Source: an uncultured Acidimicrobiales bacterium
GTDB lineage: Bacteria; Actinomycetota; Acidimicrobiia; Acidimicrobiales; Aldehydirespiratoraceae
Reading direction: 5' to 3'
Length of the DNA: 64,000 nucleotides
Assembly (NCBI GenBank): GCA_951812975.1
Contig: CATOTC010000001.1
Coordinates: forward strand, 496,001-560,000
Within the stretch, counting starts at the first letter, position 1; each line of letters opens with the position of its first letter. Below, piece after piece: positions 1 through 64,000 of the stretch. A program made the position numbers and the translations under genes. A model generated the notes under the pieces. It was not told the DNA's origin. It worked only from the letters and a program-made list of their open reading frames with translations, and searched no databases.

Positions 1-1425
1 CGCGCTCTGTGGACGCGAAGGGCCCTCGGGTTCACCCGGGGTGGTCTGGTCGTGACCTGGCGGGAACGTGCGGGCCAGTTCCTCCGGGGTGGGCTCGTGG
101 GCGACCTTGCCCTCCGGTGGATGCAGGTCGAAGATCGACGACATCACCAACTCGACACCGTCGGCTGGACGGATTCCGTCGGGCAACCAGAGTCCCTCTC
201 CGGCACGCACCCGGACTGTCGGCGGGCGCACAATGTTGAGCATGTTGGGCATGCGTGCCGAGCGCGGCCACACATTCTCGGTGCCCCACAGCGAGATCGG
301 CACGATCGGCGCGCCGCTCATCTTCTGCAGGCGGGCGACGCCTGATCGGCCCACCATCCGCGGATCGAAGAACGCCCGACCCCGGGGGATGGTTCCCTGC
401 GGCAGGATGACCACCGCCTCACCGGCCTCGAGTGCCTCGGCCGCGGCGACCAGGGGAGCGTCCGAACCGCTGCGGCGGTCGACGGGAATCGCTCCGAAGG
501 CACTGACCATCGCACCGACCACCGGTGCGTCGAACATCTCGCGTTTCGACACGAACCTGGCCAGCCGGCCCCGCTTGGCGAGAGCCACGCCCAGCGTGAA
601 CACATCGAAATAGCTGCGATGGTTGGCGGCGATGATCGCAGGTCCCTGTTCGGGGATGTGGCCGAGTCCGGCGAAGTCGAATCGGGCATATGGCGCCAAC
701 TCGGGGCGGGCCAGCATCGTCAGAGCCTTCAGGGGTTCGACACCCGCGAACTGTGGGACGCCCTCGGGGGAGTCGAAATGACGCACCGGCCAACGCCGGG
801 CCGCAGCGGCGACCGCCAGTCTGGGGTCGGGATTCACCGCCACCGGATGTCCCACGGCCTTGAGCAACGGCAGATCGTAGTAGCTGTCGGAATAGGCGTA
901 GCTTTCGGCCATGTCCACGCTGTTGGCGTCGGCCCACTCCTGGACCGCGGCGAGCTTTCCCTTTCCCCAGACATAGTGGCCGTCGACTTCACCGGCGAAC
1001 ACGCCGTCGGTCCGGGCGTAGCGGGTGGCAACGATGTCATCGAATCCCAGCGCATCCGCCAAAGGGCGCACCAACTCATCAGGGCTGGTGGTGGCGATCA
1101 CCAGCTTCCGGCCCTGGTTCCGGTGTATTTCCATTTCGGTGTGGGCGTAGGGAAGCACCTCGGCGACGAGCCTCGAAGCTGCGATCTCTCCGGCTTCGGC
1201 TACGAGTTCGGCGTCCCAGCCCGCAGAGAGGCGGACACCCTGTCGAGCCAGCATCATGGAGGGCCTGGTCTCGCCGATGAGGTCGAAGATGCCGAACAAG
1301 AGCCCCTCGCCGGGAATCCGGCTCTGCGACAGCACTCCCACTTCTCGCAGGGCCTGTGACAAGGCCGGTCCCGAAGCCCGAGGCAGCAGAGTGCGGTCGA
1401 GATCGAAAAAAGCGGCTGCGCTCAC
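1..1425 (-). CDS. HAD-IB phosphatase / 1-acylglycerol-3-phosphate acyltransferase fusion (3' end beyond window)
   Basis: The reading frame is open from a GTG at 1425 to the window edge (475 codons), so the C-terminus is missing. The N-terminal half is a HAD hydrolase: DLDRT (residues 8-12), ATTSP (111-115) and a Lys/Asp region with GKGK (154-157) and SDSYYD (179-184). The C-terminal half is a PlsC-type acyltransferase: NHRSYFD (268-274, the HX4D motif) followed by a PQGTIPRG block. In the family such fusions belong to glycerophospholipid synthesis, acylating lysophosphatidate at the membrane, with the HAD part probably a phosphatase. It is transcribed divergently from the LysR gene. The GTG start was chosen because the HAD motif begins only seven codons in; no strong ribosome binding site is visible. 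Confidence 0.85.
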   Translation of the reverse strand, partial: MSAAAFFDLDRTLLPRASGPALSQALREVGVLSQSRIPGEGLLFGIFDLIGETRPSMMLARQGVRLSAGWDAELVAEAGEIAASRLVAEVLPYAHTEMEIHRNQGRKLVIATTSPDELVRPLADALGFDDIVATRYARTDGVFAGEVDGHYVWGKGKLAAVQEWADANSVDMAESYAYSDSYYDLPLLKAVGHPVAVNPDPRLAVAAAARRWPVRHFDSPEGVPQFAGVEPLKALTMLARPELAPYARFDFAGLGHIPEQGPAIIAANHRSYFDVFTLGVALAKRGRLARFVSKREMFDAPVVGAMVSAFGAIPVDRRSGSDAPLVAAAEALEAGEAVVILPQGTIPRGRAFFDPRMVGRSGVARLQKMSGAPIVPISLWGTENVWPRSARMPNMLNIVRPPTVRVRAGEGLWLPDGIRPADGVELVMSSIFDLHPPEGKVAHEPTPEELARTFPPGHDQTTPGEPEGPSRPQSA

Positions 1426-1493
1426 GGCGAAAGGGTAGCCGCTGAACGGCTGACAATCGTTGCCGGACTGTTGCACAGCGAACACCTGCCATC

Positions 1494-1513
1494 GTTGCAA
1501 CAGTTGCCTCGAT
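1494..1513. promoter_or_regulatory. Palindromic operator candidate upstream of the LysR gene
   Basis: The sequence contains GTTGCAAC (1494-1501) overlapping a perfect 11-bp palindrome GCAAC-A-GTTGC (1497-1507), flanked by ATCG (1491-1494) and CGAT (1510-1513). GTTGC recurs upstream at about 1460 and 1471. LysR regulators commonly bind such dyads in the intergenic region ahead of their own gene; the assignment is inference. Confidence 0.35.
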
Positions 1514-1534
1514 TATCTGGCATCATTGTCAGTG

Positions 1535-2467
1535 ATGGACCTCCGCCAGCTCCACGCGCTCCTCGCCGTCGCCGAACATCACTCCTTCTCGGCTGCCGCA
1601 CGCGCGCTGCACACGGTTCAGTCCAACGTCTCCACTCATGTTGCGCGGCTTGAACGTGAAGTCGGAGCGACGCTCATCGACCGGGAGCGCGGCGAACTGA
1701 CGACTGAGGGTGCGGTGGTCGCCAGTCGGGCCCGACGGATGATCGCGGAGCTTCGGGCGATCGATGACGACCTGGTCGCCCTTCGTGACGAACTGGGCGG
1801 CACGGTCCGCGCGGGAGTGATCGGTACCACCGCCCGCTGGCTGGTTCCGGCGTTGTTGGACGCCTTGACCCAACAGCACCCGCGCGTCAACCTTCAGATC
1901 ATCGAAGCGACCACCACCACGCTGGTACCGCAGCTGCTCGACGACCGTCTCGACATCGCGGTGGCCAACCTCCCAATCGTCGATCCCGACATCGACACCG
2001 AACCGCTGTTGCTCGAGGACCGGATTGTTGTCGCGCCGCTGGGTCACCCGTTGGCCGGCTGCGAGCGGATCGACATCACCGAACTGGCCGAACACGAGAT
2101 CCTGCTCCCGCCCATAGGAACTGCCTTCCGCGACGAGATCGAGGCAGACGCCCGCCAAGCACGGATCAAACTGTCGACCCGGGCCGAGGTGGACGGACTG
2201 CGGCTCCTCTCGTCGCTCGCCTTCCAGGGTTTCGCGCCGGCTCTGGTGCCTGTGAGCGCCGCACCGGACTGGCTGCAGGGTGATTTCGTGAGAGTTCCGG
2301 TCGACGGTTTCTCCAGACGAGAGGTGGGTCTGGCGGTGCGACGCCGTTTCTCTCCTTCGGCCCCGACCCGGGCCGTGGCCGAACTGATCCGGACCGTGGT
2401 CGGTGAAACCTGCGCCGATCAGAGCGGGCTGACACCGGCGTCGAGCCCCGGAGCCGACACAGTATGA
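1535..2467 (+). CDS. LysR-family transcriptional regulator
   Basis: A 310-residue protein with the LysR layout: an N-terminal winged helix-turn-helix (about residues 1-60, starting MDLRQLHALL, with the SAAARALH and VSTHVARLE helices) and a C-terminal effector-binding domain. An in-frame start 25 codons upstream exists, but the family begins at the ATG used here. The stop overlaps the start of the carboxyltransferase gene (ATGA), so the two are translationally coupled and the regulator probably responds to a metabolite handled by that enzyme (inference). The effector cannot be read from sequence. Confidence 0.88.
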   Translation: MDLRQLHALLAVAEHHSFSAAARALHTVQSNVSTHVARLEREVGATLIDRERGELTTEGAVVASRARRMIAELRAIDDDLVALRDELGGTVRAGVIGTTARWLVPALLDALTQQHPRVNLQIIEATTTTLVPQLLDDRLDIAVANLPIVDPDIDTEPLLLEDRIVVAPLGHPLAGCERIDITELAEHEILLPPIGTAFRDEIEADARQARIKLSTRAEVDGLRLLSSLAFQGFAPALVPVSAAPDWLQGDFVRVPVDGFSRREVGLAVRRRFSPSAPTRAVAELIRTVVGETCADQSGLTPASSPGADTV

Positions 2468-3822
2468 GCAGCCCAGCGGACCGTGTCGTCGACATTCGGG
2501 CCCGCGCGCGCGGTTTCGTCCGGGCCCGCTCGGTCACCTTCGCTGGTCGGCGCATCGTCGAGGTCGACGCGCAGGGCGAGGACCTCGCGGGAGCGCTGTC
2601 CCCCACCGACGGGTACTCGATCGCCGCAGCCGCCCGCTACAGCCGTGAGCAGCGCCTGCCCCTGTTGATGCGGCTGGCGTCGAGCGGTGCCAACCTGCAG
2701 CAGGGCGTCGCCGCTCTCGACGGATGGGGAGGTGCTGCACTGGAGCTCACGCGTTGTTCAGGCGTGGTCCCGACGATCGTCATCGTCAGCGGACCCACCG
2801 TCTCCGGTCCCGCACTGATGCTCGGGCTCGCGGACATAGTCGTCATGGTCGGCGACTCCTACGCCTTCGTTTCGGGTCCGGCGATGGTGAAGCAGTTCAC
2901 CGGTGTCGGAGTCGACGGCGCTGAGCTCGGCGGACCCGATGTTCACGAGCGGACCTCCGGCGTTGCGTCGTTCGTTGCTGACGATGTGGCTGAGGCCGAA
3001 TCGATCGTGGCCGACGTCTTGAGGTTCCTGCCCGACCACACCGATGCTGTGCCGCCGATTCAACCGAGCGCTGATCCGGTCTCCCGTCCGACGCCCGAAG
3101 CCTATGAGGTGCTCCCCGCTTCGGCCCACGGCTCCTACGACTGCCGCGACATCGTCCGTTGCGTCGTCGACGACGGCGACCTGCTCGAGCTGCATTCTCT
3201 CTGGGCGCCGAATCTGGTCACCGGGTTCGCTTCGATGGGTGGGCGTCCGATCGGTGTTGTGGCGAACCAGCCGCAGAGCATCGCCGGGACCCTCGACATC
3301 ACCGCTTCTCGCAAGGGCGCCCGCTTCGTCGCCTTCTGTGACGCCTTCAACCTGCCGCTGCTGACGTTCGTCGACACTTCGGGGTTCTATCCGGGCAAGG
3401 ATCTCGAATGGCGGGGGATGATCCGTTACGGCGCGCAGTTGGCCTTCGCGTACGCACGAGCCACCGTCGGCCGGGTCAACGTCACCACCCGCAAGTCCTA
3501 CGGTGGCGCATACATCGTCATGGACTCCAAGACCATGGGCAACGACATCGCTCTGGCCTGGCCCTCCGCTGAGATCGCGGTGATGGGGGCCAAGGGAGCG
3601 GTCGAGATTCTGCACAGGGGAAGCAGCGCCTCCGAGCGCGCAGAACTCGAGTCCGCTTACGAACAACGCCTGCTCAACCCTTACATTGCAGCCGAGCGGG
3701 GAACGATCGATGCGGTGATCGATCCGGCAGAGACCCGTCAGCGTGTGTGCTCCGCTTTCGACATGCTCGCCAGCAAGCGGGAGCGTCTCCCCCGTCGTCG
3801 CCACGACAACACGCCCTTGTGA
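2464..3822 (+). CDS. Acyl-CoA carboxylase beta subunit (carboxyltransferase), N-terminally short
   Basis: Carboxyltransferase of the biotin-dependent acyl-CoA carboxylase family (acetyl-, propionyl- or methylcrotonyl-CoA type), which moves carboxyl from biotin to an acyl-CoA. Both crotonase-like halves are visible: VSGPTVSGPALMLGLAD with SYAFVSGPAMVK in the first, and FVDTSGFYPG, RKSYGGAYIVM and WPSAEIAVMGAKGAVEI in the second. At 452 residues it lacks roughly the first 70 residues of usual beta subunits (about 510-550). No biotin carboxylase or biotin carrier gene is adjacent, so its alpha partner lies elsewhere. It overlaps the LysR stop by four bases. Substrate is uncertain. Confidence 0.85.
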   Translation: MSSPADRVVDIRARARGFVRARSVTFAGRRIVEVDAQGEDLAGALSPTDGYSIAAAARYSREQRLPLLMRLASSGANLQQGVAALDGWGGAALELTRCSGVVPTIVIVSGPTVSGPALMLGLADIVVMVGDSYAFVSGPAMVKQFTGVGVDGAELGGPDVHERTSGVASFVADDVAEAESIVADVLRFLPDHTDAVPPIQPSADPVSRPTPEAYEVLPASAHGSYDCRDIVRCVVDDGDLLELHSLWAPNLVTGFASMGGRPIGVVANQPQSIAGTLDITASRKGARFVAFCDAFNLPLLTFVDTSGFYPGKDLEWRGMIRYGAQLAFAYARATVGRVNVTTRKSYGGAYIVMDSKTMGNDIALAWPSAEIAVMGAKGAVEILHRGSSASERAELESAYEQRLLNPYIAAERGTIDAVIDPAETRQRVCSAFDMLASKRERLPRRRHDNTPL

Positions 3823-3928
3823 CGCTGCGATGCAGCAGGCCGGCCCGACGAGCTGTTCGGAATAGACCTCACAATGTGCGCCGCAGGGTGATCGCGGTCT
3901 AGATTCAGAGTCGGTTTCAACATGAGTT

Positions 3929-3942
3929 TCGGGACGTCCCGA
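3929..3942. promoter_or_regulatory. Perfect 14-bp palindrome in the gltA leader
   Basis: TCGGGACGTCCCGA is a perfect inverted repeat. Its last two bases run into the GAGGAG ribosome binding site (3941-3946), and it ends 11 bases before the GTG start of citrate synthase. The position suits a repressor operator or a translational hairpin. The cognate protein is unknown. Confidence 0.4.
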
Positions 3943-3953
3943 GGAGAAAACGA

Positions 3954-5219
3954 GTGCCTGAGAGCATCACCATCACCGACAACCGCACGGGGTCCTCGAT
4001 CGAGATCCCGATCGAGAACGGGGGGATTGATGCCGCACAGTGGAGCAGATTCTTGCCTGGAGTGTGGTTCTGTGATCCGGGTCTGACCACCACCGCCGCA
4101 GCGATCAGTGGAATCACCGAGCTCGACGGCGACAACGGCATTCTTCGCTACCGGGGCTACCCGATCGAGCAGCTGGCCGAGCAGAGCTCGTTCCTCGAGG
4201 TCGCCTACCTGCTGATACATGGGGAGCTTCCAACGAAGGCCCAGCACGACGCATGGGTCTACGAGGTCACACATCACACCTTCGTGCATGAGAACTTCCG
4301 ACGCCGGATCTACGACGCGTACCACTACGACGCTCATCCGATGGGCCTGCTCACCTCCGGCGTGGCCGCCCTCTCGACCTTCTATCCCGAGGCCAAGGAG
4401 ATCGAGGACGAGAGCAACCGCATGGAGCAGATCGTCCGGCTGATTGCGAAGATGCCGACCCTGGCGGCCGCGGCCTACCGTCATTCTCAAGGTCAGCCGT
4501 TCGTGTTCCCCGACAACCTGCTCGGATACCCGGAGAACTTCTTGAACATGATGTATCGGATGGGTGGGGAGTATGACATCCATCCGGTGCTCGGCAAGGC
4601 CATGGAGATCCTGTTGATCCTGCATGCGGACCATGAGCAGAACTGTTCGACCACCGCCGCTCGAGTGGTCGGCTCGTCGCACGCCGATCCCTACACCTCC
4701 GTTGCGGCAGCCTGCGCTGCCCTCTACGGTCCGCGCCACGGAGGCGCCAACGAGGCCGTGCTCAACATGCTCGACGAGATCGGCGACTACAGCAACGTCG
4801 ACGCTTTCATGGAGACCGTGAAGTCGGGCGAGAACCGCTTGATGGGGTTCGGCCACCGGGTCTACAAGAACTACGATCCTCGGGCCAGGATCATCAAGCA
4901 GGCCGCCTACGACGTGTTCGAGGTCACCGGCAAGAACCCCAGGTTGGACCTCGCCCTGAAGCTCGAGGAGATCGCCACGAACGACTCCTACTTCATCGAC
5001 CGCAGGCTCTACCCCAACGTCGACTTCTACTCGGGCTTGATCTATCAGTCGATGGGCTTCCCCACTGAGATGTTCACCGTGCTGTTCGCCATCGGGCGGA
5101 CACCGGGCTGGTTGGCCCATTGGAACGAGATGATGGAGCAGGAGTCCCGCATCGCCAGGCCCCGCCAGCTCTACAGCGGGCCCGCAATGCGCGACTACGT
5201 GCCGCTGGGCGAGCGCTGA
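3954..5219 (+). CDS. gltA: Citrate synthase
   Basis: Condenses oxaloacetate and acetyl-CoA to citrate at the entry of the TCA cycle. The 421-residue protein carries the family's catalytic elements: HADHEQN (about residues 223-229), GPRHGGANEAV (about 259-269, including the oxaloacetate-site His) and the Asp in YPNVDFYSG (about 357). GFGHRVYKNYDPRA is the family signature. The GTG start is preceded by GAGGAG at good spacing. A 131-bp gap separates it from the carboxyltransferase gene, enough for its own promoter. It converges on a P450 gene with only 19 bp between the ends. Confidence 0.97.
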   Translation: MPESITITDNRTGSSIEIPIENGGIDAAQWSRFLPGVWFCDPGLTTTAAAISGITELDGDNGILRYRGYPIEQLAEQSSFLEVAYLLIHGELPTKAQHDAWVYEVTHHTFVHENFRRRIYDAYHYDAHPMGLLTSGVAALSTFYPEAKEIEDESNRMEQIVRLIAKMPTLAAAAYRHSQGQPFVFPDNLLGYPENFLNMMYRMGGEYDIHPVLGKAMEILLILHADHEQNCSTTAARVVGSSHADPYTSVAAACAALYGPRHGGANEAVLNMLDEIGDYSNVDAFMETVKSGENRLMGFGHRVYKNYDPRARIIKQAAYDVFEVTGKNPRLDLALKLEEIATNDSYFIDRRLYPNVDFYSGLIYQSMGFPTEMFTVLFAIGRTPGWLAHWNEMMEQESRIARPRQLYSGPAMRDYVPLGER

Positions 5220-5238
5220 TCAGCCCCGCGGTTCAGCC

Positions 5239-6456
5239 TTATGGCGTCGGGCTGAGTCGTTCGGTCGGCGTGAACTTCACGGGCATCGCCTCAACACCGG
5301 TGATGAAGTTCGAGTTGCGCCACGGCAGCTGATCGGCGGGCACTGCCATTTCGATGTCGGGCAGGCGGCGCAGCACTTTGGTGAACATCTCCTTGAGTTC
5401 GAGCCGGGCCAGAGATGCGCCGAGGCAGAAGTGGGTGCCGAAGCCGAATGCCAGGTGGTGGTTCGGCTCCCGCTCGACGTCGAATCGGAACGGGTCCACG
5501 AAGTGGGCTTCGTCGCGGTTGGCCGACGGATACAGCATGATGACGTCGGAGCCTTCGGGGATGGTCTCGCCTCCGAGTTCGATCTCGGACATGGTGGTGC
5601 GGGCCATGTTCTTGATCGGCGTGACCCAGCGCAGCATCTCCTCGACAGCGGTATCTATTCGCCCGTTGAGGTCCTCCTGCAGTCTCTGGCGCTCGTCGGG
5701 GAACTCCATCAGCGCCTGCATGCCTCCGGTGATGACATGGCGGCTGGTCTCGTCGCCGCCGATCAGGATCAGCAGCGACTCCTGCACGATTGACTCGTCG
5801 TCGAGCCGTTCGCCGTCAACCTCGGCATGGCAGAGGATGCTGACGAGGTCGTCCCCTCCCGGGTTGGCCCTGCGGTCAGCGATCACGCCCATCTGGAACT
5901 TGCGGAAGGCGGCCCCGGCGAGCCTTGATTTCTCATGGGCGGCGAGATCAGTCTCGGTCGTGCCGCGCATCAGGTCGTCGGACCACTCGAGCAGATCGTC
6001 GAAGGACTCCCGTGGGAACCCGAGCATGTCGCCGATCAGCAGCAGCGGCAAGGGCGCGGCGATGTCCCACACGAAGTCCGCTTCGCCCTTCTCGCAGACC
6101 CGGTCGATGATCATGTCGCAGAGCACGTCGATCTCGGCGAGCTTGTCACGTACCCGACGGGGCGTGAACCCCTTGTTGACGAGCTTTCGGCGGTTGAGGT
6201 GGTCCGGGTCGTCCATCGAGATCATCATCGGCAGCGAACGGCCCTTGGGCCGGGGTGCCTTGTACGACGAGTAGGTCCTGGGATCGCGCGAGACGGTCAG
6301 AACATCGTCGTAGCGCGCCACCGCCCAGACGTCGGAGTTGGGGTCGTAATAGACCGGTGCGTTGTTGCGCATCCAGGTCCAGTCGTCGTGCGGCCGACTC
6401 GCATACCAGTTGCCGTCAAGCAGATCGACATGTTCCAAGATCGGATGGTTCGGCAC
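5239..6456 (-). CDS. Cytochrome P450 (steroid/fatty-acid hydroxylase-like)
   Basis: A 405-residue soluble bacterial P450. Visible signatures are the I-helix oxygen-binding GGDETS, the ExxR motif in EEMLR, and the heme loop FGFGTHFCLG with the ligand Cys near residue 344. The sequence style resembles actinobacterial CYP125/CYP142-type sterol side-chain and fatty-acid hydroxylases, but substrate cannot be fixed without alignment. It requires ferredoxin and reductase partners that are not adjacent. It follows an SDR gene on the same strand with a 38-bp gap. The nearby acyl-CoA genes fit lipid or sterol oxidation. Confidence 0.93.
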   Translation of the reverse strand: MPNHPILEHVDLLDGNWYASRPHDDWTWMRNNAPVYYDPNSDVWAVARYDDVLTVSRDPRTYSSYKAPRPKGRSLPMMISMDDPDHLNRRKLVNKGFTPRRVRDKLAEIDVLCDMIIDRVCEKGEADFVWDIAAPLPLLLIGDMLGFPRESFDDLLEWSDDLMRGTTETDLAAHEKSRLAGAAFRKFQMGVIADRRANPGGDDLVSILCHAEVDGERLDDESIVQESLLILIGGDETSRHVITGGMQALMEFPDERQRLQEDLNGRIDTAVEEMLRWVTPIKNMARTTMSEIELGGETIPEGSDVIMLYPSANRDEAHFVDPFRFDVEREPNHHLAFGFGTHFCLGASLARLELKEMFTKVLRRLPDIEMAVPADQLPWRNSNFITGVEAMPVKFTPTERLSPTP

Positions 6457-6494
6457 CAGGACTCCTTTCGCGGTCTTGTCGGGGCGTTGTCCAG

Positions 6495-7325
6495 CTAGTC
6501 CACGGCCGGGGTCGGCGGCAGTCCCTTTTCGAGCAGTGCCTCGAAGCGGGTCTGGATCTGTTGACGGTACGACGGCTTGGTGGCGATCAGGAAATCCCCG
6601 TCGGAGATTCCTTTCAGCACGATCGGCGGAACCTCCGACGGGTCCATTCCGGTTTCGGTCATCGCGAACAGTGATTGGCGGATTCCCGCCGCGTCCTCGC
6701 CCTCATTGGCCGCTCCACCGGGCCGCACCCTGTCGGTGTGGGCGATCGCAGTGCGGATCGCGCTCGGGCACAGCACCGACGCTCCAATTTCGGCGCCCAC
6801 CGCGGCGAGGTCGTGCGCCAGCGATTCTGTCATCGAGAACGCTGCCACCTTGCTCACGTTGTAGGGACCGGTGAACGGTGCCGCCACGAAACCGGCCACC
6901 GACGAGGTGTTGACGACATGGCCCGGTTCGCCTCCCGCCAGCATGCGGGGCACGAACGACTTGATTCCGTGGATGATCCCGTAGAGGTTGACCCCGAACG
7001 TCCAGTCCCAGTCGTCTACGGAGCGCTGCCAGCAGAGGCCGGCTTGAAACACTCCGGCGTTGTTGCAGAGCAGATGGACCGCGCCCCAGCGCTGGTAGAC
7101 GTCGTCGGCCAGAGACTCGACCTCGTCTGCAGAGGCGACATCGACAGCTGCTGCCACCACCTCTCCGTCTGCGCTCTCGGCGGTCGCTTCGGCCGACGGG
7201 CCGTCAATATCGGCGGCCACGACCCTCATTCCGACACTTGCGAAGTGCTCGACCATTGCTCGGCCGATCCCGGACCCGGCACCGGTCACGACCGCAACGC
7301 TGCCTTCTAATCTCGGCAGAGGCAT
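6495..7325 (-). CDS. Short-chain dehydrogenase/reductase
   Basis: A 276-residue classical SDR: cofactor motif TGAGSGIG near residue 14, NNAG at about 92, and active-site YNVSK around residue 160 with an upstream Ser. NAD(P)-dependent oxidation or reduction of an alcohol or ketone is expected; substrate is unknown. The start at 7325 was preferred over an upstream in-frame codon because AGGAG lies just ahead of it and the longer version would overlap aceK. It sits 13 bp downstream of aceK and upstream of the P450 gene, so these three may share a transcript. Confidence 0.9.
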   Translation of the reverse strand: MPLPRLEGSVAVVTGAGSGIGRAMVEHFASVGMRVVAADIDGPSAEATAESADGEVVAAAVDVASADEVESLADDVYQRWGAVHLLCNNAGVFQAGLCWQRSVDDWDWTFGVNLYGIIHGIKSFVPRMLAGGEPGHVVNTSSVAGFVAAPFTGPYNVSKVAAFSMTESLAHDLAAVGAEIGASVLCPSAIRTAIAHTDRVRPGGAANEGEDAAGIRQSLFAMTETGMDPSEVPPIVLKGISDGDFLIATKPSYRQQIQTRFEALLEKGLPPTPAVD

Positions 7326-7338
7326 ATCAGTTCTCCTG

Positions 7339-9141
7339 TCAGCTCTGGTGGAACCGCAACTCTTGGGGGTAGGGGAAGAAGTCTGGAAGTTCTCCAGCAT
7401 GGTGCAGTTCCTGCATCGACTTCCAGAATTCGACCGAACAGATGTCTGCGTGGCGCGTCTCCATCACCTCGCCGATCACCCGGGGGGAACGCAGATAGGT
7501 GCGGAACTCCTCGGGGAACACGTCGTTGGACTCGACCGGGAACCATGGCTGGTCAGACATCTCGTCGTCGTAGTTCTGGCTGACCGGCATCTTGCGGAAG
7601 TTGATCTCGCCGAGCAGCGCCAACTCGTCGTAGTCGTAGAACACCACCACACCGTGCCGGGTGACGCCGAAGTTCTTGGGGAACAGGTCACCGGGGAAGA
7701 TATTGGCCGCGGCCAGGTCCTTGACGGCGTAGCCGTAGTCGATGGCAGCAGCACGCGCCCGTTCAGGCGACATTTCCCGGAGGTAGAGGTCGAGTGGGTA
7801 GAGCCTGCGTTCGGTGTAGGCATGGTGCAACACGACCTCGTCGTCTGTGATCGTCACCGTGCGGGCGCATTCGTTGCGCAGTTCGTCGATCAACTCCTCA
7901 TCGAAGCGGTCGCGGTTGAAACTCAGGTTGGTGAACTCCTGGGCGTCGACGAGGCGGCCCACCCGGTCATGTCCGAACACCAGCTTGTAGCGCCGTTTCA
8001 CGTCTTCGGGGGTGGTTCGCTTGGTGGGCGCGAAGCGGTCCTTGATGAGCTTGAAGACCACATCGAACGACGGCAGCGTGAAGACCGCCATGACCATGCC
8101 GCGCGCTCCCCGGGCGCGTTCGAAGCGGGTGTTGGAGTGTTCCATATGGCGGTACAACGCCCGGAACAGGTTGGTCTTGCCGTGCTGGTTGTAGCCGATC
8201 GAGGTGTAGAGCTCGGCTACCGGTTTGACCGGCAGGAGCGACTTCAGGAATCCGACGACCGCGGCCGGGCGTCGACACAGCACATGGAAGTAGGACCGCG
8301 TGTAGCCGAAGAGGCGGCTCGCGTCGGTCTCGGTGAGCAGCACCGCATCCACCTTTACGCCGGCCTCGGTGTGGACCAGGGCGATGACAATCGGAGCGAG
8401 GCGGTTCAGCCAGCGGAGCCGACCGACGAGGTAGGCGCCCTTGTTGCGATAGAAGATCGGCCGCAACACGTCTATTGCGTCGAGGTGCCCGTCCCAGGTC
8501 TGTTCGAGGAGGGTGCCGACCCGTCCGGCGACCTTGGCGGCGTCTCCGTCGATGTCGATGAAGCTCGGGGCCAGCGGCGAGTGCTGGAAGATCTCGCGGA
8601 GGCAGTCGGCGACGGTGGCGTCGACGGGGAATTTCCGGTATTCGCCGCGGGTGCCGTCGTCGGCGAGCAGCTTGGTGGGGCCGAGCCAGAGGAACTCCAG
8701 TTCCTCGTCGATTCCGATGATGTGGAACAGCCGCCGGGTGACGGAGTTGTAGAACGTTTCGGCGAGTTCGAGGTCCATCCGCTCCGAGACGAGGGCGACG
8801 TAGCGGCGTCGTGCGCCGATCCACACTGTGCGAGCTTCGGGATCGTCTTCTGACAGTACCAGACGGGCCGCGTCGACGACATTGAAGACCAGACGTTTAT
8901 GCAGGTTCAGGCGGTCTTTTGTGTCTTGTTGATGCCCGGCCCAGTCACGTTCTATGAAGCATCGGGAGGCCCGGTGCGTGAGTTCGAGGTAGCGCTCGTG
9001 GTACTCGACGAAGGCGTCGCAGAGCATTCGGGCAAGTCGGTCGACCCGCGGGTCCCCCTCCGGTCCCCAACGGTCCGTTGCGTCGAGGGTCCGCTTCGGG
9101 GGGGCCTGTTCTGCTCTTCGGGACTCCGCTGAAGTTTGCAC
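7339..9141 (-). CDS. aceK: Isocitrate dehydrogenase kinase/phosphatase
   Basis: A 600-residue protein matching AceK over most of its length (E. coli AceK is 578). Diagnostic segments include the IGYNQHGKTN region, VFTLPSFDVVFKLIKD followed by RFAPTK, HDRVGRLVD, AAANIFPGDLFPKNFGVTR, and the catalytic FYDYDE near residues 501-506. AceK phosphorylates and dephosphorylates isocitrate dehydrogenase to steer isocitrate between the TCA cycle and the glyoxylate shunt. It starts at a GTG. In proteobacteria it is linked to aceBA; here no aceA or aceB is nearby, though citrate synthase is about 2 kb away. The family is best known from proteobacteria, which makes this occurrence notable. Base composition looks like that of the neighbours. 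Confidence 0.93.
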   Translation of the reverse strand: MQTSAESRRAEQAPPKRTLDATDRWGPEGDPRVDRLARMLCDAFVEYHERYLELTHRASRCFIERDWAGHQQDTKDRLNLHKRLVFNVVDAARLVLSEDDPEARTVWIGARRRYVALVSERMDLELAETFYNSVTRRLFHIIGIDEELEFLWLGPTKLLADDGTRGEYRKFPVDATVADCLREIFQHSPLAPSFIDIDGDAAKVAGRVGTLLEQTWDGHLDAIDVLRPIFYRNKGAYLVGRLRWLNRLAPIVIALVHTEAGVKVDAVLLTETDASRLFGYTRSYFHVLCRRPAAVVGFLKSLLPVKPVAELYTSIGYNQHGKTNLFRALYRHMEHSNTRFERARGARGMVMAVFTLPSFDVVFKLIKDRFAPTKRTTPEDVKRRYKLVFGHDRVGRLVDAQEFTNLSFNRDRFDEELIDELRNECARTVTITDDEVVLHHAYTERRLYPLDLYLREMSPERARAAAIDYGYAVKDLAAANIFPGDLFPKNFGVTRHGVVVFYDYDELALLGEINFRKMPVSQNYDDEMSDQPWFPVESNDVFPEEFRTYLRSPRVIGEVMETRHADICSVEFWKSMQELHHAGELPDFFPYPQELRFHQS

Positions 9142-9182
9142 CGATCACCCCACAAGCTGGCTGAAGGTGGGATCGTAGCAGT

Positions 9183-9605
9183 ATGAGGCGCCTCCCTAAC
9201 CTTCAGGATCGGGCCGATCTGGCTGATCTCGCCGGGTTGTACGCGGTCATCGTCGACCAGCGTGACTTCGCCCGTTTCGATGAGGTGTTCACCGCCGACG
9301 CGCTGCTCGACACGGGTCGGGGGCAGCGGTCCGGTCTGTTGGAGATCACCGACGCCATGGAGGGTCTGCTCCGCTATGAGGCCACGAGCCACATCCTGGG
9401 CCAGCAGCTCCTCTCGGTGACTGACGACGGTGAAATCGAGGGGGTGACCTACTGTGAGGCGCACCATCTCCGCGTCGACGGCGATGAGCGCATCGACCAT
9501 GTGATGCACATCCACTACCACGACCGGTTCGTGTCCACCCCCGACGGTTGGCGGATCGCCCACCGCCGCCTGACGGTCCCGTGGACCGCCGAGCAGCCTG
9601 TCTGA
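9183..9605 (+). CDS. SnoaL-like / NTF2-fold protein
   Basis: A 140-residue single-domain protein with the NTF2-like pattern: an N-terminal helix with DLADLAGLYAVIVDQRD, FDEVFTADALLDTG, and C-terminal strands with HHLRVDGDERIDH, HIHYHDRFV and WRIAHRRLT. Members include polyketide cyclases, limonene-epoxide hydrolase-like enzymes and aromatic-ring dioxygenase small subunits, so the reaction is unassigned. It is divergent from aceK across about 40 bp, which must hold both promoters. Two other NTF2-like genes occur in this window (35494 and 58065). Confidence 0.8.
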   Translation: MRRLPNLQDRADLADLAGLYAVIVDQRDFARFDEVFTADALLDTGRGQRSGLLEITDAMEGLLRYEATSHILGQQLLSVTDDGEIEGVTYCEAHHLRVDGDERIDHVMHIHYHDRFVSTPDGWRIAHRRLTVPWTAEQPV

Positions 9606-9632
9606 GGCGCTGCTGGGCCGGTATCGGCGGGG

Positions 9633-9917
9633 TCAGGGGTGGTCGGCGGCGCGTTCGTGGCGGCGGATCACCTCGTCGATCACCAGACGCAGGAAGGCCT
9701 CACTGAACGTCGGATCAAGGTTGGCCGACGATGCGAGTTGGCGGAGCCGCGCGATCTGCTTCTTCTCACGCTCGGGATCGGCCGGCGGCAGGCCCTGTTG
9801 CGCCTTGTACTCACCGACGTCCTCAGTGACCTTGAAGCGCTCGGCCAACAACAGGATCAGCGCGGCATCGATGTTGTCGATGCTGGAACGGAAGCGTTGG
9901 AGTTGCTCGTCTGCCAT
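9633..9917 (-). CDS. Chorismate mutase (AroQ class)
   Basis: A 94-residue all-helical chorismate mutase, converting chorismate to prephenate for phenylalanine and tyrosine synthesis. The pattern RSSIDNIDAALILLLAERF, followed by a Lys (YKAQQG) and a late LVIDEVIRRHE helix, matches monofunctional AroQ proteins. It is downstream of amt on the same strand (68-bp gap). Its end converges on the NTF2-like gene. Length is normal for an exported-signal-free AroQ. No fused prephenate dehydratase or DAHP synthase domain is present. Confidence 0.88.
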   Translation of the reverse strand: MADEQLQRFRSSIDNIDAALILLLAERFKVTEDVGEYKAQQGLPPADPEREKKQIARLRQLASSANLDPTFSEAFLRLVIDEVIRRHERAADHP

Positions 9918-9985
9918 GCCCGAAACCTAGATGATCTCCACGCGGCGCTGTCGGACGTTCGAGCCTGGACCGGCGATGTCGATCA

Positions 9986-11182
9986 TCACGAGTTGTAGGC
10001 GGTCTCGGCGTGCAGTGCCTGGTCGAGTCCGACTGTCTCGTCGTCTTCGGTGGCCCGCAGTCCCATTGTGGCTTTGAGGACCATGGCGATGATGAGGGTG
10101 GCCACGAAGCTGTAGGCCATCACCGCCACGATCGAGAGGATCTGGTTCCACAACAGCTCCCCGCCGCCGTAGAAGAGCCCGTCGAGGAAGTCCGCCCCCT
10201 CCACCGCGGCCGACTCGGCGAAGAAGCCGATGAGGACCCCGCCGACGATCCCTCCGAACATGTGGATCCCGACGACGTCGAGGCTGTCGTCGTAGCTGAA
10301 TTTGACTTTAAGCGCGATGGCCAGGAAGCACACGACGCCCGCAACGGCACCGATGAGGATGGCCGCGAACGGCCCGACGAAACCGGCCGCGGGGGTGATG
10401 GCCACGAGGCCGGCGACGATGCCCGAGGCCATGCCAAGCGAGGTCGGTTTTCCGCCCTTGACGACTTCGGCGAGTATCCAGAAGCAGAGGCCCGCTGCGG
10501 CGGCGAGGAAGGTGGTCAGGAAGGCGTGGGCGGCCACACTGTCGGCGGCGAGGGCCGATCCCGCATTGAATCCGAACCAGCCGAACCACAGGATCCCGGC
10601 GCCCAACAGAACCAGGGGCAGGCTGTGGGGGAAGTCGATCTTCTGGGGCCATCCCTGACGGGGGCCGAGCACCAGCACCAGGGCCAGGGCTGCGGCGCCG
10701 GCGTTGATGTGGATGGCTGTGCCGCCTGCGAAGTCGTGTGCGGGGAGGTTGGCGATCCAACCCTCACCGCCGTAGATCCAATAGACGACCGGCGAGTAGA
10801 CGAGGAACGACCAGACGGGGACGAAGATCGCCCAGGCGGTGAACTTCATTCGTCCGGCCACTGCGCCCGAGATGAGTGCCGGGGTGATCACCGCGAAGGT
10901 CATGCCGAACACGAACTCCCGGATTGGGACCTCTCCGTCGACGCCGTTGAGGAAGGCCGCGTCGAAGTCCCCGAACAGCGGGAAGCTCCAGTCCCCCGAG
11001 GCGAACCCGAAGCCGCACACCGCCCACAGCAGCGGAATCACGCCCAGGCAGTAGATGTTCATGTTGAGCATGTTGAGCACATTTCTCGTGCCGACCATGC
11101 CGCCGTAGAACAGCGCCAGGCCGGGCACCATGAACATCACCAGCGCCGCAGACACCAGTATCCATGCAGTGTCACCGCTCAT
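9986..11182 (-). CDS. amt: Ammonium transporter
   Basis: A 398-residue Amt/Rh membrane channel with about eleven hydrophobic segments. Family features are the N-terminal FYGGMVGTRNVLNMLN (pore-lining region), FAGGTAIHINAGAAALAL with the first pore His, and FGGIVGGVLIG with the second pore His. It imports ammonium across the cytoplasmic membrane. A GlnK/PII gene, a common partner, is not adjacent; chorismate mutase follows instead. The C-terminal tail is short. No nitrogen-regulator site was recognised in the 139-bp upstream gap. Confidence 0.95.
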   Translation of the reverse strand: MSGDTAWILVSAALVMFMVPGLALFYGGMVGTRNVLNMLNMNIYCLGVIPLLWAVCGFGFASGDWSFPLFGDFDAAFLNGVDGEVPIREFVFGMTFAVITPALISGAVAGRMKFTAWAIFVPVWSFLVYSPVVYWIYGGEGWIANLPAHDFAGGTAIHINAGAAALALVLVLGPRQGWPQKIDFPHSLPLVLLGAGILWFGWFGFNAGSALAADSVAAHAFLTTFLAAAAGLCFWILAEVVKGGKPTSLGMASGIVAGLVAITPAAGFVGPFAAILIGAVAGVVCFLAIALKVKFSYDDSLDVVGIHMFGGIVGGVLIGFFAESAAVEGADFLDGLFYGGGELLWNQILSIVAVMAYSFVATLIIAMVLKATMGLRATEDDETVGLDQALHAETAYNS

Positions 11183-11321
11183 CTATTCCCCAAGGATTCG
11201 TCGAACAATCAGCCCGAAGGCACCACCACCTTAGAGCTAGCCACTTGAGTTCTCTACACCGGGCTCGCACTGTTCGAGGTTCGACTCGGGTGCAAGGGTG
11301 CTTCGGGTGTTTCGGGTGTGT

Positions 11322-12107
11322 CTAGGCGAGGGTGTCGAGCATGGCGCGGAGCCGGTCTGCCGGGGAGTCGCTGCGCACAAGGGCTTCTCCGATCAGCGCG
11401 GCGTCGTAGCCGACTTCAGCGAGGTCTCTCAGCTTGGTCCCGTCGGGCGTCTCGATGCCGGATGCCGCCACGGTCACAACTCCGGGTCCCAGCTCGGCCA
11501 GCAGCCCGGCCATGCGCACTGCTTTGTGGTAGTCGACGGTGAAGCGGGTGTCTTTGGGATTGTCGCGCTGGTTGACGGCGATCATGTAGGCACCCGCTTC
11601 TGCGGCCATCGCCAGGTCGTGTTCCGCGCGTACCTCGGTCAGGGCGTCCATGCCCAAACTCAGGGCGAGATCCTGCAAGTTCGCAACTTCGGCGACTGAT
11701 CCGATGTCTTCGACGATCAGCAGCACCGCGTCCGCCCCCATGGCGGACGCGTCGTGGATGTGCTGGGGCGTCGTGAGGAAGTCTTTGCGCAGCACCGGAG
11801 CGTCGACGGCATTCTTGACCGCTTTCAGGTCTTCGGGGCTGCCACCGAACCGCGGACCCTCGGTCAGCACCGAGATACAGGATGCGCCGCCCCGAACATA
11901 CTCGATTGCCGTCTCAGCGGCCCCCATTTCTGGACGAAGCTCCCCCGCGGACGGCGACTTGCGCTTCACCTCGGCAATGATCGCCAGTTCAGATCCGGCT
12001 GTCAGCGCGTTCTTGAACGCATGGCCCACGGACTGCATGGCCGCTGATTCTAATCCTGCACCGCGTCTGCGCACCCTTGTATTCCAGGGTATTTGAGATC
12101 CAGCCAT
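11322..12107 (-). CDS. trpC: Indole-3-glycerol phosphate synthase-like protein
   Basis: TrpC makes indole-3-glycerol phosphate in tryptophan synthesis, using a TIM barrel. Conserved blocks present are IIAEVKRKSPSAGE, SVLTEGPRFGGSPEDL, VLRKDFL, GADAVLLIV, ALTEVRAEHD and AVNQRD. Two oddities: the usual VAESGI is VAASGI, so the conserved Glu is Ala, and the N-terminal region before the barrel is short. The start at 12107 has GGA six bases upstream and gives 261 residues; an ATG at 12038 would give 238. No other trp gene is adjacent. It lies 26 bp downstream of tRNA-Val. Confidence 0.85.
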   Translation of the reverse strand: MAGSQIPWNTRVRRRGAGLESAAMQSVGHAFKNALTAGSELAIIAEVKRKSPSAGELRPEMGAAETAIEYVRGGASCISVLTEGPRFGGSPEDLKAVKNAVDAPVLRKDFLTTPQHIHDASAMGADAVLLIVEDIGSVAEVANLQDLALSLGMDALTEVRAEHDLAMAAEAGAYMIAVNQRDNPKDTRFTVDYHKAVRMAGLLAELGPGVVTVAASGIETPDGTKLRDLAEVGYDAALIGEALVRSDSPADRLRAMLDTLA

Positions 12108-12133
12108 CGCCGATCCGTGCTGTGGGGCGGTGG

Positions 12134-12207
12134 TGGGCCGTACAAGAGTCGAACTTGTGACCTCCTGCGTGTCGAGCAGGCGCTCTAACCAACTGAGCTA
12201 ACGGCCC
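12134..12207 (-). tRNA. tRNA-Val (GAC)
   Basis: A 74-nt cloverleaf. The acceptor arm GGGCCGT pairs with ACGGCCC, the D-arm contains TAGCTCAGTTGGTTAGAGC, the anticodon stem CCTGC/GCAGG holds a loop with anticodon GAC, and the T-arm contains GTTCGACTC. The discriminator is A. CCA is not encoded. It lies directly upstream of the trpC-like gene on the same strand. Confidence 0.95.
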
Positions 12208-12358
12208 CCGAAGACTCGAACGTTACCACCGCTGTGCGACATTTCGGCGGTTAGCAGCCGCTCCGGGGACCTCCGCAGAGCCAGGCCCGGTCCAGGTCGG
12301 GGAACGCCCGGGAGTCGACGTTGCCCGACACCCGATTGTCGGTCGCCGGTCGCCCGGT

Positions 12359-13834
12359 TCAGGCCAGGACCGGGGTCAGCTCAGCGGTTTCTTGGGATTC
12401 GAACTCGAGGTAGTTGAAGAGGCTGGCCTCGTCGAACGGGTCGGCGTCGTCGAACAGGCCGGCCTCGTCGAACAGGATCCGGTCCTCGTAGTCATCGAAC
12501 CAGAGAGCCTCGGGGTTTCGACCCACGATGCACACCTTGCCCCGGTCGGGGGCGTCGGCGACGCTGCGCAGGAGCTTGAATATGACGACCCCGTTCTCAG
12601 CTCCCGCAAAGCCCGGGACCGGGCCGTCGGTGACGGCGGCCACCTCGGTCTTGCCCCTGTAGTGGGAGAGGGCCAGGCGGGCGTGGGCCTCCACGCCGGA
12701 CAGCCCCTTCTGCGACTCGTTGACGATCCGCCAGGCTTCCTCGATGGGCACGTTGAACGCCCGGTAGGCGACGATGTCCCGCCCGCCGAAGAAGTAGTGG
12801 TTCTCGACGCCGACCCGTTTCAGGGTGCGCTGCAGGATCTTGAGGGCCTCGGGGTCGTTGTTGACGCCGCGGATGATCGGCGACTGGTTCTCGACGCTGA
12901 TCCACCCTCGCGAGACCACGGCTTCGATCGCTCTACGGGTGTTGGGGTGCCATTTGTAGAAACCGTTGCCGTCCTCGGTGTAGCCGCCGTCGGGGGTCTT
13001 GGCGAGCAGTTCGTCGGGGTGGTTGAAGTGGGTCATCAGCCGAAACCCGACTTCCGGGTAGGTGTCGTGGAAGCGGTCCATCATGTCGAGGAAGGCCTGG
13101 TCGAAGCGGTCGGGGTGGAAGGCCAGTTCCTTGGTCCCGAGCCGGATCGCCTCAACGCCGGCTTCGGCGAGAGCGGTGAACCAGGCGGCGAGCTTGCTGT
13201 TGGGCAGCACCATCGGGTCTCCACCTGACAGGAGTATCTCGCGGAGCTTCTCCCGGCCGGTTTCGGGGTGGCGACCGCCGTTGGCGGCCACCGCGGCGTT
13301 GTGAGAGCGGATGTAGTCGGTTATCTCAAGGATCCGGGCGAGGCTCTTCTTCTTGACGGTGCCGTCGCGGTGCTCCACAGGCTTTCGGGCGATCAACTCC
13401 TCCCGGTAGCAGAACCGGCAGTGCGCCGAGCAGGTCGAGATCACATAGAGGAGGCCCATCTCGTATTTGTGGAGAAGGCCTTCGACGGGGCTGTAGTCCA
13501 TCTGGTTGCCGGGGTCCTCGACACCGTCGAGGTTGAGAGTCTCGTCGGGAGATGCTTTGACGAGTGTTTGGAGCGCGGGGCTGTTCTTGGCCATCTCGAA
13601 GTAGTGGCGGGTTATCTTCACCGGCATGCGGGACTCGATGTCGCGCTCAGTGCCGCGGATCTGGACAAGTTGATCGAGTTCGGAGGGAGTGTAGAATCCG
13701 ATCATGTCCTGGGGGGCGGTGCCGTTGACGAACGGGTCGAGGCCGTTGAGGATCTGCCGGTCGTATTTGGGGTTCTCCACCGCATCGAGGACGAGCCGTT
13801 CTCTGTCGGTCGGTTCGTATTTTGCCTTCCCCAT
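12359..13834 (-). CDS. KamA-family radical SAM protein (lysine 2,3-aminomutase-like)
   Basis: A 491-residue protein of the lysine 2,3-aminomutase family, with the cluster motif C135-x3-C139-x2-C142 (CSAHCRFC), the SAM-binding LLSGGDPMVLPN, and ENQSPIIRGVNND. Aminomutases also need a PLP-binding Lys in a PGGGGK segment near the C-terminus. The corresponding region here reads TDGPVPGFAG, so that motif is not recognisable and the reaction may not be lysine 2,3-amino migration. The C-terminus is rich in Asp, Glu and Phe (about residues 440-480). It is divergent from an RpiR regulator, which probably controls it. Confidence 0.85.
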   Translation of the reverse strand: MGKAKYEPTDRERLVLDAVENPKYDRQILNGLDPFVNGTAPQDMIGFYTPSELDQLVQIRGTERDIESRMPVKITRHYFEMAKNSPALQTLVKASPDETLNLDGVEDPGNQMDYSPVEGLLHKYEMGLLYVISTCSAHCRFCYREELIARKPVEHRDGTVKKKSLARILEITDYIRSHNAAVAANGGRHPETGREKLREILLSGGDPMVLPNSKLAAWFTALAEAGVEAIRLGTKELAFHPDRFDQAFLDMMDRFHDTYPEVGFRLMTHFNHPDELLAKTPDGGYTEDGNGFYKWHPNTRRAIEAVVSRGWISVENQSPIIRGVNNDPEALKILQRTLKRVGVENHYFFGGRDIVAYRAFNVPIEEAWRIVNESQKGLSGVEAHARLALSHYRGKTEVAAVTDGPVPGFAGAENGVVIFKLLRSVADAPDRGKVCIVGRNPEALWFDDYEDRILFDEAGLFDDADPFDEASLFNYLEFESQETAELTPVLA

Positions 13835-13888
13835 GATTGCTCCCTGCTTCCGCTCGCTCCGGTCTGTTGAAGCACCGTCCGCCGACGA

Positions 13889-13904
13889 TGTTCAACAATG
13901 AACA
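13889..13904. promoter_or_regulatory. Inverted-repeat operator candidate between kamA-like and rpiR-like genes
   Basis: TGTTCA-ACAA-TGAACA is a perfect 6-bp inverted repeat. The same half-sites recur as TGTTC (13920-13924) and GAACA (13941-13945), spanning the proposed regulator start. RpiR-family regulators bind short dyads in the promoter regions of adjacent genes, so this is the likely site for the neighbouring regulator (inference). Confidence 0.45.
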
Positions 13905-13928
13905 CCACCCTACACTATCTGTTCTATT

Positions 13929-14828
13929 ATGCACAAGTATGAACAACAGCTCGCCACGGTTACGGCAGCCGAAGCGCAGTTCGGGTCGCCTGCGATGATG
14001 ACGGTTGCGGAACTGATCGCCAGGGCGGGCGGGGAGTTGACCCCCACGGAGCGTCGCATTGCTGAGGTTCTGGTCTCCGAGCCGACTCTGCTCGCGTTCG
14101 GGACTGTGTCCGATCTTGCCAACCGGATCGGGACGAGCCGACCGTCGATCGTCCGGTTCGCCAACAAGCTGGGGTTCGACGGCTACGCATCGCTGCAGAC
14201 CGTTGCCCGGCGGAGGGTTGAGGACGATCTCTCCCGCCCGCGTGATCGCATCAGGCGGGACCCGTCCGAGGGGCTCTCCGCGTTGGACGAGCTCGTCGGC
14301 GGGTTCGAGTCGGCTGCGGCGACGGTGGAGCGGGGTGAGATTCGGGCCATTGCCGAGAGGGCCGCGTCCGCCGGGTCGGTCTGGATCGTTTCGGGGGAGA
14401 CCTCGTTGGCCGGCGCTTATGCGCTTCGCAGCGGTCTTTCGATGATCCGGCCCCGGGTGTACCTGATCGAGGGCCACTCCGCCGGCCGGGATCTGGTCGA
14501 TGCCGGTCCGGGGGATCTGGCGATCGTCATCGCCTTCTACCGCTATCGCAACTTCTCTGTGTCTGTGGCCAGCACCCTGGTCGACCAGGGAGTTCCCCTT
14601 GCGGCTGTGACTGACAGCCCGCTGTCGCCGCTGGCAGACGCAGCCGAGGTGCTCTGCCAGGTGTCGGTTCCGGCTGTCGGCCCGTTCGACAGTTCTGTGC
14701 CCGCGGTGGTCGTCGCCGAACTGGTCGTCGCCGATGTCGCGGTGCTCGTCCAGGCCGAGGCCAAGAAGCGCGTCGACCGCCTCGAAGCGCTCTGGTCCGC
14801 GACCGAGACCTTCCTCCCCCGAAGCTAG
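13929..14828 (+). CDS. RpiR/MurR-family regulator (HTH plus SIS domain)
   Basis: A 299-residue protein with an N-terminal RpiR helix-turn-helix (LTPTERRIAEVLVSEP, then VSDLANRIGTSRPSIVRFANKLGF, about residues 38-85) and a C-terminal SIS domain (about 130-260, with SAGSVWIVSG and GDLAIVIAFYRYR). SIS domains sense phosphosugars in classic members, but many regulators of this family sense other ligands. It is divergent from the KamA-like gene and probably autoregulated through the dyads between them. The first ATG has no clear ribosome binding site; an internal ATG pair near 13995 is an alternative start. Confidence 0.87.
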   Translation: MHKYEQQLATVTAAEAQFGSPAMMTVAELIARAGGELTPTERRIAEVLVSEPTLLAFGTVSDLANRIGTSRPSIVRFANKLGFDGYASLQTVARRRVEDDLSRPRDRIRRDPSEGLSALDELVGGFESAAATVERGEIRAIAERAASAGSVWIVSGETSLAGAYALRSGLSMIRPRVYLIEGHSAGRDLVDAGPGDLAIVIAFYRYRNFSVSVASTLVDQGVPLAAVTDSPLSPLADAAEVLCQVSVPAVGPFDSSVPAVVVAELVVADVAVLVQAEAKKRVDRLEALWSATETFLPRS

Positions 14829-15065
14829 ACCCGAGCTCTGCGCTGACGCTTTGTCAGAGCGGCCGTGACAGGGCGGCGGCGCGGGCTACGGCCACGCATC
14901 GTCGCGCTAGTTCGACCGCTTTGACGGCGACTCCTTTGGCAACGGCATTCGGCTCGTATTCGGTCTGCGTCTTGAGTGGAGAAGTCGAGTCAGGTATCGC
15001 CGTCGGGACGCTGCCGGTCGCCCCGAGTGGCATCTCGGTGACCAGAAACTCTGAATCGAATGAAG
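14829..15065. other. Intergenic stretch with a bulged hairpin; no convincing gene
   Basis: A hairpin at 14835-14860 follows the RpiR gene: GCTC/GAGC outer stem, TGAC/GTCA inner stem, GCTTT loop, without a T-tract. A minus-strand frame of 59 codons (14854-15033) exists, but it has no good ribosome binding site and no recognisable similarity, so it is not called. Nothing else is seen. Confidence 0.35.
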
Positions 15066-15140
15066 AGCGCCGGGCGGGATTTGAACCCGCGGCTTTACGG
15101 CTTTGCAGGCCGTCCCCTTGGTCCGCTCGGGCACCGACGC
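15066..15140 (-). tRNA. tRNA-Cys (GCA)
   Basis: A 75-nt cloverleaf. The acceptor GCGTCGG pairs with CCGGCGC (one G-U pair), the anticodon stem ACGGC/GCCGT carries loop CTGCAAA with anticodon GCA, and the T-arm is GCGGG-TTCAAAT-CCCGC. The discriminator is T, as expected for cysteine tRNA. Confidence 0.95.
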
Positions 15141-15189
15141 TTAGATCCAAAATGCTACCGCCGGTGCGTCGGCGTGCGACTATGGGGCG

Positions 15190-16020
15190 ATGGCAGTTGA
15201 GATCTCTTTCGCCGGACGCACCGCCGTGGTTGTGGGAGGAGGCGGCGGAGGCATCGGCACCTCGGTGTGCGAACGGATAGTCGAGGCCGGCGCCGACATA
15301 ATCGCCATCAGCTCCGTGCCAGAACACGCAGACGACACCGTTGGCCGTGCAAAGGCCCTCGGCGTGCGGGCATCGGCTCAGGTGGCAGATGTGAGCGACT
15401 TCGATGCTCTGAGAACCGCTATCGACGACGGTGCGCGTGCGCTCGCAGGGCCGGACCTTCTGGTCAATGTCGTCGGCGGCGTGACACCGCAGTACTGGCA
15501 CCGCCTGTCGGACTACCCCATCGAAACGTTCGACCACCTGCTCACCACCAACCTGCGCTACGCCTTCGTCAGCGCACAACACGTGGCCCGGCGGTTGATC
15601 AACGACAGTCGCGCAGGCGCGATCGTCAACATCTCCTCGATAGCCAGCGCCGGCCAGCCCCTCCTCGGCGCCTACGGGGCCGCCAAAGCGGGCCTGGACT
15701 CACTCACCCGCACCATGGCGATGGAGTGGGGACGCCACGGCATCCGGGTCAACGGCCTGGCACCCGGCACCATCAACACGCCCCGGTCGGGCCGCGACCC
15801 CGACGAGGTAGACCCCATGGCTGCGTCCATCACCCTGCAACGCCGCGGGCGCCCCGACGACATCGCCGATGTCGCCCTCTTCCTCCTCAGCGACCTTGCC
15901 GGCTATGTGACCGGTCAGACCATCGCCGTTGACGGAGGCCCGAGCCGTGCCGGCATCGACCGGCACGACCTCCCGAGAGCCGTCACCAACCCCGCAATCC
16001 GCGCCCGCTTCGAGCAATAG
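15190..16020 (+). CDS. Short-chain dehydrogenase/reductase
   Basis: A 276-residue SDR with a glycine-rich cofactor loop (VGGGGGGIGTS, near residue 15), an NVVGG segment, ISSIAS with the catalytic Ser, YGAAK as the Tyr-Lys pair, and the C-terminal YVTGQTIAVDGG typical of FabG-like enzymes. The NNAG motif is altered to NVVGG. Substrate is unknown; the C-terminal extension (RHDLPRAVTNPAIRARFEQ) is unusual for FabG. It begins 50 bp after tRNA-Cys, which is on the opposite strand. Confidence 0.9.
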   Translation: MAVEISFAGRTAVVVGGGGGGIGTSVCERIVEAGADIIAISSVPEHADDTVGRAKALGVRASAQVADVSDFDALRTAIDDGARALAGPDLLVNVVGGVTPQYWHRLSDYPIETFDHLLTTNLRYAFVSAQHVARRLINDSRAGAIVNISSIASAGQPLLGAYGAAKAGLDSLTRTMAMEWGRHGIRVNGLAPGTINTPRSGRDPDEVDPMAASITLQRRGRPDDIADVALFLLSDLAGYVTGQTIAVDGGPSRAGIDRHDLPRAVTNPAIRARFEQ

Positions 16021-16054
16021 GGACTCCAAGGACCTCAAGGTATGTCAATTCCCG

Positions 16055-16079
16055 ACCTAGTAGGTTAGGATTAGCCTTC
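16055..16079 (+). promoter_or_regulatory. Iron-box-like site upstream of the peroxiredoxin
   Basis: A perfect ACCTA-G-TAGGT palindrome (16055-16065) runs into TAGGTTAGGATTAGCCT. The nine bases TAGGTTAGG match one half of the IdeR/DtxR consensus exactly, while the other half is degraded (about 12 of 19 positions match overall). TAGGAT inside it could also act as a -10 element. The assignment is tentative. Confidence 0.3.
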
Positions 16080-16112
16080 CATCCCAAACCACGACCCGAG
16101 GCGGTCATCACC

Positions 16113-16769
16113 ATGTCACTTCGAATCAACGACGAAGCACCCGACTTCACAGCCGACACCACCGAAGGAACCATCTCCTTTTACGATTGGATCGGCGACG
16201 GTTGGGCGCTGCTGTTCTCACATCCCAAAGACTTCACGCCGGTCTGCACCACCGAACTCGGCGCCGTAGCGGGCCTCAAGGACGACTTCGCCGCCCGCAA
16301 CTGCAAGATCATCGGCATCAGCGTCGACGGCGTCAGCGACCATGAGGCCTGGAGCGGCGACATCGAGTCGGCCACCGGGAACGCCCTCAACTATCCGCTG
16401 ATCGGCGATCCCGAACTGGCGATAGTCAAGCTCTACGACATGCTGCCCGGCGACGCCGGCGACACGTCGGAGGGCCGGACCGCCGCCGACAACGCCACCG
16501 CCCGCTCGGTGTTCATCATCGGTCCCGACAAGAAGATCAAGGTGACCCTCACCTACCCGATGACGACGGGCCGCAACTTCGCCGAGATCCTGCGCATCCT
16601 CGATTCATGCCAACTGACCGCCAACGAGGCGGTGGCAACCCCCGCCAACTGGCGGCAGGGTGAAGACGTGATCATCGTGCCCGGAGTGTCCGACGAAGCC
16701 GCGGCCGAGAAGTACCCGGACGGTTTCGAACGCCGGCTCCCCTACCTCCGCTACGTGCCACAACCTTAA
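16113..16769 (+). CDS. Peroxiredoxin, 1-Cys (Prx6) type
   Basis: A 218-residue peroxiredoxin that reduces hydroperoxides with an active-site Cys. The motif HPKDFTPVCTTE places the peroxidatic Cys at residue 45. The long C-terminal part (TYPMTTGRNFAEILRILDS, then NWRQGEDVIIVP) is typical of the Prx6 group, which normally lacks a conserved resolving Cys. The other Cys residues (59, near 153) are not at the standard resolving position. An iron-box-like element lies upstream. The stop codon sits within a small AACCTTAAGGTT palindrome. Confidence 0.93.
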   Translation: MSLRINDEAPDFTADTTEGTISFYDWIGDGWALLFSHPKDFTPVCTTELGAVAGLKDDFAARNCKIIGISVDGVSDHEAWSGDIESATGNALNYPLIGDPELAIVKLYDMLPGDAGDTSEGRTAADNATARSVFIIGPDKKIKVTLTYPMTTGRNFAEILRILDSCQLTANEAVATPANWRQGEDVIIVPGVSDEAAAEKYPDGFERRLPYLRYVPQP

Positions 16770-16784
16770 GGTTCAACTTCAGGG

Positions 16785-17696
16785 TCAGACTGTAGTTGCT
16801 TTGACTCTCCCGTCGGCGAGGTCCTCGATCTCGCCGCGCCCGCGCATCCGGTCCAGGTGCAGCTCCGCGCTGCGCGCCTCGACCCGGTCGGCGAAGACAG
16901 ACTGGGCCCCGGGGCGATAGATGAACCGGTGGCGCACCATGTCGGCAATCGTGCGGGGCTCAGACAAGAACTCGAGCATCGCCGCATGGCGCCGCGGGAT
17001 CGCCGCCTCGAACGCATCGAGCAGTCTAAGGAACTCTTCACGGCTCTCGATCACGCCCTTGTGGTGGAAGGTCACATAGAAGTCGGCCGCCTCGCCGCGG
17101 ACCGCAGCGATGCTGGCCTCGAACTGGTCGAGGTCGCTCCAGGTGTCGCCGTAGTAGGGACCGAACCCGCTGAGGTCGATATCGGACAGGAAGAACACGC
17201 CACCCGAAATTCGAAAGCCGCTGTGGCCGCGGGTGTGGCCCGGCAGATGCACGGCCTCAACGGTGACACCACCGAGGTCGAACACATCGCCGTCGGTGAA
17301 ACCGTGGGCATCAGGACGCGGCGTATAGAAGAACTCATCGATGAACAGCTGAGCCAGCAAGTCCCGCTCCTGAGGCCCGGGGCCCTGGATTTCGAGCATC
17401 TCCTCAAGGCTCTGCAACGCCGGCAGATCCTCATGGTGCACGTGGACCCGGGCATCGGGAAACATCTTGTTCCCGGCGATGTGGTCCTCGTGCCCATGAC
17501 TGTTGAGCACCGCGTCTACAGGAACAGACAAGCCGCCTTGCGCAACCACCGAGACCGACGGGTCGATGATCACCGACTCCCCGCTGCCACGGACGACCAA
17601 CGAGTTGCCCGACGGGTACTTGCCCTGGTCGGCCCCCACCAACACGGTGACCGCATCAGTGAGAACCCGGCTCTCCCCCGTCCACATCGGTGCCAT
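16785..17696 (-). CDS. MBL-fold metallo-hydrolase
   Basis: A 303-residue metallo-beta-lactamase-fold protein with a complete di-metal set: SHGHEDH (HxHxDH), PGHTRGH, the Asp in FLSDIDL, and VTFHHKG. After the MBL domain comes a helical C-terminal region ending in a winged-helix-like segment (SEPRTIADMVRH, about residues 245-290), as in thioesterase/glyoxalase-II-type LACTB2-like hydrolases. A thioester or similar ester substrate is likely but unproven. It converges on the peroxiredoxin gene. Confidence 0.88.
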   Translation of the reverse strand: MAPMWTGESRVLTDAVTVLVGADQGKYPSGNSLVVRGSGESVIIDPSVSVVAQGGLSVPVDAVLNSHGHEDHIAGNKMFPDARVHVHHEDLPALQSLEEMLEIQGPGPQERDLLAQLFIDEFFYTPRPDAHGFTDGDVFDLGGVTVEAVHLPGHTRGHSGFRISGGVFFLSDIDLSGFGPYYGDTWSDLDQFEASIAAVRGEAADFYVTFHHKGVIESREEFLRLLDAFEAAIPRRHAAMLEFLSEPRTIADMVRHRFIYRPGAQSVFADRVEARSAELHLDRMRGRGEIEDLADGRVKATTV

Positions 17697-17789
17697 TCCC
17701 CGACCCTACTGCTGATCGACACCACCTCCGGAACCGAGCGATCTCAAGTTCGTGAAACGGGATCGGCGCGGTAACATAAGCAGCCGATT

Positions 17790-17865
17790 GCGGACGTAGC
17801 TCAGTTGGTAGAGCGCAACCTTGCCAAGGTTGAGGTCGCCGGTTCGAACCCGGTCGTCCGCTCCA
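17790..17865 (+). tRNA. tRNA-Gly (GCC), CCA encoded
   Basis: The acceptor GCGGACG pairs with CGTCCGC. The D-arm contains TAGCTCAGTTGGTAGAGC, the anticodon stem CAACC/GGTTG carries loop TTGCCAA with anticodon GCC, and the T-arm is CCGG-TTCGAAC-CCGG. The discriminator is T, followed by a genomically encoded CCA (17863-17865). The phosphotransferase gene starts 17 bp downstream. Confidence 0.96.
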
Positions 17866-17882
17866 ATCAATGGCCGCCACCG

Positions 17883-18953
17883 ATGACTGACACAGGCACC
17901 CACACCAACACAGGCACTCACACCAACACAATCGACGTTGAGGCGTTGACTCGCTGGATGGACGCCAACGGGGTCCCCGGCGCCGGCGAGATCCCGGAGC
18001 TGCAGAACCTCACGGGAGGCTCCCAGAACGAGTTAACAATGATCGAACGGGGCGGACGCAGGATGGTCATCCGCCGACCGCCCGCAACCGCCGTCGACGA
18101 CCGGCTCGAAGGCATCCGCCGAGAGCACCGCCTCGTCAAAGCGCTGAAGGGAGCCGACGTCCCCCACGCCGAGTACATCGCCGGTTCAGACGACACCGAA
18201 CTGTTGGGCATGCCGTTCTATCTCATGGAGGCCGTCGACGGCTGGTCGCCGATGGACGTCGGAGGATGGGCCCCGCCCTTCGACACCGACCCCGCTGCCC
18301 GACGGGGCCTGGGGCTCGAGCTCGCCCGAGGCGCGGCGCTGCTGTCGAAAGTCGACTGGCAGACGCGCGGGCTCGAAGGCTTCGGACGCCCCGACAACTT
18401 CCACGACCGCCAAGTCGACCGCTGGCTTGCGTTCCTCGAACGGATCAGATGCCGCGAGCTCCCAGGACTCGACATCGCAGCCGAATGGCTCCGCAACCAT
18501 CGCCCCCGCCACTGGACGCCCGGGATCATGCACGGCGACTACCAATTCGCCAACGTGATGTTCAGCCACGGCGCCCCCGTGCGGCTCGCCGCCATCATCG
18601 ACTGGGAGATGACCACCGTCGGCGACCCCCTGCTCGACCTCGGCTGGGTGATGATGTCGTGGCCGACAGCGGACGGCGACATCGACGGCAATTCCGTCAG
18701 CAGTTCCCTCAGCATGGCGGGCATGCCGAGCCGCGACGAGATGCTCGATTGCTACGAGACGATCAGCGGACGATCGACCGAAGACATCGACTACTACATC
18801 ATCCTCGCCCGCTTCAAGCTCGGAATCGTGCTCGAGCAGGGGTACAGCCGTTTCCTTTCGGGCGCGGGAGTCAACCCCAAGGTCGAGGCGTTCGGCCCGC
18901 TCGTGCTCGACCTGATCCGCAAAGCCGCCGACCTGGCCGCAAAGACCCCCTGA
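17883..18953 (+). CDS. Phosphotransferase family protein (APH/ACAD10-11 N-domain-like)
   Basis: A 356-residue aminoglycoside-phosphotransferase-fold protein. Kinase-like features are the catalytic loop MHGDYQFANVMF and metal-binding IIDWEMTTVGDPLLDLGW. This subgroup (like the kinase domain of eukaryotic ACAD10/11) occurs with acyl-CoA dehydrogenases and is thought to phosphorylate hydroxyacyl-CoAs; the adjacent lipid genes agree. The ATG at 17883 was used because upstream codons fall inside tRNA-Gly. The N-terminus has a short GTHTNT tandem repeat encoded by an 18-bp DNA repeat. Confidence 0.87.
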   Translation: MTDTGTHTNTGTHTNTIDVEALTRWMDANGVPGAGEIPELQNLTGGSQNELTMIERGGRRMVIRRPPATAVDDRLEGIRREHRLVKALKGADVPHAEYIAGSDDTELLGMPFYLMEAVDGWSPMDVGGWAPPFDTDPAARRGLGLELARGAALLSKVDWQTRGLEGFGRPDNFHDRQVDRWLAFLERIRCRELPGLDIAAEWLRNHRPRHWTPGIMHGDYQFANVMFSHGAPVRLAAIIDWEMTTVGDPLLDLGWVMMSWPTADGDIDGNSVSSSLSMAGMPSRDEMLDCYETISGRSTEDIDYYIILARFKLGIVLEQGYSRFLSGAGVNPKVEAFGPLVLDLIRKAADLAAKTP

Positions 18954-18982
18954 CCCGCGCAAGCGCTAGCTTGGAAACCGCT

Positions 18983-19771
18983 ATGGCCGACAGCATCACC
19001 GACGCCCTGGCCGGCCGACGACTGCTGGTCGTCGGGGCCTCCTCTGGCAGCGGACGCGCCACCGCCATCGCCCTGGTGCGCGCAGGCGCCGACGTGGTCT
19101 TCGCAGCGCGCCGAACCGACAAGCTCCAAGCCGCCGTGGACGAGGCCGGAGCCGGACATGTGGTCGCCATCGACGTCCTCGACAGCGACAGCGTCAGCCG
19201 GGGTGTGAGCGAGGCGGCCGACCTCCTCGGCGGGACAATCGACGGCATCGTCTACACCTCGGGGATGTCGCCGCTGCGCCCTCTTGCCGACCTGAGCGCG
19301 GCCGACTGGCAGCAGGTGTTCGGTGTCAACACCATCGGCCCGAACCTGGTAATCGCCGCGGCCCTCCCGCATCTCAGCGACGATGCCGTCGTCACAGTCT
19401 TCTCCTCGGACTCCTCACTGCAGCCCCGCCACTCGCTGGTCGCCTACGCGGCAGCCAAACGAGCCCTCGAAGCAACCCTCGAAGGGTGGCGCACCGAACT
19501 GCTCGGCGGTCGGCGATTCGTCGCTGTGCTGCTCGGACCCACCATGCCCACCGAGTTCGGAGACACCTTCGATGCCGAGACCATGGGTAACGCGTTCGTG
19601 CACTGGCAACGCCAAGGATTCCGTACAGGCCTGATGAACGCCGACGATGTAGCCGGCGGGCTCACATCATGTCTGGCGGCAATGTTCGCCGCACCCGATT
19701 TCGGCATCGAGACAATGCTGTTGCGAGCACCCGAACCTCCCCAACCGGAACCTTTCGGACAGGCCCAATAG
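18983..19771 (+). CDS. Short-chain dehydrogenase/reductase
   Basis: A 262-residue SDR with cofactor loop VGASSGSGRATA near residue 17, the Tyr-Lys pair in YAAAK, and FSSDSS in the catalytic Ser region. The position of the usual NNAG reads YTSGM. Substrate is unknown. It starts 29 bp after the phosphotransferase stop, so the two are probably co-transcribed. The C-terminal half departs from FabG-type SDRs. Confidence 0.88.
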   Translation: MADSITDALAGRRLLVVGASSGSGRATAIALVRAGADVVFAARRTDKLQAAVDEAGAGHVVAIDVLDSDSVSRGVSEAADLLGGTIDGIVYTSGMSPLRPLADLSAADWQQVFGVNTIGPNLVIAAALPHLSDDAVVTVFSSDSSLQPRHSLVAYAAAKRALEATLEGWRTELLGGRRFVAVLLGPTMPTEFGDTFDAETMGNAFVHWQRQGFRTGLMNADDVAGGLTSCLAAMFAAPDFGIETMLLRAPEPPQPEPFGQAQ

Positions 19772-19807
19772 TAGGCGCCGGATTGCACTCCGCCAACGGT
19801 TGATGTG

Positions 19808-20629
19808 CTAGCGGTTGATGTTCTCCTTCATCTCATCGAGCCGCATCAGGATCGGATAGCCGCCGACGCTGATGGCGTTGCCGTGTCCCGTGCTGTGCAC
19901 GTCGAACACAGACTGAAGCGCCGCGTAGTAGCCCTGAGTGTCGAGCGTCTGATTCACAGCCCGTTTCGCCTGGGCCAGGCCGAAGGCGTTGTTCGTGGCG
20001 ATCTGAGCCGCCACTTCATGGGTGCGTTCCCACAGCCGATCACGCGGCACGACCTCACGAGCCAGACCGATCTGGTGGGCCTCCTCGGCACCCATGGTCC
20101 GCTGGGTGAAAAGGATGTCCTTGGCTCGCCGCGCACCGAACTCCCAGGTGTGGCCGTGGTACTCGACTCCGCCGATGGCCATCAAAACAACCGGGTCTGA
20201 GAACTCGACGTCGTTGGCGACGATCAGCAGGTCGAGCGGGAAGATCAGGTTGAAGGCGCCCGCGATCGCCTTCCCCTGGATCGCACCGATCGTCGGTTTG
20301 GGGATGTTGCGCCAGTGCCACGAGTAGCCCAGATACTTGCGTGCCTCCCAGCGATAGATCTTGTGAAGCTGCCAACTGCCGTCCTCTTCTTCTAGCCCCG
20401 CACTGTCGGGATCGCGCGAGCCCCCCAGATCATGGCCCGCAGAGAAATGCTTGCCCTCGCCGCGCAGAACAATGACCTTGACCTCGTCGTCGTATTCGGC
20501 CGTGCGGAAACGATGGTCGACCTCGTCGAGCATCCGCTCGTTCTGGGCATTGGCCTTCTCGGGACGGGCCAAAGTGATGGTCGCCACTGCGTCGGCCACT
20601 TCGTAGTCGACGTACTTGAATTCGTTCAT
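19808..20629 (-). CDS. Enoyl-CoA hydratase/isomerase family protein
   Basis: A 273-residue crotonase-fold protein. The oxyanion-hole segments are HFSAGHDLG (near residue 62) and IGAIQGKAIAGAFNLIFPLDLLI (about 115-137). The usual catalytic Glu residues of hydratases are not obvious at their standard positions, where the region reads VEYHGHTWEFGARRAKDILFT, so an isomerase, hydrolase or dehalogenase-type reaction is possible. It acts on an acyl-CoA, probably in beta-oxidation. It is upstream of no operon partner except possibly the isochorismatase-like gene (13-bp gap). Confidence 0.87.
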   Translation of the reverse strand: MNEFKYVDYEVADAVATITLARPEKANAQNERMLDEVDHRFRTAEYDDEVKVIVLRGEGKHFSAGHDLGGSRDPDSAGLEEEDGSWQLHKIYRWEARKYLGYSWHWRNIPKPTIGAIQGKAIAGAFNLIFPLDLLIVANDVEFSDPVVLMAIGGVEYHGHTWEFGARRAKDILFTQRTMGAEEAHQIGLAREVVPRDRLWERTHEVAAQIATNNAFGLAQAKRAVNQTLDTQGYYAALQSVFDVHSTGHGNAISVGGYPILMRLDEMKENINR

Positions 20630-20642
20630 GGTCGAGACTCCT

Positions 20643-21302
20643 CTAGGGCGATTCCCACAGCGAGCAGAGTTCGGTGGATGTGGTGATGGTAGCGATCAGC
20701 GAAAGAGTGTTGTCAATCACAGAGTCTGCGTACTCGGCCGGCACACCGGCGACCGCATCTCGCACCAGGACCACCTGATAGCCGAGGTCGAGTGCGTTCA
20801 GGCAGAGCCCCAGGATCCCGATGTTGACCGAGACCCCCGTGGCCACGATGGTCCTGGTGCCGAGATTGCGCAGCATCTGGTCCAGCGAGGTGGACGTGAA
20901 CGGCGTCATCCCGTGCATGCGGGGGATGACGATGTCGGCCGGTTCAGGTCCGAGTTCAGGAACCAGGGCCGCGCCGGGGGAACCGGCCTCTGTGGGCAGT
21001 CCCTGTTCACGGCCGAGTTTCGCGATCAGCGCCATGATCTTGGCGTTCTCGGTGATCCCGGCACCATCGGCGCGATGCTCAGCAGTGCAGTGCACAACGC
21101 GCGCACCGACCGCACGGGCCGCTTGGCAGACTCTCGCCGCCGCCTCGACGGTCCCGGCTTGCGCGACCTGTTCCACCAACTCCGGGAGCAGCGCATCAGG
21201 GCCGACCACCCCCTGTTGAAGCTCCATAGTGAGCACAGCCGTTGTCGAGGGATCGACAATCGAGCGCAATCGCTCGAACTGCCGGCCCTCAGATCCGCTC
21301 AC
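20643..21302 (-). CDS. Isochorismatase-fold protein lacking the catalytic triad
   Basis: A 219-residue protein with the isochorismatase/cysteine hydrolase fold (TTAVLTMELQQG, ARVVHCTAEHR, PFTSTSLDQMLRNLG, TIVATGVSVNIGILG). The Asp-Lys-Cys triad appears replaced: Asp by Glu in MELQ, Lys by Met in PRMHG, and Cys by Gly in GVSVNIGI. It is therefore either non-catalytic or uses different chemistry. It lies immediately upstream of the enoyl-CoA hydratase gene (13-bp gap) and is probably co-transcribed with it. Confidence 0.82.
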   Translation of the reverse strand: MSGSEGRQFERLRSIVDPSTTAVLTMELQQGVVGPDALLPELVEQVAQAGTVEAAARVCQAARAVGARVVHCTAEHRADGAGITENAKIMALIAKLGREQGLPTEAGSPGAALVPELGPEPADIVIPRMHGMTPFTSTSLDQMLRNLGTRTIVATGVSVNIGILGLCLNALDLGYQVVLVRDAVAGVPAEYADSVIDNTLSLIATITTSTELCSLWESP

Positions 21303-21350
21303 GCGATCAGCCTAGAGGCCCACTGGACTGACCGTTAGAATGAACCGCTT

Positions 21351-21671
21351 ATGGACGAGCAAGATCCGCAGATGGAAACGCTGGATGCTGCGTCGAGCGT
21401 ATGGCACGTCGAGATTGACAAGCGCCGTTTGCCCGCCCGCATGCTGCGCACCTTCACAACCCTGATCTGGGCGGTGTTGACTTGGGGCGGTACGGCGTCG
21501 CCTTCGAATCGCGTATGGAGGATCGTCGAAACCTCGACTGGGCGGGTACTGACCACGATCAAGGACTCCTACGGAGACGAAAGCGACACCGGCGCCCAAC
21601 TCGCCTCCGAGCTTGAGGCCTTCTCCCCGACCGAGTTCGCCGCTCGCTGGGGTTTCACCGTAAACACCTGA
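21351..21671 (+). CDS. Small conserved-looking hypothetical protein
   Basis: A 106-residue protein with no family I can name. It has alternating hydrophobic and polar strands (SSVWHVEIDKRRLP, VWRIVETSTGRVLTTI), an acidic Tyr-Gly-Asp-Glu patch, and a helical C-terminus (ASELEAFSPTEFAARWGF). No signal peptide or membrane segment is seen. The ATG lies 48 bp from the divergent isochorismatase-like gene. The codon bias resembles that of its neighbours, which supports a real gene. Confidence 0.6.
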   Translation: MDEQDPQMETLDAASSVWHVEIDKRRLPARMLRTFTTLIWAVLTWGGTASPSNRVWRIVETSTGRVLTTIKDSYGDESDTGAQLASELEAFSPTEFAARWGFTVNT

Positions 21672-21690
21672 CCATTGATCGAAAGGGCAG

Positions 21691-22827
21691 TCAGCGGGCG
21701 CGGGGGAGTCCCAGGTGGCGTTCGGCGATGTTGTTGCGGTTGATCTCGGTGGTGCCGCCCTGGAAAGTCTGCGGGACCGAGTGGCGGACATCGTGGTCGA
21801 TCCATCCTTCGGCGGCCGCTCCCGACTCGCCCAGACCGAGCAGTCCTTCTGGTCCGGCCGCGGCCTGGGCCCAGCGGGCGTGGCGCTGATACGCCTCAGT
21901 GGCGAAGACTTTGGCGATCGAGCCCTGCGTGCCGCTCGGTTCGCCGACCGCCGCGGTCCAGGCAGTGCGTTGGGTCAACAACTCGGCAACCTGTGCGTCG
22001 ATCGCGACCTGTGCCATGTGTTCACGATGCACCGGATCAGCGATCACGCCCGTATGCGCGGCCCACTGGGCGAAGCGCCGCAGCAGGGGTGTGAGCGCGC
22101 CGGTGTTGGCTATGCCGCGCTCGAAGCCGAACATGATCGACACAACCTGCCAGCCTTCGTTCGCCTCACCGACAACCCATTCATCACCGACGCGGACATC
22201 GTCGTAGAACGTGACGTTGGAACGCTCGGTGCTCATCGTGTGAATCGGATCGGCGCTGATACCCGGGGTGTCCATAAGGATGATGAAGACCGTGAACCCT
22301 CCGTATCGGCCGGCGTCCGGGTCGGTGCGGGTCAAGAGGAACACCCAGTCCGACACCTGCGCCATGGTGGTCCACATCTTGGAGCCGTTGATCACCCACT
22401 CGTCGCCGTCACGAACCGCTCGGGTCGAGATTGCGGGCAGATCGCTGCCGCCGTCGGGTTCAGTCAAGCCGAAACAGACGAACTCCTCCCCCGCCAACAG
22501 CGCCGCGGTGACCCTCTGGTTCTGAGACGGGGTACCGGCAGCGTTGAGCACTCCCGCGATGACCAACGCCATGCCGACCGAATCGAAAGGCGCTCCCGCC
22601 TTCTCGGCCTCGCTCGACAGCATCCACATCGCCATCGGGTCCTGCCCCTCCCCCGGCATCGCCTGGGCGAGCAGACCCACATCGCCCAGTGCCTTGGCGA
22701 GTTCGACGCAATGGTTGGCGCCCGTGCGATGGGCCCGGGCGATCACCTCGTCGTCGATATGGGCATCGATGCAGGCGCGGATCTCGGTTCTCAGCGCCTC
22801 GTGCCGGTCGGTCAGTCGAAAGTCCAT
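21691..22827 (-). CDS. Acyl-CoA dehydrogenase, subunit of a probable heteromeric pair
   Basis: A 378-residue acyl-CoA dehydrogenase (FAD-dependent alpha,beta-desaturation of acyl-CoAs). Family segments are CFGLTEPDGGSDL, INGSKMWTTMAQVSDW, and the C-terminal FQGGTTEINRNNIAERHLGLPR. It starts one base after the stop of a second, shorter acyl-CoA dehydrogenase gene (TGACATG). In mycobacterial sterol degradation, such tandem ACAD genes make alpha2-beta2 enzymes (the ChsE type), and this pair is built the same way. An upstream in-frame start would overlap the partner. Confidence 0.9.
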   Translation of the reverse strand: MDFRLTDRHEALRTEIRACIDAHIDDEVIARAHRTGANHCVELAKALGDVGLLAQAMPGEGQDPMAMWMLSSEAEKAGAPFDSVGMALVIAGVLNAAGTPSQNQRVTAALLAGEEFVCFGLTEPDGGSDLPAISTRAVRDGDEWVINGSKMWTTMAQVSDWVFLLTRTDPDAGRYGGFTVFIILMDTPGISADPIHTMSTERSNVTFYDDVRVGDEWVVGEANEGWQVVSIMFGFERGIANTGALTPLLRRFAQWAAHTGVIADPVHREHMAQVAIDAQVAELLTQRTAWTAAVGEPSGTQGSIAKVFATEAYQRHARWAQAAAGPEGLLGLGESGAAAEGWIDHDVRHSVPQTFQGGTTEINRNNIAERHLGLPRAR

Positions 22828-22828
22828 G

Positions 22829-23875
22829 TCAGCGGCCCGCCATTGCCTTTGCCGGTCCCCACAGGAGGTCGGCGAGGCGTCGCCGTTCACGTGACGGGTC
22901 GCCGACGATGTTGGCCCAGCCCCTGGCTCGGCGAAAATACAGTTGGATGTCGTACTCCAACGAGAATCCGTAACCCCCGTGGTAGTGGAGGCTGCGGTCC
23001 GTGCTGACCGCTGCGGCGTCGGCCGCGTGGAGCATCGCCATCGCCGCCAGCGGCGCGAACTCGGTGACGTTGCCTTCGTCCATGTCGATCACACCCGCTC
23101 CGTCGACCATTCCCTCGTCGAACGCCCAGGCGGCCTTGTGAGCCAGGAACCGACCGCCGTCGACCAGGGCCGGCAGGTCGGCCAAACCATGCTGGATCGC
23201 CTGAAACGACCCGATTGGCCGGCCGAACTGGTGCCGTTCGAGCACGTAGTCGACTCCCATGCGCATCGCCCGCTCGGCGATCCCGACCAGCGCGGCAGCG
23301 GTGAGCACGCGCCACATATCAAGCAGAGGGTCGAGTTCGGACGCCTCGCCGAGCACGACCCGATCGCCCTCACGGGCCGAGCGGTCCGCCAGCGGTGCCG
23401 AGCCATGGTTGCTCGGCGCTGCCATCGGCGCCGGTGAGTGGACGGCAACGAGTTCGCCCCCATCCAGGCCCACGACAACATCGGCCACGGCCCCGCCCGG
23501 CACGAGTCGCCAGGTGCCGTCTGCATCCGCAGGGCGGAGCGCAATCGCTGCTATCCGCTCACCGCTCACGATTTCTGGGGCCGGACAAGCACGAGACGCA
23601 ACCCAGTGTTCGATCAACGGCACCGGAGCAATCGCCTCGCCCAACGCCTCCGCGACAACCACGAGAGCGCTCAGAGTCGCTCCTCCCCCGCCCTCCTGGT
23701 CCGGTGCCGCCATCCCCGGCGCCTCCAAACTCCTCAGCTTCTGCCAGAGCTGCGGCGAATAGCCGAGAGGCTCCGCCGCACGCACAACATCAACCGGGCT
23801 CTCCTTGGCGAAGAACGCCCCGAAGGTGTCCGCGATCGCTTCCTGGTCAGCCGAGAGCGAGAAGTCAAGCGCCAT
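22829..23875 (-). CDS. Acyl-CoA dehydrogenase-like partner subunit
   Basis: A 348-residue ACAD-fold protein, shorter than single-subunit family members. It has the N-terminal LSADQEAIADTFGAFF helix and C-terminal YVLERHQFGRPIGSFQAIQHGLADL and LHYHGGYGFSLEYDIQLYFRR segments. The middle beta-domain is divergent and poor in the usual FAD/substrate-binding motifs. Together with the next gene it probably forms a heterotetramer in which each subunit supplies part of the FAD site (known for sterol side-chain ACADs; inference here). Confidence 0.88.
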   Translation of the reverse strand: MALDFSLSADQEAIADTFGAFFAKESPVDVVRAAEPLGYSPQLWQKLRSLEAPGMAAPDQEGGGGATLSALVVVAEALGEAIAPVPLIEHWVASRACPAPEIVSGERIAAIALRPADADGTWRLVPGGAVADVVVGLDGGELVAVHSPAPMAAPSNHGSAPLADRSAREGDRVVLGEASELDPLLDMWRVLTAAALVGIAERAMRMGVDYVLERHQFGRPIGSFQAIQHGLADLPALVDGGRFLAHKAAWAFDEGMVDGAGVIDMDEGNVTEFAPLAAMAMLHAADAAAVSTDRSLHYHGGYGFSLEYDIQLYFRRARGWANIVGDPSRERRRLADLLWGPAKAMAGR

Positions 23876-24038
23876 TCAGACCCTCCGAACGCAAGAACTC
23901 GCCACAACGGTCACGGTCCCATTGTTGCCCCCAGCAGCCCTCGACACTAACTCCGACCAGTTCCTGTCAGTCCCTCACCCCCGACCGGTGGAGGTCGGCG
24001 GGAGGGGTCCGGGGGTATTGTCTGGGCTGGAGGCTGCG

Positions 24039-24911
24039 ATGAAATTCGGGTACGTATCGATGAACACACCCTCGGACGTTCGGCCGGACGTGCTCGCCCG
24101 AGCTCTCGAGGACCGTGGATACGACTCGCTGTTCATCGGAGAGCACAGCCACATCCCGACATCGCGGCGAACCCCCTACCCCGCCGGCGGCGAGCTCCCC
24201 GACAGCTACCTGCACATGATGGATCCGTACGTCAGCCTCACCCTTGCCGCGAGCGCTACCACGACTCTGAGGTTCGGAACCGGGGTGGCCCTGCCGCTCG
24301 AACGCGATCTGCTGGCTCTGGCGAAGACGGTTGCCACGCTCGACGTGCTGTCGTCGGGCCGTCTGGAGTTCGGGGTGGGAGTCGGCTGGAACGCCGAAGA
24401 GCTCGCCAACCATCGACCCGATATTGCATGGGCCATGCGCTATCAGGCATTGGAGGAATGTGTGGAGGCGTTGCGGCGCCTGTGGACCGATGCCGAATCC
24501 GAACACCACGGCCGATACTTCAACTTCGATACGTCATGGAGCTTCCCCAAACCACACCAGACCCCGCATCCACCGGTGTTGTTGGGGACCGCGGGACGGC
24601 TCGGCAGTCAACACGCGGCGCGTTGGGCGGACGGATGGATGCCGACCGACATCGGGTTGGGGCCCATCGAGGGGGGCACGCTCGACAAGAAGGTCCGCAA
24701 GTTCCATGAAGCCACCGAACAGGCGAACCGCCCGCGCCTGCCGATCACCATGGCCGTATTCGGTGACCCGACACCGGCAACGCTGGCCCACTACCGGGAC
24801 CTCGGCATAGACCGTGTCGTGCTGGGCACAGCCCGCACCGACTGGGATGACCCGTCAACCACGATGGCCTTCATCGACCGCTACGCGGCTCTGATCCCTG
24901 AACTCGCCTGA
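24039..24911 (+). CDS. LLM-class (F420-type) oxidoreductase
   Basis: A 290-residue luciferase-like TIM-barrel protein: MKFGYVSMN start, FIGEHSHIP, TTLRFGTGVALPLERDLLALAKTVATLD and GRLEFGVGVGWNAEE. These are the typical features of F420-dependent actinobacterial oxidoreductases that act on steroids or fatty acids or serve as glucose-6-phosphate dehydrogenase-like enzymes. Substrate is unknown. The ATG at 24039 has GGAGG eight bases upstream, and longer versions of the frame would overlap the divergent ACAD gene. Transcription is convergent with the next LLM gene. Confidence 0.9.
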   Translation: MKFGYVSMNTPSDVRPDVLARALEDRGYDSLFIGEHSHIPTSRRTPYPAGGELPDSYLHMMDPYVSLTLAASATTTLRFGTGVALPLERDLLALAKTVATLDVLSSGRLEFGVGVGWNAEELANHRPDIAWAMRYQALEECVEALRRLWTDAESEHHGRYFNFDTSWSFPKPHQTPHPPVLLGTAGRLGSQHAARWADGWMPTDIGLGPIEGGTLDKKVRKFHEATEQANRPRLPITMAVFGDPTPATLAHYRDLGIDRVVLGTARTDWDDPSTTMAFIDRYAALIPELA

Positions 24912-24933
24912 CCTCCCCGGCATTGCGGGAGGT

Positions 24934-26010
24934 TCACGCTCCAGGATTGGCTGCGAGATGATCGAAAGTGCCGGCCGGGCGGGTACGGGCGTACTCGTCG
25001 ACGATAGGACTCAACTGATCGGGGCTCGCACCGTGCAGGATCACCCCGTCACAGCCGAGATCGAACTGGCCGCGTATCTTCTCCACGCACTGGACGGGGC
25101 TGCCGCTGGCAGCCGGCGCCAACCACTCTTCGGGAATCAACTCAGCAACGTGCTCAAGCTGTTCGGTGGTGGCCAACTGGTCGATCGCTCCGGAGAACCC
25201 CGCGATGAACGGGTCCGCCTGGAATCGTTCGAGAACTGCCATGTCCCAATTGTTGGTGCGGACCAACAATTCGCCGTAGCCCTGAAGATACGTGGCCATG
25301 CGGCCCACCGACTTCTTCAACCGCAGATCCTCCGGCAGGTGGTCCCCGAGAGTCGCGAAGCAGGACCAGACACGCACCGCGTTCGGGTCGCGGCCTGCCT
25401 CCTCGGCCGAACGCTTCACCGCCGCCACAACCCGCTCGGTCGTCTCGTCGGTGAAGAACGTGTGGAGCACCACCGCGTCGAAGCAGCGCCCGCCCAGCGC
25501 TAAAGAGTTGGGCCCGAAGGCCATCCAAGCCATCGGAATGTGCTCGCTGGTCGCGCCGCGGAGCGACAGGTACGGATAGCTGCCGGCCGGACCGTCGTGA
25601 CCGAGAATCGACTCGCCGGCCCAGAGCCGACGCATCAGCCCCACAAAATCCTCCACCTGAGCAGTCGTGACCGGGTCGAGACCGAACGCTTTGGACAACA
25701 GCGACACACCCCTGCCGAGACCGAGACAGAAACGACCACCAGTCAAGGAGTGCATCGTCATGGCGAAGGCCGCGGTCACAGCCGGATGCCTGGTGTGGTG
25801 GTTGGTGGCCCCGGTCGCCACACCCATGCGCTCGGACGTCACACCGACCGCCCCCGAGAGTGTCGCCACCTCCTTGATGTTCAACCGCTCGCTCACGAAT
25901 ACCGAACCGAAACCCATCTCCTCGCCTTGGCGCACCTCATCAACCAGCTCACGGGGCGATTCGGGCGCTCCCGCCAACGTGAAAAATCCGAGCTCATTCA
26001 TCTGCGCCAT
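24934..26010 (-). CDS. LLM-class (F420-type) oxidoreductase
   Basis: A 358-residue luciferase-like monooxygenase-family protein: LGFFTLAGAPE, GFGSVFVSERLNIKE, TGATNHHTRHPAVTAAFAMTMHSLTGGRFCLGLGRG and LHGASPDQL. It resembles the subgroup annotated as TIGR03857-type F420 oxidoreductases (inference from style). Its start follows the stop of a 79-residue gene after one base (TGACATG), so the two are translationally coupled. Substrate is unknown. Confidence 0.9.
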   Translation of the reverse strand: MAQMNELGFFTLAGAPESPRELVDEVRQGEEMGFGSVFVSERLNIKEVATLSGAVGVTSERMGVATGATNHHTRHPAVTAAFAMTMHSLTGGRFCLGLGRGVSLLSKAFGLDPVTTAQVEDFVGLMRRLWAGESILGHDGPAGSYPYLSLRGATSEHIPMAWMAFGPNSLALGGRCFDAVVLHTFFTDETTERVVAAVKRSAEEAGRDPNAVRVWSCFATLGDHLPEDLRLKKSVGRMATYLQGYGELLVRTNNWDMAVLERFQADPFIAGFSGAIDQLATTEQLEHVAELIPEEWLAPAASGSPVQCVEKIRGQFDLGCDGVILHGASPDQLSPIVDEYARTRPAGTFDHLAANPGA

Positions 26011-26011
26011 G

Positions 26012-26251
26012 TCAGTCCTCGCTGCCGGTCGGGGGGCGGAGGTCGATGGTGAGAGTGAGGATTCCGTCGTCCAAGGACGCCTCGGCGTCACCGATGATCG
26101 CGAAATCCTGATAATCGGCCTGCGCTTGGGCAATGAAGAGTTGCCGCTCCTCGCCGCCGACAGGAGGAAGGTTGCGCTTCTTCACCGCCTCCGCCCGGTC
26201 GCGGAAACGTTCCAACATTGCGTCGAGATCAAGTCCTTCGTCCATGCCCAA
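26012..26251 (-). CDS. Small hypothetical protein coupled to an LLM oxidoreductase
   Basis: A 79-residue protein of unrecognised family. It has a charged helix (DLDAMLERFRDRAEAVKKR), a PPVGGEERQLFIAQAQADYQDFAIIGDA segment and a beta-rich C-terminus (DDGILTLTIDLRPP). No membrane segment or Cys is present. Its stop is one base from the start of the LLM oxidoreductase, so it may be an accessory or chaperone-like partner of that enzyme (inference from coupling only). Confidence 0.65.
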   Translation of the reverse strand: MGMDEGLDLDAMLERFRDRAEAVKKRNLPPVGGEERQLFIAQAQADYQDFAIIGDAEASLDDGILTLTIDLRPPTGSED

Positions 26252-26287
26252 CCGTAACCCGCACGCCGAGCGCGAAACTAGCCCTGA

Positions 26288-26632
26288 TCAATCGGTCTTC
26301 GGGGCAGGGTCGACAGTCTCGGTCCTCGCCCGATGGTCGGCGAGCCGTTTGGTCGCGATCCGCAGCCTCCGAGAAGGGATCGTGTGCCACCAGTACGCAA
26401 TGAGCAGAACCGACATCACCGCGGCGATCGCGATCAGTGTTCGACGGGCCCGGTCGATCCCAGCCTGGTTCTTGTCGAAGTCAATACCGTCAGAAGTGTC
26501 GACTTCGCCCTCGGTCTGGGCGACAGGATTGATCGTCGGCCCGTCGTCATCGTCCTGAGCAGCCGCAACACCTCCAGACAGCACCGCACCGACCATCACC
26601 AGTGCCACAGCGCCTGCCCGGACCCATTTCAT
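26288..26632 (-). CDS. Hypothetical secreted/membrane protein
   Basis: A 114-residue protein with an N-terminal signal peptide (KWVRAGAVALVMVGAVLSGGVAAAQ, cleavage likely after AAA), an acidic DDDD linker, and a second transmembrane segment (TLIAIAAVMSVLLIAYWW, about residues 66-83) followed by a basic cytoplasmic tail. It is predicted to have a short extracytoplasmic loop and a cytoplasmic C-terminus. No family is recognised. Confidence 0.65.
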   Translation of the reverse strand: MKWVRAGAVALVMVGAVLSGGVAAAQDDDDGPTINPVAQTEGEVDTSDGIDFDKNQAGIDRARRTLIAIAAVMSVLLIAYWWHTIPSRRLRIATKRLADHRARTETVDPAPKTD

Positions 26633-26702
26633 TCAGCTGACGGTATCGGGTTTCGCCCGCCCTGTTGACAACGCAGGCCCTCCCGACACCGTGGGCCAAC
26701 GC

Positions 26703-27890
26703 TCAGGAGAACGCAGCGAGGGCTTGGGTCAGGTCTGCGATGAGATCGTCAGCGTGCTCCAACCCACAAGAGATCCGGACAGTTCCATCCTCAATACCTG
26801 CTGCAGCGAGTTCAGATGACAACAACCCCGTGTGGGTCGTCGTCACCGGATGGGTCACCAGCGTCTCGGGGCCGCCCAGGGAGGTGGCTCGCTGAACCAG
26901 TCGCAAGCGGTCAATGAAACCGGCAGCCGCCTCGAGACCCCCGGCGAGGTCGAACGTGATGAGCCCACCGGGCAGATCAAGCTGTCGCTGAGCCAGCTCG
27001 TATTGGGGGTGCGACTCCAAGCCCGGGTAGAACACCGCATTCACCGCGGGATGCGACTCCAGCATCGCCGCCAACGCCGTCGCCGTCTCGGTCTGCTGCT
27101 GAACACGGATGGGCAGCGTCCGGATTCCCCGCAGACCGTTGAGCGCGTCGAAGGGCGACGCAGTTGCGCCGGCCAGGATGGCGAAGCCGCGGATCCAGGC
27201 GATCAACTCCTCGCTCCCCGACACCACCCCGAGGATCGCGTCGTTGTGGCCCGCGATCGCCTTGGTCGCCGAGTGAACGACCAGGTCCACGCCGTACTCC
27301 AAGGGCCGCTGGGCGATCGGTGTGGCGAACGTCGAATCGACCACAGTCACAGGCCCCTTGACGGCGCCGAGCAAATCGAGGTCGACCAGGGCCAGCTTCG
27401 GATTGGCCGGCGACTCCGCGAGCACGAGCGTGGTCTTCCCCGGGACCACCGCGGCCTCGAACGCCCCGGGAACCGTGCCGTCGACGAAGGTGACGTCTAT
27501 GCCGAAACGCGGACACACCGCCTGAAGCAACATCTGCGTGTGCGAATAGATCTGCGACGCAGCGACGATGTGGTCCCCCGAAGAACACAACGCCAACACG
27601 ACCGCGCTCACCGCTCCCATGCCCGAGGCGAACGCCCTCGACGCCTCGGCGCCCTCGAGTTCCGCCATGGCGTGCTCAAAATCCGACACCGTCGGGTTGG
27701 AGTTGCGACCATAGAACTTCGGGTCGGTGGTGTCGCCGGCCAACTGTCGGGCATGGTCGAACCCGCCAGCCACGAAGGCACTGCTGGACCACAACAACGG
27801 TGCCAGCGCGGTGTCGTTGTGGACCCGGCCCGCTCTCACCGCAACGGTGCGAGCGTCATAGTCCGGATCGACCTTCGGTTGCTGGGTCAC
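26703..27890 (-). CDS. Cys/Met metabolism PLP-dependent enzyme (O-acetylhomoserine sulfhydrylase / cystathionine gamma-synthase type)
   Basis: A 395-residue fold-type I PLP enzyme. Diagnostic segments are YGRNSNPTVSDFEHAMAELEGAEA, FASGMGAVSAV, the cofactor Lys in HSATKAIAGHND, and a C-terminal VTHPVTTTH with an arginine-bearing RISCGLE. It follows metX with a 4-bp ATGA overlap, so it most likely uses O-acetylhomoserine to make homocysteine (direct sulfhydrylation) or cystathionine. The exact choice between metY- and metB-type activity is unresolved. Both genes lie behind a SAM riboswitch. Confidence 0.9.
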   Translation of the reverse strand: MTQQPKVDPDYDARTVAVRAGRVHNDTALAPLLWSSSAFVAGGFDHARQLAGDTTDPKFYGRNSNPTVSDFEHAMAELEGAEASRAFASGMGAVSAVVLALCSSGDHIVAASQIYSHTQMLLQAVCPRFGIDVTFVDGTVPGAFEAAVVPGKTTLVLAESPANPKLALVDLDLLGAVKGPVTVVDSTFATPIAQRPLEYGVDLVVHSATKAIAGHNDAILGVVSGSEELIAWIRGFAILAGATASPFDALNGLRGIRTLPIRVQQQTETATALAAMLESHPAVNAVFYPGLESHPQYELAQRQLDLPGGLITFDLAGGLEAAAGFIDRLRLVQRATSLGGPETLVTHPVTTTHTGLLSSELAAAGIEDGTVRISCGLEHADDLIADLTQALAAFS

Positions 27891-29101
27891 GCCGATGCTT
27901 CGGTTTGCGCGATCGCATCGTGGACCAAAGGACCCAGAAGCGAAGACTCGAGCAGGAAACCGTCGTGTCCCTGCGGGCTGTCGAGAATGTGGTACTCGCA
28001 GCGACCGCCCACCGAGACGACGCCGTCGCGGATCGCGGCCTGCTGGTACGGGGGATAGAGGATGTCTGAATTGATCGAAGCGGTGAACACCGGACTCGAC
28101 AGCCTCGAGAACGCGGCCTCGATGCCTCCACGGCCTCGGCCGATGTCGTGAAGGTCCATCGCCTTGCTCAACACCAGGAACGTGTTGGCATCGAAGCGGC
28201 GCACCAGTTTCTGACCGTGATGATCCAGATACGACTCCACCTGGTATCGGCCCCAGTGCTCAAGCTCATTGCGCTGATCGATGTGCTGACGGCCGAACCG
28301 CTGATCGAAGACCACCGAGGTCCGATAGGTGATCTGCGAGATCTCACGCGCCAGTGCCAGACCCGCCCACGGCCCCTTCCCCGCAGGAGCGTCGTAATAG
28401 TCGCCGTTGTTGAAGAGCGGGTCGTTGACGATCGCCAACCGCTCGACCGCGCTCCACGCGATCTGTTGGGGGCTCGCAGCCGCGCAGGTCGCAAGCGGCA
28501 TCAACAACCGGACCCGGTCACCGAACATCACGCCCCACTCGAGGACCTGCATGCCGCCCAGCGAACCACCCACGACGGCGAGCCACTTGCCGACGCCCAG
28601 CCGGTCGGCGAGCCGACGCTGAGTGCGGACCATGTCACGGATCGTGACCTGGGGAAACCGCGCCGCATAGGGCCGGTCCTCGCCCGGCACGTCGCTCGAC
28701 GGACCGGTGCTCCCCTGACAACCACCCAAGACGTTGGCGCAGACCACGAACCAGCGGTCCGTGTCGATCGCCTTTTGAGGCCCGATGAACTCGTCCCACC
28801 AGCCGTCGCCCACATGTCCCGGCGAGATCGGACCGGCCGCATGGGAATCGCCGGTCAGAGCGTGACAGACGAGCACCCCGTTCGAACCGTCGGCGTTGAG
28901 CTCACCCCACGTCTCATAGGCCAGGGTGATCTCCTCGAGCCTGCCCCCCGCCTCCAGAGCGAACGGGCGACCGTCGGTGATCGTCATGAAACGCCGCTGC
29001 CCCACCGGATCGCCGGGACGCCACGCACCGGAGGCCACAAGGTTGGGCGCGAACCTTTCAGCGGCGTCGTAACGCAGTGGGCGGTGGTCGGGGTCGTGCA
29101 C
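27887..29101 (-). CDS. metX: Homoserine O-acetyltransferase
   Basis: An alpha/beta-hydrolase-fold acyltransferase that makes O-acetylhomoserine in methionine synthesis. Signature segments are LAYETWGELNADGSNGVLVCHALTGDSH, the nucleophile region VVGGSLGGMQVLEW, NVLGGCQGSTGPSS, and the C-terminal His in LDSPQGHDGFLLE with Asp upstream. The GTG at 29101 (404 residues) is preferred because GAG lies about 8-10 bases upstream and it leaves room for a riboswitch expression platform. A GTG at 29155 (422 residues) lacks a ribosome binding site. It overlaps the downstream PLP enzyme gene. Confidence 0.93.
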   Translation of the reverse strand: MHDPDHRPLRYDAAERFAPNLVASGAWRPGDPVGQRRFMTITDGRPFALEAGGRLEEITLAYETWGELNADGSNGVLVCHALTGDSHAAGPISPGHVGDGWWDEFIGPQKAIDTDRWFVVCANVLGGCQGSTGPSSDVPGEDRPYAARFPQVTIRDMVRTQRRLADRLGVGKWLAVVGGSLGGMQVLEWGVMFGDRVRLLMPLATCAAASPQQIAWSAVERLAIVNDPLFNNGDYYDAPAGKGPWAGLALAREISQITYRTSVVFDQRFGRQHIDQRNELEHWGRYQVESYLDHHGQKLVRRFDANTFLVLSKAMDLHDIGRGRGGIEAAFSRLSSPVFTASINSDILYPPYQQAAIRDGVVSVGGRCEYHILDSPQGHDGFLLESSLLGPLVHDAIAQTEASA

Positions 29102-29170
29102 TGTTGATCTCGTCGGTGCCTTCCGTTGCCCTTGGCGACCGGTTTTGCCGGACACTTTGTTGCGACGTCT

Positions 29171-29284
29171 CTAAGAGCCGAAGCCACATTCCCACCGAAG
29201 CGGGCGGGGCACCTTGGGCATCCGATCCCAGGTTGCCGGAATCGAACAACTCAACCGGGGTTGCGCTGCGCGAATCACTCTAAA
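29171..29284 (-). promoter_or_regulatory. SAM riboswitch (SAM-I/SAM-IV clan) ahead of metX
   Basis: On the minus strand the leader shows: P1 arms TTTAGAG (29278-29284) and CTCTTAG (29171-29177); P2 GATTCG/CGATTC with one U-U mismatch around a CAACCCCGGTTG sub-hairpin; the conserved CCGGCAACC (29231-29239); P3 TGGG/CCCA (29215-29230); AAGGTGCC (29208-29215); and a CCCGC-TTCG-GTGGG hairpin (29191-29204). The order and the GGCAACC and AAGGTGCC motifs match SAM riboswitches of the S-box clan, with an actinobacterial SAM-IV-like core. It should turn metX off when SAM is plentiful. Confidence 0.8.
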
Positions 29285-29322
29285 TGTTGACCTCTACTCT
29301 ACCGTTTGGGATCAGCCGAACG

Positions 29323-30504
29323 TCAACCGGTTTCCACAGCGGCAGGATCCCACCCGGCCAGATCGGCGAGCCGCTCATCGTTGGAGAACATCTCGGTCAA
29401 CGGCGCGACTACGTCGATCCGCTTCTGGAGCCGCTTGATCTCCAACTCCTCGTCCCAGACCGACAGCGTGACGACAAGCCCGGTCCCGCCCGCACGGGCA
29501 GTCCGGCCGGCGCGGTGCAGATACGTCTTGTGGTCCGAGGGCGGGTCGTAGTGGAGGACAACGTCGATGTCGTCCACATGGATACCCCGCGCCGCCACGT
29601 CGGTGGCAACCAACGCCCGGAGTCTGCCGTTGCTGAAATCCCGCAGCGACTTCTCCCTGTTGCTCTGGCGCAGGTCACCATGGATCGCAGCCGCCTTCAC
29701 ACCATTCTGCACGAGGTCACGGGCCAGGCGATCAGCCATCACCTTGGTGCTGGTGAACATGATCGTGCGGTCCGCCGAACGGGCAATAGCGGCAGCGACC
29801 TTCGCCTTGTCCATCTTGTGAACCGCAACGAAGCGATGGGTCATCTCTTTCGCGGTGATCTCCGGTTCGACCACCTCGTGCATCACCGGATCGTGTTGAT
29901 AACGACGGATCAGCGAATTGACCACACCGTCGAGCGTGGCCGAGAAGAGCAGCGTCTGACGGTCCGAACGCACGTTGCGCAGGATCCACTCGACCTGGGG
30001 TAAGAACCCCATGTCGGCCATCCGATCAGCCTCATCGACCACGACATGGGCCACGCCCTCTACAGAAATCGCCTCGCGTTCGATCAGGTCGATCATCCGC
30101 CCCGGGGTTGCAACCACCAGATCGATCCCCGACCGCAACCTCTCGATCTGCTTCTCGATCGGGGCGCCCCCGTAGACGGCCAGCAACTTTCGACTCACGG
30201 CCTTGCCTGCCGGCGCCAGTTCATCACACACCTGGCTGGCCAGTTCCCGAGTCGGAACCAGGACCAGTCCCGTCGGGAGCTTGGGGCGTGCGCGGCGCAT
30301 GCACTGGAGCACCGGAAGACCGAAGGCGAGTGTCTTGCCCGAACCCGTCTTGGCCTTGCCGCAGACGTCACGCCCTGCGAGCGCATCGGGGATCGTCAGT
30401 TCCTGCACCGGGAAGGGAGAGTAGATTCCCTTGCGGGCGAGCACCTCGACAATCTCGTGGCGCAGGCCCAAGTCCGTGAAGGAGGAAGAATCGGAAAGCG
30501 CCAT
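29323..30504 (-). CDS. DEAD-box RNA helicase
   Basis: A 393-residue ATP-dependent RNA helicase: Q-motif region FPVQELTIPDALAGRD, AKTGSGKT (Walker A), PTRELASQV, TPGRMIDL, VVDEADRMADMGF (DEAD variant), FSATLDG, and C-terminal TSTKVMAD, DVAARGIHVDDIDVVLHYD and HRAGRTARAG. It unwinds structured RNA, for example in ribosome assembly or mRNA decay, in the cytoplasm. It lacks the long C-terminal RNA-binding extension of DeaD/CsdA, so it is closer to RhlE-type minimal helicases. It starts seven bases after the ATL stop. Confidence 0.93.
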   Translation of the reverse strand: MALSDSSSFTDLGLRHEIVEVLARKGIYSPFPVQELTIPDALAGRDVCGKAKTGSGKTLAFGLPVLQCMRRARPKLPTGLVLVPTRELASQVCDELAPAGKAVSRKLLAVYGGAPIEKQIERLRSGIDLVVATPGRMIDLIEREAISVEGVAHVVVDEADRMADMGFLPQVEWILRNVRSDRQTLLFSATLDGVVNSLIRRYQHDPVMHEVVEPEITAKEMTHRFVAVHKMDKAKVAAAIARSADRTIMFTSTKVMADRLARDLVQNGVKAAAIHGDLRQSNREKSLRDFSNGRLRALVATDVAARGIHVDDIDVVLHYDPPSDHKTYLHRAGRTARAGGTGLVVTLSVWDEELEIKRLQKRIDVVAPLTEMFSNDERLADLAGWDPAAVETG

Positions 30505-30511
30505 TACCCGC

Positions 30512-30814
30512 TCAAGGGTAGCGGGACAACCCCCGGACACGGCCTTCGACGACTTCCACACCCTCCGCGCGCAGCCGCTTGGCCTGTTCGGTTTCGCAGC
30601 GGGGCGCCAAACGGCCCGTGGCCGTCACGACCCGCCACCAACAGAGATCCGCGTCCGACAGACGGCTCAACAGCGACCCGACCGCGCGGGCCGCACCCGG
30701 ATATCCCGCCTCGGCTGCGACCTCGCCGTAGGTCACCACATCACCCTCACTGAGACGCTCCAAAACAGCCGCTACATCGGTCTCGAAGCGGGTCCAACCC
30801 GAGCGATCGCCCAC
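30512..30814 (-). CDS. Alkyltransferase-like protein (ATL, MGMT family without the acceptor Cys)
   Basis: A 100-residue MGMT-domain protein: VAAVLERLSEGDVVTYGEVAAEAGYPGAARAVGSLLSR and the DNA-lesion pocket motif CWWRVV. In O6-methylguanine methyltransferases this segment is PCHRV with the reactive Cys; here Trp takes its place, as in ATL proteins, which bind O6-alkylguanine and hand the lesion to nucleotide excision repair (known for the family). The GTG at 30814 gives the usual ATL length; a longer frame would overlap the whole end of lgt. It is followed by the DEAD-box gene. Confidence 0.82.
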   Translation of the reverse strand: MGDRSGWTRFETDVAAVLERLSEGDVVTYGEVAAEAGYPGAARAVGSLLSRLSDADLCWWRVVTATGRLAPRCETEQAKRLRAEGVEVVEGRVRGLSRYP

Positions 30815-30824
30815 CTCGGCGGTC

Positions 30825-31745
30825 TCAGCCCTCAGGGTGTCGGTCCTCGGCGAGAACGTCGGCGTCGGCGTCGGTCGGTCCCGCCTCTTCGTTGAGATCA
30901 TCGGCGGCATCCTCATCCCCGGAGTCGCCGCCGACGTCCTCGGTGGCCGGGGCATCGCCTTTTGGGCGGCGTCCACGCAGCATCAGCCATCCTGCAGCGA
31001 TCACGATACCGACGACGCTCATCCAGATATTGACCCGCACCCCGGCAATCTCGGTGGCGGGATCGACCCGCACCGTCTCCAGCCAGAGCCGAATCAGCAG
31101 GTAACCGAGCACGTAGACCGCCAACAGTCCACCGGCCCGAAGTTTCTTGGTCTTGTCGACCCAGATCAGGAACAGGACCAATCCGAAGTTCCACAACGAC
31201 TCGTAAAGGAACGTCGGATGAAAGGTCTCCACGCCGCTGTAACCACGAGCTGCCGCATGCCGCTCGTCGATCTCCAGCGCCCATGGCAGATCTGAGGGGC
31301 CACCGAAGAGCTCCTGATTGAACCAGTTCCCCCAACGTCCGATCGCCTGGGCCAGAGGCAGGCCCGGAACGACGGCATCGACCATGTTGGGCCTGTCCCA
31401 GGATCTGCGATGCATGATCCAGACTCCGACCAGGACGCCGGCCGCCATACCACCGGGGATGCCCAGACCCCCCTCCCACAGCTTGAACGGCTCCGCCCAT
31501 CCCTCGTCGAACCGCCAATCGGTGAGCACGTGGTAGACGCGCGAACCGATGAGCCCGGCAGGCACACACCACACGGCCAGCGAGGTGACGTCGTCACGAC
31601 TGCCGCCGCGGGCCTCCCAGCGCCTCTGGGAGAGCCAGACCGCGGCGATGACGCCAAGAGCGATCATCAACCCGTAGGCCCTGATCGACAACGGACCGAT
31701 CTCCAGGTAGCTCTGAGACGGACTGGGGATCGAAGCGACGAACAT
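30825..31745 (-). CDS. lgt: Prolipoprotein diacylglyceryl transferase
   Basis: An integral membrane enzyme that adds diacylglycerol from phosphatidylglycerol to the lipobox Cys of prolipoproteins. Several membrane segments and the Lgt signature GRWGNWFNQELFGGPS (about residues 138-153) are present, with HPTFLYES further on. The last 55 residues form an acidic Asp/Glu-rich cytoplasmic tail not found in E. coli Lgt, but seen in actinobacterial versions. Its end lies 10 bp from the ATL start. Confidence 0.95.
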   Translation of the reverse strand: MFVASIPSPSQSYLEIGPLSIRAYGLMIALGVIAAVWLSQRRWEARGGSRDDVTSLAVWCVPAGLIGSRVYHVLTDWRFDEGWAEPFKLWEGGLGIPGGMAAGVLVGVWIMHRRSWDRPNMVDAVVPGLPLAQAIGRWGNWFNQELFGGPSDLPWALEIDERHAAARGYSGVETFHPTFLYESLWNFGLVLFLIWVDKTKKLRAGGLLAVYVLGYLLIRLWLETVRVDPATEIAGVRVNIWMSVVGIVIAAGWLMLRGRRPKGDAPATEDVGGDSGDEDAADDLNEEAGPTDADADVLAEDRHPEG

Positions 31746-31766
31746 GGTGGGCGTAGCCTATTGCCG

Positions 31767-33563
31767 CTATTGCGTCAGCAACCGGTCTCTGGCAGTTTCC
31801 AGGTCAGCGGCGCCGGCGGTCACCGCTGCCAGCATTCCAGGGACCCGCGCCAGCCGGTTCGCCGAAAAGAACCGGGCCAGAACCGCTCGGTCGGTCGCCA
31901 CATCGTCGCCGAGGGCAGGATCAGAACTGCCGGCGGCGATGATTGATCCGTCGGTGAGTGCCTGACCAGCCGTGGTGACAGCCAGCATCTCCAGGTAGGC
32001 AGTGGCCCCCGCGAGCGCATCGGACCGGTCAGAACGCAGCTTCTCGAGGAGCCACTCGGTCGCAGCCGCAACTGCAGAATGCGCGGCGCCGAGATGCTCG
32101 GCAACCGCCTTCAGACCCGGGAGTTCAGCCGCCGATTCAATCGTGGATGCAATCGATGCCAACAGGTCCGCCACGACTCCGCCGCCGCGCATCGGCAGTT
32201 TCCGACCAACCAGATCCAGCGCCTGAATACCATTGGTGCCCTCATAGATCGGGGCGATGCGGGCATCACGGAAATGCTGGGCCGCGCCGGTCTCCTCGAT
32301 GTAGCCCATACCGCCGTGCACCTGAATCCCGACACTGGTGAGCTCACAGCCGAGATCGGTACACCACGCCTTCGACAACGGGGTCAGCAACTCAGCACGC
32401 TCCGAGTACCTCGTGCGGGCAGCTTCATCGGGGCCTCTCGCCGCCAAATCGAGTGCCTCGGCGTTGCGGTAGCAGAGGCCCCGCATCGCCGCGGTCGCCG
32501 AGCGCATGTCAAGGAGCATCCTCTGGACGTCGGGATGCTCGACAATGGCCGACGACTCGCCGGCGGGAGTCCCCGGCGCCCGACCCTGACGACGTTGCAG
32601 CGCATATTCCAGGGCCTGCTGATAGGCACGTTCCGCCAACGCCACCCCCTCCAGACCGACCGACAGTCGGGCATTGTTCATCATCGTGAACATTGCGGAC
32701 ATCCCAGCGTTCTCCTTGTCGACCAGGTAGCCGGTCGCGCCACCCCCGTCGCCGAAGGCCATCACGCAGGTCGGGCTCGCGTGGATTCCCAGCTTGTGCT
32801 CGATCGACACGCAACGGACATCGTTGCGCTCGCCCAAGGACCCGTCGTCGTTGACGAGGAACTTCGGGACGATGAACAAGCTGATACCGCTCGTGCCCGC
32901 AGGTGCTCGGGGAGTGCGGGCCAGCACCATGTGAATGATGTTCTCCGCCATGTCGTGTTCGCCCCAGGTGATGAAGATCTTCTGGCCGACAATCCGCCAG
33001 GTGCCGTCGCCTTCGGGACGGGCCCTGCAGGTCAACGCCCCCACGTCCGAGCCCGCCTGCGGCTCGGTCAGGTTCATGGTCCCCGACCACTCCCCCGTCA
33101 CCATCTTCGGCAGGTAGGTCTCCCGCTGGGACTCCGAACCATGATGAATCAGAGCGTCGATCGCCGCCTGGGTCAACAGCGGACACAACGAGTAGCCCAT
33201 GTTGGCTGACGCCAGCATCTCCTGAACCGCGATGCCCAGCAGCCACGGAAACCCGCCGCCGCCGTGCTCGGCGGGCAAGGCGACCCCGTTCCAACCGGCC
33301 GCCACATGCTGCTCGTAAACCTTGGCGAGACCCGGAGCGGCCGTTACCGAACCGTCCTCGTTGCGCTGGGACCCGACCAGGTCGCCGTCACGGTTGGTGG
33401 GCGCCACCACCTGTTCAAAGAACCGGGCCGACTCATCGAGGAGCCCGTCCACCAGGTCGGGGTCCGAGTGCTCGAAGCCCTCGAGACTCCCCAGCGCGTC
33501 CAGATCCGCGACGTGCCGGAGTGTGAAACGGATCTCCTCAAGAGGCGCCCTGTATTCGGTCAT
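31767..33563 (-). CDS. Acyl-CoA dehydrogenase (large, C-terminal extension type)
   Basis: A 598-residue acyl-CoA dehydrogenase: [75 protein letters not shown] (spread over about residues 410-455), then an extra helical C-terminal domain of about 120 residues. This layout matches the large ACADs that act on long-chain or aryl-CoA substrates (for example the dimethylsulfoniopropionate-pathway DmdC type). It uses FAD and passes electrons to ETF. The start overlaps the end of the YihY gene by 26 bp. Confidence 0.92.
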   Translation of the reverse strand: [598 protein letters not shown]

Positions 33564-34503
33564 CAGCCGAGCGTATCCTGCGCCACCGTCGAGTTTTGTT
33601 GCGCGGCTCGCGATCCAGCGGAATCCCCAGGCGGGTCGCGAACAGCGAATTGACCTCCGCACCCACCAACAACCCCATAGCCATCAGATACAGCCAGAAC
33701 AGCAGGCTCAACGCACCGCCCAGAAACCCGAACACGACATTCGCTCCCTCCGAGACGATGCTGAGGTAGGTGCTGAACCCGACCGAGACGACCGCCCACC
33801 AGACCGCAGCCAGCAACGCTCCTGGAAACTCAATCTTCCAAGGGGCGTGGTGGTTGGGCGCGATGTGATACACGATTGCGGCCCACCCCACCATCACCAG
33901 GAACACGACAGGCCATCTCAGCCAGTTCCACAGAGTCACGTATTGCCCGCTGACACCGAAGGTCTCGCTGAGCCGCTCGCCCTCCCCGAAGAGCGGTCCG
34001 ACCACCAGAGCCACCATCACCACGACGGCAACGACGAGCGACACCAGTGCTATACCGAAGCCGACCAGGCGAGTGGAGATCCAACCTCGCGTATGGTCAT
34101 GGTCGTAGGCGATGTCCAGCGCGCCCACCACCGCGATGAAACCGCGTGTAGCCGCATAGACGGCGAGCACCGCACCAATGGTCAACGCACCAGCGCTGCT
34201 CCCCTCGAAGAGGTCGTTGACGGTCGCCTCGAGTGTGTTGTCACCACCGAAGACCCTGACAATCTGTTCGACGATCCAGTCCTCGACATCCTGCGCGGCG
34301 TCGGCGCTGATGATCGCGTCAATCGATCCGAGCAGCGCAGCCAACACGATCAGCGCAGGGAAGAAGCTCAACAGGGCAAAGAAGGCGATCTCCGCAGACA
34401 GTCCGCCGACACGGTCGCGCGATATCTCATCGATGAGCGCCCGCACCAGCTCAACGGGGGTCCGGAGCGCGTCCCGTGCATACTGCCTCACCCCGAAGTA
34501 CAT
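33538..34503 (-). CDS. YihY/UPF0761 family membrane protein
   Basis: A 321-residue integral membrane protein of the YihY (BrkB-like) family, with about six hydrophobic helices, including FFALLSFFPALIVLAALLG, VSLVVAVVVMVALVVGPLF and VVFLVMVGWAAIVYHIAPN. The family position EIAFFALLSFFP is recognisable. Molecular function is unknown; the old RNase BN assignment was withdrawn. A cytoplasmic basic tail follows. It is divergent from gpgS across 33 bp. Confidence 0.88.
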   Translation of the reverse strand: MYFGVRQYARDALRTPVELVRALIDEISRDRVGGLSAEIAFFALLSFFPALIVLAALLGSIDAIISADAAQDVEDWIVEQIVRVFGGDNTLEATVNDLFEGSSAGALTIGAVLAVYAATRGFIAVVGALDIAYDHDHTRGWISTRLVGFGIALVSLVVAVVVMVALVVGPLFGEGERLSETFGVSGQYVTLWNWLRWPVVFLVMVGWAAIVYHIAPNHHAPWKIEFPGALLAAVWWAVVSVGFSTYLSIVSEGANVVFGFLGGALSLLFWLYLMAMGLLVGAEVNSLFATRLGIPLDREPRNKTRRWRRIRSADDRIQGAS

Positions 34504-34536
34504 TGCTTCGAGGCTACGTGTTGGGATGGAACTCGC

Positions 34537-35442
34537 ATGAATGACGTCACAAGCTACCGCGCGGGCAGGTTCCCGCTCGACACGATGCTCGCGCAAAAGG
34601 GTGACCATCTCATCTCGGTGTGCATCCCGGCCCGCAACGAGGAAGCCACCGTGGGCACCATCGTCGCCTCGATCCGCAAGCATCTCGCCAACAACGAAGT
34701 CCGCCTGGTCGACGAGATCGTAGTGATGGACGACCGCAGTACCGACGCCACCGCGCAGACCGCACGGTCCCAGGGTGCCAGGGTCGTGGCAGTGGACGAC
34801 GTGCTGCCCGAAGCAGGACCGAGCCGCGGCAAGGGCAACGCCCTGTGGAAGAGCGTGGCAGCCTGCTACGGAGACCTGATCGTCTGGATCGACGCAGACC
34901 TCACCTCGTTCACCCCCAGTTGCGTAACGGGTCTTCTCGGCCCGCTGTTGGCAGACCCCGACGTGGCAATGGTCAAGGGCTACTTCGAACGGCCCGAGAT
35001 CGGCGGCACCGGCGGGGGCCGGACCACCGAAGTCATGGCCCGGCCACTGCTCGCCACCCTCTTCCCGCACCTCAACTCGGTGCGTCAACCGCTCGGCGGC
35101 GAGTACGCGTCGCGGCGCGGCATCCTCGAACAGGTTCGGTTCAACACCGGCTACGGGGTCGAGACCGGGCTGCTCATCGACATCGCCAACCTTGTGGGCC
35201 TCGACCGCCTAGCCCAAGTCGACCTCGGCGTGCGGGTACACCGCAATCGCTCGCTCGATGAACTCTCCGTGCAGGCCATGGAGATCCTCCACGCGGCGCT
35301 CCACCGCGCCGACATCGGTTGGCGACCGGACTGGTCGCACCACCTGCTTCGACCCGACCTCGCTCCGGTTGAAGCCCAGGTCGACGAACGACCCCCGCTC
35401 AACACTGTCGCCGCCTATCTAGATCAACGGGCAGCAAGCTGA
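34537..35442 (+). CDS. gpgS: Glucosyl-3-phosphoglycerate synthase
   Basis: A 301-residue GT-A glycosyltransferase that joins UDP-glucose to 3-phosphoglycerate, the first step to glucosylglycerate and methylglucose lipopolysaccharide in actinobacteria. Features are SVCIPARNEEATVGTIV, MDDRSTDATA, GPSRGKGNALWKS, metal-binding DAD in WIDADL, and FNTGYGVETGLLID. It starts MNDVTSYRAGRFPLD as in characterised GpgS. The ATG at 34537 was chosen for this homology and because longer versions run antisense through the YihY gene. GpgP is not adjacent. Confidence 0.92.
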   Translation: MNDVTSYRAGRFPLDTMLAQKGDHLISVCIPARNEEATVGTIVASIRKHLANNEVRLVDEIVVMDDRSTDATAQTARSQGARVVAVDDVLPEAGPSRGKGNALWKSVAACYGDLIVWIDADLTSFTPSCVTGLLGPLLADPDVAMVKGYFERPEIGGTGGGRTTEVMARPLLATLFPHLNSVRQPLGGEYASRRGILEQVRFNTGYGVETGLLIDIANLVGLDRLAQVDLGVRVHRNRSLDELSVQAMEILHAALHRADIGWRPDWSHHLLRPDLAPVEAQVDERPPLNTVAAYLDQRAAS

Positions 35443-35493
35443 CAGAATGACCGACTAGAACGACCGTCAACGCAACAACGACAGGAGACAGAG

Positions 35494-35955
35494 ATGGGCC
35501 GCTGGAGCCGCGAAGAGTTGGAAGAAGAGTTCGAGAAGTACCAGGCACGGGGACTCCGAGCCGCGACCACCCACGACTGGCGCGAGTGGGCCGACCAGTT
35601 CACCGAGGACGCCACCTACATTGAACACCACTTCGGAACCTTCGGAGGCCGCGAGGCCATCTACAACTGGATCCAGGCGACGATGGACCTCTGGCCCAAC
35701 AACGAGATGATCTACTTCCCCATCGACTGGTATGTCATCGACGAGGAGAAGGGTTGGATCGTCTGTCGAGTTCTGAACCGCATGGCGGACCCCGGCGACG
35801 GCTCAGTCCATGAAGAGGGCAACTTCACGCTGCTCAAGTACGCGGGGAACGGCAAGTGGAAGTACGAAGAGGACGTCTACAACCCCGCCAAGTTCGCAGA
35901 GATGGTCGGAAAGTACCTCAACCACAAGAAGTCTCTGGAGAGCGACGACGGCTGA
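35494..35955 (+). CDS. NTF2-like / SnoaL-like protein
   Basis: A 153-residue single-domain protein with an NTF2-like arrangement: an N-terminal helix, WADQFTEDATYIEHHFGTFGGREAIYNWI, then strands IYFPIDWYVIDEEKGWIVCRVLNRMAD and EGNFTLLKYAGNGKWKYEEDVYNP. It resembles the steroid delta-isomerase-like proteins common in sterol-degrading actinobacteria. Reaction is unknown. The ribosome binding site AGGAGA precedes the ATG by eight bases. Confidence 0.82.
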   Translation: MGRWSREELEEEFEKYQARGLRAATTHDWREWADQFTEDATYIEHHFGTFGGREAIYNWIQATMDLWPNNEMIYFPIDWYVIDEEKGWIVCRVLNRMADPGDGSVHEEGNFTLLKYAGNGKWKYEEDVYNPAKFAEMVGKYLNHKKSLESDDG

Positions 35956-35996
35956 CCCTTGGGTTGGCTGACCCCTGCGGCGCGGTCAACTGACCC

Positions 35997-37898
35997 CTAC
36001 GGCTCCACGATGTTGAAGCTGCCGTCGAACTGATCGAGGGCACCGAACAGGATCAGCAGCGCTTCGGCTTCACCGTCGATCTCGAGCCGCCCGTCGCCGA
36101 CGGCTTCGACTGCGGTGGTACGACCGGTCAACAACTCACCCAACAGGTCCTTGGAGAGACGCAGCGTGGCGTCCGCGTCGGGTTCGTGGCGTCCCGCGAT
36201 GTGGTGCAGCGCACAGTTCGCAAGCCCGAGCACATGCAACTCGCCGATGTCGGTGAACTCCCAGTTGATGACCACGTTCTGGTCGACAACCTGTTCCGCG
36301 ACCAGGTGCACACCGAGGGCGTCGAAGATCTGCTCGACCGTAAGCGCAGTGGTCAGGGCCCGGCCCCGGCCGCCCACTCCCTGAACCCCCTCACGCAGTT
36401 CCAGCGCGCCGGTCAGATAGATGTTGCGCCAGGGGCCCGACTCGGACTGATACCCCAGCTGCTCGAGTGTGTCTGCCTGCAACAGGCGGCCCGGCTCGAA
36501 GTCGGGATCGGCGAACACCAGGTGGTTGAGCAGTTCCGCGGCCCACCGATAGTCGCCGTCGTCGAACGCTGACTGCGCATTCGCCAGCACCTCGGAGCGC
36601 CCGCCCATCGCCTCGATGTAGCGAACACCGGCTTCGGCGGGGGGATGCGGATTGAGCGTCGCGGGGTTGCCGTCGAATGCTCCGAGATAGCGCTGGTACA
36701 CGGCCTTCGAGTTGTGGCTGACCGTTCCGTAGTACTCCCGCGTATGGCCCTGTGCCGCGAAACACTCCGGCAGTCGCAGCTGCTCGGCAATCTCGGGCGG
36801 GGTCAGGCCATGGTTCGCGAGGCGCATCGTCTGGTCGTGAAGCCAGCGGTACATGTCGCGCTGCTTGACCAGGAACTCTCTGGAGTCGTCTTGACCCCAC
36901 CTCGGCCAGTGGTGCGTCGCGAACAGGGTGTCGGTGTGGTCGATATACAGTTCCAGCGCTTCGTTGATGTACTTGCTCCAACCCAGAGCGTCACGTACCT
37001 GAGCGCCGCGGGGCGTCAGGATGTTGTGCATAGTGTGGGTGCAGTTCTCAGCCATGCACAGGACGCGCTCGTCGGGAAACAGAAAGTTCATCTCCGCGGG
37101 GGCCTCTCCACCCGGCGTGTTCTGGAAGACGACCCGAATCCCGTCGACGTCGAGTTCGGTGCCGGTCTCGGAGACCTCTTCGGTCGGGGCGATCAGACCT
37201 GAGGCGGCCCGAGGAATGATCTTGCCGAGACCAGAGTCGACATGGCCCAGCGGCCCCGCCGCCAGAAACGGCCCGAACATGTATCCGGCCCTGCGACCCA
37301 TCGCCGGACCTGCGATCACGTTCTCACTCACCGCCTCGCGCAGGAACCCCTCAGGTGCGATGATGCGCACATCGCCCGCGTCGACGGCCTGCTGGCTGGT
37401 GACACCGTTGATCCCGCCGAAATGGTCGGCGTGGCTGTGCGTGTAGATCACCGCCCTCACCTGGCGATGGCCGAGCACGTTGTTGGCCAGCTCCAGGCAG
37501 GCCTCAGCAGTCGCGGCGGTCGTCAACACGTCGACGATCAACCAGCCGTGATCGCTCGCGATCAGCGTCATGTTCGAGATGTCGTAGCCGCGGACTTGCC
37601 AGATGCCGTCGGCGACTTCGAACAGTCCGTGAACGGAGTTGAGGCGGCCCTGACGCCACAGGCTCGGATTGACGGACGGCGGCGCGGGCGTGTCCCCCCG
37701 GTTGAAGTCATGGCGCGAGACGTCCCAGGCGGTGCCGTGCGGGCCCTCGATGACTCCGCTCAGATGTGTGGCGATCAACCCGCGGGAGGCGCGGGCGAAA
37801 TCACCGGGGTCGTCAAGGGACAGCACCGCGGCGGCAGCCGCGTTGTGCTGCGCAGTATGGGCTGTCGGCGCCTTGGGTTTCCGGTCGCTGTCGGTCAT
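35997..37898 (-). CDS. Alkylsulfatase-like MBL-fold protein with SCP2-like C-terminal domain
   Basis: A 633-residue protein with an N-terminal metallo-beta-lactamase domain (THSHADHFGG zinc motif, AENCTHTMHN, HHWPRWG), a helical dimerisation domain (about 370-500), and a C-terminal sterol-carrier-like domain. This is the layout of SdsA1/BDS1 linear alkyl sulfatases, which hydrolyse sulfate esters of alkyl alcohols to release sulfate. No signal peptide is evident, so it may be cytoplasmic. The ATG at 37898 is preferred; six extra codons upstream are possible. Confidence 0.9.
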   Translation of the reverse strand: MTDSDRKPKAPTAHTAQHNAAAAAVLSLDDPGDFARASRGLIATHLSGVIEGPHGTAWDVSRHDFNRGDTPAPPSVNPSLWRQGRLNSVHGLFEVADGIWQVRGYDISNMTLIASDHGWLIVDVLTTAATAEACLELANNVLGHRQVRAVIYTHSHADHFGGINGVTSQQAVDAGDVRIIAPEGFLREAVSENVIAGPAMGRRAGYMFGPFLAAGPLGHVDSGLGKIIPRAASGLIAPTEEVSETGTELDVDGIRVVFQNTPGGEAPAEMNFLFPDERVLCMAENCTHTMHNILTPRGAQVRDALGWSKYINEALELYIDHTDTLFATHHWPRWGQDDSREFLVKQRDMYRWLHDQTMRLANHGLTPPEIAEQLRLPECFAAQGHTREYYGTVSHNSKAVYQRYLGAFDGNPATLNPHPPAEAGVRYIEAMGGRSEVLANAQSAFDDGDYRWAAELLNHLVFADPDFEPGRLLQADTLEQLGYQSESGPWRNIYLTGALELREGVQGVGGRGRALTTALTVEQIFDALGVHLVAEQVVDQNVVINWEFTDIGELHVLGLANCALHHIAGRHEPDADATLRLSKDLLGELLTGRTTAVEAVGDGRLEIDGEAEALLILFGALDQFDGSFNIVEP

Positions 37899-38088
37899 CG
37901 ACGCAGTATGGCGCACCGCGGGCGGGTTCCGTTGACTCGGGGGTCGGCGCGGCTAAGGACGTGCGCGGATTGAACAGGTAGTTGCGCTGACACCAGTCGT
38001 CTTCCGCTCTTGTTCGCTGCGCTCACGGGCCGCTCGGGCCACGGCCTCGTTCGATCGCGGTCGTGTTCGGGGTCAATCCGCTCGGCCT

Positions 38089-41000
38089 CTAACTGCAACC
38101 GCTGGTGGTTCCGCAGGCACCGCACACAAAGCAGGCGCCGGCGCGTTGCATCGGCACCCCGCACGACATGCAGAAAGGCGCACCCGAACTGCCCTCAACC
38201 TCGAAGCAGAGCTGGGCGGCGGGGGCCGGAGCGGAGCGGTGAGGAGGAATATCGGATCCCTGCACGGTCTTGGTGACCTGCTCCTCGACCCCGGGCAGGG
38301 TCGGTTGGGTTCGTTCGTCGGTGGTCAGGATTCCGAGACTGGAACGTTCCTCGTCGCTCAGGTACATGACCGCGAGCCTGCGGAACAGATAGTCCATCAG
38401 ACTCGTGGCGATACGGATCTGCGGGTCGTCGGTCATACCGGCGGGCTCGAACCGCATGCCCACGAAAGCGCGCACGAAAGCACTCAGCGGAACGCCGTAC
38501 TGCAGGCCGTGGCTCAACGAGACAGCGAACGCGTCCATGATCCCCGCCAACGTGGAACCCTGCTTCGAGACCCGCACAAAAATCTCGCCCGGTCTTCCGT
38601 CGTCGTATTCGCCGACCGTCACGAAGCCCTTGCAGTCCGCGACTCGGAACTCGAACGTCCGGCTCGTGCGTGTCCGGGGCAGACGCTCACGAACCGGCTG
38701 ATTCACCGGCGCTGCGACAGCGCTCCGTGGGCGGCCGGCGCTCTGCGGATGGCCGGCGCTGTGCAGGAGACCGGCAATCTGCGGGCGGCCGGCGCTCTGC
38801 GGATGGCCGGCGCTGTGCAGGAGACCGGCAATCTGCGGGCGGCCGGCGCTCTGCGGATGGCCGGCGCTGTGCAGGAGACCGGCAATCTGCGGGCGGCCGG
38901 CGCTCTGCGGGGCCACCGGAGCGGCCTGTCGTGTCGCGGTGCTCCAACCGTCGAGGGTGGGTTCTGCCGACGCTTCCGGAGCTGTCGGCGCGTCGTCTGA
39001 GCGGTTCGAGGCAGCGTCTCCGGCGACGAGCGGCTGGGAGACCTTGCAGTTGTCGCGGTACAGCGCCACCGCCTTGAGACCCATCCGCCACGACTCAATG
39101 AGCAGCGACTCGATCTCGCCGACCGTGGCCTCCTCAGGAAGGTTGACCGTCTTGGAGATCGCTCCGGAAATGAACGGCTGCACCGCTCCCATCATCTTCA
39201 GGTGACCGAGGTAGTGGATCGCGTCGCTGCCCAACGAGCAGGCGAACACCCCGAGGTCCTTCGGGTCGAGCCCGGGGGCTCCGACCACACTGTGATGGGT
39301 GTTGATGTGGTCGATGATCGCCTCTACCGCATCCGGGCTGTAACCGAGGTTGCGCAGGGCGTGGGGCACCGACTGGTTGATCAGGCTCATCGTCCCGCCA
39401 CCGACCAGACGCTTGAGCTTCACCAATCCCAGGTCGGGTTCCACGCCGGTCGTGTCGCAGTCCATCAGCAGGCCGATCGTGCCGGTGGGCGCCAGAACCG
39501 TCGCCTGGGCATTGCGCACACCACTGGCCGCAGCCAACTCGCATGTCTGGTCCCAGGCGAGTTGTGCGGCCTCGAGAATCCGAGTCGGAGCCTCTTGTTC
39601 ATCCACATCGGCAACCGCCGCACGGTGCTGGTCGAGAACCCGCAGCATGTGCTCGCGGTTCTCGTTGAATCCGCTGAAAGGCCCCATGCGGGCCGCAAGC
39701 CTCGTTGACTGTATGTACGCCTCTGCGGTCATCAGTGCTGTGACCGAGGCGGCGACGGCTCGCCCTTCCTGTGAGTCGTAGGGCATTCCCAGTGTCATCA
39801 ACAGTGCCCCGAGGTTGGCGTAGCCGAGACCGAGTTGGCGGAAGTCTCTGGCGTTGCCGCCGATCCTCTCGGTGGGGTAGTCGGCGTTGCCGACGAGGAT
39901 CTCCTGGGCGGTGAAGACGATCCTCGCCGCATGCGCGAACCCCTCAATATCGAAACCGTCGACGCCGTCGCCGCTGTGGAAGGCCAGCAGGTTGAGCGAC
40001 GCCAGGTTGCAGGCCGAGTCGTCTATGTGCAGATACTCCGAGCAGGGATTGCTGGCGTTGATACGGCCGGTGTTCGCAGCGGTGTTCCAGTGGTTGATGG
40101 TGCTGTCGAATTGGATTCCCGGATCGGCACACTCCCAGGACGCCTGCGCAATCTGACGCAACAGGGCGCGGGCCTTGACGGTACGGGTCACTGATCCGTC
40201 GCCACGAGCAGTCAGAGCCCATTCGGAGTCGTCGACGACCGCCTGCATGAACTCATCGGTGACCCGCACAGAATTGTTGGCGTTCTGGTACTGGACCGAG
40301 TGGATGTCGGCGCCGTCGAGGGTCATGTCGAAGCCGGCTGCCTCCAGTGCATGCGCCTTGCGCTCCTCGCGCGCCTTGCACCAGATGAACTCCTCGACGT
40401 CGGGGTGATCGGCATCGAGAATCACCATCTTGGCGGCGCGGCGAGTCTTGCCGCCGGACTTGATGGTGCCCGCCGAGGCATCGGCTCCGCGCATGAAGCT
40501 CACCGGGCCGCTGGCCGTTCCGCCACCGCCCAGGCCCTCCGATGAGGCACGGATGCGCGAGAGGTTCACCCCGGCGCCGCTTCCTCCCTTGAAGATCCGG
40601 CCTTCCTCCGCGTACCAGTTGAGGATCGACTCCATGTTGTCGTCGACCGAGAGGATGAAGCACGCCGACGCCTGCTGGGGAACGCCCTCCACGCCGATGT
40701 TGAACCACACCGGCGAGTTGAACGCGGCCTTCTGGTTGACCAGCAGGTGGACGAGTTCGGCGCGGAAGCACTCGGCTTCGGATGCATCGGCGAAGTAGCC
40801 GTCACGCTCGCCCCAGGTGGTGATGGTGTCGACGATCCGAGAAACGACCTGGCGCAGCGACGACTCGCGCTCCGACGTGCCGAGCGTGCCGCGGAAGTAC
40901 TTCTGAGCGAGGATGTTGGTGGCGTTCTGGCTCCATGACTGGGGTACCTCAACCGCGAGCTGCTCGAAGGTCACAGAGCCGTCGCGATGATCGATCAACC

Positions 41001-41103
41001 TTGCGTCGCGGAGTTCCCACTCCACGCCGGTGAAGGGATCAGCACCCTCGACCGTGAATCGGCGCTGGATTCCGAGGTTGGCTCGCTCAGATACGAGCGT
41101 CAT
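38089..41103 (-). CDS. nrdJ: Coenzyme-B12-dependent ribonucleotide reductase (class II)
   Basis: A 1004-residue adenosylcobalamin-dependent reductase that makes deoxynucleotides. Visible elements are AFNSPVWFNIG, ASACFILSVDDN (redox Cys), GGSGAGVNLSRIR, NPCSEYLHIDDSACNLASLNL (radical-site region), and APTGTIGLLMDCDTTGVEPDLGLVK. The C-terminus has a zinc-ribbon-like Cys cluster (FCMSCGVP, CFVCGACGTTSGCS) that supplies shuttle Cys residues. Between the barrel and the C-terminal domain lies a repetitive linker of three 18-residue units (about residues 732-791). The start has AAAGGAG upstream. No other RNR is in the window. Confidence 0.95.
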   Translation of the reverse strand: MTLVSERANLGIQRRFTVEGADPFTGVEWELRDARLIDHRDGSVTFEQLAVEVPQSWSQNATNILAQKYFRGTLGTSERESSLRQVVSRIVDTITTWGERDGYFADASEAECFRAELVHLLVNQKAAFNSPVWFNIGVEGVPQQASACFILSVDDNMESILNWYAEEGRIFKGGSGAGVNLSRIRASSEGLGGGGTASGPVSFMRGADASAGTIKSGGKTRRAAKMVILDADHPDVEEFIWCKAREERKAHALEAAGFDMTLDGADIHSVQYQNANNSVRVTDEFMQAVVDDSEWALTARGDGSVTRTVKARALLRQIAQASWECADPGIQFDSTINHWNTAANTGRINASNPCSEYLHIDDSACNLASLNLLAFHSGDGVDGFDIEGFAHAARIVFTAQEILVGNADYPTERIGGNARDFRQLGLGYANLGALLMTLGMPYDSQEGRAVAASVTALMTAEAYIQSTRLAARMGPFSGFNENREHMLRVLDQHRAAVADVDEQEAPTRILEAAQLAWDQTCELAAASGVRNAQATVLAPTGTIGLLMDCDTTGVEPDLGLVKLKRLVGGGTMSLINQSVPHALRNLGYSPDAVEAIIDHINTHHSVVGAPGLDPKDLGVFACSLGSDAIHYLGHLKMMGAVQPFISGAISKTVNLPEEATVGEIESLLIESWRMGLKAVALYRDNCKVSQPLVAGDAASNRSDDAPTAPEASAEPTLDGWSTATRQAAPVAPQSAGRPQIAGLLHSAGHPQSAGRPQIAGLLHSAGHPQSAGRPQIAGLLHSAGHPQSAGRPRSAVAAPVNQPVRERLPRTRTSRTFEFRVADCKGFVTVGEYDDGRPGEIFVRVSKQGSTLAGIMDAFAVSLSHGLQYGVPLSAFVRAFVGMRFEPAGMTDDPQIRIATSLMDYLFRRLAVMYLSDEERSSLGILTTDERTQPTLPGVEEQVTKTVQGSDIPPHRSAPAPAAQLCFEVEGSSGAPFCMSCGVPMQRAGACFVCGACGTTSGCS
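38731..38910 (-). repeat. 54-bp in-frame tandem repeat (about 3.3 copies) in nrdJ
   Basis: Three near-identical 54-bp units (38731-38784, 38785-38838, 38839-38892) and an 18-bp partial unit. On the coding strand each encodes 18 residues of the pattern HPQSAGRPQIAGLLHSAG, with SAG repeated inside the unit. Identity between copies is essentially complete, which points to recent expansion and possible length variation between strains. Confidence 0.95.
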
Positions 41104-41520
41104 GCGGGGCTCCTTTCGAGCGCCGTCATCTTCGGACTAGCTCGATCAATTTCTGCGAGTAGAAGGTGTTTCAAGTTCAGCATTGTGGACTTGGGTTTGC
41201 TGTGTGGCCGGATCTTCCCGGGTTAGGGGGAAGACGAGTTTGCGGCGGATCCCACATTCCCTGCTTGGTGCCCCCAAGGAACCGATTCGACTCTCGTCTG
41301 AGACGTTTCGCACCACCATCCTGGCGATCCGAACCACACAGCGGAGACAACTCTAGAGGCACTTGCTTGTGGATGAGAAGTGGATGACAGTCTGAGTTAG
41401 TTGTGGATTTCTGGACTTCTGTCCACAAGTCCGTCTTTCGCGGTGGACAATGCCGAGTACCGGTGTTCGGTCTCGGCGCGACCACCGATCACAGGCCCGA
41501 AAACGGTAAGGTCGGCGCCA
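41104..41520. promoter_or_regulatory. nrdJ / ribD-like intergenic region with a DnaA-box-like cluster
   Basis: This 417-bp gap holds the divergent promoters. TTGTGGA-type elements occur at 41183, 41367, 41401 and (reverse) 41421-41428, and GGTGGACAA at 41442-41450. Several match TGTGGA[T/C]AA at 7-9 of 9 positions. The 41413-41432 part is an inverted repeat GGACTT-N8-AAGTCC around one box. No cobalamin riboswitch or gene was recognised in the gap. Confidence 0.5.
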
Positions 41521-42279
41521 GTGAAGCAGATTCTTCCCACCTGGATCAACGACGTCGACCCGCTCGACTTCTACTTGTCCGAACCTCGGCCTGCACCGGT
41601 GGACCGGCCGTGGGTCATGGTCAACATGATCGCCAGCGTCGACGGCGCCACCGCGATCAACGGCGCGAGCGGCGACCTCGGAGGACCCGCGGACAGGGCC
41701 GTGTTCCGCGCGGTACGGGCCAGTTGCGACTGGATCCTGGTCGCGTCCGGAACCGCCGGCGCTGAGGGTTACCGCACCCCGAATCCGGACGAGGCTGTGG
41801 TGCAGCGGCGCCTCGCCGCGGGTCGCTCCCGAACCCCCCGCTTGGCGATCGTGACTGCCAGCGGAGCCCTCGATCCGACGATTCCCGCTCTGGCCGACAC
41901 CACCACAGACGACGACCCCGGCGACAACCGACGCACACTCGTCATCACCGGCGAAGCGGCGGATGGTGCGCGACTCGCGGAACTCAATGCCGAGATCGTC
42001 CGCCTTCCTATGCCCGCACCGCGACCGGATGCAGTGTTGGGCGAAATTCACCGGCGGGGTGCGGCCGTGGTGCTGTGCGAAGGCGGACCAACCTGGAACG
42101 GCCAGATGACCGAGGCAGGCCTCGTCGACGAACTGTGCCTCAGCATCTCGCCGATCCTTGCCGGGGGCACTTCGTCGCGAATTGTCGCTGGTGCCGCACA
42201 GGCCGACCCCGCCCGAATGCGGCTGAGGAGCCTGCTCACCGAGGGCGACCTTCTCTTCGCTCGCTACACCCGACCTTGA
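41521..42279 (+). CDS. RibD C-terminal / dihydrofolate reductase-fold reductase
   Basis: A 252-residue protein of the RibD_C reductase fold: VMVNMIASVDGATAINGASGDLGGPADRAVFRAVRASCDWILVASGT (N-terminal strand and helix), RLAIVTASGALD, VVLCEGGPTWNGQMTEAGLVDEL and SPILAGG. In riboflavin synthesis this domain reduces the ribosyl group of a pyrimidine intermediate; stand-alone copies in actinobacteria may do the same or reduce other substrates. The GTG at 41521 fits the conserved start, with AAGG upstream. The deaminase domain of RibD is absent. Confidence 0.85.
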   Translation: MKQILPTWINDVDPLDFYLSEPRPAPVDRPWVMVNMIASVDGATAINGASGDLGGPADRAVFRAVRASCDWILVASGTAGAEGYRTPNPDEAVVQRRLAAGRSRTPRLAIVTASGALDPTIPALADTTTDDDPGDNRRTLVITGEAADGARLAELNAEIVRLPMPAPRPDAVLGEIHRRGAAVVLCEGGPTWNGQMTEAGLVDELCLSISPILAGGTSSRIVAGAAQADPARMRLRSLLTEGDLLFARYTRP

Positions 42280-42304
42280 CGGCCCGATCACCGTCGCCAC
42301 CTGT

Positions 42305-42748
42305 TCACTCGAGCAGGTTGGCGGGGATCACCAGTCGTTGACCGGGCTGCAATGTCGTTGAACCGGTCAGGTCGCTGAGCTCATCAACCAGCCGACGAGG
42401 GTCGGCGCCCGGATCGAGCCACGTGGCGATGCTCCAGAGAGTGTCGCCGGGCTGAACGACCACGACGACCGCGTCGAGGGACCGGGTGTCGGTGGTACTG
42501 GTCGACTGCGACGCGTTCCCGTACGACCAGAGGCCGACCACCAGCGAGAACACGACAGCGAGCACAATCAGGCGACGACGCCGGTACACCTCTGCGGGCT
42601 GGACGACACGGGGTCCATCAGTTCGGGGTCCATCAGTTCGGGGTCCATCAGTTCGGGGTCCATCAGTTCGGAATCCATAGGTTCTGGCGTCAGCAACACG
42701 CGGACGAACCGAACGGGAATCTGCTGGGTGGGTGAGGATTGCAGTCAT
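42305..42748 (-). CDS. LysM membrane protein next to lexA (SOS cell-division suppressor candidate)
   Basis: A 147-residue protein: a cytoplasmic basic/proline-rich region containing four RTDGP repeats (about residues 27-46), one membrane helix (RLIVLAVVFSLVVGLWSYG), and a C-terminal LysM domain (VVVQPGDTLWSIATWL, LQPGQRLVIP) outside the membrane. A small TM-LysM gene divergent from lexA under LexA boxes matches the arrangement of YneA of Bacillus, DivS of Corynebacterium and Rv2719c (ChiZ) of Mycobacterium, which delay division during DNA damage. GGAG precedes the ATG at 42748. Function here is inferred. Confidence 0.82.
   Translation of the reverse strand: MTAILTHPADSRSVRPRVADARTYGFRTDGPRTDGPRTDGPRTDGPRVVQPAEVYRRRRLIVLAVVFSLVVGLWSYGNASQSTSTTDTRSLDAVVVVVQPGDTLWSIATWLDPGADPRRLVDELSDLTGSTTLQPGQRLVIPANLLE
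42606..42668 (-). repeat. 15-bp in-frame tandem repeat (RTDGP-encoding) in the LysM gene
   Basis: About four copies of a 15-bp unit (plus-strand CATCAGTTCGGGGTC, reading CGAACTGATGGACCC in the gene) encode RTDGP repeats in the cytoplasmic N-terminal region of the LysM protein. Copies are nearly identical, suggesting that copy number can change by slippage. Confidence 0.85.
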
Positions 42749-42826
42749 GGCTCCATTGTTCTCCTGGGGTGTGACACTCACCGGCGTATGAGAGTGCTGG
42801 TGAGAATCTTGAGAAGATGCTTGACA

Positions 42827-42899
42827 TCGAACGAATGTTTGGCGAACATATGTCTGTCGAACATCCGTTCGGTACTATTGAACACGAACAGACGTTCGA
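42827..42899. promoter_or_regulatory. Array of LexA boxes between the LysM gene and lexA
   Basis: Four 16-bp sites resemble TCGAAC-N4-GTTCGA: 42827-42842 (TCGAAC-GAAT-GTTTGG), 42842-42857 (GCGAAC-ATAT-GTCTGT, weak), 42857-42872 (TCGAAC-ATCC-GTTCGG, strong) and 42884-42899 (ACGAAC-AGAC-GTTCGA, strong). A TACTAT -10-like element (42873-42878) lies between the last two, and TTGACA (42821-42826) is a possible -35. The array lies between the two genes, so LexA can repress both. Confidence 0.88.
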
Positions 42900-42958
42900 T
42901 GTCAACAACAAGCCTGTAATTTCCACGTTGGCGATTTCCACCACCCACGGAGGCGACC

Positions 42959-43585
42959 ATGCCCGACACGCTCACAACCCGGCAGCGGGAGATACTCGAC
43001 ATGATCATCTCCCACGTAAACGAACGCGGCTATCCCCCATCGGTGCGCGAGATCGGTGAAGCGGTCGGCCTGCGCTCCCCCGCCACCGTCAAGTCCCATC
43101 TCGACAACCTTCGAGACGCCGGATACCTGAAGCGCGACCTGGCGAAGCCCCGGGCGATACAGGTCAGCTACGAAGGGACAGGCAGCGGCGCTGAGCACCG
43201 GCCGGTGCGCCACATTCCGCTCGTCGGCGACGTCGCCGCCGGAACCGACGTCCTTGCGGAGAGCAATGTCGAAGAGTTCGTTCCCATGCCCGAAGACCTC
43301 ACCGGTCGGGGCGAACTGTTCATGCTGCGGGTGCGGGGCGACTCGATGATCGAGGCGGGGATCTTCGACGGAGACTTCGTCGTCTGCCGCCACCAGGAGA
43401 CCGCAGAGGACAACAAGATCGTCGTAGCGGGAATCGGGGACAACGAGACCACCGTCAAGACGCTGCGGCGCCGCAACGGTTCGGTGGTCCTGGTCCCCGC
43501 CAACTCCGAGTACCCGGAGATGGTCTTCAAGCCCGACGAGGTGCAGATCTTCGGTCAGGTCGTCACCGTGATGCGCAAGCTCTAG
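42959..43585 (+). CDS. lexA: LexA repressor
   Basis: A 208-residue SOS repressor. The N-terminal winged HTH (LTTRQREILDMIISHV, PSVREIGEAVGLRSPATVKSHLDNL) is followed by the peptidase domain: cleavage site Ala94-Gly95, nucleophile Ser129 in GDSM, and Lys167 in TTVKTL. Self-cleavage stimulated by RecA lifts repression. Three good LexA boxes lie upstream, so it is autoregulated, and a further box controls recA in this window. Start ATG at 42959 follows GGAGG. Confidence 0.97.
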   Translation: MPDTLTTRQREILDMIISHVNERGYPPSVREIGEAVGLRSPATVKSHLDNLRDAGYLKRDLAKPRAIQVSYEGTGSGAEHRPVRHIPLVGDVAAGTDVLAESNVEEFVPMPEDLTGRGELFMLRVRGDSMIEAGIFDGDFVVCRHQETAEDNKIVVAGIGDNETTVKTLRRRNGSVVLVPANSEYPEMVFKPDEVQIFGQVVTVMRKL

Positions 43586-43621
43586 GCGAGCTCCAAGAGT
43601 TGAGCGACCCGGCGCGCCGGT

Positions 43622-44725
43622 TTAGGCGCCCCGGGTGAGCAGATCCACCAGAGCAGCGTGGGCGTCCACAAGCCAGGACCGCTCCAGATACTCGTCTTTG
43701 GTATGGGCGACAGTGGGGTCGCCCGGCCCGAAATTGCTCGCCGGAACACCCCGCTGGGCGAAGAACGCCACATCGGTCCAACCGAGCTTGGCCCGGACCT
43801 CGAGACTGTTGCGCTCGATCAGCATCTGCAGGAGTGCGTCGTCGAGCCCCGGACGAGCCGCCGGGGAACAGTCAACGACTTCGAGCTTGTCGGATCCGCC
43901 GAGAACAGGCGACATCAACCCGCGGACGAAAGCCTCTGCTGCCTCAGGATCACGATCCGGGGCGAAGCGATAGTTAACTCGCAACACCGCCCGGTCGGGC
44001 ACGACATTGCCCGCCACTCCTCCCTCCACAAACACCGCCTGCAGCGATTCGCGGTACTCACAGCCCTCCACCACCGGACGACGTCCCTCGAAACTGCTGA
44101 CGATGTCGAGAACCTCGGTGAGACGATGGATGGCGTTGCGGCCCATCCAGGGGCGCGCAGTATGCGCACGCGTGCCGCCGAGAGTGATCTCCAAACGCAT
44201 CGTGCCCTGGCACCCGGCTTCAACGGCACCGAGAGTCGGTTCACCCAACAAGGCCACATCGCCCTCGAGAAGTTCGGGGCGCGTCGCTTCGATCTCGCGA
44301 AGACCGTTGTGCACAATGTCCACTTCTTCACGGGCGTAGAACACGTAGGTGACGTCGACCGGCGGTTCGGTGACGGTGCGAGCGAGTTCGAGCATGACCG
44401 CGATTCCGCCCTTCATGTCGGTCGTGCCGACCCCGTACATTCGGTCGCCCTCGATACGCGCCGCGGCATTGCCGTTCGGGGGAACCGTGTCGGTGTGGCC
44501 CCCCAGCACGAGGCGACGATCACGGTCGAGTTCGGTGCGGGCGACCAGATTGTCGCCGATCCGGTCGACCGTCAGATGGGACTGCTGCCGCAGGTCCGCC
44601 TCAAGGAGATCGACGATCTCACGCTCGTTGTGACTGACCGACGGGATGTCGACGAGCGCGGCGGTCAACGCGAACAGGTCTCCCGTAGGCAGGTCCGGTG
44701 GGGGCGGCGCCGCACCTCGGCTCAA
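43622..44725 (-). CDS. dapE: Succinyl-diaminopimelate desuccinylase
   Basis: A 367-residue M20-family zinc hydrolase that releases succinate and LL-diaminopimelate. Zinc/catalytic elements are GGHTDTVPPNG, GTTDMKGG, REEVDIVHNG and HTARPWMGRNAIHR, with HTKDEYLE near the end. Its start overlaps the end of dapD by four bases (ATGA), which makes a dapC-dapD-dapE run. It converges on lexA. In actinobacteria this branch feeds both lysine and peptidoglycan. Confidence 0.93.
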   Translation of the reverse strand: MSRGAAPPPPDLPTGDLFALTAALVDIPSVSHNEREIVDLLEADLRQQSHLTVDRIGDNLVARTELDRDRRLVLGGHTDTVPPNGNAAARIEGDRMYGVGTTDMKGGIAVMLELARTVTEPPVDVTYVFYAREEVDIVHNGLREIEATRPELLEGDVALLGEPTLGAVEAGCQGTMRLEITLGGTRAHTARPWMGRNAIHRLTEVLDIVSSFEGRRPVVEGCEYRESLQAVFVEGGVAGNVVPDRAVLRVNYRFAPDRDPEAAEAFVRGLMSPVLGGSDKLEVVDCSPAARPGLDDALLQMLIERNSLEVRAKLGWTDVAFFAQRGVPASNFGPGDPTVAHTKDEYLERSWLVDAHAALVDLLTRGA

Positions 44726-45546
44726 GTGGACGCTCCGTGGTCACGAAGGATCTCGTTGAGAGCCGACTTGTCGTGGCGTTCGCCCTCGGTGAGCCGCTTG
44801 ATCACCAACACCGCGGGCAATCCGAACGTCCCGCCGGGGAAGTCCCGCGGCCGGGTGCCGGCAACCGCCACGCACCACGCAGGGATCGACCCTCGGCTGA
44901 TCTCGGTGCCCGTCTCCACATCGATCACCGGAATAGACCCCGTGAGAATCGCGCCGGCGCCAAGGACGGTTCCCTCGCCGACCCGCGCACCCTCGGCAAC
45001 TATGCAGCGGCTCCCGATGTAACACTCGTCCTCCACGATCACCGGTTCCGCCTGCGCAGGTTCGAGCACACCGCCAATCCCTACCCCGCCGGAGAGGTGG
45101 ACATTGCGGCCGATCTGAGCGCAGGACCCCACTGTGGCCCAGGTGTCGACCATCGTGTTCTCCGCAACGTAGGCACCAATGTTGATGTAGCTCGGCATCA
45201 TCACGACTCCCGGTGCCTGGTAGCTGCCCCAACGCGCCTGGGCTCCGGGCACTACCCGCACGCCGCGAGCCATGAAGTCGCTCTTGAGCGGGATCTTGTC
45301 GGCGTACTCGAACGGGGCGTGTTCGATCGTCTCCATCTTTGAGATGCGGAACAGCAGCAACACCGCGAACTTGCACCACTGGTTGACCGTGACGCTGCCA
45401 TCGGAGTTGACTTCAGCAACCCTTGCTCTGCCGGTGTCGAGCTCGTCAATGGCCTCATGCACCGTGGCCACGACCTCAGGATCATCGACATCCAACGATG
45501 CGCCATCGGCCCAGAGCGCTTCGATCCGTGACTGCAAATCAGACAT
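44722..45546 (-). CDS. dapD: Tetrahydrodipicolinate N-succinyltransferase
   Basis: A 274-residue left-handed beta-helix acyltransferase using succinyl-CoA. The segments PSYINIGAYVAENTMVDTWATVGSCAQIGRNVHLSGGVGIGGVLEP (about residues 120-170) follow the E. coli DapD pattern closely; the usual actinobacterial DapD (317 residues in M. tuberculosis) is more divergent. Length equals the proteobacterial type. The ATG at 45546 has better context than a codon nine bases upstream. It overlaps dapE by four bases. Confidence 0.95.
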   Translation of the reverse strand: MSDLQSRIEALWADGASLDVDDPEVVATVHEAIDELDTGRARVAEVNSDGSVTVNQWCKFAVLLLFRISKMETIEHAPFEYADKIPLKSDFMARGVRVVPGAQARWGSYQAPGVVMMPSYINIGAYVAENTMVDTWATVGSCAQIGRNVHLSGGVGIGGVLEPAQAEPVIVEDECYIGSRCIVAEGARVGEGTVLGAGAILTGSIPVIDVETGTEISRGSIPAWCVAVAGTRPRDFPGGTFGLPAVLVIKRLTEGERHDKSALNEILRDHGAST

Positions 45547-45556
45547 GGCCCGCACC

Positions 45557-46708
45557 TTATCCGTCTCGGGATCGGTCTTGGGACCCGTCTAGGGCGGCCG
45601 CACTTGTCGCCCGGCTCAGGGCCAGTTCGAGCGCTGCGGTCGGTTGCACCACCGCCATGCGGACATGCCCGGTGGAATCACTGCCGTAGAACTCCCCAGG
45701 GCTGACGATCACCCCACAACGCTGCGCAAGCGTGTGCGCCAGGCCCCAAGCGTCGCCGTCGGGGGCTCGGACCCAAAGGTAGAAACTCCCTCCCGGCAGA
45801 TCCGCGGAGAGTCCCAGTGCGCCCAGAATCTGTTGGGCGAGTTCCAAGCGGTGCCAGTAGACACCGCGTTGCTCGACAACGTGGGCCTGGTCGTCCCAGG
45901 CAGCGACGGCAGCGCTCTGGACTGGACCCGGAACCATGCATCCCGCGTGCTTGCGCACCTCGCTGAGATAGTGCACCAACGCCGGGTCACCTGCGTAGAA
46001 ACCAGCCCGAATACCAGCCAGGTTCGACCTCTTCGACAGGGAATGGATACTGAGCACGCCGTCAACCCCACCAGACAGGATCGTGCGCGGCGGACCGTCC
46101 CAGGTGAACTCCACGTAGCACTCGTCGCTGATCACCAACACGTCGTTGGCGCGGCCCCAGTGCGCTGCTGCGGTCAGATCGTCGAGTCCGCCTGCAGGGT
46201 TCCCGGGCGTGTTGACCCACAGGCAGAGGGCCCGCGCTGCGTCACTGGGATCGACCCTGCTCAGGTCGATCCGCCACTGATCGTCGACTGGGACAGGAAC
46301 CGCCCGACAGCCCGCGAGCACAGCTCCCATCGCATAGGACGGATAGGACACCGCCGGATACAGCACGGTGTCGCGCGACGGATCACGGAGACGCAGATAG
46401 TGCGGCGTCGACACCACGAACTCCTTGGTGCCGATACAGGCGGCCAGCTCGCTGTCGGGATCGACCGCCACCCCCAGTTCCCTCTGCAACCAGCCCGCTG
46501 CGGCATCGCGGTAAGCCGGCGTTCCGACCGAAGCCGGATATCCACGCTCCGCGTTCGACGACGCCAACGCCTCTACCACCATCTCGGGGGGTGTATCGGT
46601 GGGGGTGCCGATCGAACAGTCGACCACTTCATCGAATCGCTTCCCGGCCAGCGCACGCAGGTCGTTCAGGCGGTCGTACGGGTAGGGAGGCGGCACGAAA
46701 CCGGTCAT
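45557..46708 (-). CDS. dapC: Succinyldiaminopimelate aminotransferase
   Basis: A 383-residue class I/II PLP aminotransferase converting N-succinyl-2-amino-6-ketopimelate to N-succinyl-LL-DAP. Elements are YPASVGTPAYRDAAAGWL, NTPGNPAGGLDD, ISDECYVEFTWDG, the cofactor Lys in HSLSKRSNLAGIRAGF, and an Arg in the C-terminal GHVRMAVVQ. Its start overlaps the hflX stop by four bases, and dapD follows 10 bp after its end. The gene order dapC-dapD-dapE supports the assignment. Confidence 0.93.
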   Translation of the reverse strand: MTGFVPPPYPYDRLNDLRALAGKRFDEVVDCSIGTPTDTPPEMVVEALASSNAERGYPASVGTPAYRDAAAGWLQRELGVAVDPDSELAACIGTKEFVVSTPHYLRLRDPSRDTVLYPAVSYPSYAMGAVLAGCRAVPVPVDDQWRIDLSRVDPSDAARALCLWVNTPGNPAGGLDDLTAAAHWGRANDVLVISDECYVEFTWDGPPRTILSGGVDGVLSIHSLSKRSNLAGIRAGFYAGDPALVHYLSEVRKHAGCMVPGPVQSAAVAAWDDQAHVVEQRGVYWHRLELAQQILGALGLSADLPGGSFYLWVRAPDGDAWGLAHTLAQRCGVIVSPGEFYGSDSTGHVRMAVVQPTAALELALSRATSAAALDGSQDRSRDG

Positions 46709-48201
46709 GACGCTGACTCCTGTGCCGAGGGCGGTTCTGGCGTGGGCAGGGCAATGGGCGGGGCGGGTTCTGCGACCACGAAATCACTGAGCGCGCCCAC
46801 CGACGCCGGTTCAAGGCGGGCATGCAGGCGCATCCCCGTCTCCTCCGCCACGTTGCTGCTCACGTGGCCCTCACGATGCACCGCTGCGAGCACGTCGCCG
46901 CGATCCCATGGCACTAATAACTCCACGAACTCGGTGGTCTGACGAAGACGATCACCGATGACCGCCAACAGGGCTTCGATGTTGTACCCGCTGTGGGCCG
47001 ACACCGCTATCGATCCCTCGTGATGCTCAGCGAGGCGGGCCGCTGCGTCGCTCTTGTCGGACTTGTTGAACACCAGAAGCTGCCCGATGTCGCCCGCACC
47101 AATCTCGACAAGCACTTCATGGACCGCGGAGATCGAGCCGAGCGGGTCCGGGCCGGCACCGTCGACGACGTGGACCAGAAGGTCGGCGTCACGGACCACG
47201 TCGAGCGTAGTCTTGAACGCCGTCACCAACTGGTGGGGAAGCTTCTTGACGAAACCGACCGTGTCGGTCGCATAAACCGTTTCTCCACCCGGCAGGGACA
47301 GGCGACGGGTCGTGGCGTCGAGTGTTGCGAACAGTCGGTCCTCGACCAGCACATCGGCCTCGGTGATCCGGTTCAACAGCGACGACTTGCCGGCGTTGGT
47401 GTAGCCGACGAGTGCCACAGCCCGGTTTCGGGACCGACCCCTGGCCTTGGCCTGAGTCGCCCTGTGGGCCTGCACCCTGCGCAGATCGTTCTCGAGTTTG
47501 TTCACCCGGCGCAGGAGCTGACGCCGACTCACCTCGAGCTGAGTCTCTCCGGGCCCTCTGGTGCCGATCCCGCCCGCCTGCTGCGAGTAGCTCCCGGCGA
47601 GGCTTCGCAGTCTCGGCAGACGATACCGGAGCTGCGCCAACTCGACCTGCGCCTTGCCCTCGAGGGTGCTGGCGTTCTGGGCGAAGATGTCGAGAATGAC
47701 CGCGGTGCGGTCCAGCGCCGTGCAACCGAGGATCTTCTCGAGGTTGAACTGCTGCGCGGCGGTGAGTTCATCGTCGAATACGACCGTGTCACAGTCGGCT
47801 TCGTCGACGATCGACTTGATCTCTGAGGCCTTTCCTGATCCCACGAAGGTGGCGGGGTCGATGGCCGTGCGGCGCTGCACCACCCTTTCGACTGCGTCCG
47901 CGCCGGCGGTGTCGACCAGCAGTTCGAGTTCGTCGAGTGAGGCGTCGACCGACTCTGGTGTGGCTTTGTCGCGCAACACTCCGACCAACACGATCCGCTC
48001 GCGGAAGGTCCGCTCGATCAATCCGCCCGAAACGCCTCCGAACTCTCCGAAGCCGCCTCGATGCGCGGTGCTGTCGCCGGGCGCAGCCGGAGCCTCGGGG
48101 TTCGACGGCGCGGACGGTTCCCCGTCGCTCCGGATGGCTGGGTCGTCCTCGGGGCGCCGGTTGGTGCGACCGTCCCCCGACAGGGCCTGGACCTCAGTCA
48201 T
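46705..48201 (-). CDS. hflX: GTPase HflX
   Basis: A 498-residue ribosome-associated GTPase that splits or rescues ribosomes under stress. It has an N-terminal HflX domain (AQQFNLEKILGCTALDRTAVILDIFAQNA, SQQAGGIGTRGPGETQLE) and a G-domain with G1 GYTNAGKSS, G3 DTVGFVKKLP and G4 NKSDKSD. The N-terminal 60 residues are low-complexity Pro/Gly/Ser. It sits between dapF and dapC, overlapping both by a few bases, so transcription is shared with the lysine genes. Confidence 0.95.
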   Translation of the reverse strand: MTEVQALSGDGRTNRRPEDDPAIRSDGEPSAPSNPEAPAAPGDSTAHRGGFGEFGGVSGGLIERTFRERIVLVGVLRDKATPESVDASLDELELLVDTAGADAVERVVQRRTAIDPATFVGSGKASEIKSIVDEADCDTVVFDDELTAAQQFNLEKILGCTALDRTAVILDIFAQNASTLEGKAQVELAQLRYRLPRLRSLAGSYSQQAGGIGTRGPGETQLEVSRRQLLRRVNKLENDLRRVQAHRATQAKARGRSRNRAVALVGYTNAGKSSLLNRITEADVLVEDRLFATLDATTRRLSLPGGETVYATDTVGFVKKLPHQLVTAFKTTLDVVRDADLLVHVVDGAGPDPLGSISAVHEVLVEIGAGDIGQLLVFNKSDKSDAAARLAEHHEGSIAVSAHSGYNIEALLAVIGDRLRQTTEFVELLVPWDRGDVLAAVHREGHVSSNVAEETGMRLHARLEPASVGALSDFVVAEPAPPIALPTPEPPSAQESAS

Positions 48202-49027
48202 CAGAAATCTCTATGTCGGCGACATGGGTGGTCGGGCCGGTGAGCGTGGTCGGACCGGCCAGGTCGACCACAGCTTCACCGCCGGGCATCTGCACCACAG
48301 TTCTCGGGCCGATCAAGCCCCAACCATGAAAAACATGGCCCGCGACTGTGGCGCCCGTCCCGCAGGCGCTGGTGACACCGGCCCCTCGTTCCCAGACCCG
48401 CAGCTTGAGTCGATCGGATCCGCTCGACGTGACAAAACTGACATTCGCGCCCTGTGCGAAGTGGCGCTCAATGGCGGGGCCGACGACGTCGAGTGCGATC
48501 TCATCCGGGTCGACGACCTCGCACACGACATGGGGATTGCCGATATCGCAGGTCTGGAAGCGCAGCACTCCAATCGACTCTCCGCCGGTCGCGCCAAGTT
48601 CTGCCGCGACCGATCCGATCAGGTCTTCGACATCGGGAGTCGGGCCGGCACTGACCGTCCCCATGTCGACTGTGACGATGGCGGTGCGCTGGTCGTCGGT
48701 GGCCCGTACCGAACAGTGGCGGATCCCCGCATCGGTCGTCACATCAATCTCGAGGGCGGCGACACCACGTCGGCGCGCCACAGCCTGAGCGAGGCACCGC
48801 AGACCATTCCCACTCACCGCGGCGCTGCTGCCATCGGAATTGAACAGGTGCATCGAGATTTCGCCGCCTTCGCCGACAATGCCCACAATCAAGCCGTCGG
48901 CCCCCAATCCGGTCCGTCGATCGCAGAGCGCGACGGCCTGATCCACTGCATCGAGCGGCAGCGAGTCGGCGAGCTGGATCAAGAAATCGTTGCCCAGTCC
49001 GTGGTGCTTGGAGTAACGAACGGCCAT
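48194..49027 (-). CDS. dapF: Diaminopimelate epimerase (first catalytic Cys replaced)
   Basis: A 277-residue epimerase interconverting LL- and meso-DAP. It has the family start KHHGLGNDFL, CDRRTGLGADGLI, and ACGTGA with the second catalytic Cys (near residue 222). The first catalytic Cys, normally in CGNG, is Ser72 (VSGNGLRC). Cys-to-Ser at this position abolishes racemisation in studied enzymes, so either this lineage tolerates Ser or the protein has shifted function. It overlaps hflX and follows miaA. Confidence 0.9.
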   Translation of the reverse strand: MAVRYSKHHGLGNDFLIQLADSLPLDAVDQAVALCDRRTGLGADGLIVGIVGEGGEISMHLFNSDGSSAAVSGNGLRCLAQAVARRRGVAALEIDVTTDAGIRHCSVRATDDQRTAIVTVDMGTVSAGPTPDVEDLIGSVAAELGATGGESIGVLRFQTCDIGNPHVVCEVVDPDEIALDVVGPAIERHFAQGANVSFVTSSGSDRLKLRVWERGAGVTSACGTGATVAGHVFHGWGLIGPRTVVQMPGGEAVVDLAGPTTLTGPTTHVADIEISDD

Positions 49028-49055
49028 GGGCCTCCATTGTCGCAGGTTCTCGTCA

Positions 49056-49982
49056 TTAACCGATGGGGTTTATCCTGCGCTCGTCCCAGAGGCTCACGAT
49101 CTCGGCTGCGGTGACCGGGGCATCCATCCAGTTGATCCGCGGGTCGCGGCGGAACCAGCGCCGTTGACGACGGGCGAATCTGCGAGTCCGTTTGATCGCC
49201 GTGGCCAGAGCCTCCTCAAGCGAGTATTCCCCGGCGATGTGGGCGAGCAACTCCTTGTATCCGAGTGCTTGGGCGGCGGTGCGGCCCACCCCGCCGGCAG
49301 AGAGGAGCCGAACCTCATCAAGAAAACCTGCATCCATCTGTTCCTGGTAACGGGTTGAGATTCGTTCGTCGAGAACCTCCTGGGGCCAGCGCAGGGCCAC
49401 CATCACGAACGGAGTCGGACCGTACTCCTCGAGCCCTGGACCGAACGACGAGAACGGTGACCCGCTGCCGATCGTCACTTCCAGCGCTCGCAGGACCCTC
49501 CGTCGATTGCTGGGTTCCATCCTCGACGCTGCCAGCGGGTCCAGCGATGCGAGGCGAGTGTGCAGGGCCTCAGTGTCTGGCTCAGCCTCGAGTTCAGCGG
49601 CAGCCTCGGGGTAACGCCCCGGCAGATTGAGATCATCGACGACGGCCCGAAGATACAGACCCGTTCCACCGACCAGGATCGGAGTGTTTCCCCGCTCGCG
49701 GATCGCGTCTATTGCCGCCTCTGCCAACCGTTTGAACACTCCGACGGTGAACTCCCCGCTGGGGTCCGCCACATCGATCAGGTGGTGCGGAACCTGCTTC
49801 TGATCGCTCGTTGTGGGCGATGCGGTTCCGATGTTCATTCCTCGGTAGACCGCCATCGAGTCGATCGACACGATTTCCGCCTGCCCGATCTCTTCGGCTG
49901 TCGCCACCGCCAGCGACGACTTGCCAGAAGCCGTGGGTCCCAAGATGACCAGTGGCCGGTCCGCTCTACTAGTCGGCATCAA
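49056..49982 (-). CDS. miaA: tRNA dimethylallyltransferase
   Basis: A 308-residue enzyme adding a dimethylallyl group to A37 of UNN-reading tRNAs. P-loop GPTASGKSSLA (residues 14-24), SIDSMAVYRGMNIGTASP, VGGTGLYLRAV, and the C-terminal YKELLAHIAGEYSLEEAL, then RFARRQRRWFRRD. Its product is the substrate of MiaB, encoded just upstream (35-bp gap), and dapF follows 28 bp downstream. This miaB-miaA-dapF-hflX order is common in actinobacteria. Confidence 0.96.
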   Translation of the reverse strand: MMPTSRADRPLVILGPTASGKSSLAVATAEEIGQAEIVSIDSMAVYRGMNIGTASPTTSDQKQVPHHLIDVADPSGEFTVGVFKRLAEAAIDAIRERGNTPILVGGTGLYLRAVVDDLNLPGRYPEAAAELEAEPDTEALHTRLASLDPLAASRMEPSNRRRVLRALEVTIGSGSPFSSFGPGLEEYGPTPFVMVALRWPQEVLDERISTRYQEQMDAGFLDEVRLLSAGGVGRTAAQALGYKELLAHIAGEYSLEEALATAIKRTRRFARRQRRWFRRDPRINWMDAPVTAAEIVSLWDERRINPIG

Positions 49983-50017
49983 CGCGCTCTACCAGTCGGC
50001 ATCAACGAAGGGTCCCG

Positions 50018-51472
50018 TCAGATCGACATGACCGGGATGCGGGTGCGGTGCCGGGCCGGAATCGTCACATCAACCAGCCGACCGAGCAGGTGGTTCATGC
50101 CCGCTCCGGTCACCTCGACCTGCGCGTAGGTTCCCGTTCGCAGAGGCGTCGGCGACGGGAAGTGAACGAGCGTGTTGCGCCGTGTGCGGCCGGTGAGAAC
50201 CTCGGGATCCTTCTTGCTGGGCCCCTCCACGATCACTTCTTCGGTCATGCCGATTCGAGACTCGTTGGCGGCCAGACTCGAACGCTCTACAACCACCCGG
50301 AGCCGTTCGTACCGTTCCACCGCAACTGAGTGGTCCACGAAGTCGTCGGTCATCTCGGCGGCTTCGGTCCCTGGACGGGGAGAGAACACAAACGTGAAGG
50401 CACTGTCGAACTCCGCTTGGGCCGCAAGCTCCAGAGTGCATTCGAAATCGTCGTCGGTCTCGCCAGGGAACCCGACGATGATGTCGGTCGACACCGCAAG
50501 GTCCGGGATCGTGGCGCGGGCTTCGCGCAGCTTGTCGAGGTAGCGCTCAGCGGTATAACCGCGGTGCATCGCGGCGAGTATCCGGTCGCTGCCGGACTGC
50601 AACGGAAAGTGCAGGTGTTCGCACACTTCGGGGACCTCGGCCATAGCCTCAAAAGTCTCGCTGCGCATGTCCTTGGGATGAGGGCTTGTGAAACGCACTC
50701 GATGGATGCCCTCGACGGCTCCCGTGTCTCGCAGCAGGTCCGCGAACAGCGGTCGGGCACGACGATCGGAGAGCCAGCGCCGGCCGCACCAGTGCTGATC
50801 GTCGCTGTGCGGGTCGACCCGCCGGGCCAGGGCCAAGTCTCGGCCATAGCTGTTGACGTTCTGGCCCAGCAGGGTGATCTCGCTGACGCCGTCTCCGGCC
50901 AGTTCTGACACTTCGGCCACCAACTCACCGAACGGACGGCTGATCTCAGGACCTCGAACGGCAGGAACGATGCAGAACGCGCAGGTGTTGTCACAGCCGA
51001 TCTGAACCGTGACCCAGCTCGCGTGATCAACCTCCCGCCGCGTCGGCAGCGCCGAGGGGAACGCTTCGCCGTCAGCTCGGGCAGTGGCCTCGAGAATCTC
51101 GACTATCGGACCATGTTCTGCCGCATGATCGAGCAGCTCGACCGCACGGTCGACATTGTGGGTGCCGAACACCACGTCCACATGAGCCGCGCGCTCGCGG
51201 ATGAGGTCGCGGTCCTTCTGGGCGAGGCAGCCGCCGACCACGATCTGCAGATCGGGATTGACCTGTTTCAACGCCTTTAGATTGCCCAGAGCGCCATAGA
51301 GCTTGTTGTCGGCGTTCTCCCGTATACAGCAGGTGTTGAGGACGATGACGTCAGCCTGAGTCTCATCGTCGACCCGCCACATCCCATCGGCCTCCAGCAG
51401 ACCGGAGATCCGTTCTGAGTCGTGCTCGTTCATCTGGCACCCGTAGGTACGGATCACATACGACTTGCCCAC
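50018..51472 (-). CDS. miaB: tRNA-2-methylthio-N6-dimethylallyladenosine synthase
   Basis: A 484-residue radical SAM methylthiotransferase that adds the 2-methylthio group to i6A37. The N-terminal UPF0004 domain has cluster Cys in TYGCQMNEHDSE, NTCCIRENA and GGCLAQKD; the radical SAM motif is CDNTCAFC; and a TRAM-type RNA-binding end follows (EVIVEGPSKKDPEVLTGRTRRN). It includes an extra loop (about residues 213-240, DPHSDDQHWCGRRW) before the FADLLRD segment. No recX lies between it and recA. Confidence 0.96.
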   Translation of the reverse strand: MGKSYVIRTYGCQMNEHDSERISGLLEADGMWRVDDETQADVIVLNTCCIRENADNKLYGALGNLKALKQVNPDLQIVVGGCLAQKDRDLIRERAAHVDVVFGTHNVDRAVELLDHAAEHGPIVEILEATARADGEAFPSALPTRREVDHASWVTVQIGCDNTCAFCIVPAVRGPEISRPFGELVAEVSELAGDGVSEITLLGQNVNSYGRDLALARRVDPHSDDQHWCGRRWLSDRRARPLFADLLRDTGAVEGIHRVRFTSPHPKDMRSETFEAMAEVPEVCEHLHFPLQSGSDRILAAMHRGYTAERYLDKLREARATIPDLAVSTDIIVGFPGETDDDFECTLELAAQAEFDSAFTFVFSPRPGTEAAEMTDDFVDHSVAVERYERLRVVVERSSLAANESRIGMTEEVIVEGPSKKDPEVLTGRTRRNTLVHFPSPTPLRTGTYAQVEVTGAGMNHLLGRLVDVTIPARHRTRIPVMSI

Positions 51473-51648
51473 GAGTACAGGCTACAAGCGCGATGCGCTG
51501 CGGCTCCCCGAATACCACACGCCACCTTGACTCGCGGCCGGTTCGCTCAACCGTTTAGCGAGTGTGCCGTACAACAAATGTGCCGTGCGACAAGTGTCCA
51601 GCCGACGAATCAAGGCAGACGGTGCGCGGTTGGGATGGTGGTGCAGAC

Positions 51649-52701
51649 CTAGTCGTCGAGAGCGATGGGCAGATCGTCCGCCGGGTCGAACTCGGCCTCC
51701 GCTTCGACCTCCGGCTCCGGTTCCGGCATAACAGCCTTCCAGACCCGGTCTGAAATCTCAACCATGACTTCGGGATTGTCCTGGAGGAACTTCTTGGCGT
51801 TCTCCCGGCCTTGGCCGAGCTGTTCACCGTCGTAGGTGTACCAAGCGCCAGACTTCTTGACGATTCCCTCCTCGACCGCCAAGTCGAGAACCGAACCCTC
51901 ACGGGAGATCCCAGCGCCGTACATGATGTCGAACTCCGCCTGCTTGAAGGGCGGAGCACACTTGTTCTTCACGACTTTCACCCGAGTGCGGTTGCCGACG
52001 ATCTCGACACCGTTCTTGATCGCCTCGATGCGGCGAATATCCAGCCGGCAAGACGAATAGAACTTCAGTGCCCGCCCACCGGGGGTGGTCTCAGGCGAAC
52101 CGAACATCACGCCGATCTTCTCCCGCAACTGGTTGATGAAGATGCAGATGGTCTTCGACTTGCTGAGGTTGCTCGTCAACTTGCGCAATGCCTGCGACAT
52201 GAGTCGAGCCTGCAAGCCGACATGAGCATCGCCCATCTCGCCCTCGATCTCGGCGCGGGGCGTGAGCGCAGCAACCGAGTCGATCACGATCACATCCAAC
52301 GCCCCCGAGCGAATCAGCATGTCGGTGATCTCGAGGGCCTGCTCACCCGTGTCGGGCTGAGAGATCAACAACTCGTCGATATCAACACCGATCGCCTTGG
52401 CGTACACCGGATCCATTGCATGCTCAGCGTCGATGTAGGCACAGACACCTCCATTGCGCTGAGCCTCGGCCACCACATGGGTGGCGAGGGTGGTCTTGCC
52501 CGAAGATTCCGGGCCGAATATCTCGGTGACCCTGCCACGGGGCAGACCACCGATCCCGAGAGCCAGATCCAATGCCAGCGCACCCGTCGGGACTGACTCG
52601 ATCCCCATGGTGCTCTTCTCGCCCATCTTCATGACCGAGCCCTTGCCGTACTGCTTCTCTATCTGGCCTAGGGCCATGCTGAGTGCCTTGTCTCGCTCCA
52701 C
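51649..52701 (-). CDS. recA: Recombinase RecA
   Basis: A 350-residue strand-exchange ATPase and LexA co-protease. Walker [10 protein letters not shown], the [15 protein letters not shown] Walker B region, and [22 protein letters not shown] (L2 loop) are present. The C-terminus is acidic. The GTG start has CAGGAGAAA upstream; a longer in-frame version has no ribosome binding site. The promoter has a LexA box between -35 and -10. Downstream on the same strand is miaB, not recX. Confidence 0.98.
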
Positions 52702-52819
52702 TGTCTTTTCTCCTGTTTTGTTTGCTGCGCCTCGCAGCTGAGTTGTGGGGGATGTTGGATTGCTGGACTCGAACTTACGGAGGGGGTGTGACACAGTCCC
52801 ACCAAGGACGAACGACACA

Positions 52820-52848
52820 ATTGTAATTGCGAACATCCGTTCGGTCAA
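52820..52848 (-). promoter_or_regulatory. recA promoter with embedded LexA box
   Basis: On the minus strand: TTGACC (52843-52848), 17-bp spacer, TACAAT (52820-52825), a near-consensus promoter. The spacer and -35 end contain CCGAAC-GGAT-GTTCGC (52829-52844), the same core as the strong LexA box before lexA. LexA binding would block RNA polymerase. It lies about 120-150 bp upstream of the GTG start. Confidence 0.9.
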
Positions 52849-52942
52849 CCACCTGCAAGAATTTCAGAAATCTTGCTAACCGAGGACCCGTTCAGGGTCG
52901 TGATGTGGTCTCATATACACAAGACAAGGAGGTCCGTTGACC

Positions 52943-53341
52943 ATGACCAATATCACCCACAGCGAGGCCGAGCTTCGTAGTCGCCTGACCCCCGAGCAGT
53001 ACACGGTGACTCAGCAGGCAGGCACCGAGCGCCCCTTCACAGGCGAATACTGGGATTGCCACGACGACGGCACCTACCGCTGCATCGTCTGTGATGCCGT
53101 CCTGTTCATGAGCGACACCAAATACGACTCCGGCACCGGGTGGCCCTCCTTCTTCGAGACCGCCGGAGAAGACGTGGTTCGAATCCAGACTGACATCAGT
53201 CACGGGATGGTCCGCGAAGAAGCAGTATGCGCCAACTGTGATGCCCACCTCGGCCACCGCTTCGGCGACGGCCCAGGCCCGCACGGACACCGCTACTGCA
53301 TGAATTCCGCCTCCCTCCGCCTAGATCGAGACGAAACCTAA
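52943..53341 (+). CDS. msrB: Peptide methionine-R-sulfoxide reductase
   Basis: A 132-residue MsrB that repairs methionine-R-sulfoxide. Two zinc CxxC pairs (CIVC, CANC), the SGTGWPSF motif, HLGHRFGDGP, and the catalytic Cys in RYCMNSASL are present. The ATG at 52943 sits ten bases after AAGGAGG; a TTG two codons earlier is too close to the ribosome binding site. It is divergent from recA, whose LexA-controlled promoter lies in the 241-bp gap between them. Confidence 0.96.
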   Translation: MTNITHSEAELRSRLTPEQYTVTQQAGTERPFTGEYWDCHDDGTYRCIVCDAVLFMSDTKYDSGTGWPSFFETAGEDVVRIQTDISHGMVREEAVCANCDAHLGHRFGDGPGPHGHRYCMNSASLRLDRDET

Positions 53342-53465
53342 CCCCAACCCCCTCGCAACACAAGACCCCATCGCTTGGAATCTGCGCGCCGAGCTTCTGG
53401 GAGCGGATCGCTCGCGGGTTGGAATTGGGAGCGAAGCTGGCCACCAGGGAGTAGATTGCGCAGCA

Positions 53466-53542
53466 CGGGACGTGGCGCAGCTCGGTAGCGCACCTGCTTT
53501 GGGAGCAGGGGGTCGCTGGTTCAAATCCAGTCGTCCCGACCA
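53466..53542 (+). tRNA. tRNA-Pro (TGG), CCA encoded
   Basis: The acceptor CGGGACG pairs with CGTCCCG. The anticodon stem CCTGC/GCAGG carries loop TTTGGGA with anticodon TGG, and the T-arm contains TGG-TTCAAAT-CCA. The discriminator is A and CCA is encoded (53540-53542). Free-standing between msrB and the sulfotransferase gene. Confidence 0.96.
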
Positions 53543-53584
53543 GGCAATTCCACCGATGATCCAACGGTCGGCCATGATGCTGGC

Positions 53585-54721
53585 ATGCATTCCGAACAAC
53601 TGCTTGATACCGCCGCGGCCACAACAGGCCTGGACGACTTCGGCGATACCTCGTTTCAGGACGGGCTCGAGGTGCTCGTCGAAGCGCTGAACGACGAGGC
53701 TCAACTCAACGCCATCGGTGGACCCGCGGCGGAAGCACTGGTGACTGGAGCTCTGGTCAACCGGCTCAAGGTCACCGACTACTGGAACCAACACCCCGAA
53801 CTGGCCAGCCAGGTGATCACTGCGCCGCTGTTCATCGTCGGTGTCTCCCGTTCGGGCACAACCGCACTGAGCCAACTCCTCTCGGTGGACCCGGCCAATC
53901 GCAGCCTCCTCTCCTGGGAGGCGAGCGACCCGGTCCCGCCGCCTAAGGCCGAAACCTACAACAACGATCCACGCCTGCTCGCCGCCGTCGAAGCCGAAGC
54001 GGACAACATGCTGTACCTGCTCAACCCTGTTCTTAAGGCAATGCACCACGACCCTCCCGACATGCCGATCGAATGCGTCACCCTCATGGCCCACGATTTT
54101 GTGAGCCTGCAATACAACGCCATGTTCAACATAGAGTCGTACACCGACTGGATCCTGGCACGAGACCACACCGACACTTACCGCTATCACCAGCGAGTGC
54201 TGCAACTACTCCAGTCGGGGGTGCCGGGCCGCTGGCAACTGAAGACGCCCCACCATGGGTTGGCTGTGGAGACCATCGCCCAGATCTACCCCGACGCCCG
54301 CTTCATATGGACGCACCGCGATCCCGCAACGTGCATCGCCTCAACCGCCAGCATCACAGCCTCGCTCAGCGGCACGTTCAGCGATGCCGACTGGGCTGCC
54401 TTCGAGGGCACGCAGTGGACCCGGGTCCTCACCGAGATGATCGAACGCACAACAGCGGCCCGAGCGGTGCTGGGCGATCACCGGTTCATCGACGTGGACT
54501 ACCGGCAGCTGGCGAGCGACCCGGTGGGCGCAGTCCGAGGCATCTACCGTGACCTCGGTGAGCCCGTCGACGAAACCTTGGAGGCATCGCTGGCCGCCCA
54601 TGCCAACGAGCACCGGCAACACAAGCACGGTCGGCACAGCTATACGTTCGAGTACTTCGGTTTGGATCGCGACGCGCTCAACGAGCGGTTCTCGACCTAC
54701 CGCAACACCTACGACCTCTGA
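53585..54721 (+). CDS. PAPS-dependent sulfotransferase family protein
   Basis: A 378-residue sulfotransferase with the 5'-phosphosulfate loop FIVGVSRSGTTALSQLL (about residues 80-97), a 3'-phosphate-binding part in FIWTHRDPATCIAS, and WQLKTPHHG between them. Such actinobacterial proteins transfer sulfate from PAPS to a lipid, sugar or small molecule; the acceptor is unknown. It starts 43 bp after tRNA-Pro and converges on an LLM oxidoreductase gene. Confidence 0.88.
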   Translation: MHSEQLLDTAAATTGLDDFGDTSFQDGLEVLVEALNDEAQLNAIGGPAAEALVTGALVNRLKVTDYWNQHPELASQVITAPLFIVGVSRSGTTALSQLLSVDPANRSLLSWEASDPVPPPKAETYNNDPRLLAAVEAEADNMLYLLNPVLKAMHHDPPDMPIECVTLMAHDFVSLQYNAMFNIESYTDWILARDHTDTYRYHQRVLQLLQSGVPGRWQLKTPHHGLAVETIAQIYPDARFIWTHRDPATCIASTASITASLSGTFSDADWAAFEGTQWTRVLTEMIERTTAARAVLGDHRFIDVDYRQLASDPVGAVRGIYRDLGEPVDETLEASLAAHANEHRQHKHGRHSYTFEYFGLDRDALNERFSTYRNTYDL

Positions 54722-54750
54722 CCGCGGACCGCAATGGCCCGAGCGCTGGG

Positions 54751-55854
54751 CTACTCGAACGCGGGGATGACGTGTTGGCCCATCAACTCGATGGTCTGCA
54801 TGACATCTTCATGTGCTACGTCGTAGGGGTTGAACAGGCAGAACACCACATCACAACCGGTAGCCTCATACGCGCGGAACATCTCGATGGCCCGATCCGG
54901 GTCCCCGCACACACAGGCATTGGTGTCGAGCAGATAATCCATGGTCAGATGGTCGATCGATCCATCCTCAACATGGTCAGCCGTGGATCCGAGGTAGTCG
55001 TAGGTGCCGAGTTCCTCTTCCATCTGGCGCAGCCACTGAGCCACCGAACCGATCAGCTGAGCGCCGTGTTTGGGGTACCACTCGAAGGAGGGCCCTGCCT
55101 GATCGACCGCCTGCGCGTCGGTCTCGGCGACGTTGACCATCGTGAAGCTCGCTGCACGGTTGTTGATGAACTTGCCGATGGGTTCTTGGCAGGCCGCGAT
55201 TCCCTCGCGATAGATGCCGATCCGACGACCGAGTTCTTCTGGAGGCGTGCCTACCGAGAACGAAAGGAGACCCAGCCCGAGTTCACCCATGAGCCGGTGT
55301 CCCCCGTCGGAACTGGTCGCCGCCCATACTGGCGGGTGCGGGTCTTGGATCGGTTTCGGGAGCACCCGTCGCGTCGGCATCTGCCAGTACTTGCCGTCGA
55401 AACTGAACTCGTCGCTGGTCATGGCGCCGAGCGTCATCTTCAGGGCCTCCTGCCACATCGACCGCGTGTCGTTGGGGTGGATCCCGAAGCCCTCGAGCTC
55501 GGCGCGGGTTGCTGAGCGGCCGGTGCCGAACTCCACTCGCCCGTCGGAGAGCAGGTCGAGCACCGCCACCGATTCGGCTGTGCGCACGGGGTGGTTGTAG
55601 GGCTGTGGCATGAGCCTCACGCCGTAGCCGAGCCGGATGTTGCTGGTGACCGCAGCTAGGTGGCCGTACAGAACCTCCGGATTCGAGCAGTGCGAGAACT
55701 CCTCAAGGAAGTGGTGCTCGACGGTCCACACCGAGTGGAACCCGACCTGGTCCCCCCGCTTCACCTGCTCGACTACGTCCTTGTACGCCTGTTGTTCCTT
55801 GCCCGGCGTCCAGGGCCGAGCCACCGGGATCTCGTAAAACATCGCAAATTCCAT
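54751..55854 (-). CDS. LLM-class (F420-type) oxidoreductase
   Basis: A 367-residue luciferase-like protein: MEFAMFYEIPVARPW, VWTVEHHFLEEFSHCSNPEVLYGHLAAVTSNIRLGYGV (about 42-80), RVEFGTGRSATRAELEGFGI, and a C-terminal YEATGCDVVFCLFNPYDVAHEDVMQTIELMG. The EHHFLEEFSHCSNPE pattern is typical of alkanal monooxygenase-type family members. The ATG at 55854 follows a GGGGG tract; longer versions of the frame would overlap the VapC gene. Cofactor (F420 or FMN) and substrate are not determined. Confidence 0.9.
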   Translation of the reverse strand: MEFAMFYEIPVARPWTPGKEQQAYKDVVEQVKRGDQVGFHSVWTVEHHFLEEFSHCSNPEVLYGHLAAVTSNIRLGYGVRLMPQPYNHPVRTAESVAVLDLLSDGRVEFGTGRSATRAELEGFGIHPNDTRSMWQEALKMTLGAMTSDEFSFDGKYWQMPTRRVLPKPIQDPHPPVWAATSSDGGHRLMGELGLGLLSFSVGTPPEELGRRIGIYREGIAACQEPIGKFINNRAASFTMVNVAETDAQAVDQAGPSFEWYPKHGAQLIGSVAQWLRQMEEELGTYDYLGSTADHVEDGSIDHLTMDYLLDTNACVCGDPDRAIEMFRAYEATGCDVVFCLFNPYDVAHEDVMQTIELMGQHVIPAFE

Positions 55855-55928
55855 CCCCCGATAGTGCCCCACCACAACCCCCCAACACCAAACCGCCGTC
55901 GGCCACCCTCGAATTTCCTGAGTGCGGG

Positions 55929-56321
55929 TCAGGGGCCTGAGGGCCAGTGTTGGACTTCCAGTTCTGGCATCGGGAAGTCTGCGACGTTCGCTGTGGCCAG
56001 TACCGCACCAGCCCCGACAGCAGCCGCGGCTATAAGGCAGTCCGCTTGGTGCAGGGTTACACCCATCGCCGCGTGCTCTCGGCGCCAGCGACCGGCGCGC
56101 CGGCCTTCCTCGACACCCAGCGGGGCCACCCTCAGCGCTTGCACCAGACGACGTGCCGCCGGTTCCTCTTCGGCGCGAAGACCCCGCCATATCTCTTCAA
56201 CAGAAATTGCGGACACCCAGGGTTCGACACCTCGGCGTCTCAACGCCTGCAGACGGTCCGCTGCGGGACGCCCGCGGAGCGCGTCGATCAATACCGTCGA
56301 GTCAAGCAGAAGCCGTGACAT
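55929..56321 (-). CDS. PIN-domain toxin (VapC type)
   Basis: A 130-residue PIN ribonuclease of the VapC type. Acidic residues of the PIN site appear as LLDSTVLID, SAISVEEIWRGL, DCLIAAAA and LATANVADF (the last normally Asp, here Asn-Val-Ala-Asp). VapC toxins cleave specific tRNA or rRNA sites when released from antitoxin. It follows the ribbon-helix-helix antitoxin gene by 20 bp on the same strand. The end runs close to the LLM gene start. Confidence 0.85.
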   Translation of the reverse strand: MSRLLLDSTVLIDALRGRPAADRLQALRRRGVEPWVSAISVEEIWRGLRAEEEPAARRLVQALRVAPLGVEEGRRAGRWRREHAAMGVTLHQADCLIAAAAVGAGAVLATANVADFPMPELEVQHWPSGP

Positions 56322-56341
56322 GGCTGTACCGGACGAACGGG

Positions 56342-56581
56342 TCAGCCCGAGCGCATCGAGTCGCTACGCCGCTGCGCGCGAACCCAGGCTGCAGGATCTT
56401 CATCCCAGTCGTGCCCGGTGTCGGCGATAGACCCCAAGGACCCCTCGATCTCATCCCAGCGCCGTTCATCCTCGAGACTGCGCCTTATCAGAGCGGCAAT
56501 GAACGTACTGCGACGCCTGGGTCCGGCCCTTCGATCGAGATCCTCGACAAGATCATCGTCCAACTGAATGTGTAGTCGCAT
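56342..56581 (-). CDS. Ribbon-helix-helix antitoxin (VapB type)
   Basis: A 79-residue antitoxin. The N-terminal MRLHIQLDDDLVEDLDRRAG and STFIAALIRRSLEDE form a CopG/Arc-type ribbon-helix-helix (about residues 1-45), and the C-terminus is the toxin-binding tail (WDEIEGSLGSI, HDWDEDPAAWVRAQRR). It lies immediately upstream of the VapC toxin, forming a type II toxin-antitoxin operon. The start at 56581 was preferred over a codon 18 bases upstream because the RHH strand begins here. Confidence 0.83.
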   Translation of the reverse strand: MRLHIQLDDDLVEDLDRRAGPRRRSTFIAALIRRSLEDERRWDEIEGSLGSIADTGHDWDEDPAAWVRAQRRSDSMRSG

Positions 56582-56729
56582 GTGTTTAATAATACACATA
56601 AAGCCAAAGAATCACTATTGCGTCGGGACGCGAAGGCGTGCGACGCGGAGGTGCTGGGGGCATATGACGGTGAGACAGCGGGACGGGTTGATGTGTAGCG
56701 CCGGCCACTGAAGCGATACGGTCGCCACG

Positions 56730-58037
56730 ATGTCTGACTTCGGCACGGGTGACGAAGAAGCGAACAGAACACGTTTTGAGACCCAACCACCGCCGCCACC
56801 ACCCGTTGAACCCGAAACCCCCACAGCACGGTTCGCATCTCTTCAGATTCCCGAATACCGGTTGTTGTGGTGGGGTGGGATGTTCATCTTTCTCGCCTCC
56901 CAGACCCAACAGATCGCACGGGGTTGGCTCGCTTATGACCTGACCGGTAGCAACACCGCGCTGGGCGGGGTGGTTTTCGCATTCGGGGTCACCAGCCTGG
57001 TGGCGATCCCTGCGGGGGGTGTGCTCGCCGATCGAATCGGCAAACGTTCCATATTGATGTTCGCCCAGTCGACGATGACCGCCGCGGCGTTGGGAGTCGC
57101 GGTCGCCATCTCAACGGGAGTCATCCAATACTGGATGCTTGTCGTCGCAGGTGGAGTGCAAGGCCTCGGTATGTCGTTGCTGGGGCCGTCGCGGCTGGCG
57201 ATGACCGCTGACCTCGTCGAACGTGACTCGCTTACCAACGCCATCCTGTTGAGCAACGCCAGTGTTCAGATGACCCGGGTCCTGGGGCCTGCGGTCGGCG
57301 GCATTCTCATCGGCATCGCGGTGATCGGTGTCGGAGGCGTCTACTACGTGGGTGCCACGCTCTCAGCCCTGTCGGTGGTCGCCACCGTGAAGCTCCCCGC
57401 CGGTGCGCCAAGGTACAGGTCCCGCCTTTCAGCGTTCGACGACCTTGTCGACGGTTTCGCTTATGTCCGCAAGCATCGGGAGTTGGCGAGGCTTCTGGTT
57501 GTGTCGCTGCTGGTCGTGATGCTCGGCTTCCCCCACATCACCTTCCTGCCGGGGTTGGTGGAGGACATCTACGAACTCGACGCCTGGGCGCTGGGCCTGC
57601 TCACCACCTCAGGAGCTGTCGGCGCGGTGATCGCCAGTGTCGCGTTGGCCAGCGCCAAGCAGTCGCGGCTTCCATCGCTGCAGATCCAAGCAGCTATCGT
57701 CTTCGGCGTCTCACTCATCGCCTTCGCGGTGGTCCCGCAGTACTGGGCTGCGGTGGTCGTGATGGTGCTCGTCGGCGGTGGTTCCGCTGGATTCCAGGCG
57801 CTCAACAATTCGTTGGCGCTGACCATCGCCGATGTCGAATACCACGGACGGGTCCAGAGCCTGATCATGTTGAGTTTCACTGGATTTGGGCTCGCTTCGC
57901 TCCCCTTCGGCAAACTGGCCGACGTCTACGGCATCCGCCCGATCATGTCGCTGATGGGCGTTCTTGTGCTCATCTCTATGGGCTTCGGCATGCTCTGGAA
58001 AAGGCGGATCACCCCTACCGAACCCCCTTCGCTGTGA
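56730..58037 (+). CDS. MFS transporter
   Basis: A 435-residue major facilitator with twelve predicted membrane segments; the family signature loop GGVLADRIGKRSILM lies between TM2 and TM3. Closest in style to MFS_3/enterobactin-exporter-like drug efflux proteins. It starts with a 30-residue Pro/Glu-rich cytoplasmic segment. The substrate is unknown. It is followed after 27 bp by a small NTF2-like gene with a good ribosome binding site and then an SDR, so the three form a likely operon. Confidence 0.9.
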   Translation: MSDFGTGDEEANRTRFETQPPPPPPVEPETPTARFASLQIPEYRLLWWGGMFIFLASQTQQIARGWLAYDLTGSNTALGGVVFAFGVTSLVAIPAGGVLADRIGKRSILMFAQSTMTAAALGVAVAISTGVIQYWMLVVAGGVQGLGMSLLGPSRLAMTADLVERDSLTNAILLSNASVQMTRVLGPAVGGILIGIAVIGVGGVYYVGATLSALSVVATVKLPAGAPRYRSRLSAFDDLVDGFAYVRKHRELARLLVVSLLVVMLGFPHITFLPGLVEDIYELDAWALGLLTTSGAVGAVIASVALASAKQSRLPSLQIQAAIVFGVSLIAFAVVPQYWAAVVVMVLVGGGSAGFQALNNSLALTIADVEYHGRVQSLIMLSFTGFGLASLPFGKLADVYGIRPIMSLMGVLVLISMGFGMLWKRRITPTEPPSL

Positions 58038-58064
58038 TTGTTCTACGCTCGGATTGGAGGACCA

Positions 58065-58433
58065 ATGAGCCGCGACAATGAAATGTTGATCGAGACCCTG
58101 TGGAACCACATCTGGATCGACCAGTCCCTGGATCGACTCGGGGAGGTGTTGGCTGATCCTTTCGTCCGCCATACCCGTGACGGAACGGAGAGCACAACGC
58201 CGCAGCGTTACGCCCGACACGTGAGTTCCTCGGTCAAGACGATCCGCCCGACCAGACTCCATTTCGCCCATGTCGCTTCGGTCGACGACTACGTGTATGC
58301 GCGTCTGGTCCTGGAGGGCGTCAATGTGGCTGTCGGCAGCAAATTGAAGATCACCTGGCTCGCCCAGTATCGGATCGTTGCGGGCCTGATCGCCGAGTCT
58401 TGGAGCATGCACCGAACCGATCTCGACTGGTGA
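58065..58433 (+). CDS. NTF2-like / SnoaL-like protein
   Basis: A 122-residue NTF2-fold protein (ETLWNHIWIDQSLDRLGEVLADPFVRHTRDGTES, about residues 9-42; then LHFAHVASVDDYVYARLVLEGV and AQYRIVAGLIAESWSMH). The ATG has GGAGG seven bases upstream; a longer in-frame start lies inside the MFS gene end. It probably acts with the downstream SDR, which starts four bases later. Reaction unknown. Confidence 0.8.
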   Translation: MSRDNEMLIETLWNHIWIDQSLDRLGEVLADPFVRHTRDGTESTTPQRYARHVSSSVKTIRPTRLHFAHVASVDDYVYARLVLEGVNVAVGSKLKITWLAQYRIVAGLIAESWSMHRTDLDW

Positions 58434-58437
58434 CGCC

Positions 58438-59235
58438 GTGATGCCGACCACGCTGACACTCGAGAACGCGGTAGCGCTGATAGTTGGAGCCGGGCAGGGT
58501 ATCGGCCGCAGTTGCGCCTTGGCGCTGGCCGCCGAGGGGGCTGACGTGGCCCTCGCCGCTCGACGCGCCGAACCGCTTGAGAGCCTCGCCGCCGAGGTTG
58601 CCGAGGCGACCGGCCGACGGACTCTCGCGGTGGTCACCGACATCGTCGACACAGCGCAGTGCCGCGCTGCGGTCGAGGCCACTGTCAGCGAGTTCGGCCG
58701 GATCGACGTGGTCGTCAATGTCGCCACCTACGGTGGCGGTAGCGTTTCCGTCGTCGACCTCGACTGGGACGACTACATGAAGGCGGTGCAGATCAACGTC
58801 ATCGGCACAATGGAGGTCTGCCGTAGCGCCGCGGCCAGCATGGCATCGACCGGCGGTGGGTCGATAGTCAACATCTCCGCGCTCAGCGCAACCACGTTGA
58901 TGGAGGGACTGTCGCGTTACACGTCGACCAAAGGCGCAATGGAGTCGGTGTCCAAGACGATGGCCAAAGAAGTCGGCCCCGCAGGCGTTCGGGTCAACAT
59001 CGTGACTCCCGGGCTGACCACCGGCGAGCCGCTCAGCGCCATGTTCGAGCGCATGGCAGCAGCCCAGAACCGGACCCCCGAGGAAGTCAGCGACGGTTTC
59101 GCGGGCCAAGCGGCCCTGCGCCGTCATGTGGACCCAGACGACATCGCGCACGCTGTGCTGTTCCTGGCTTCGCCGCGGTCACGCAACATCACCGGCCAAG
59201 AGATCCAGGTAACAGCCGGCCAGCACATCACCTGA
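58438..59235 (+). CDS. Short-chain dehydrogenase/reductase
   Basis: A 265-residue SDR: VGAGQGIGRS near residue 17, catalytic Ser in NISALSA, the Tyr-Lys pair in YTSTK, and NITGQEIQVTAGQ near the end. NNAG is replaced by NVATY. The start may be the GTG at 58438 or the adjacent ATG at 58441. It is the last gene of a probable MFS-NTF2-SDR operon. Substrate unknown. Confidence 0.9.
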   Translation: MMPTTLTLENAVALIVGAGQGIGRSCALALAAEGADVALAARRAEPLESLAAEVAEATGRRTLAVVTDIVDTAQCRAAVEATVSEFGRIDVVVNVATYGGGSVSVVDLDWDDYMKAVQINVIGTMEVCRSAAASMASTGGGSIVNISALSATTLMEGLSRYTSTKGAMESVSKTMAKEVGPAGVRVNIVTPGLTTGEPLSAMFERMAAAQNRTPEEVSDGFAGQAALRRHVDPDDIAHAVLFLASPRSRNITGQEIQVTAGQHIT

Positions 59236-59305
59236 ACAGCCAACGGATTACGAGACCCGAACCTGACTTAGTACGTTTGACCGGGTGCTGGTTCGGTGTC
59301 CGCGA

Positions 59306-59701
59306 TCAAGCTGCGGCGAGTTCGGGGAAGTAGCTGGTGTAGAAGCCTCGGTCGCGGGTGAGGAAGGCGTCGGCCGTCTTGAGGGCGTGCGCGCCGATCA
59401 GGAAGTCGGTGATCATCCGTTCACGCGTTCCGCCCCCTGCGCGGTACCGCTGCCAGCGCAGTCCTGCCTCGTAGGCGATGTCTGTGGTGATGGGCGACAG
59501 TGACGCGTTGATCTGCCGCAGCGTGTCGTCTAGGAGGGACCGGTCGTCGAACGCCGGCACGAGCTCGGCGTACACGATGTCGCAGACCACCACGGCACCG
59601 GCGTCGTAAGCCGCCTTCAGGCGTTCACGCGATTCGGGGCCGTGCGGCTCGTGACCATGGAGGATGTCCAGCAGGACATTGGTGTCGACAGCGGTGATCA
59701 C
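59306..59701 (-). CDS. PIN-domain toxin (VapC type)
   Basis: A 131-residue PIN protein: TAVDTNVLLDI, IVYAELVPAF, TDFLIGAHAL and LTRDRGFYTSYFPEL carry the four acidic positions of VapC ribonucleases. Its start overlaps the AbrB-type antitoxin stop by four bases (ATGA), the classic toxin-antitoxin layout. It belongs to the subgroup in which an AbrB-fold protein replaces RHH antitoxins. Confidence 0.9.
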   Translation of the reverse strand: MITAVDTNVLLDILHGHEPHGPESRERLKAAYDAGAVVVCDIVYAELVPAFDDRSLLDDTLRQINASLSPITTDIAYEAGLRWQRYRAGGGTRERMITDFLIGAHALKTADAFLTRDRGFYTSYFPELAAA

Positions 59702-59913
59702 CGTCCCCGGATCTCCTCGATGTAGTCGTCGACTCTGTCGCTGCTGTCGAGGATGGCATACACCCTCTCGACGGGATGCTGCGCAGAGGTCCGCTTGTGA
59801 ATGAGGAGTCCTCCCTCGGTGGGAGTGAGTTCCACTTCAACGTTGTGGTTCAGACCGAATCGTTCCCGCAATCCCTTGGGAATCGTGAGCTGGCCTCTCT
59901 CAGATATTCGCAT
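59698..59913 (-). CDS. AbrB/MazE-type antitoxin (VapB)
   Basis: A 71-residue SpoVT/AbrB swapped-hairpin DNA-binding protein: RISERGQLTIPKGLRERFGL followed by VEVELTPTEGGLLIHKR, then a C-terminal toxin-binding tail (VERVYAILDSSDRVDDYIEEIRG). It precedes and overlaps the VapC toxin gene, forming a type II operon. It probably autorepresses by binding the dyad upstream. Confidence 0.9.
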   Translation of the reverse strand: MRISERGQLTIPKGLRERFGLNHNVEVELTPTEGGLLIHKRTSAQHPVERVYAILDSSDRVDDYIEEIRGR

Positions 59914-59922
59914 AACTTCTCC

Positions 59923-59951
59923 ATATGAATTTCTGCTGAATTATTTCATAT
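59923..59951. promoter_or_regulatory. Inverted repeat upstream of vapBC
   Basis: ATATGAA (59923-59929) and TTCATAT (59945-59951) form a perfect 7-bp inverted repeat around an AT-rich 15-bp spacer. It lies 10 bp upstream of the antitoxin ATG, in an AT-rich patch unlike its surroundings, and is the likely autoregulatory operator/promoter. Confidence 0.5.
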
Positions 59952-60022
59952 TCTAGTTCGCAGCGCCAACGGTTGCACATTCGTAAGTGTGTCGACCATG
60001 AGGGAAGCTAGAAAGGGAGACT

Positions 60023-60847
60023 ATGACGCACATTCCGCGGCTTGCGGCCGACCACAACACAGACGACCTCCGGACTGCGTTGATCGAGCAGGGCTGTTGC
60101 GTCGTCGAGCATGCGGTGGACGTCGCCGTGATGGACGCCTTAGCGAACGAGATGGCGCCGTTCGCGCAGTACACTCCGCGGGGCTCCAACGACTTCGCCG
60201 GGGAAGGCACCCGGCGAACCGGCATGGTCGTCGGCCGCTCATCGACATTCCGGACACATCTGGCCCGTCACCCCGTCATCCTGACCGCAGGCGACCACAT
60301 TTTTCACCATACTCCGACCTGGAACCTGTCGTTCGCCCACTTCTTCGAGCTGTACCCGGGCGAACCCGGCCAGCCCCTCCACCGCGACACGTGGAAGTAC
60401 GGCGCACCACCGTTCCCGTTCGAGGTGGACCTGAACGCCTTGTGGGCCGTCACGGACTTCACCGAGGACAACGGCGCGACCCGCCTTGTTCCCGGCAGCA
60501 ACCACTGGGACGCCGATCGCCGACCCGAACCGGGCGAGGACCTTCCCGCCGTGATGCCCAAGGGCTCGGTGCTGCTCTACACCGGGCTGGCGTTCCACGG
60601 CGGTGGCGCCCACACCGGCAAAGACACCCGGCTCGCCGTCAACGCCCAACACAGCGCGGGCTGGCTCAACCAGACCGAGCGCCTTCTGCTCGAGTTCCCG
60701 CCCGAAGCGGTGGCCGACTGGGACGACGAACTAATCGCGTTCATCGGCTACCAACTCGCCGGCCCCGCACTGGGCCACTGGCGCAACGCCGAGGATCCAT
60801 TCACCGCCGTAGAGGAATACCGCAAAGCCAACCCCAAGCTGCCGTGA
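60023..60847 (+). CDS. Phytanoyl-CoA dioxygenase (PhyH) family protein
   Basis: A 274-residue Fe(II)/2-oxoglutarate-type dioxygenase fold. The iron ligands are suggested by LHRDTWK (HxD) and the later His in GLAFHGGGAHTG, and the 2-oxoglutarate-binding Arg by TRLAVN. Members hydroxylate diverse substrates, from lipid side chains to natural products; phytanoyl-CoA itself is only one of them. Ribosome binding site AGGGAGA precedes the ATG by about seven bases. Its neighbours are toxin-antitoxin genes, giving no pathway clue. Confidence 0.85.
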   Translation: MTHIPRLAADHNTDDLRTALIEQGCCVVEHAVDVAVMDALANEMAPFAQYTPRGSNDFAGEGTRRTGMVVGRSSTFRTHLARHPVILTAGDHIFHHTPTWNLSFAHFFELYPGEPGQPLHRDTWKYGAPPFPFEVDLNALWAVTDFTEDNGATRLVPGSNHWDADRRPEPGEDLPAVMPKGSVLLYTGLAFHGGGAHTGKDTRLAVNAQHSAGWLNQTERLLLEFPPEAVADWDDELIAFIGYQLAGPALGHWRNAEDPFTAVEEYRKANPKLP

Positions 60848-60938
60848 CGCTATCCTTTGAATGGCTCCAAGATCTTGCTCAAACAGTCGGGCCAAGTATC
60901 CAGCACGGCAGCTTCGAAGCCGGATTCGTCGAGTCCGT

Positions 60939-61235
60939 TCACGCGTGTTGTGCCTGCTCAGCCTTGTCGACATCTAGGAATCTGCGCAATGCCTCGCGGA
61001 TGATCTCACTCGTCGTCGTGCCGTCGGTCTCAGCCCGAGCAGAGACCGCGGCTCGCAGTTCCGGGTCGATGCGCACGGGCACCACCTCAGCCGGACCCGA
61101 ACCCATGGCGGGCCGGCCTCTGCGGCGCTTGCGCAGCGCTGCGATGTCGTAGTCGCTGGTCTCGACCTCTTCGGCGATGGCGTCGAGATCGGCCTCGGTG
61201 AGGATTCGGCCAGTAGCGGTCTTCTTTGCAGTCAT
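60939..61235 (-). CDS. Ribbon-helix-helix antitoxin
   Basis: A 98-residue protein: a charged N-terminal region with TEADLDAIAEEVETSDYDI and a Lys/Arg patch (LRKRRRGRP), then a C-terminal ribbon-helix-helix (VPVRIDPELRAAVSARAETDGTTTSEIIREALRRFL, about residues 52-87). This matches antitoxins whose partner toxin is encoded immediately upstream. Here that toxin frame is broken; its end overlaps this start by four bases (ATGA). Confidence 0.82.
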   Translation of the reverse strand: MTAKKTATGRILTEADLDAIAEEVETSDYDIAALRKRRRGRPAMGSGPAEVVPVRIDPELRAAVSARAETDGTTTSEIIREALRRFLDVDKAEQAQHA

Positions 61236-61490
61236 GGTGAATCACCTCGGGTCGGCAGGAGCGCGTGGAACGGTGGGCGCAGCGGCATTGCATGAATCAC
61301 CATCTCGGCACCGCCGTCGAGTTCGAGCCAGACGATCTCCAGCAGGTTCCCAGCCCGATCGGAACCAATGGCGAGGACCCTTGGCGGGTCAGAGGCGCTC
61401 GAGCTCGACGACGACGAGGGCGTATGCGAGCCCGTGCAGGATCACGTCGCGGTCGAGGCCGTGCTTGAACGCTGAGCGATGGAACTCCAC
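61232..61490 (-). pseudogene. Frameshifted toxin gene upstream of the RHH antitoxin
   Basis: From the GTG at 61490 the frame reads VEFHRSAFKHGLDRDVILHG, then LAYALVVVELERL and a stop at 61389-61391. A shift of one base near 61396-61403 (around a GTCGTCGTCGAGCTCGAGC tract) restores DPPRVLAIGSDRAGNLLEIV, then WLELDGGAEMVIHAMPLRPPF to the stop at 61232, overlapping the antitoxin ATG. The composite matches small toxins of the antitoxin-linked type I recognise as DUF4258-like (approximately). Length is 259 bp, one more than a multiple of three. Confidence 0.7.
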
Positions 61491-61597
61491 ACGCAATTAT
61501 TGTAACACGAAATTCTGAGTCGGCGCTGCGACGCGGGGCATTGCGGTTGTGGCTCCGCAGTCGCGGTGTTGAGCTGTGCGGGTCACGGACCGGTGGG

Positions 61598-61714
61598 ATG
61601 GGTCTAGAGGGCCATCGCTACAACACCGTCATCATCGGGGCGGGCACCGGAGGCGGTGTCGCCGCTGGGTGTTCGCCGATGCCGGAACGCGTGCCTAATT
61701 GCATAAGGCATTAG
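61598..61714 (+). pseudogene. N-terminal fragment of an FAD-dependent (GMC-like) oxidoreductase
   Basis: An ATG frame of 38 residues begins MGLEGHRYNTVIIGAGTGGG, then VAAGCSPMPE, a typical FAD-binding Rossmann start (GxGxxG) as in glucose-methanol-choline oxidoreductases. It then ends at a stop; no more of the gene follows. Homology stops near 61685, where base composition changes, so it seems cut by the arrival of the downstream segment. Confidence 0.55.
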
Positions 61715-61715
61715 G
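61694..61715. repeat. Inverted repeat at the composition boundary
   Basis: CCTAAT (61694-61699) and ATTAGG (61710-61715) form an inverted repeat around TGCATAAGGC. It spans the end of the oxidoreductase fragment and the stop of the MBL gene. It could be a weak terminator or a trace of an attachment site; the sequence cannot decide. Confidence 0.35.
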
Positions 61716-62657
61716 TGCCCTGGCGCTCACGAACTTCGTGTGTGAGACGACTGACGGTTGCAGATTCGCTCCAGACACAACGATACTCCCGGCGCAGCAG
61801 TGGCCGTGTTGCCTACCATCAGCGAAAACGCTGGCCAGATGCCTGTCGTCATTAGGCGACTGTTCCAGGCAGCGTTTCGACATTTGTGTGCACATAACCT
61901 TTCGTGCGGAGCCCGCAGTCACAGCCTCAATGATCTCGGAGCGTGGGTTGGTGAACTTAGTTCGCGAGAAAGAAAACACCACAATGTCGGGGTCGACCGC
62001 TGAGAGCAATTCGTCAGCAAACCGACGATTGCCGGTGGTAGACGGGGATCTACTGACATGGCCTCCATGGTGCGGGAAGACCAGAATGTCGGCATGGAGG
62101 TCCTGGTCACTGGCCAAGAGATAACTTAAACCTAGGTCGTCGATGTCACCGGTGAACAGCACCGACTGATCAACGGTGCTCGCGCGGACGACGGCGCTTA
62201 TTGAGTTTGTGGTGATCCGCCGTCCATCCGAGTCTTGGCTACCAGGACCCTTGCTAGCCAGATATGTACTAGGTGCTAGGACTTCTACGACACCATCCGA
62301 GAATGGAATCACGGTGCCCTCGACCAACTGCACCTCGCATTGTATTTCGTCTTTTCGGCGCCGATCATCTAGCGAGTGGAGCATCGCATCCCATTGTGCA
62401 GAGTCCTTAGCAGCGTCGCTGTTGAGCCGAACGTTGCCGATATCGATGTCGTTCTGATCTAGAAGTGCATCGAGTCCCTTTAGGTGGTCAGTGTCAGCGT
62501 GTGAGATTAGGATCTCGTCCACGATCTTTAGGCGGTTCTCAAGTAAGAACTCCAAGAGCGCTGTGGTAGGGCCTGCGTCGATCACAAGGCACCTCTGGTC
62601 GTCACACATCACAGCGCAGTTCCCGTGACCGACATCTAGGATGACGATCTTCGTCAT
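61695..62657 (-). CDS. ComEC/Rec2-like MBL-fold hydrolase
   Basis: A 320-residue metallo-beta-lactamase-fold protein without membrane segments: ILDVGHGNCAVM (ComEC-like start), VIDAGP, SHADTDHLKG (HxDxDH metal motif), VLFTGDIDDLG, and FPHHGGHVS. The fold suits nuclease- or phosphodiesterase-type chemistry, but the substrate is unknown. It overlaps the receiver gene stop by four bases (ATGA), so it is the output member of a histidine kinase-receiver-MBL operon. Base composition is lower in GC than the rest of the window. Confidence 0.85.
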   Translation of the reverse strand: MTKIVILDVGHGNCAVMCDDQRCLVIDAGPTTALLEFLLENRLKIVDEILISHADTDHLKGLDALLDQNDIDIGNVRLNSDAAKDSAQWDAMLHSLDDRRRKDEIQCEVQLVEGTVIPFSDGVVEVLAPSTYLASKGPGSQDSDGRRITTNSISAVVRASTVDQSVLFTGDIDDLGLSYLLASDQDLHADILVFPHHGGHVSRSPSTTGNRRFADELLSAVDPDIVVFSFSRTKFTNPRSEIIEAVTAGSARKVMCTQMSKRCLEQSPNDDRHLASVFADGRQHGHCCAGSIVVSGANLQPSVVSHTKFVSARAPNALCN

Positions 62658-63322
62658 TCAGTCTGCCAGTCAATGTAGAGAAGCTCGCGCTGCGTTGCGC
62701 CGATGTTAGCGCGAACAAAACTTCGATAGCCGACCTTCATCTTGTCGCGGAGAATCCCGGGGACATCGTCAATGCGCACTCGAATTGAATCATCGACCTG
62801 CCAAGCTGGGAGAGAAACGGAGACGGTCCGGTCATTGGGATCCAGTGCTTCGACCACTACCTGTGTCCTCCAAGAGCGTCGCGTCGGACTGAACAATCCG
62901 TTCAACTCGGATGCACACGCTTTGAATGCCTCTACGATGTCTTCGGGTTCTTCCAATTGTTCGGGTGTGCAAAGCACGGGTAGATTCTTCAAGTGTGCTC
63001 TGATGAGCGGCATTTGAGCATCCTTCCCGAAATACTGCGTGCAAAGAATGGATGGCAGAGCATGCTGGTTGTTCCAAGCTGCCAATGCAGCACCGTGGAA
63101 GTGTGCGTAGGGTCCTTTCGCTTGCAGTTGGTGATCACAGATGCAACCCTGCGCTTCCGATTGGATTAGCCGATGGGCGTCCTCAAGCTCGACCAGTGGG
63201 CCCCTGACCAGAAACGGACTCAACGGCGAAGCCTCGACACACATCGCGAGGCTGCTCCGACTCGCTGGATCGTCGTCAACGATTGCCACGGTCTCGATCT
63301 GATGTCCGCTAACTTCAAGCAT
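62654..63322 (-). CDS. Receiver-like protein with unknown C-terminal domain
   Basis: A 222-residue protein. The N-terminal half is a response-regulator receiver: acidic pocket VDDDPAS (about residues 15-21), phosphoacceptor Asp in CICDHQL (near 63), Thr in ILCTQY; the conserved Lys is not clearly placed. The C-terminal 90 residues (WRTQVVVEALDPNDR, WQVDDSIRVRIDDVPGILRDK) match no DNA-binding domain I know. It lies four bases after the kinase gene and overlaps the MBL gene start, so it probably transmits the kinase signal to the MBL protein. Confidence 0.72.
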   Translation of the reverse strand: MLEVSGHQIETVAIVDDDPASRSSLAMCVEASPLSPFLVRGPLVELEDAHRLIQSEAQGCICDHQLQAKGPYAHFHGAALAAWNNQHALPSILCTQYFGKDAQMPLIRAHLKNLPVLCTPEQLEEPEDIVEAFKACASELNGLFSPTRRSWRTQVVVEALDPNDRTVSVSLPAWQVDDSIRVRIDDVPGILRDKMKVGYRSFVRANIGATQRELLYIDWQTE

Positions 63323-63326
63323 GGCC

Positions 63327-64000
63327 CTACCGCCCGAGTATTGGAAGCGTGATCTCGAAAGTTGCCCCGCCTAGAGGACCATTCGGCATCGCGTCCACGG
63401 ACCCACCGAGATCAATGGTGGTGTCCTTAACGATTGTAAGACCAAGTCCTGATCCCCCCGGCCGAGACGTCACGCCAGGCAGCCAGATGTCGTCTGTCGA
63501 GAAATGAAGGACACCGGGCCCGTTGTCCGAGACGGTCAGCATCAGCGAGTCATCGGAGACTTCGGTCGTCAGTCGAATGATACGAGAGCGTTTCTTCGAT
63601 TCGGAGACAGCGTTGAGTGCGTTAGTTAGGAGGTTCACGATGATCGACTCGATCGCGGCTTCAGAACTTCGCAGATAGGGATTCGCGTCAAAGAGATCCA
63701 GCTGAAGTTCCGCATTTCGCTCCTTGATGAATGGTGCGTACGTATCTGCGACTTGTCTGACAGCCTTATGTAGCTCGATACGGCCTACCCGTCGCTTGTC
63801 ACGGTCAACGAGGCTCAGAGTGCCGTCTGTGAATGCCCCGAGCGTGTCTGTGCTTGACTCGACCAACACGATGGGTTCGGTGATCTTGTCTGGTACGGGG
63901 TCGAGGAAGTCCTTTAGCCGTCGCCGAAGAGCGCCCACCGATCGTCTGATGATCTTGAGTGGTCCGCTTGCATACTCGTGTGAGAACGTCGCGGCAGCGA
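63327..64000 (-). CDS. Histidine kinase (N-terminus beyond window)
   Basis: The frame is open to the window edge, so the start is missing. It has a phosphoacceptor region FSHEYASGPLKII (His codon at 63978-63980) and an HATPase domain: N-box ESIIVNLLTNALNAV, G1 DNGPGVL, and GGSGLGLTIV. No membrane segment is visible in the part present; the sensor would lie upstream. It is the first visible gene of the kinase-receiver-MBL operon. An internal GTG at 63938 is not the true start because the conserved H-box lies before it. Confidence 0.85.
   Translation of the reverse strand, partial: AAATFSHEYASGPLKIIRRSVGALRRRLKDFLDPVPDKITEPIVLVESSTDTLGAFTDGTLSLVDRDKRRVGRIELHKAVRQVADTYAPFIKERNAELQLDLFDANPYLRSSEAAIESIIVNLLTNALNAVSESKKRSRIIRLTTEVSDDSLMLTVSDNGPGVLHFSTDDIWLPGVTSRPGGSGLGLTIVKDTTIDLGGSVDAMPNGPLGGATFEITLPILGR

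Follow-up and report, generated by a model that had tools for sequence, protein, structure and literature searches.

The gene divergent from lexA in the analysed window, a stretch of 64,000 nucleotides from an uncultured Acidimicrobiales bacterium, is quite probably the Acidimicrobiia counterpart of chiZ/Rv2719c and would, judged from its sequence and by analogy, encode a DNA-damage-induced, membrane-anchored septation inhibitor. Its architecture, its conserved position, the LexA boxes, a conserved PafBC-type element and genes for PafBC-like proteins were observed directly. The earlier note had proposed a membrane protein with a LysM domain that shares an array of LexA boxes with lexA and probably suppresses division in the SOS response. 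The shared array and the architecture were borne out by the open reading frame, its Pfam LysM match, the TIGR00498 match of lexA and four boxes. Control by LexA and the suppressor reading gained good support from the conserved lexA-divergent position, the boxes, the combination of transmembrane (TM) helix and LysM domain and the slot known from Rv2719c and YneA, while the effect on division itself stays a prediction. LexA control is probably not the whole of it, as a putative PafBC-type promoter was located immediately before the LysM gene.

The LysM gene (42305..42748, - strand) is best taken to start with the ATG at 42748 and then encodes 147 amino acids plus stop, divergent from lexA (42959..43585, + strand; TIGR00498, E 5e-64), the sole LexA match of the genome. 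A GTG start at 42781 (158 aa), given in the list of open reading frames, was dropped in favour of the ATG, because the relatives share an MTA start, the conserved upstream element fixes the distance and the word upstream of the ATG is read in differing frames between genomes (SVTPQE, VSHPRS). By this comparison, the word is conserved as nucleic acid. From its N-terminus, the encoded protein consists of a variable tail rich in Arg and Pro, a single TM helix (model residues 52-77; 42518..42595, - strand) and a LysM domain (residues 97-143; 42320..42460, - strand; Pfam, E 3e-7; also found in the model) predicted to lie outside the membrane. The helix was assigned from hydropathy, the model and conservation of VYRRRRL, and the YRRRR motif at its start indicates an N-in orientation by the positive-inside rule. 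Among the relatives, the tails vary from 20 to 113 residues, are mostly net positive and show little sequence conservation ahead of VYRRRRL and the TM helix. AlphaFold2 (17 sequences) modelled the TM helix and the LysM domain, the latter as a beta-alpha-alpha-beta fold, with confidence and the tail with low confidence; at a mean pLDDT of 69, the TM and LysM parts alone were usable. The best PDB match of the model in Foldseek was a bacterial LysM chain (E 0.03, every match to LysM chains having E > 0.001), and a PDB sequence search returned the same entry (E 0.011). No catalytic domain was found in the protein.

Using CGAAC-N4-GTTYG as the LexA-type box pattern, four boxes common to lexA and the LysM gene were located on the + strand of their intergenic region: box 1 CGAACGAATGTTTG (42828..42841), box 3 CGAACATCCGTTCG (42858..42871) and box 4 CGAACAGACGTTCG (42885..42898), all exact, and the degenerate box 2 CGAACATATGTCTG (42843..42856). 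Boxes 1 to 3 keep a 15-bp register (42828, 42843, 42858), with box 2 lying 15 bp from both its neighbours, and box 3 is identical to the box before recA (52830..52843, + strand). Two sigma70-like promoters were predicted here, TTGACA-N17-TTCAAT for the LysM gene (42877..42905, - strand) with box 4 in its spacer and TTGACA-N17-GAACAT, with a weak -10, for lexA (42821..42849, + strand) with box 1 in its spacer; they face each other and would overlap. Because the -10 elements agree with the consensus at 2-4 of 6 bases and are thus weak, this layout is a proposed one. Among the 27 closest loci, all of one family, TTGAC is placed at the array so as to drive lexA in 27/27 and, read as GTCAA, so as to drive the LysM gene in 26/27, either way with one LexA box inside the spacer of a sigma70-like promoter.

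The box pattern was clearly enriched. In the window, 27 matches with up to one mismatch were counted versus 12.3 expected, and none of 100 shuffles reached 27. The 450 bases upstream of 57 related lexA loci held a mean of 3.3 boxes versus 0.016 in shuffles; with up to one mismatch, at least one box was present in 56 and at least two in 53 of the 57. Genome-wide, the exact CGAACNNNNGTTYG was found 24 times forward and 21 times reverse, versus 6 and 5 for the reversed pattern. Ten genome loci around CGAACNNNNGTTYG sites were examined; at six the box stands directly before a gene for repair or for a topoisomerase, and at the other four no clear repair gene was seen. Of the six, five were assigned by family searches, namely dnaE2-type, imuA', uvrA, a DEDD exonuclease that has a UvrC-like part and a gyrA-/gyrB-type locus, and one, a further uvrA-like copy, only by eye. 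Given the sites before recA, dnaE2-, imuA'- and uvrA-type genes, the LexA box may be taken as validated within the same genome. Boxes before a gyrB/parE-type (L167:1537) and a gyrA/parC-type gene (L167:5030) suggest that a type II topoisomerase is under SOS control. The two uvrA-like genes (L165, L166) have near-identical starts and are separated by ~6.5 kb; a LexA box lies 35 nt before each of them.

Conservation was analysed in 61 genomes, the window's own among them; lexA was found in 57. An open reading frame for a TM+LysM protein was found divergent from lexA in 52 of the 57 loci, and Pfam called LysM in 45 of the 52 proteins. For this count the best open reading frame per locus was kept, since the iterated HMM had drifted to antisense frames (92 matches), and three loci were removed by hand: L021 (contig end), L033 (a false match, no LysM gene by lexA) and L105 (truncated after the TM helix, no LysM). 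At the other two, L034 and L091, a RibD_C-like gene, recognised by eye, adjoins lexA. The gene is absent in 2/57 loci and its LysM domain lost in 1/57, and it is therefore dispensable in some lineages. At L105 (genome G009) the TM part was kept next to lexA, with the LysM domain lost and no LexA box left.

For the phylum, 149 genomes were searched with the 52-member profile built from Acidimicrobiia only; the profile matched 99 and LexA 144 of them. In 89 genomes the position of the best match was checked: in 57 it is divergent from lexA at a distance of at most 1.5 kb, in 3 it lies further from lexA, in 22 it lies elsewhere, and 7 could not be placed. All 20 phylum loci fetched carried a profile-matching open reading frame and at least one LexA box, and seven of them the strict TGTC(A/G)-N11-TAnnnT. 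Within Actinomycetota, the low sequence similarity that the earlier note ascribed to such proteins was thus overstated, as a profile made from Acidimicrobiia alone finds members beside lexA throughout the phylum. The results point to the lexA-divergent LysM inhibitor as a phylum-wide partner of lexA; Rv2719c has been termed mycobacterium-specific in a paper title. The gene nrdR, recognised by its zinc-ribbon motif, is next downstream on the same strand in 17/20 class loci outside the window's family, in 8/20 phylum loci and in 0/32 loci of the window's family. In Mycobacterium, ChiZ/Rv2719c stands beside lexA and nrdR comes next.

Directly before the LysM gene, a putative PafBC-type promoter, TGTCACACCC-N6-AACAAT (42755..42776, - strand), was identified downstream of all LexA boxes relative to this gene. 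It ends 6 bases before the ATG; the distance from the motif start to this ATG is 28 nt, a spacing compatible with leaderless transcription. In the LysM loci of the relatives, TGTCACACCC is found 28-30 nt ahead of the start codon. With starts re-examined and a minimum of 8 matches over the 10 bases, the motif was present in 44/52 loci (an earlier count with stricter threshold and uncorrected starts gave 40). The -10 A and T follow 16 nt on in 43 of these 44 (background 3.5%), and an in-frame start lies 27-30 nt after the motif start in 41. The motif was missing in 8/52 loci, though PafC was matched in 7 of the 8 genomes concerned; as PafC was found in 60/61 relatives (the window's genome counted), its presence cannot explain which loci are without motif. 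The sole genome without PafC (G057, locus L099) is also without motif.

Within the genome, 16 exact TGTCACACCC copies were found versus 2 of the reversed pattern. TAnnnT follows at the same offset in 7 and nAnnnT in 4 more, and 10/16 have an ATG or GTG 28-29 nt on. The genes behind these copies include recA, rmuC, a C-5 DNA methylase, a PD-(D/E)XK nuclease and DUF222/HNH proteins. The element before recA (start 52677, - strand) reads TGTCACACCC-N6-TAAGTT (52772..52793, - strand), and the recA region carries both this and a LexA box. An adjacent PafB/PafC-like WYL pair, one with HTH_PafC (1.8e-21), is encoded directly beside pafA, prcA and prcB. Four DUF222/HNH-type genes (L176, L177, L186, L187, around position 1501; two Pfam-checked) have near-identical promoters, TGTCACACCC-N6-TAAGGT, that reach up to the start codon, and form a multicopy, apparently damage-inducible family. 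At L181 and L182 (own genome, contig C2, 114-117 kb) two TGTCACACCC copies, likely due to chance, stand in direct repeats that resemble those of CRISPR loci, and L183 holds a possible cas gene.

Among the described systems, ChiZ of M. tuberculosis is one of the closest. It comprises a disordered cytoplasmic tail, one TM helix, a linker and LysM, and its tail and TM were reported sufficient for filamentation (PMC7355643); its LysM domain was reported as not needed (PMC3989709), unlike that of YneA. The window protein resembles ChiZ/Rv2719c in its slot beside lexA, in the order of tail, TM and LysM and in its predicted control by SOS boxes and PafBC, the comparison being one of position, architecture and predicted control. 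It differs in the tail sequence and in a proximal promoter that directly abuts the ATG, and its family has a RibD_C-like gene instead of nrdR downstream. With YneA of Bacillus and Listeria it shares the divergent place beside lexA, probable SOS control, a single TM helix and a predicted extracellular LysM domain. The cytoplasmic tail of YneA is short; that of the window protein is longer, and the PafBC-type promoter is additional. The YneA profile was the best NCBIfam match (4e-7) and matched 28/52 relatives. Identity with the YneA equivalog NF010723 was rejected, as the score of ~30 bits falls below the cut-off of 60 and 24.6 of the 30 bits come from LysM; the TM half alone gave no match to the YneA profile. 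According to a published report (PMC13396833), YneA binds FtsW through its TM helix, LysM binding is needed to block septal synthesis, the LysM residues D, T and terminal I matter, and ChiZ was predicted to act like YneA, with models that its authors did not rate as of high confidence. By eye, these residues correspond to GDT (101-103) and VIP near 142 of the window protein. Three proteins of the FtsW/RodA family are encoded in the genome. DivS (Corynebacterium) and SosA (Staphylococcus) are likewise lexA-adjacent, SOS-induced, single-TM division inhibitors, but as described they are without LysM (PMC6851548).

The nature of the proximal element had to be weighed. Published forms are tTGTCRgtg-8-TannnT for the RecA-independent promoter (PMC5656591) and, among the M. 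tuberculosis PafBC motif variants listed, TGTCAC-N10-TA-N3-T (PMC8151990). In sequence, TGTCACACCC-N6-nAnnnT resembles this PafBC (RecA-independent) promoter. For the LysM gene, the TGTC(A/G)-type -26 element and the spacing agree, and the -10 (AACAAT) misses its first T; almost all LysM loci have a base other than T there, versus T in 7/16 genome motif sites. This missing T, and the location of TGTCACACCC by the Shine-Dalgarno (SD) sequence in the predicted leader, would also fit an element that acts in the leader or the translation of an mRNA driven by the LexA-controlled promoter; as the SD overlaps the proximal -10 in many loci, part of the conservation could be translational. We consider such a reading rather unlikely, since TGTCACACCC occurs with TAnnnT at the same spacing before recA, rmuC and DUF222/HNH genes and fits both published forms. 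The likeness to the PafBC (RecA-NDp) regulon comprises the TGTCAC-N10-nAnnnT element, the PafB/PafC-like pair beside pafA and recA with LexA box and element, and the differences are the first -10 base of the LysM gene and the leaderless-compatible spacing. Based on this likeness, the motif at recA and the encoded PafB/PafC-like pair, the LysM gene is probably under two stacked damage promoters, one LexA-repressed and one PafBC-activated, as reported for M. tuberculosis rv2719c, whose operon is controlled by SOS boxes and a PafBC motif (PMC8151990; the text prints Rv2019c, the supplement legend rv2719c).

The protein could also be a damage-induced envelope protein and no division inhibitor, its LysM anchor helping to reinforce or remodel peptidoglycan under stress. 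LysM domains have many roles, the hint at division comes from architecture and position only, and the YneA cut-off was missed; nevertheless, this is unlikely, as slot, regulators and topology are those described for YneA and ChiZ (PMC6851548, PMC13396833) and no catalytic domain was found. A further alternative concerned the RTDGP region, which the earlier note had singled out as unfamiliar and recommended for comparison. The perfect tandem repeat encoding RTDGP (42609..42671, - strand; 15 bp x 4.2 copies, 100% identical) is real, and cytoplasmic by predicted topology, and might be a module with a specific function, for instance a tail that binds the divisome or the membrane, making the protein a new variant. 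However, the comparison of relatives revealed tandem RTDGP in 1/52, this genome alone, and the nearest relative's protein, 84% identical, is without it. A family feature was thereby ruled out, and a disordered cytoplasmic tail had already been described for ChiZ (PMC7355643). The window's nrdJ (class II ribonucleotide reductase) contains a perfect in-frame 54-bp tandem repeat (38729-38910, 3.4 copies) before the TSCPD domain, and because of this similarity RTDGP looks like recent slippage. Read this way, the repeat is a recent expansion of the variable tail, and a functional module is very improbable.

For the septation inhibitor under dual control we infer a mechanism in which LexA and PafBC binding, leaderless transcription, the target and division arrest are all predicted. 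In the absence of damage, LexA on the four-box array would shut off lexA as well as the LysM gene's distal promoter. Upon damage, RecA filaments would trigger LexA cleavage, yielding a leadered, SD-carrying mRNA of the LysM gene. Independently, PafBC activated by single-stranded DNA would bring RNA polymerase to the TGTCACACCC promoter next to the start codon, giving a leaderless mRNA. The protein would insert N-in/C-out, its TM helix may dock on the divisome (in analogy to YneA, on TM7 of FtsW), and the LysM domain would bind newly made glycan at the septum, stopping septal synthesis until the DNA is repaired.

Tentatively, the pair of lexA and TM-LysM gene with two independent damage inputs, a LexA-repressed distal leadered and a PafBC-type proximal leaderless one forming an OR gate on division, could be ancestral to Actinomycetota. 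No earlier description of SOS/LexA or PafBC in Acidimicrobiia was found in a search that covered chiefly the open-access literature. A checkpoint known from a small number of cultured Gram-positives would be extended to a large class whose members are mostly uncultured. If the proposed control is true, the leaderless arrangement of the Acidimicrobiia would be a new variant of mycobacterial rv2719c control, and the OR gate would let cells arrest division even when RecA/LexA signalling fails. The comparison also provides evidence for dual control of division arrest by LexA and PafBC being old and conserved, and not a mycobacterial peculiarity.
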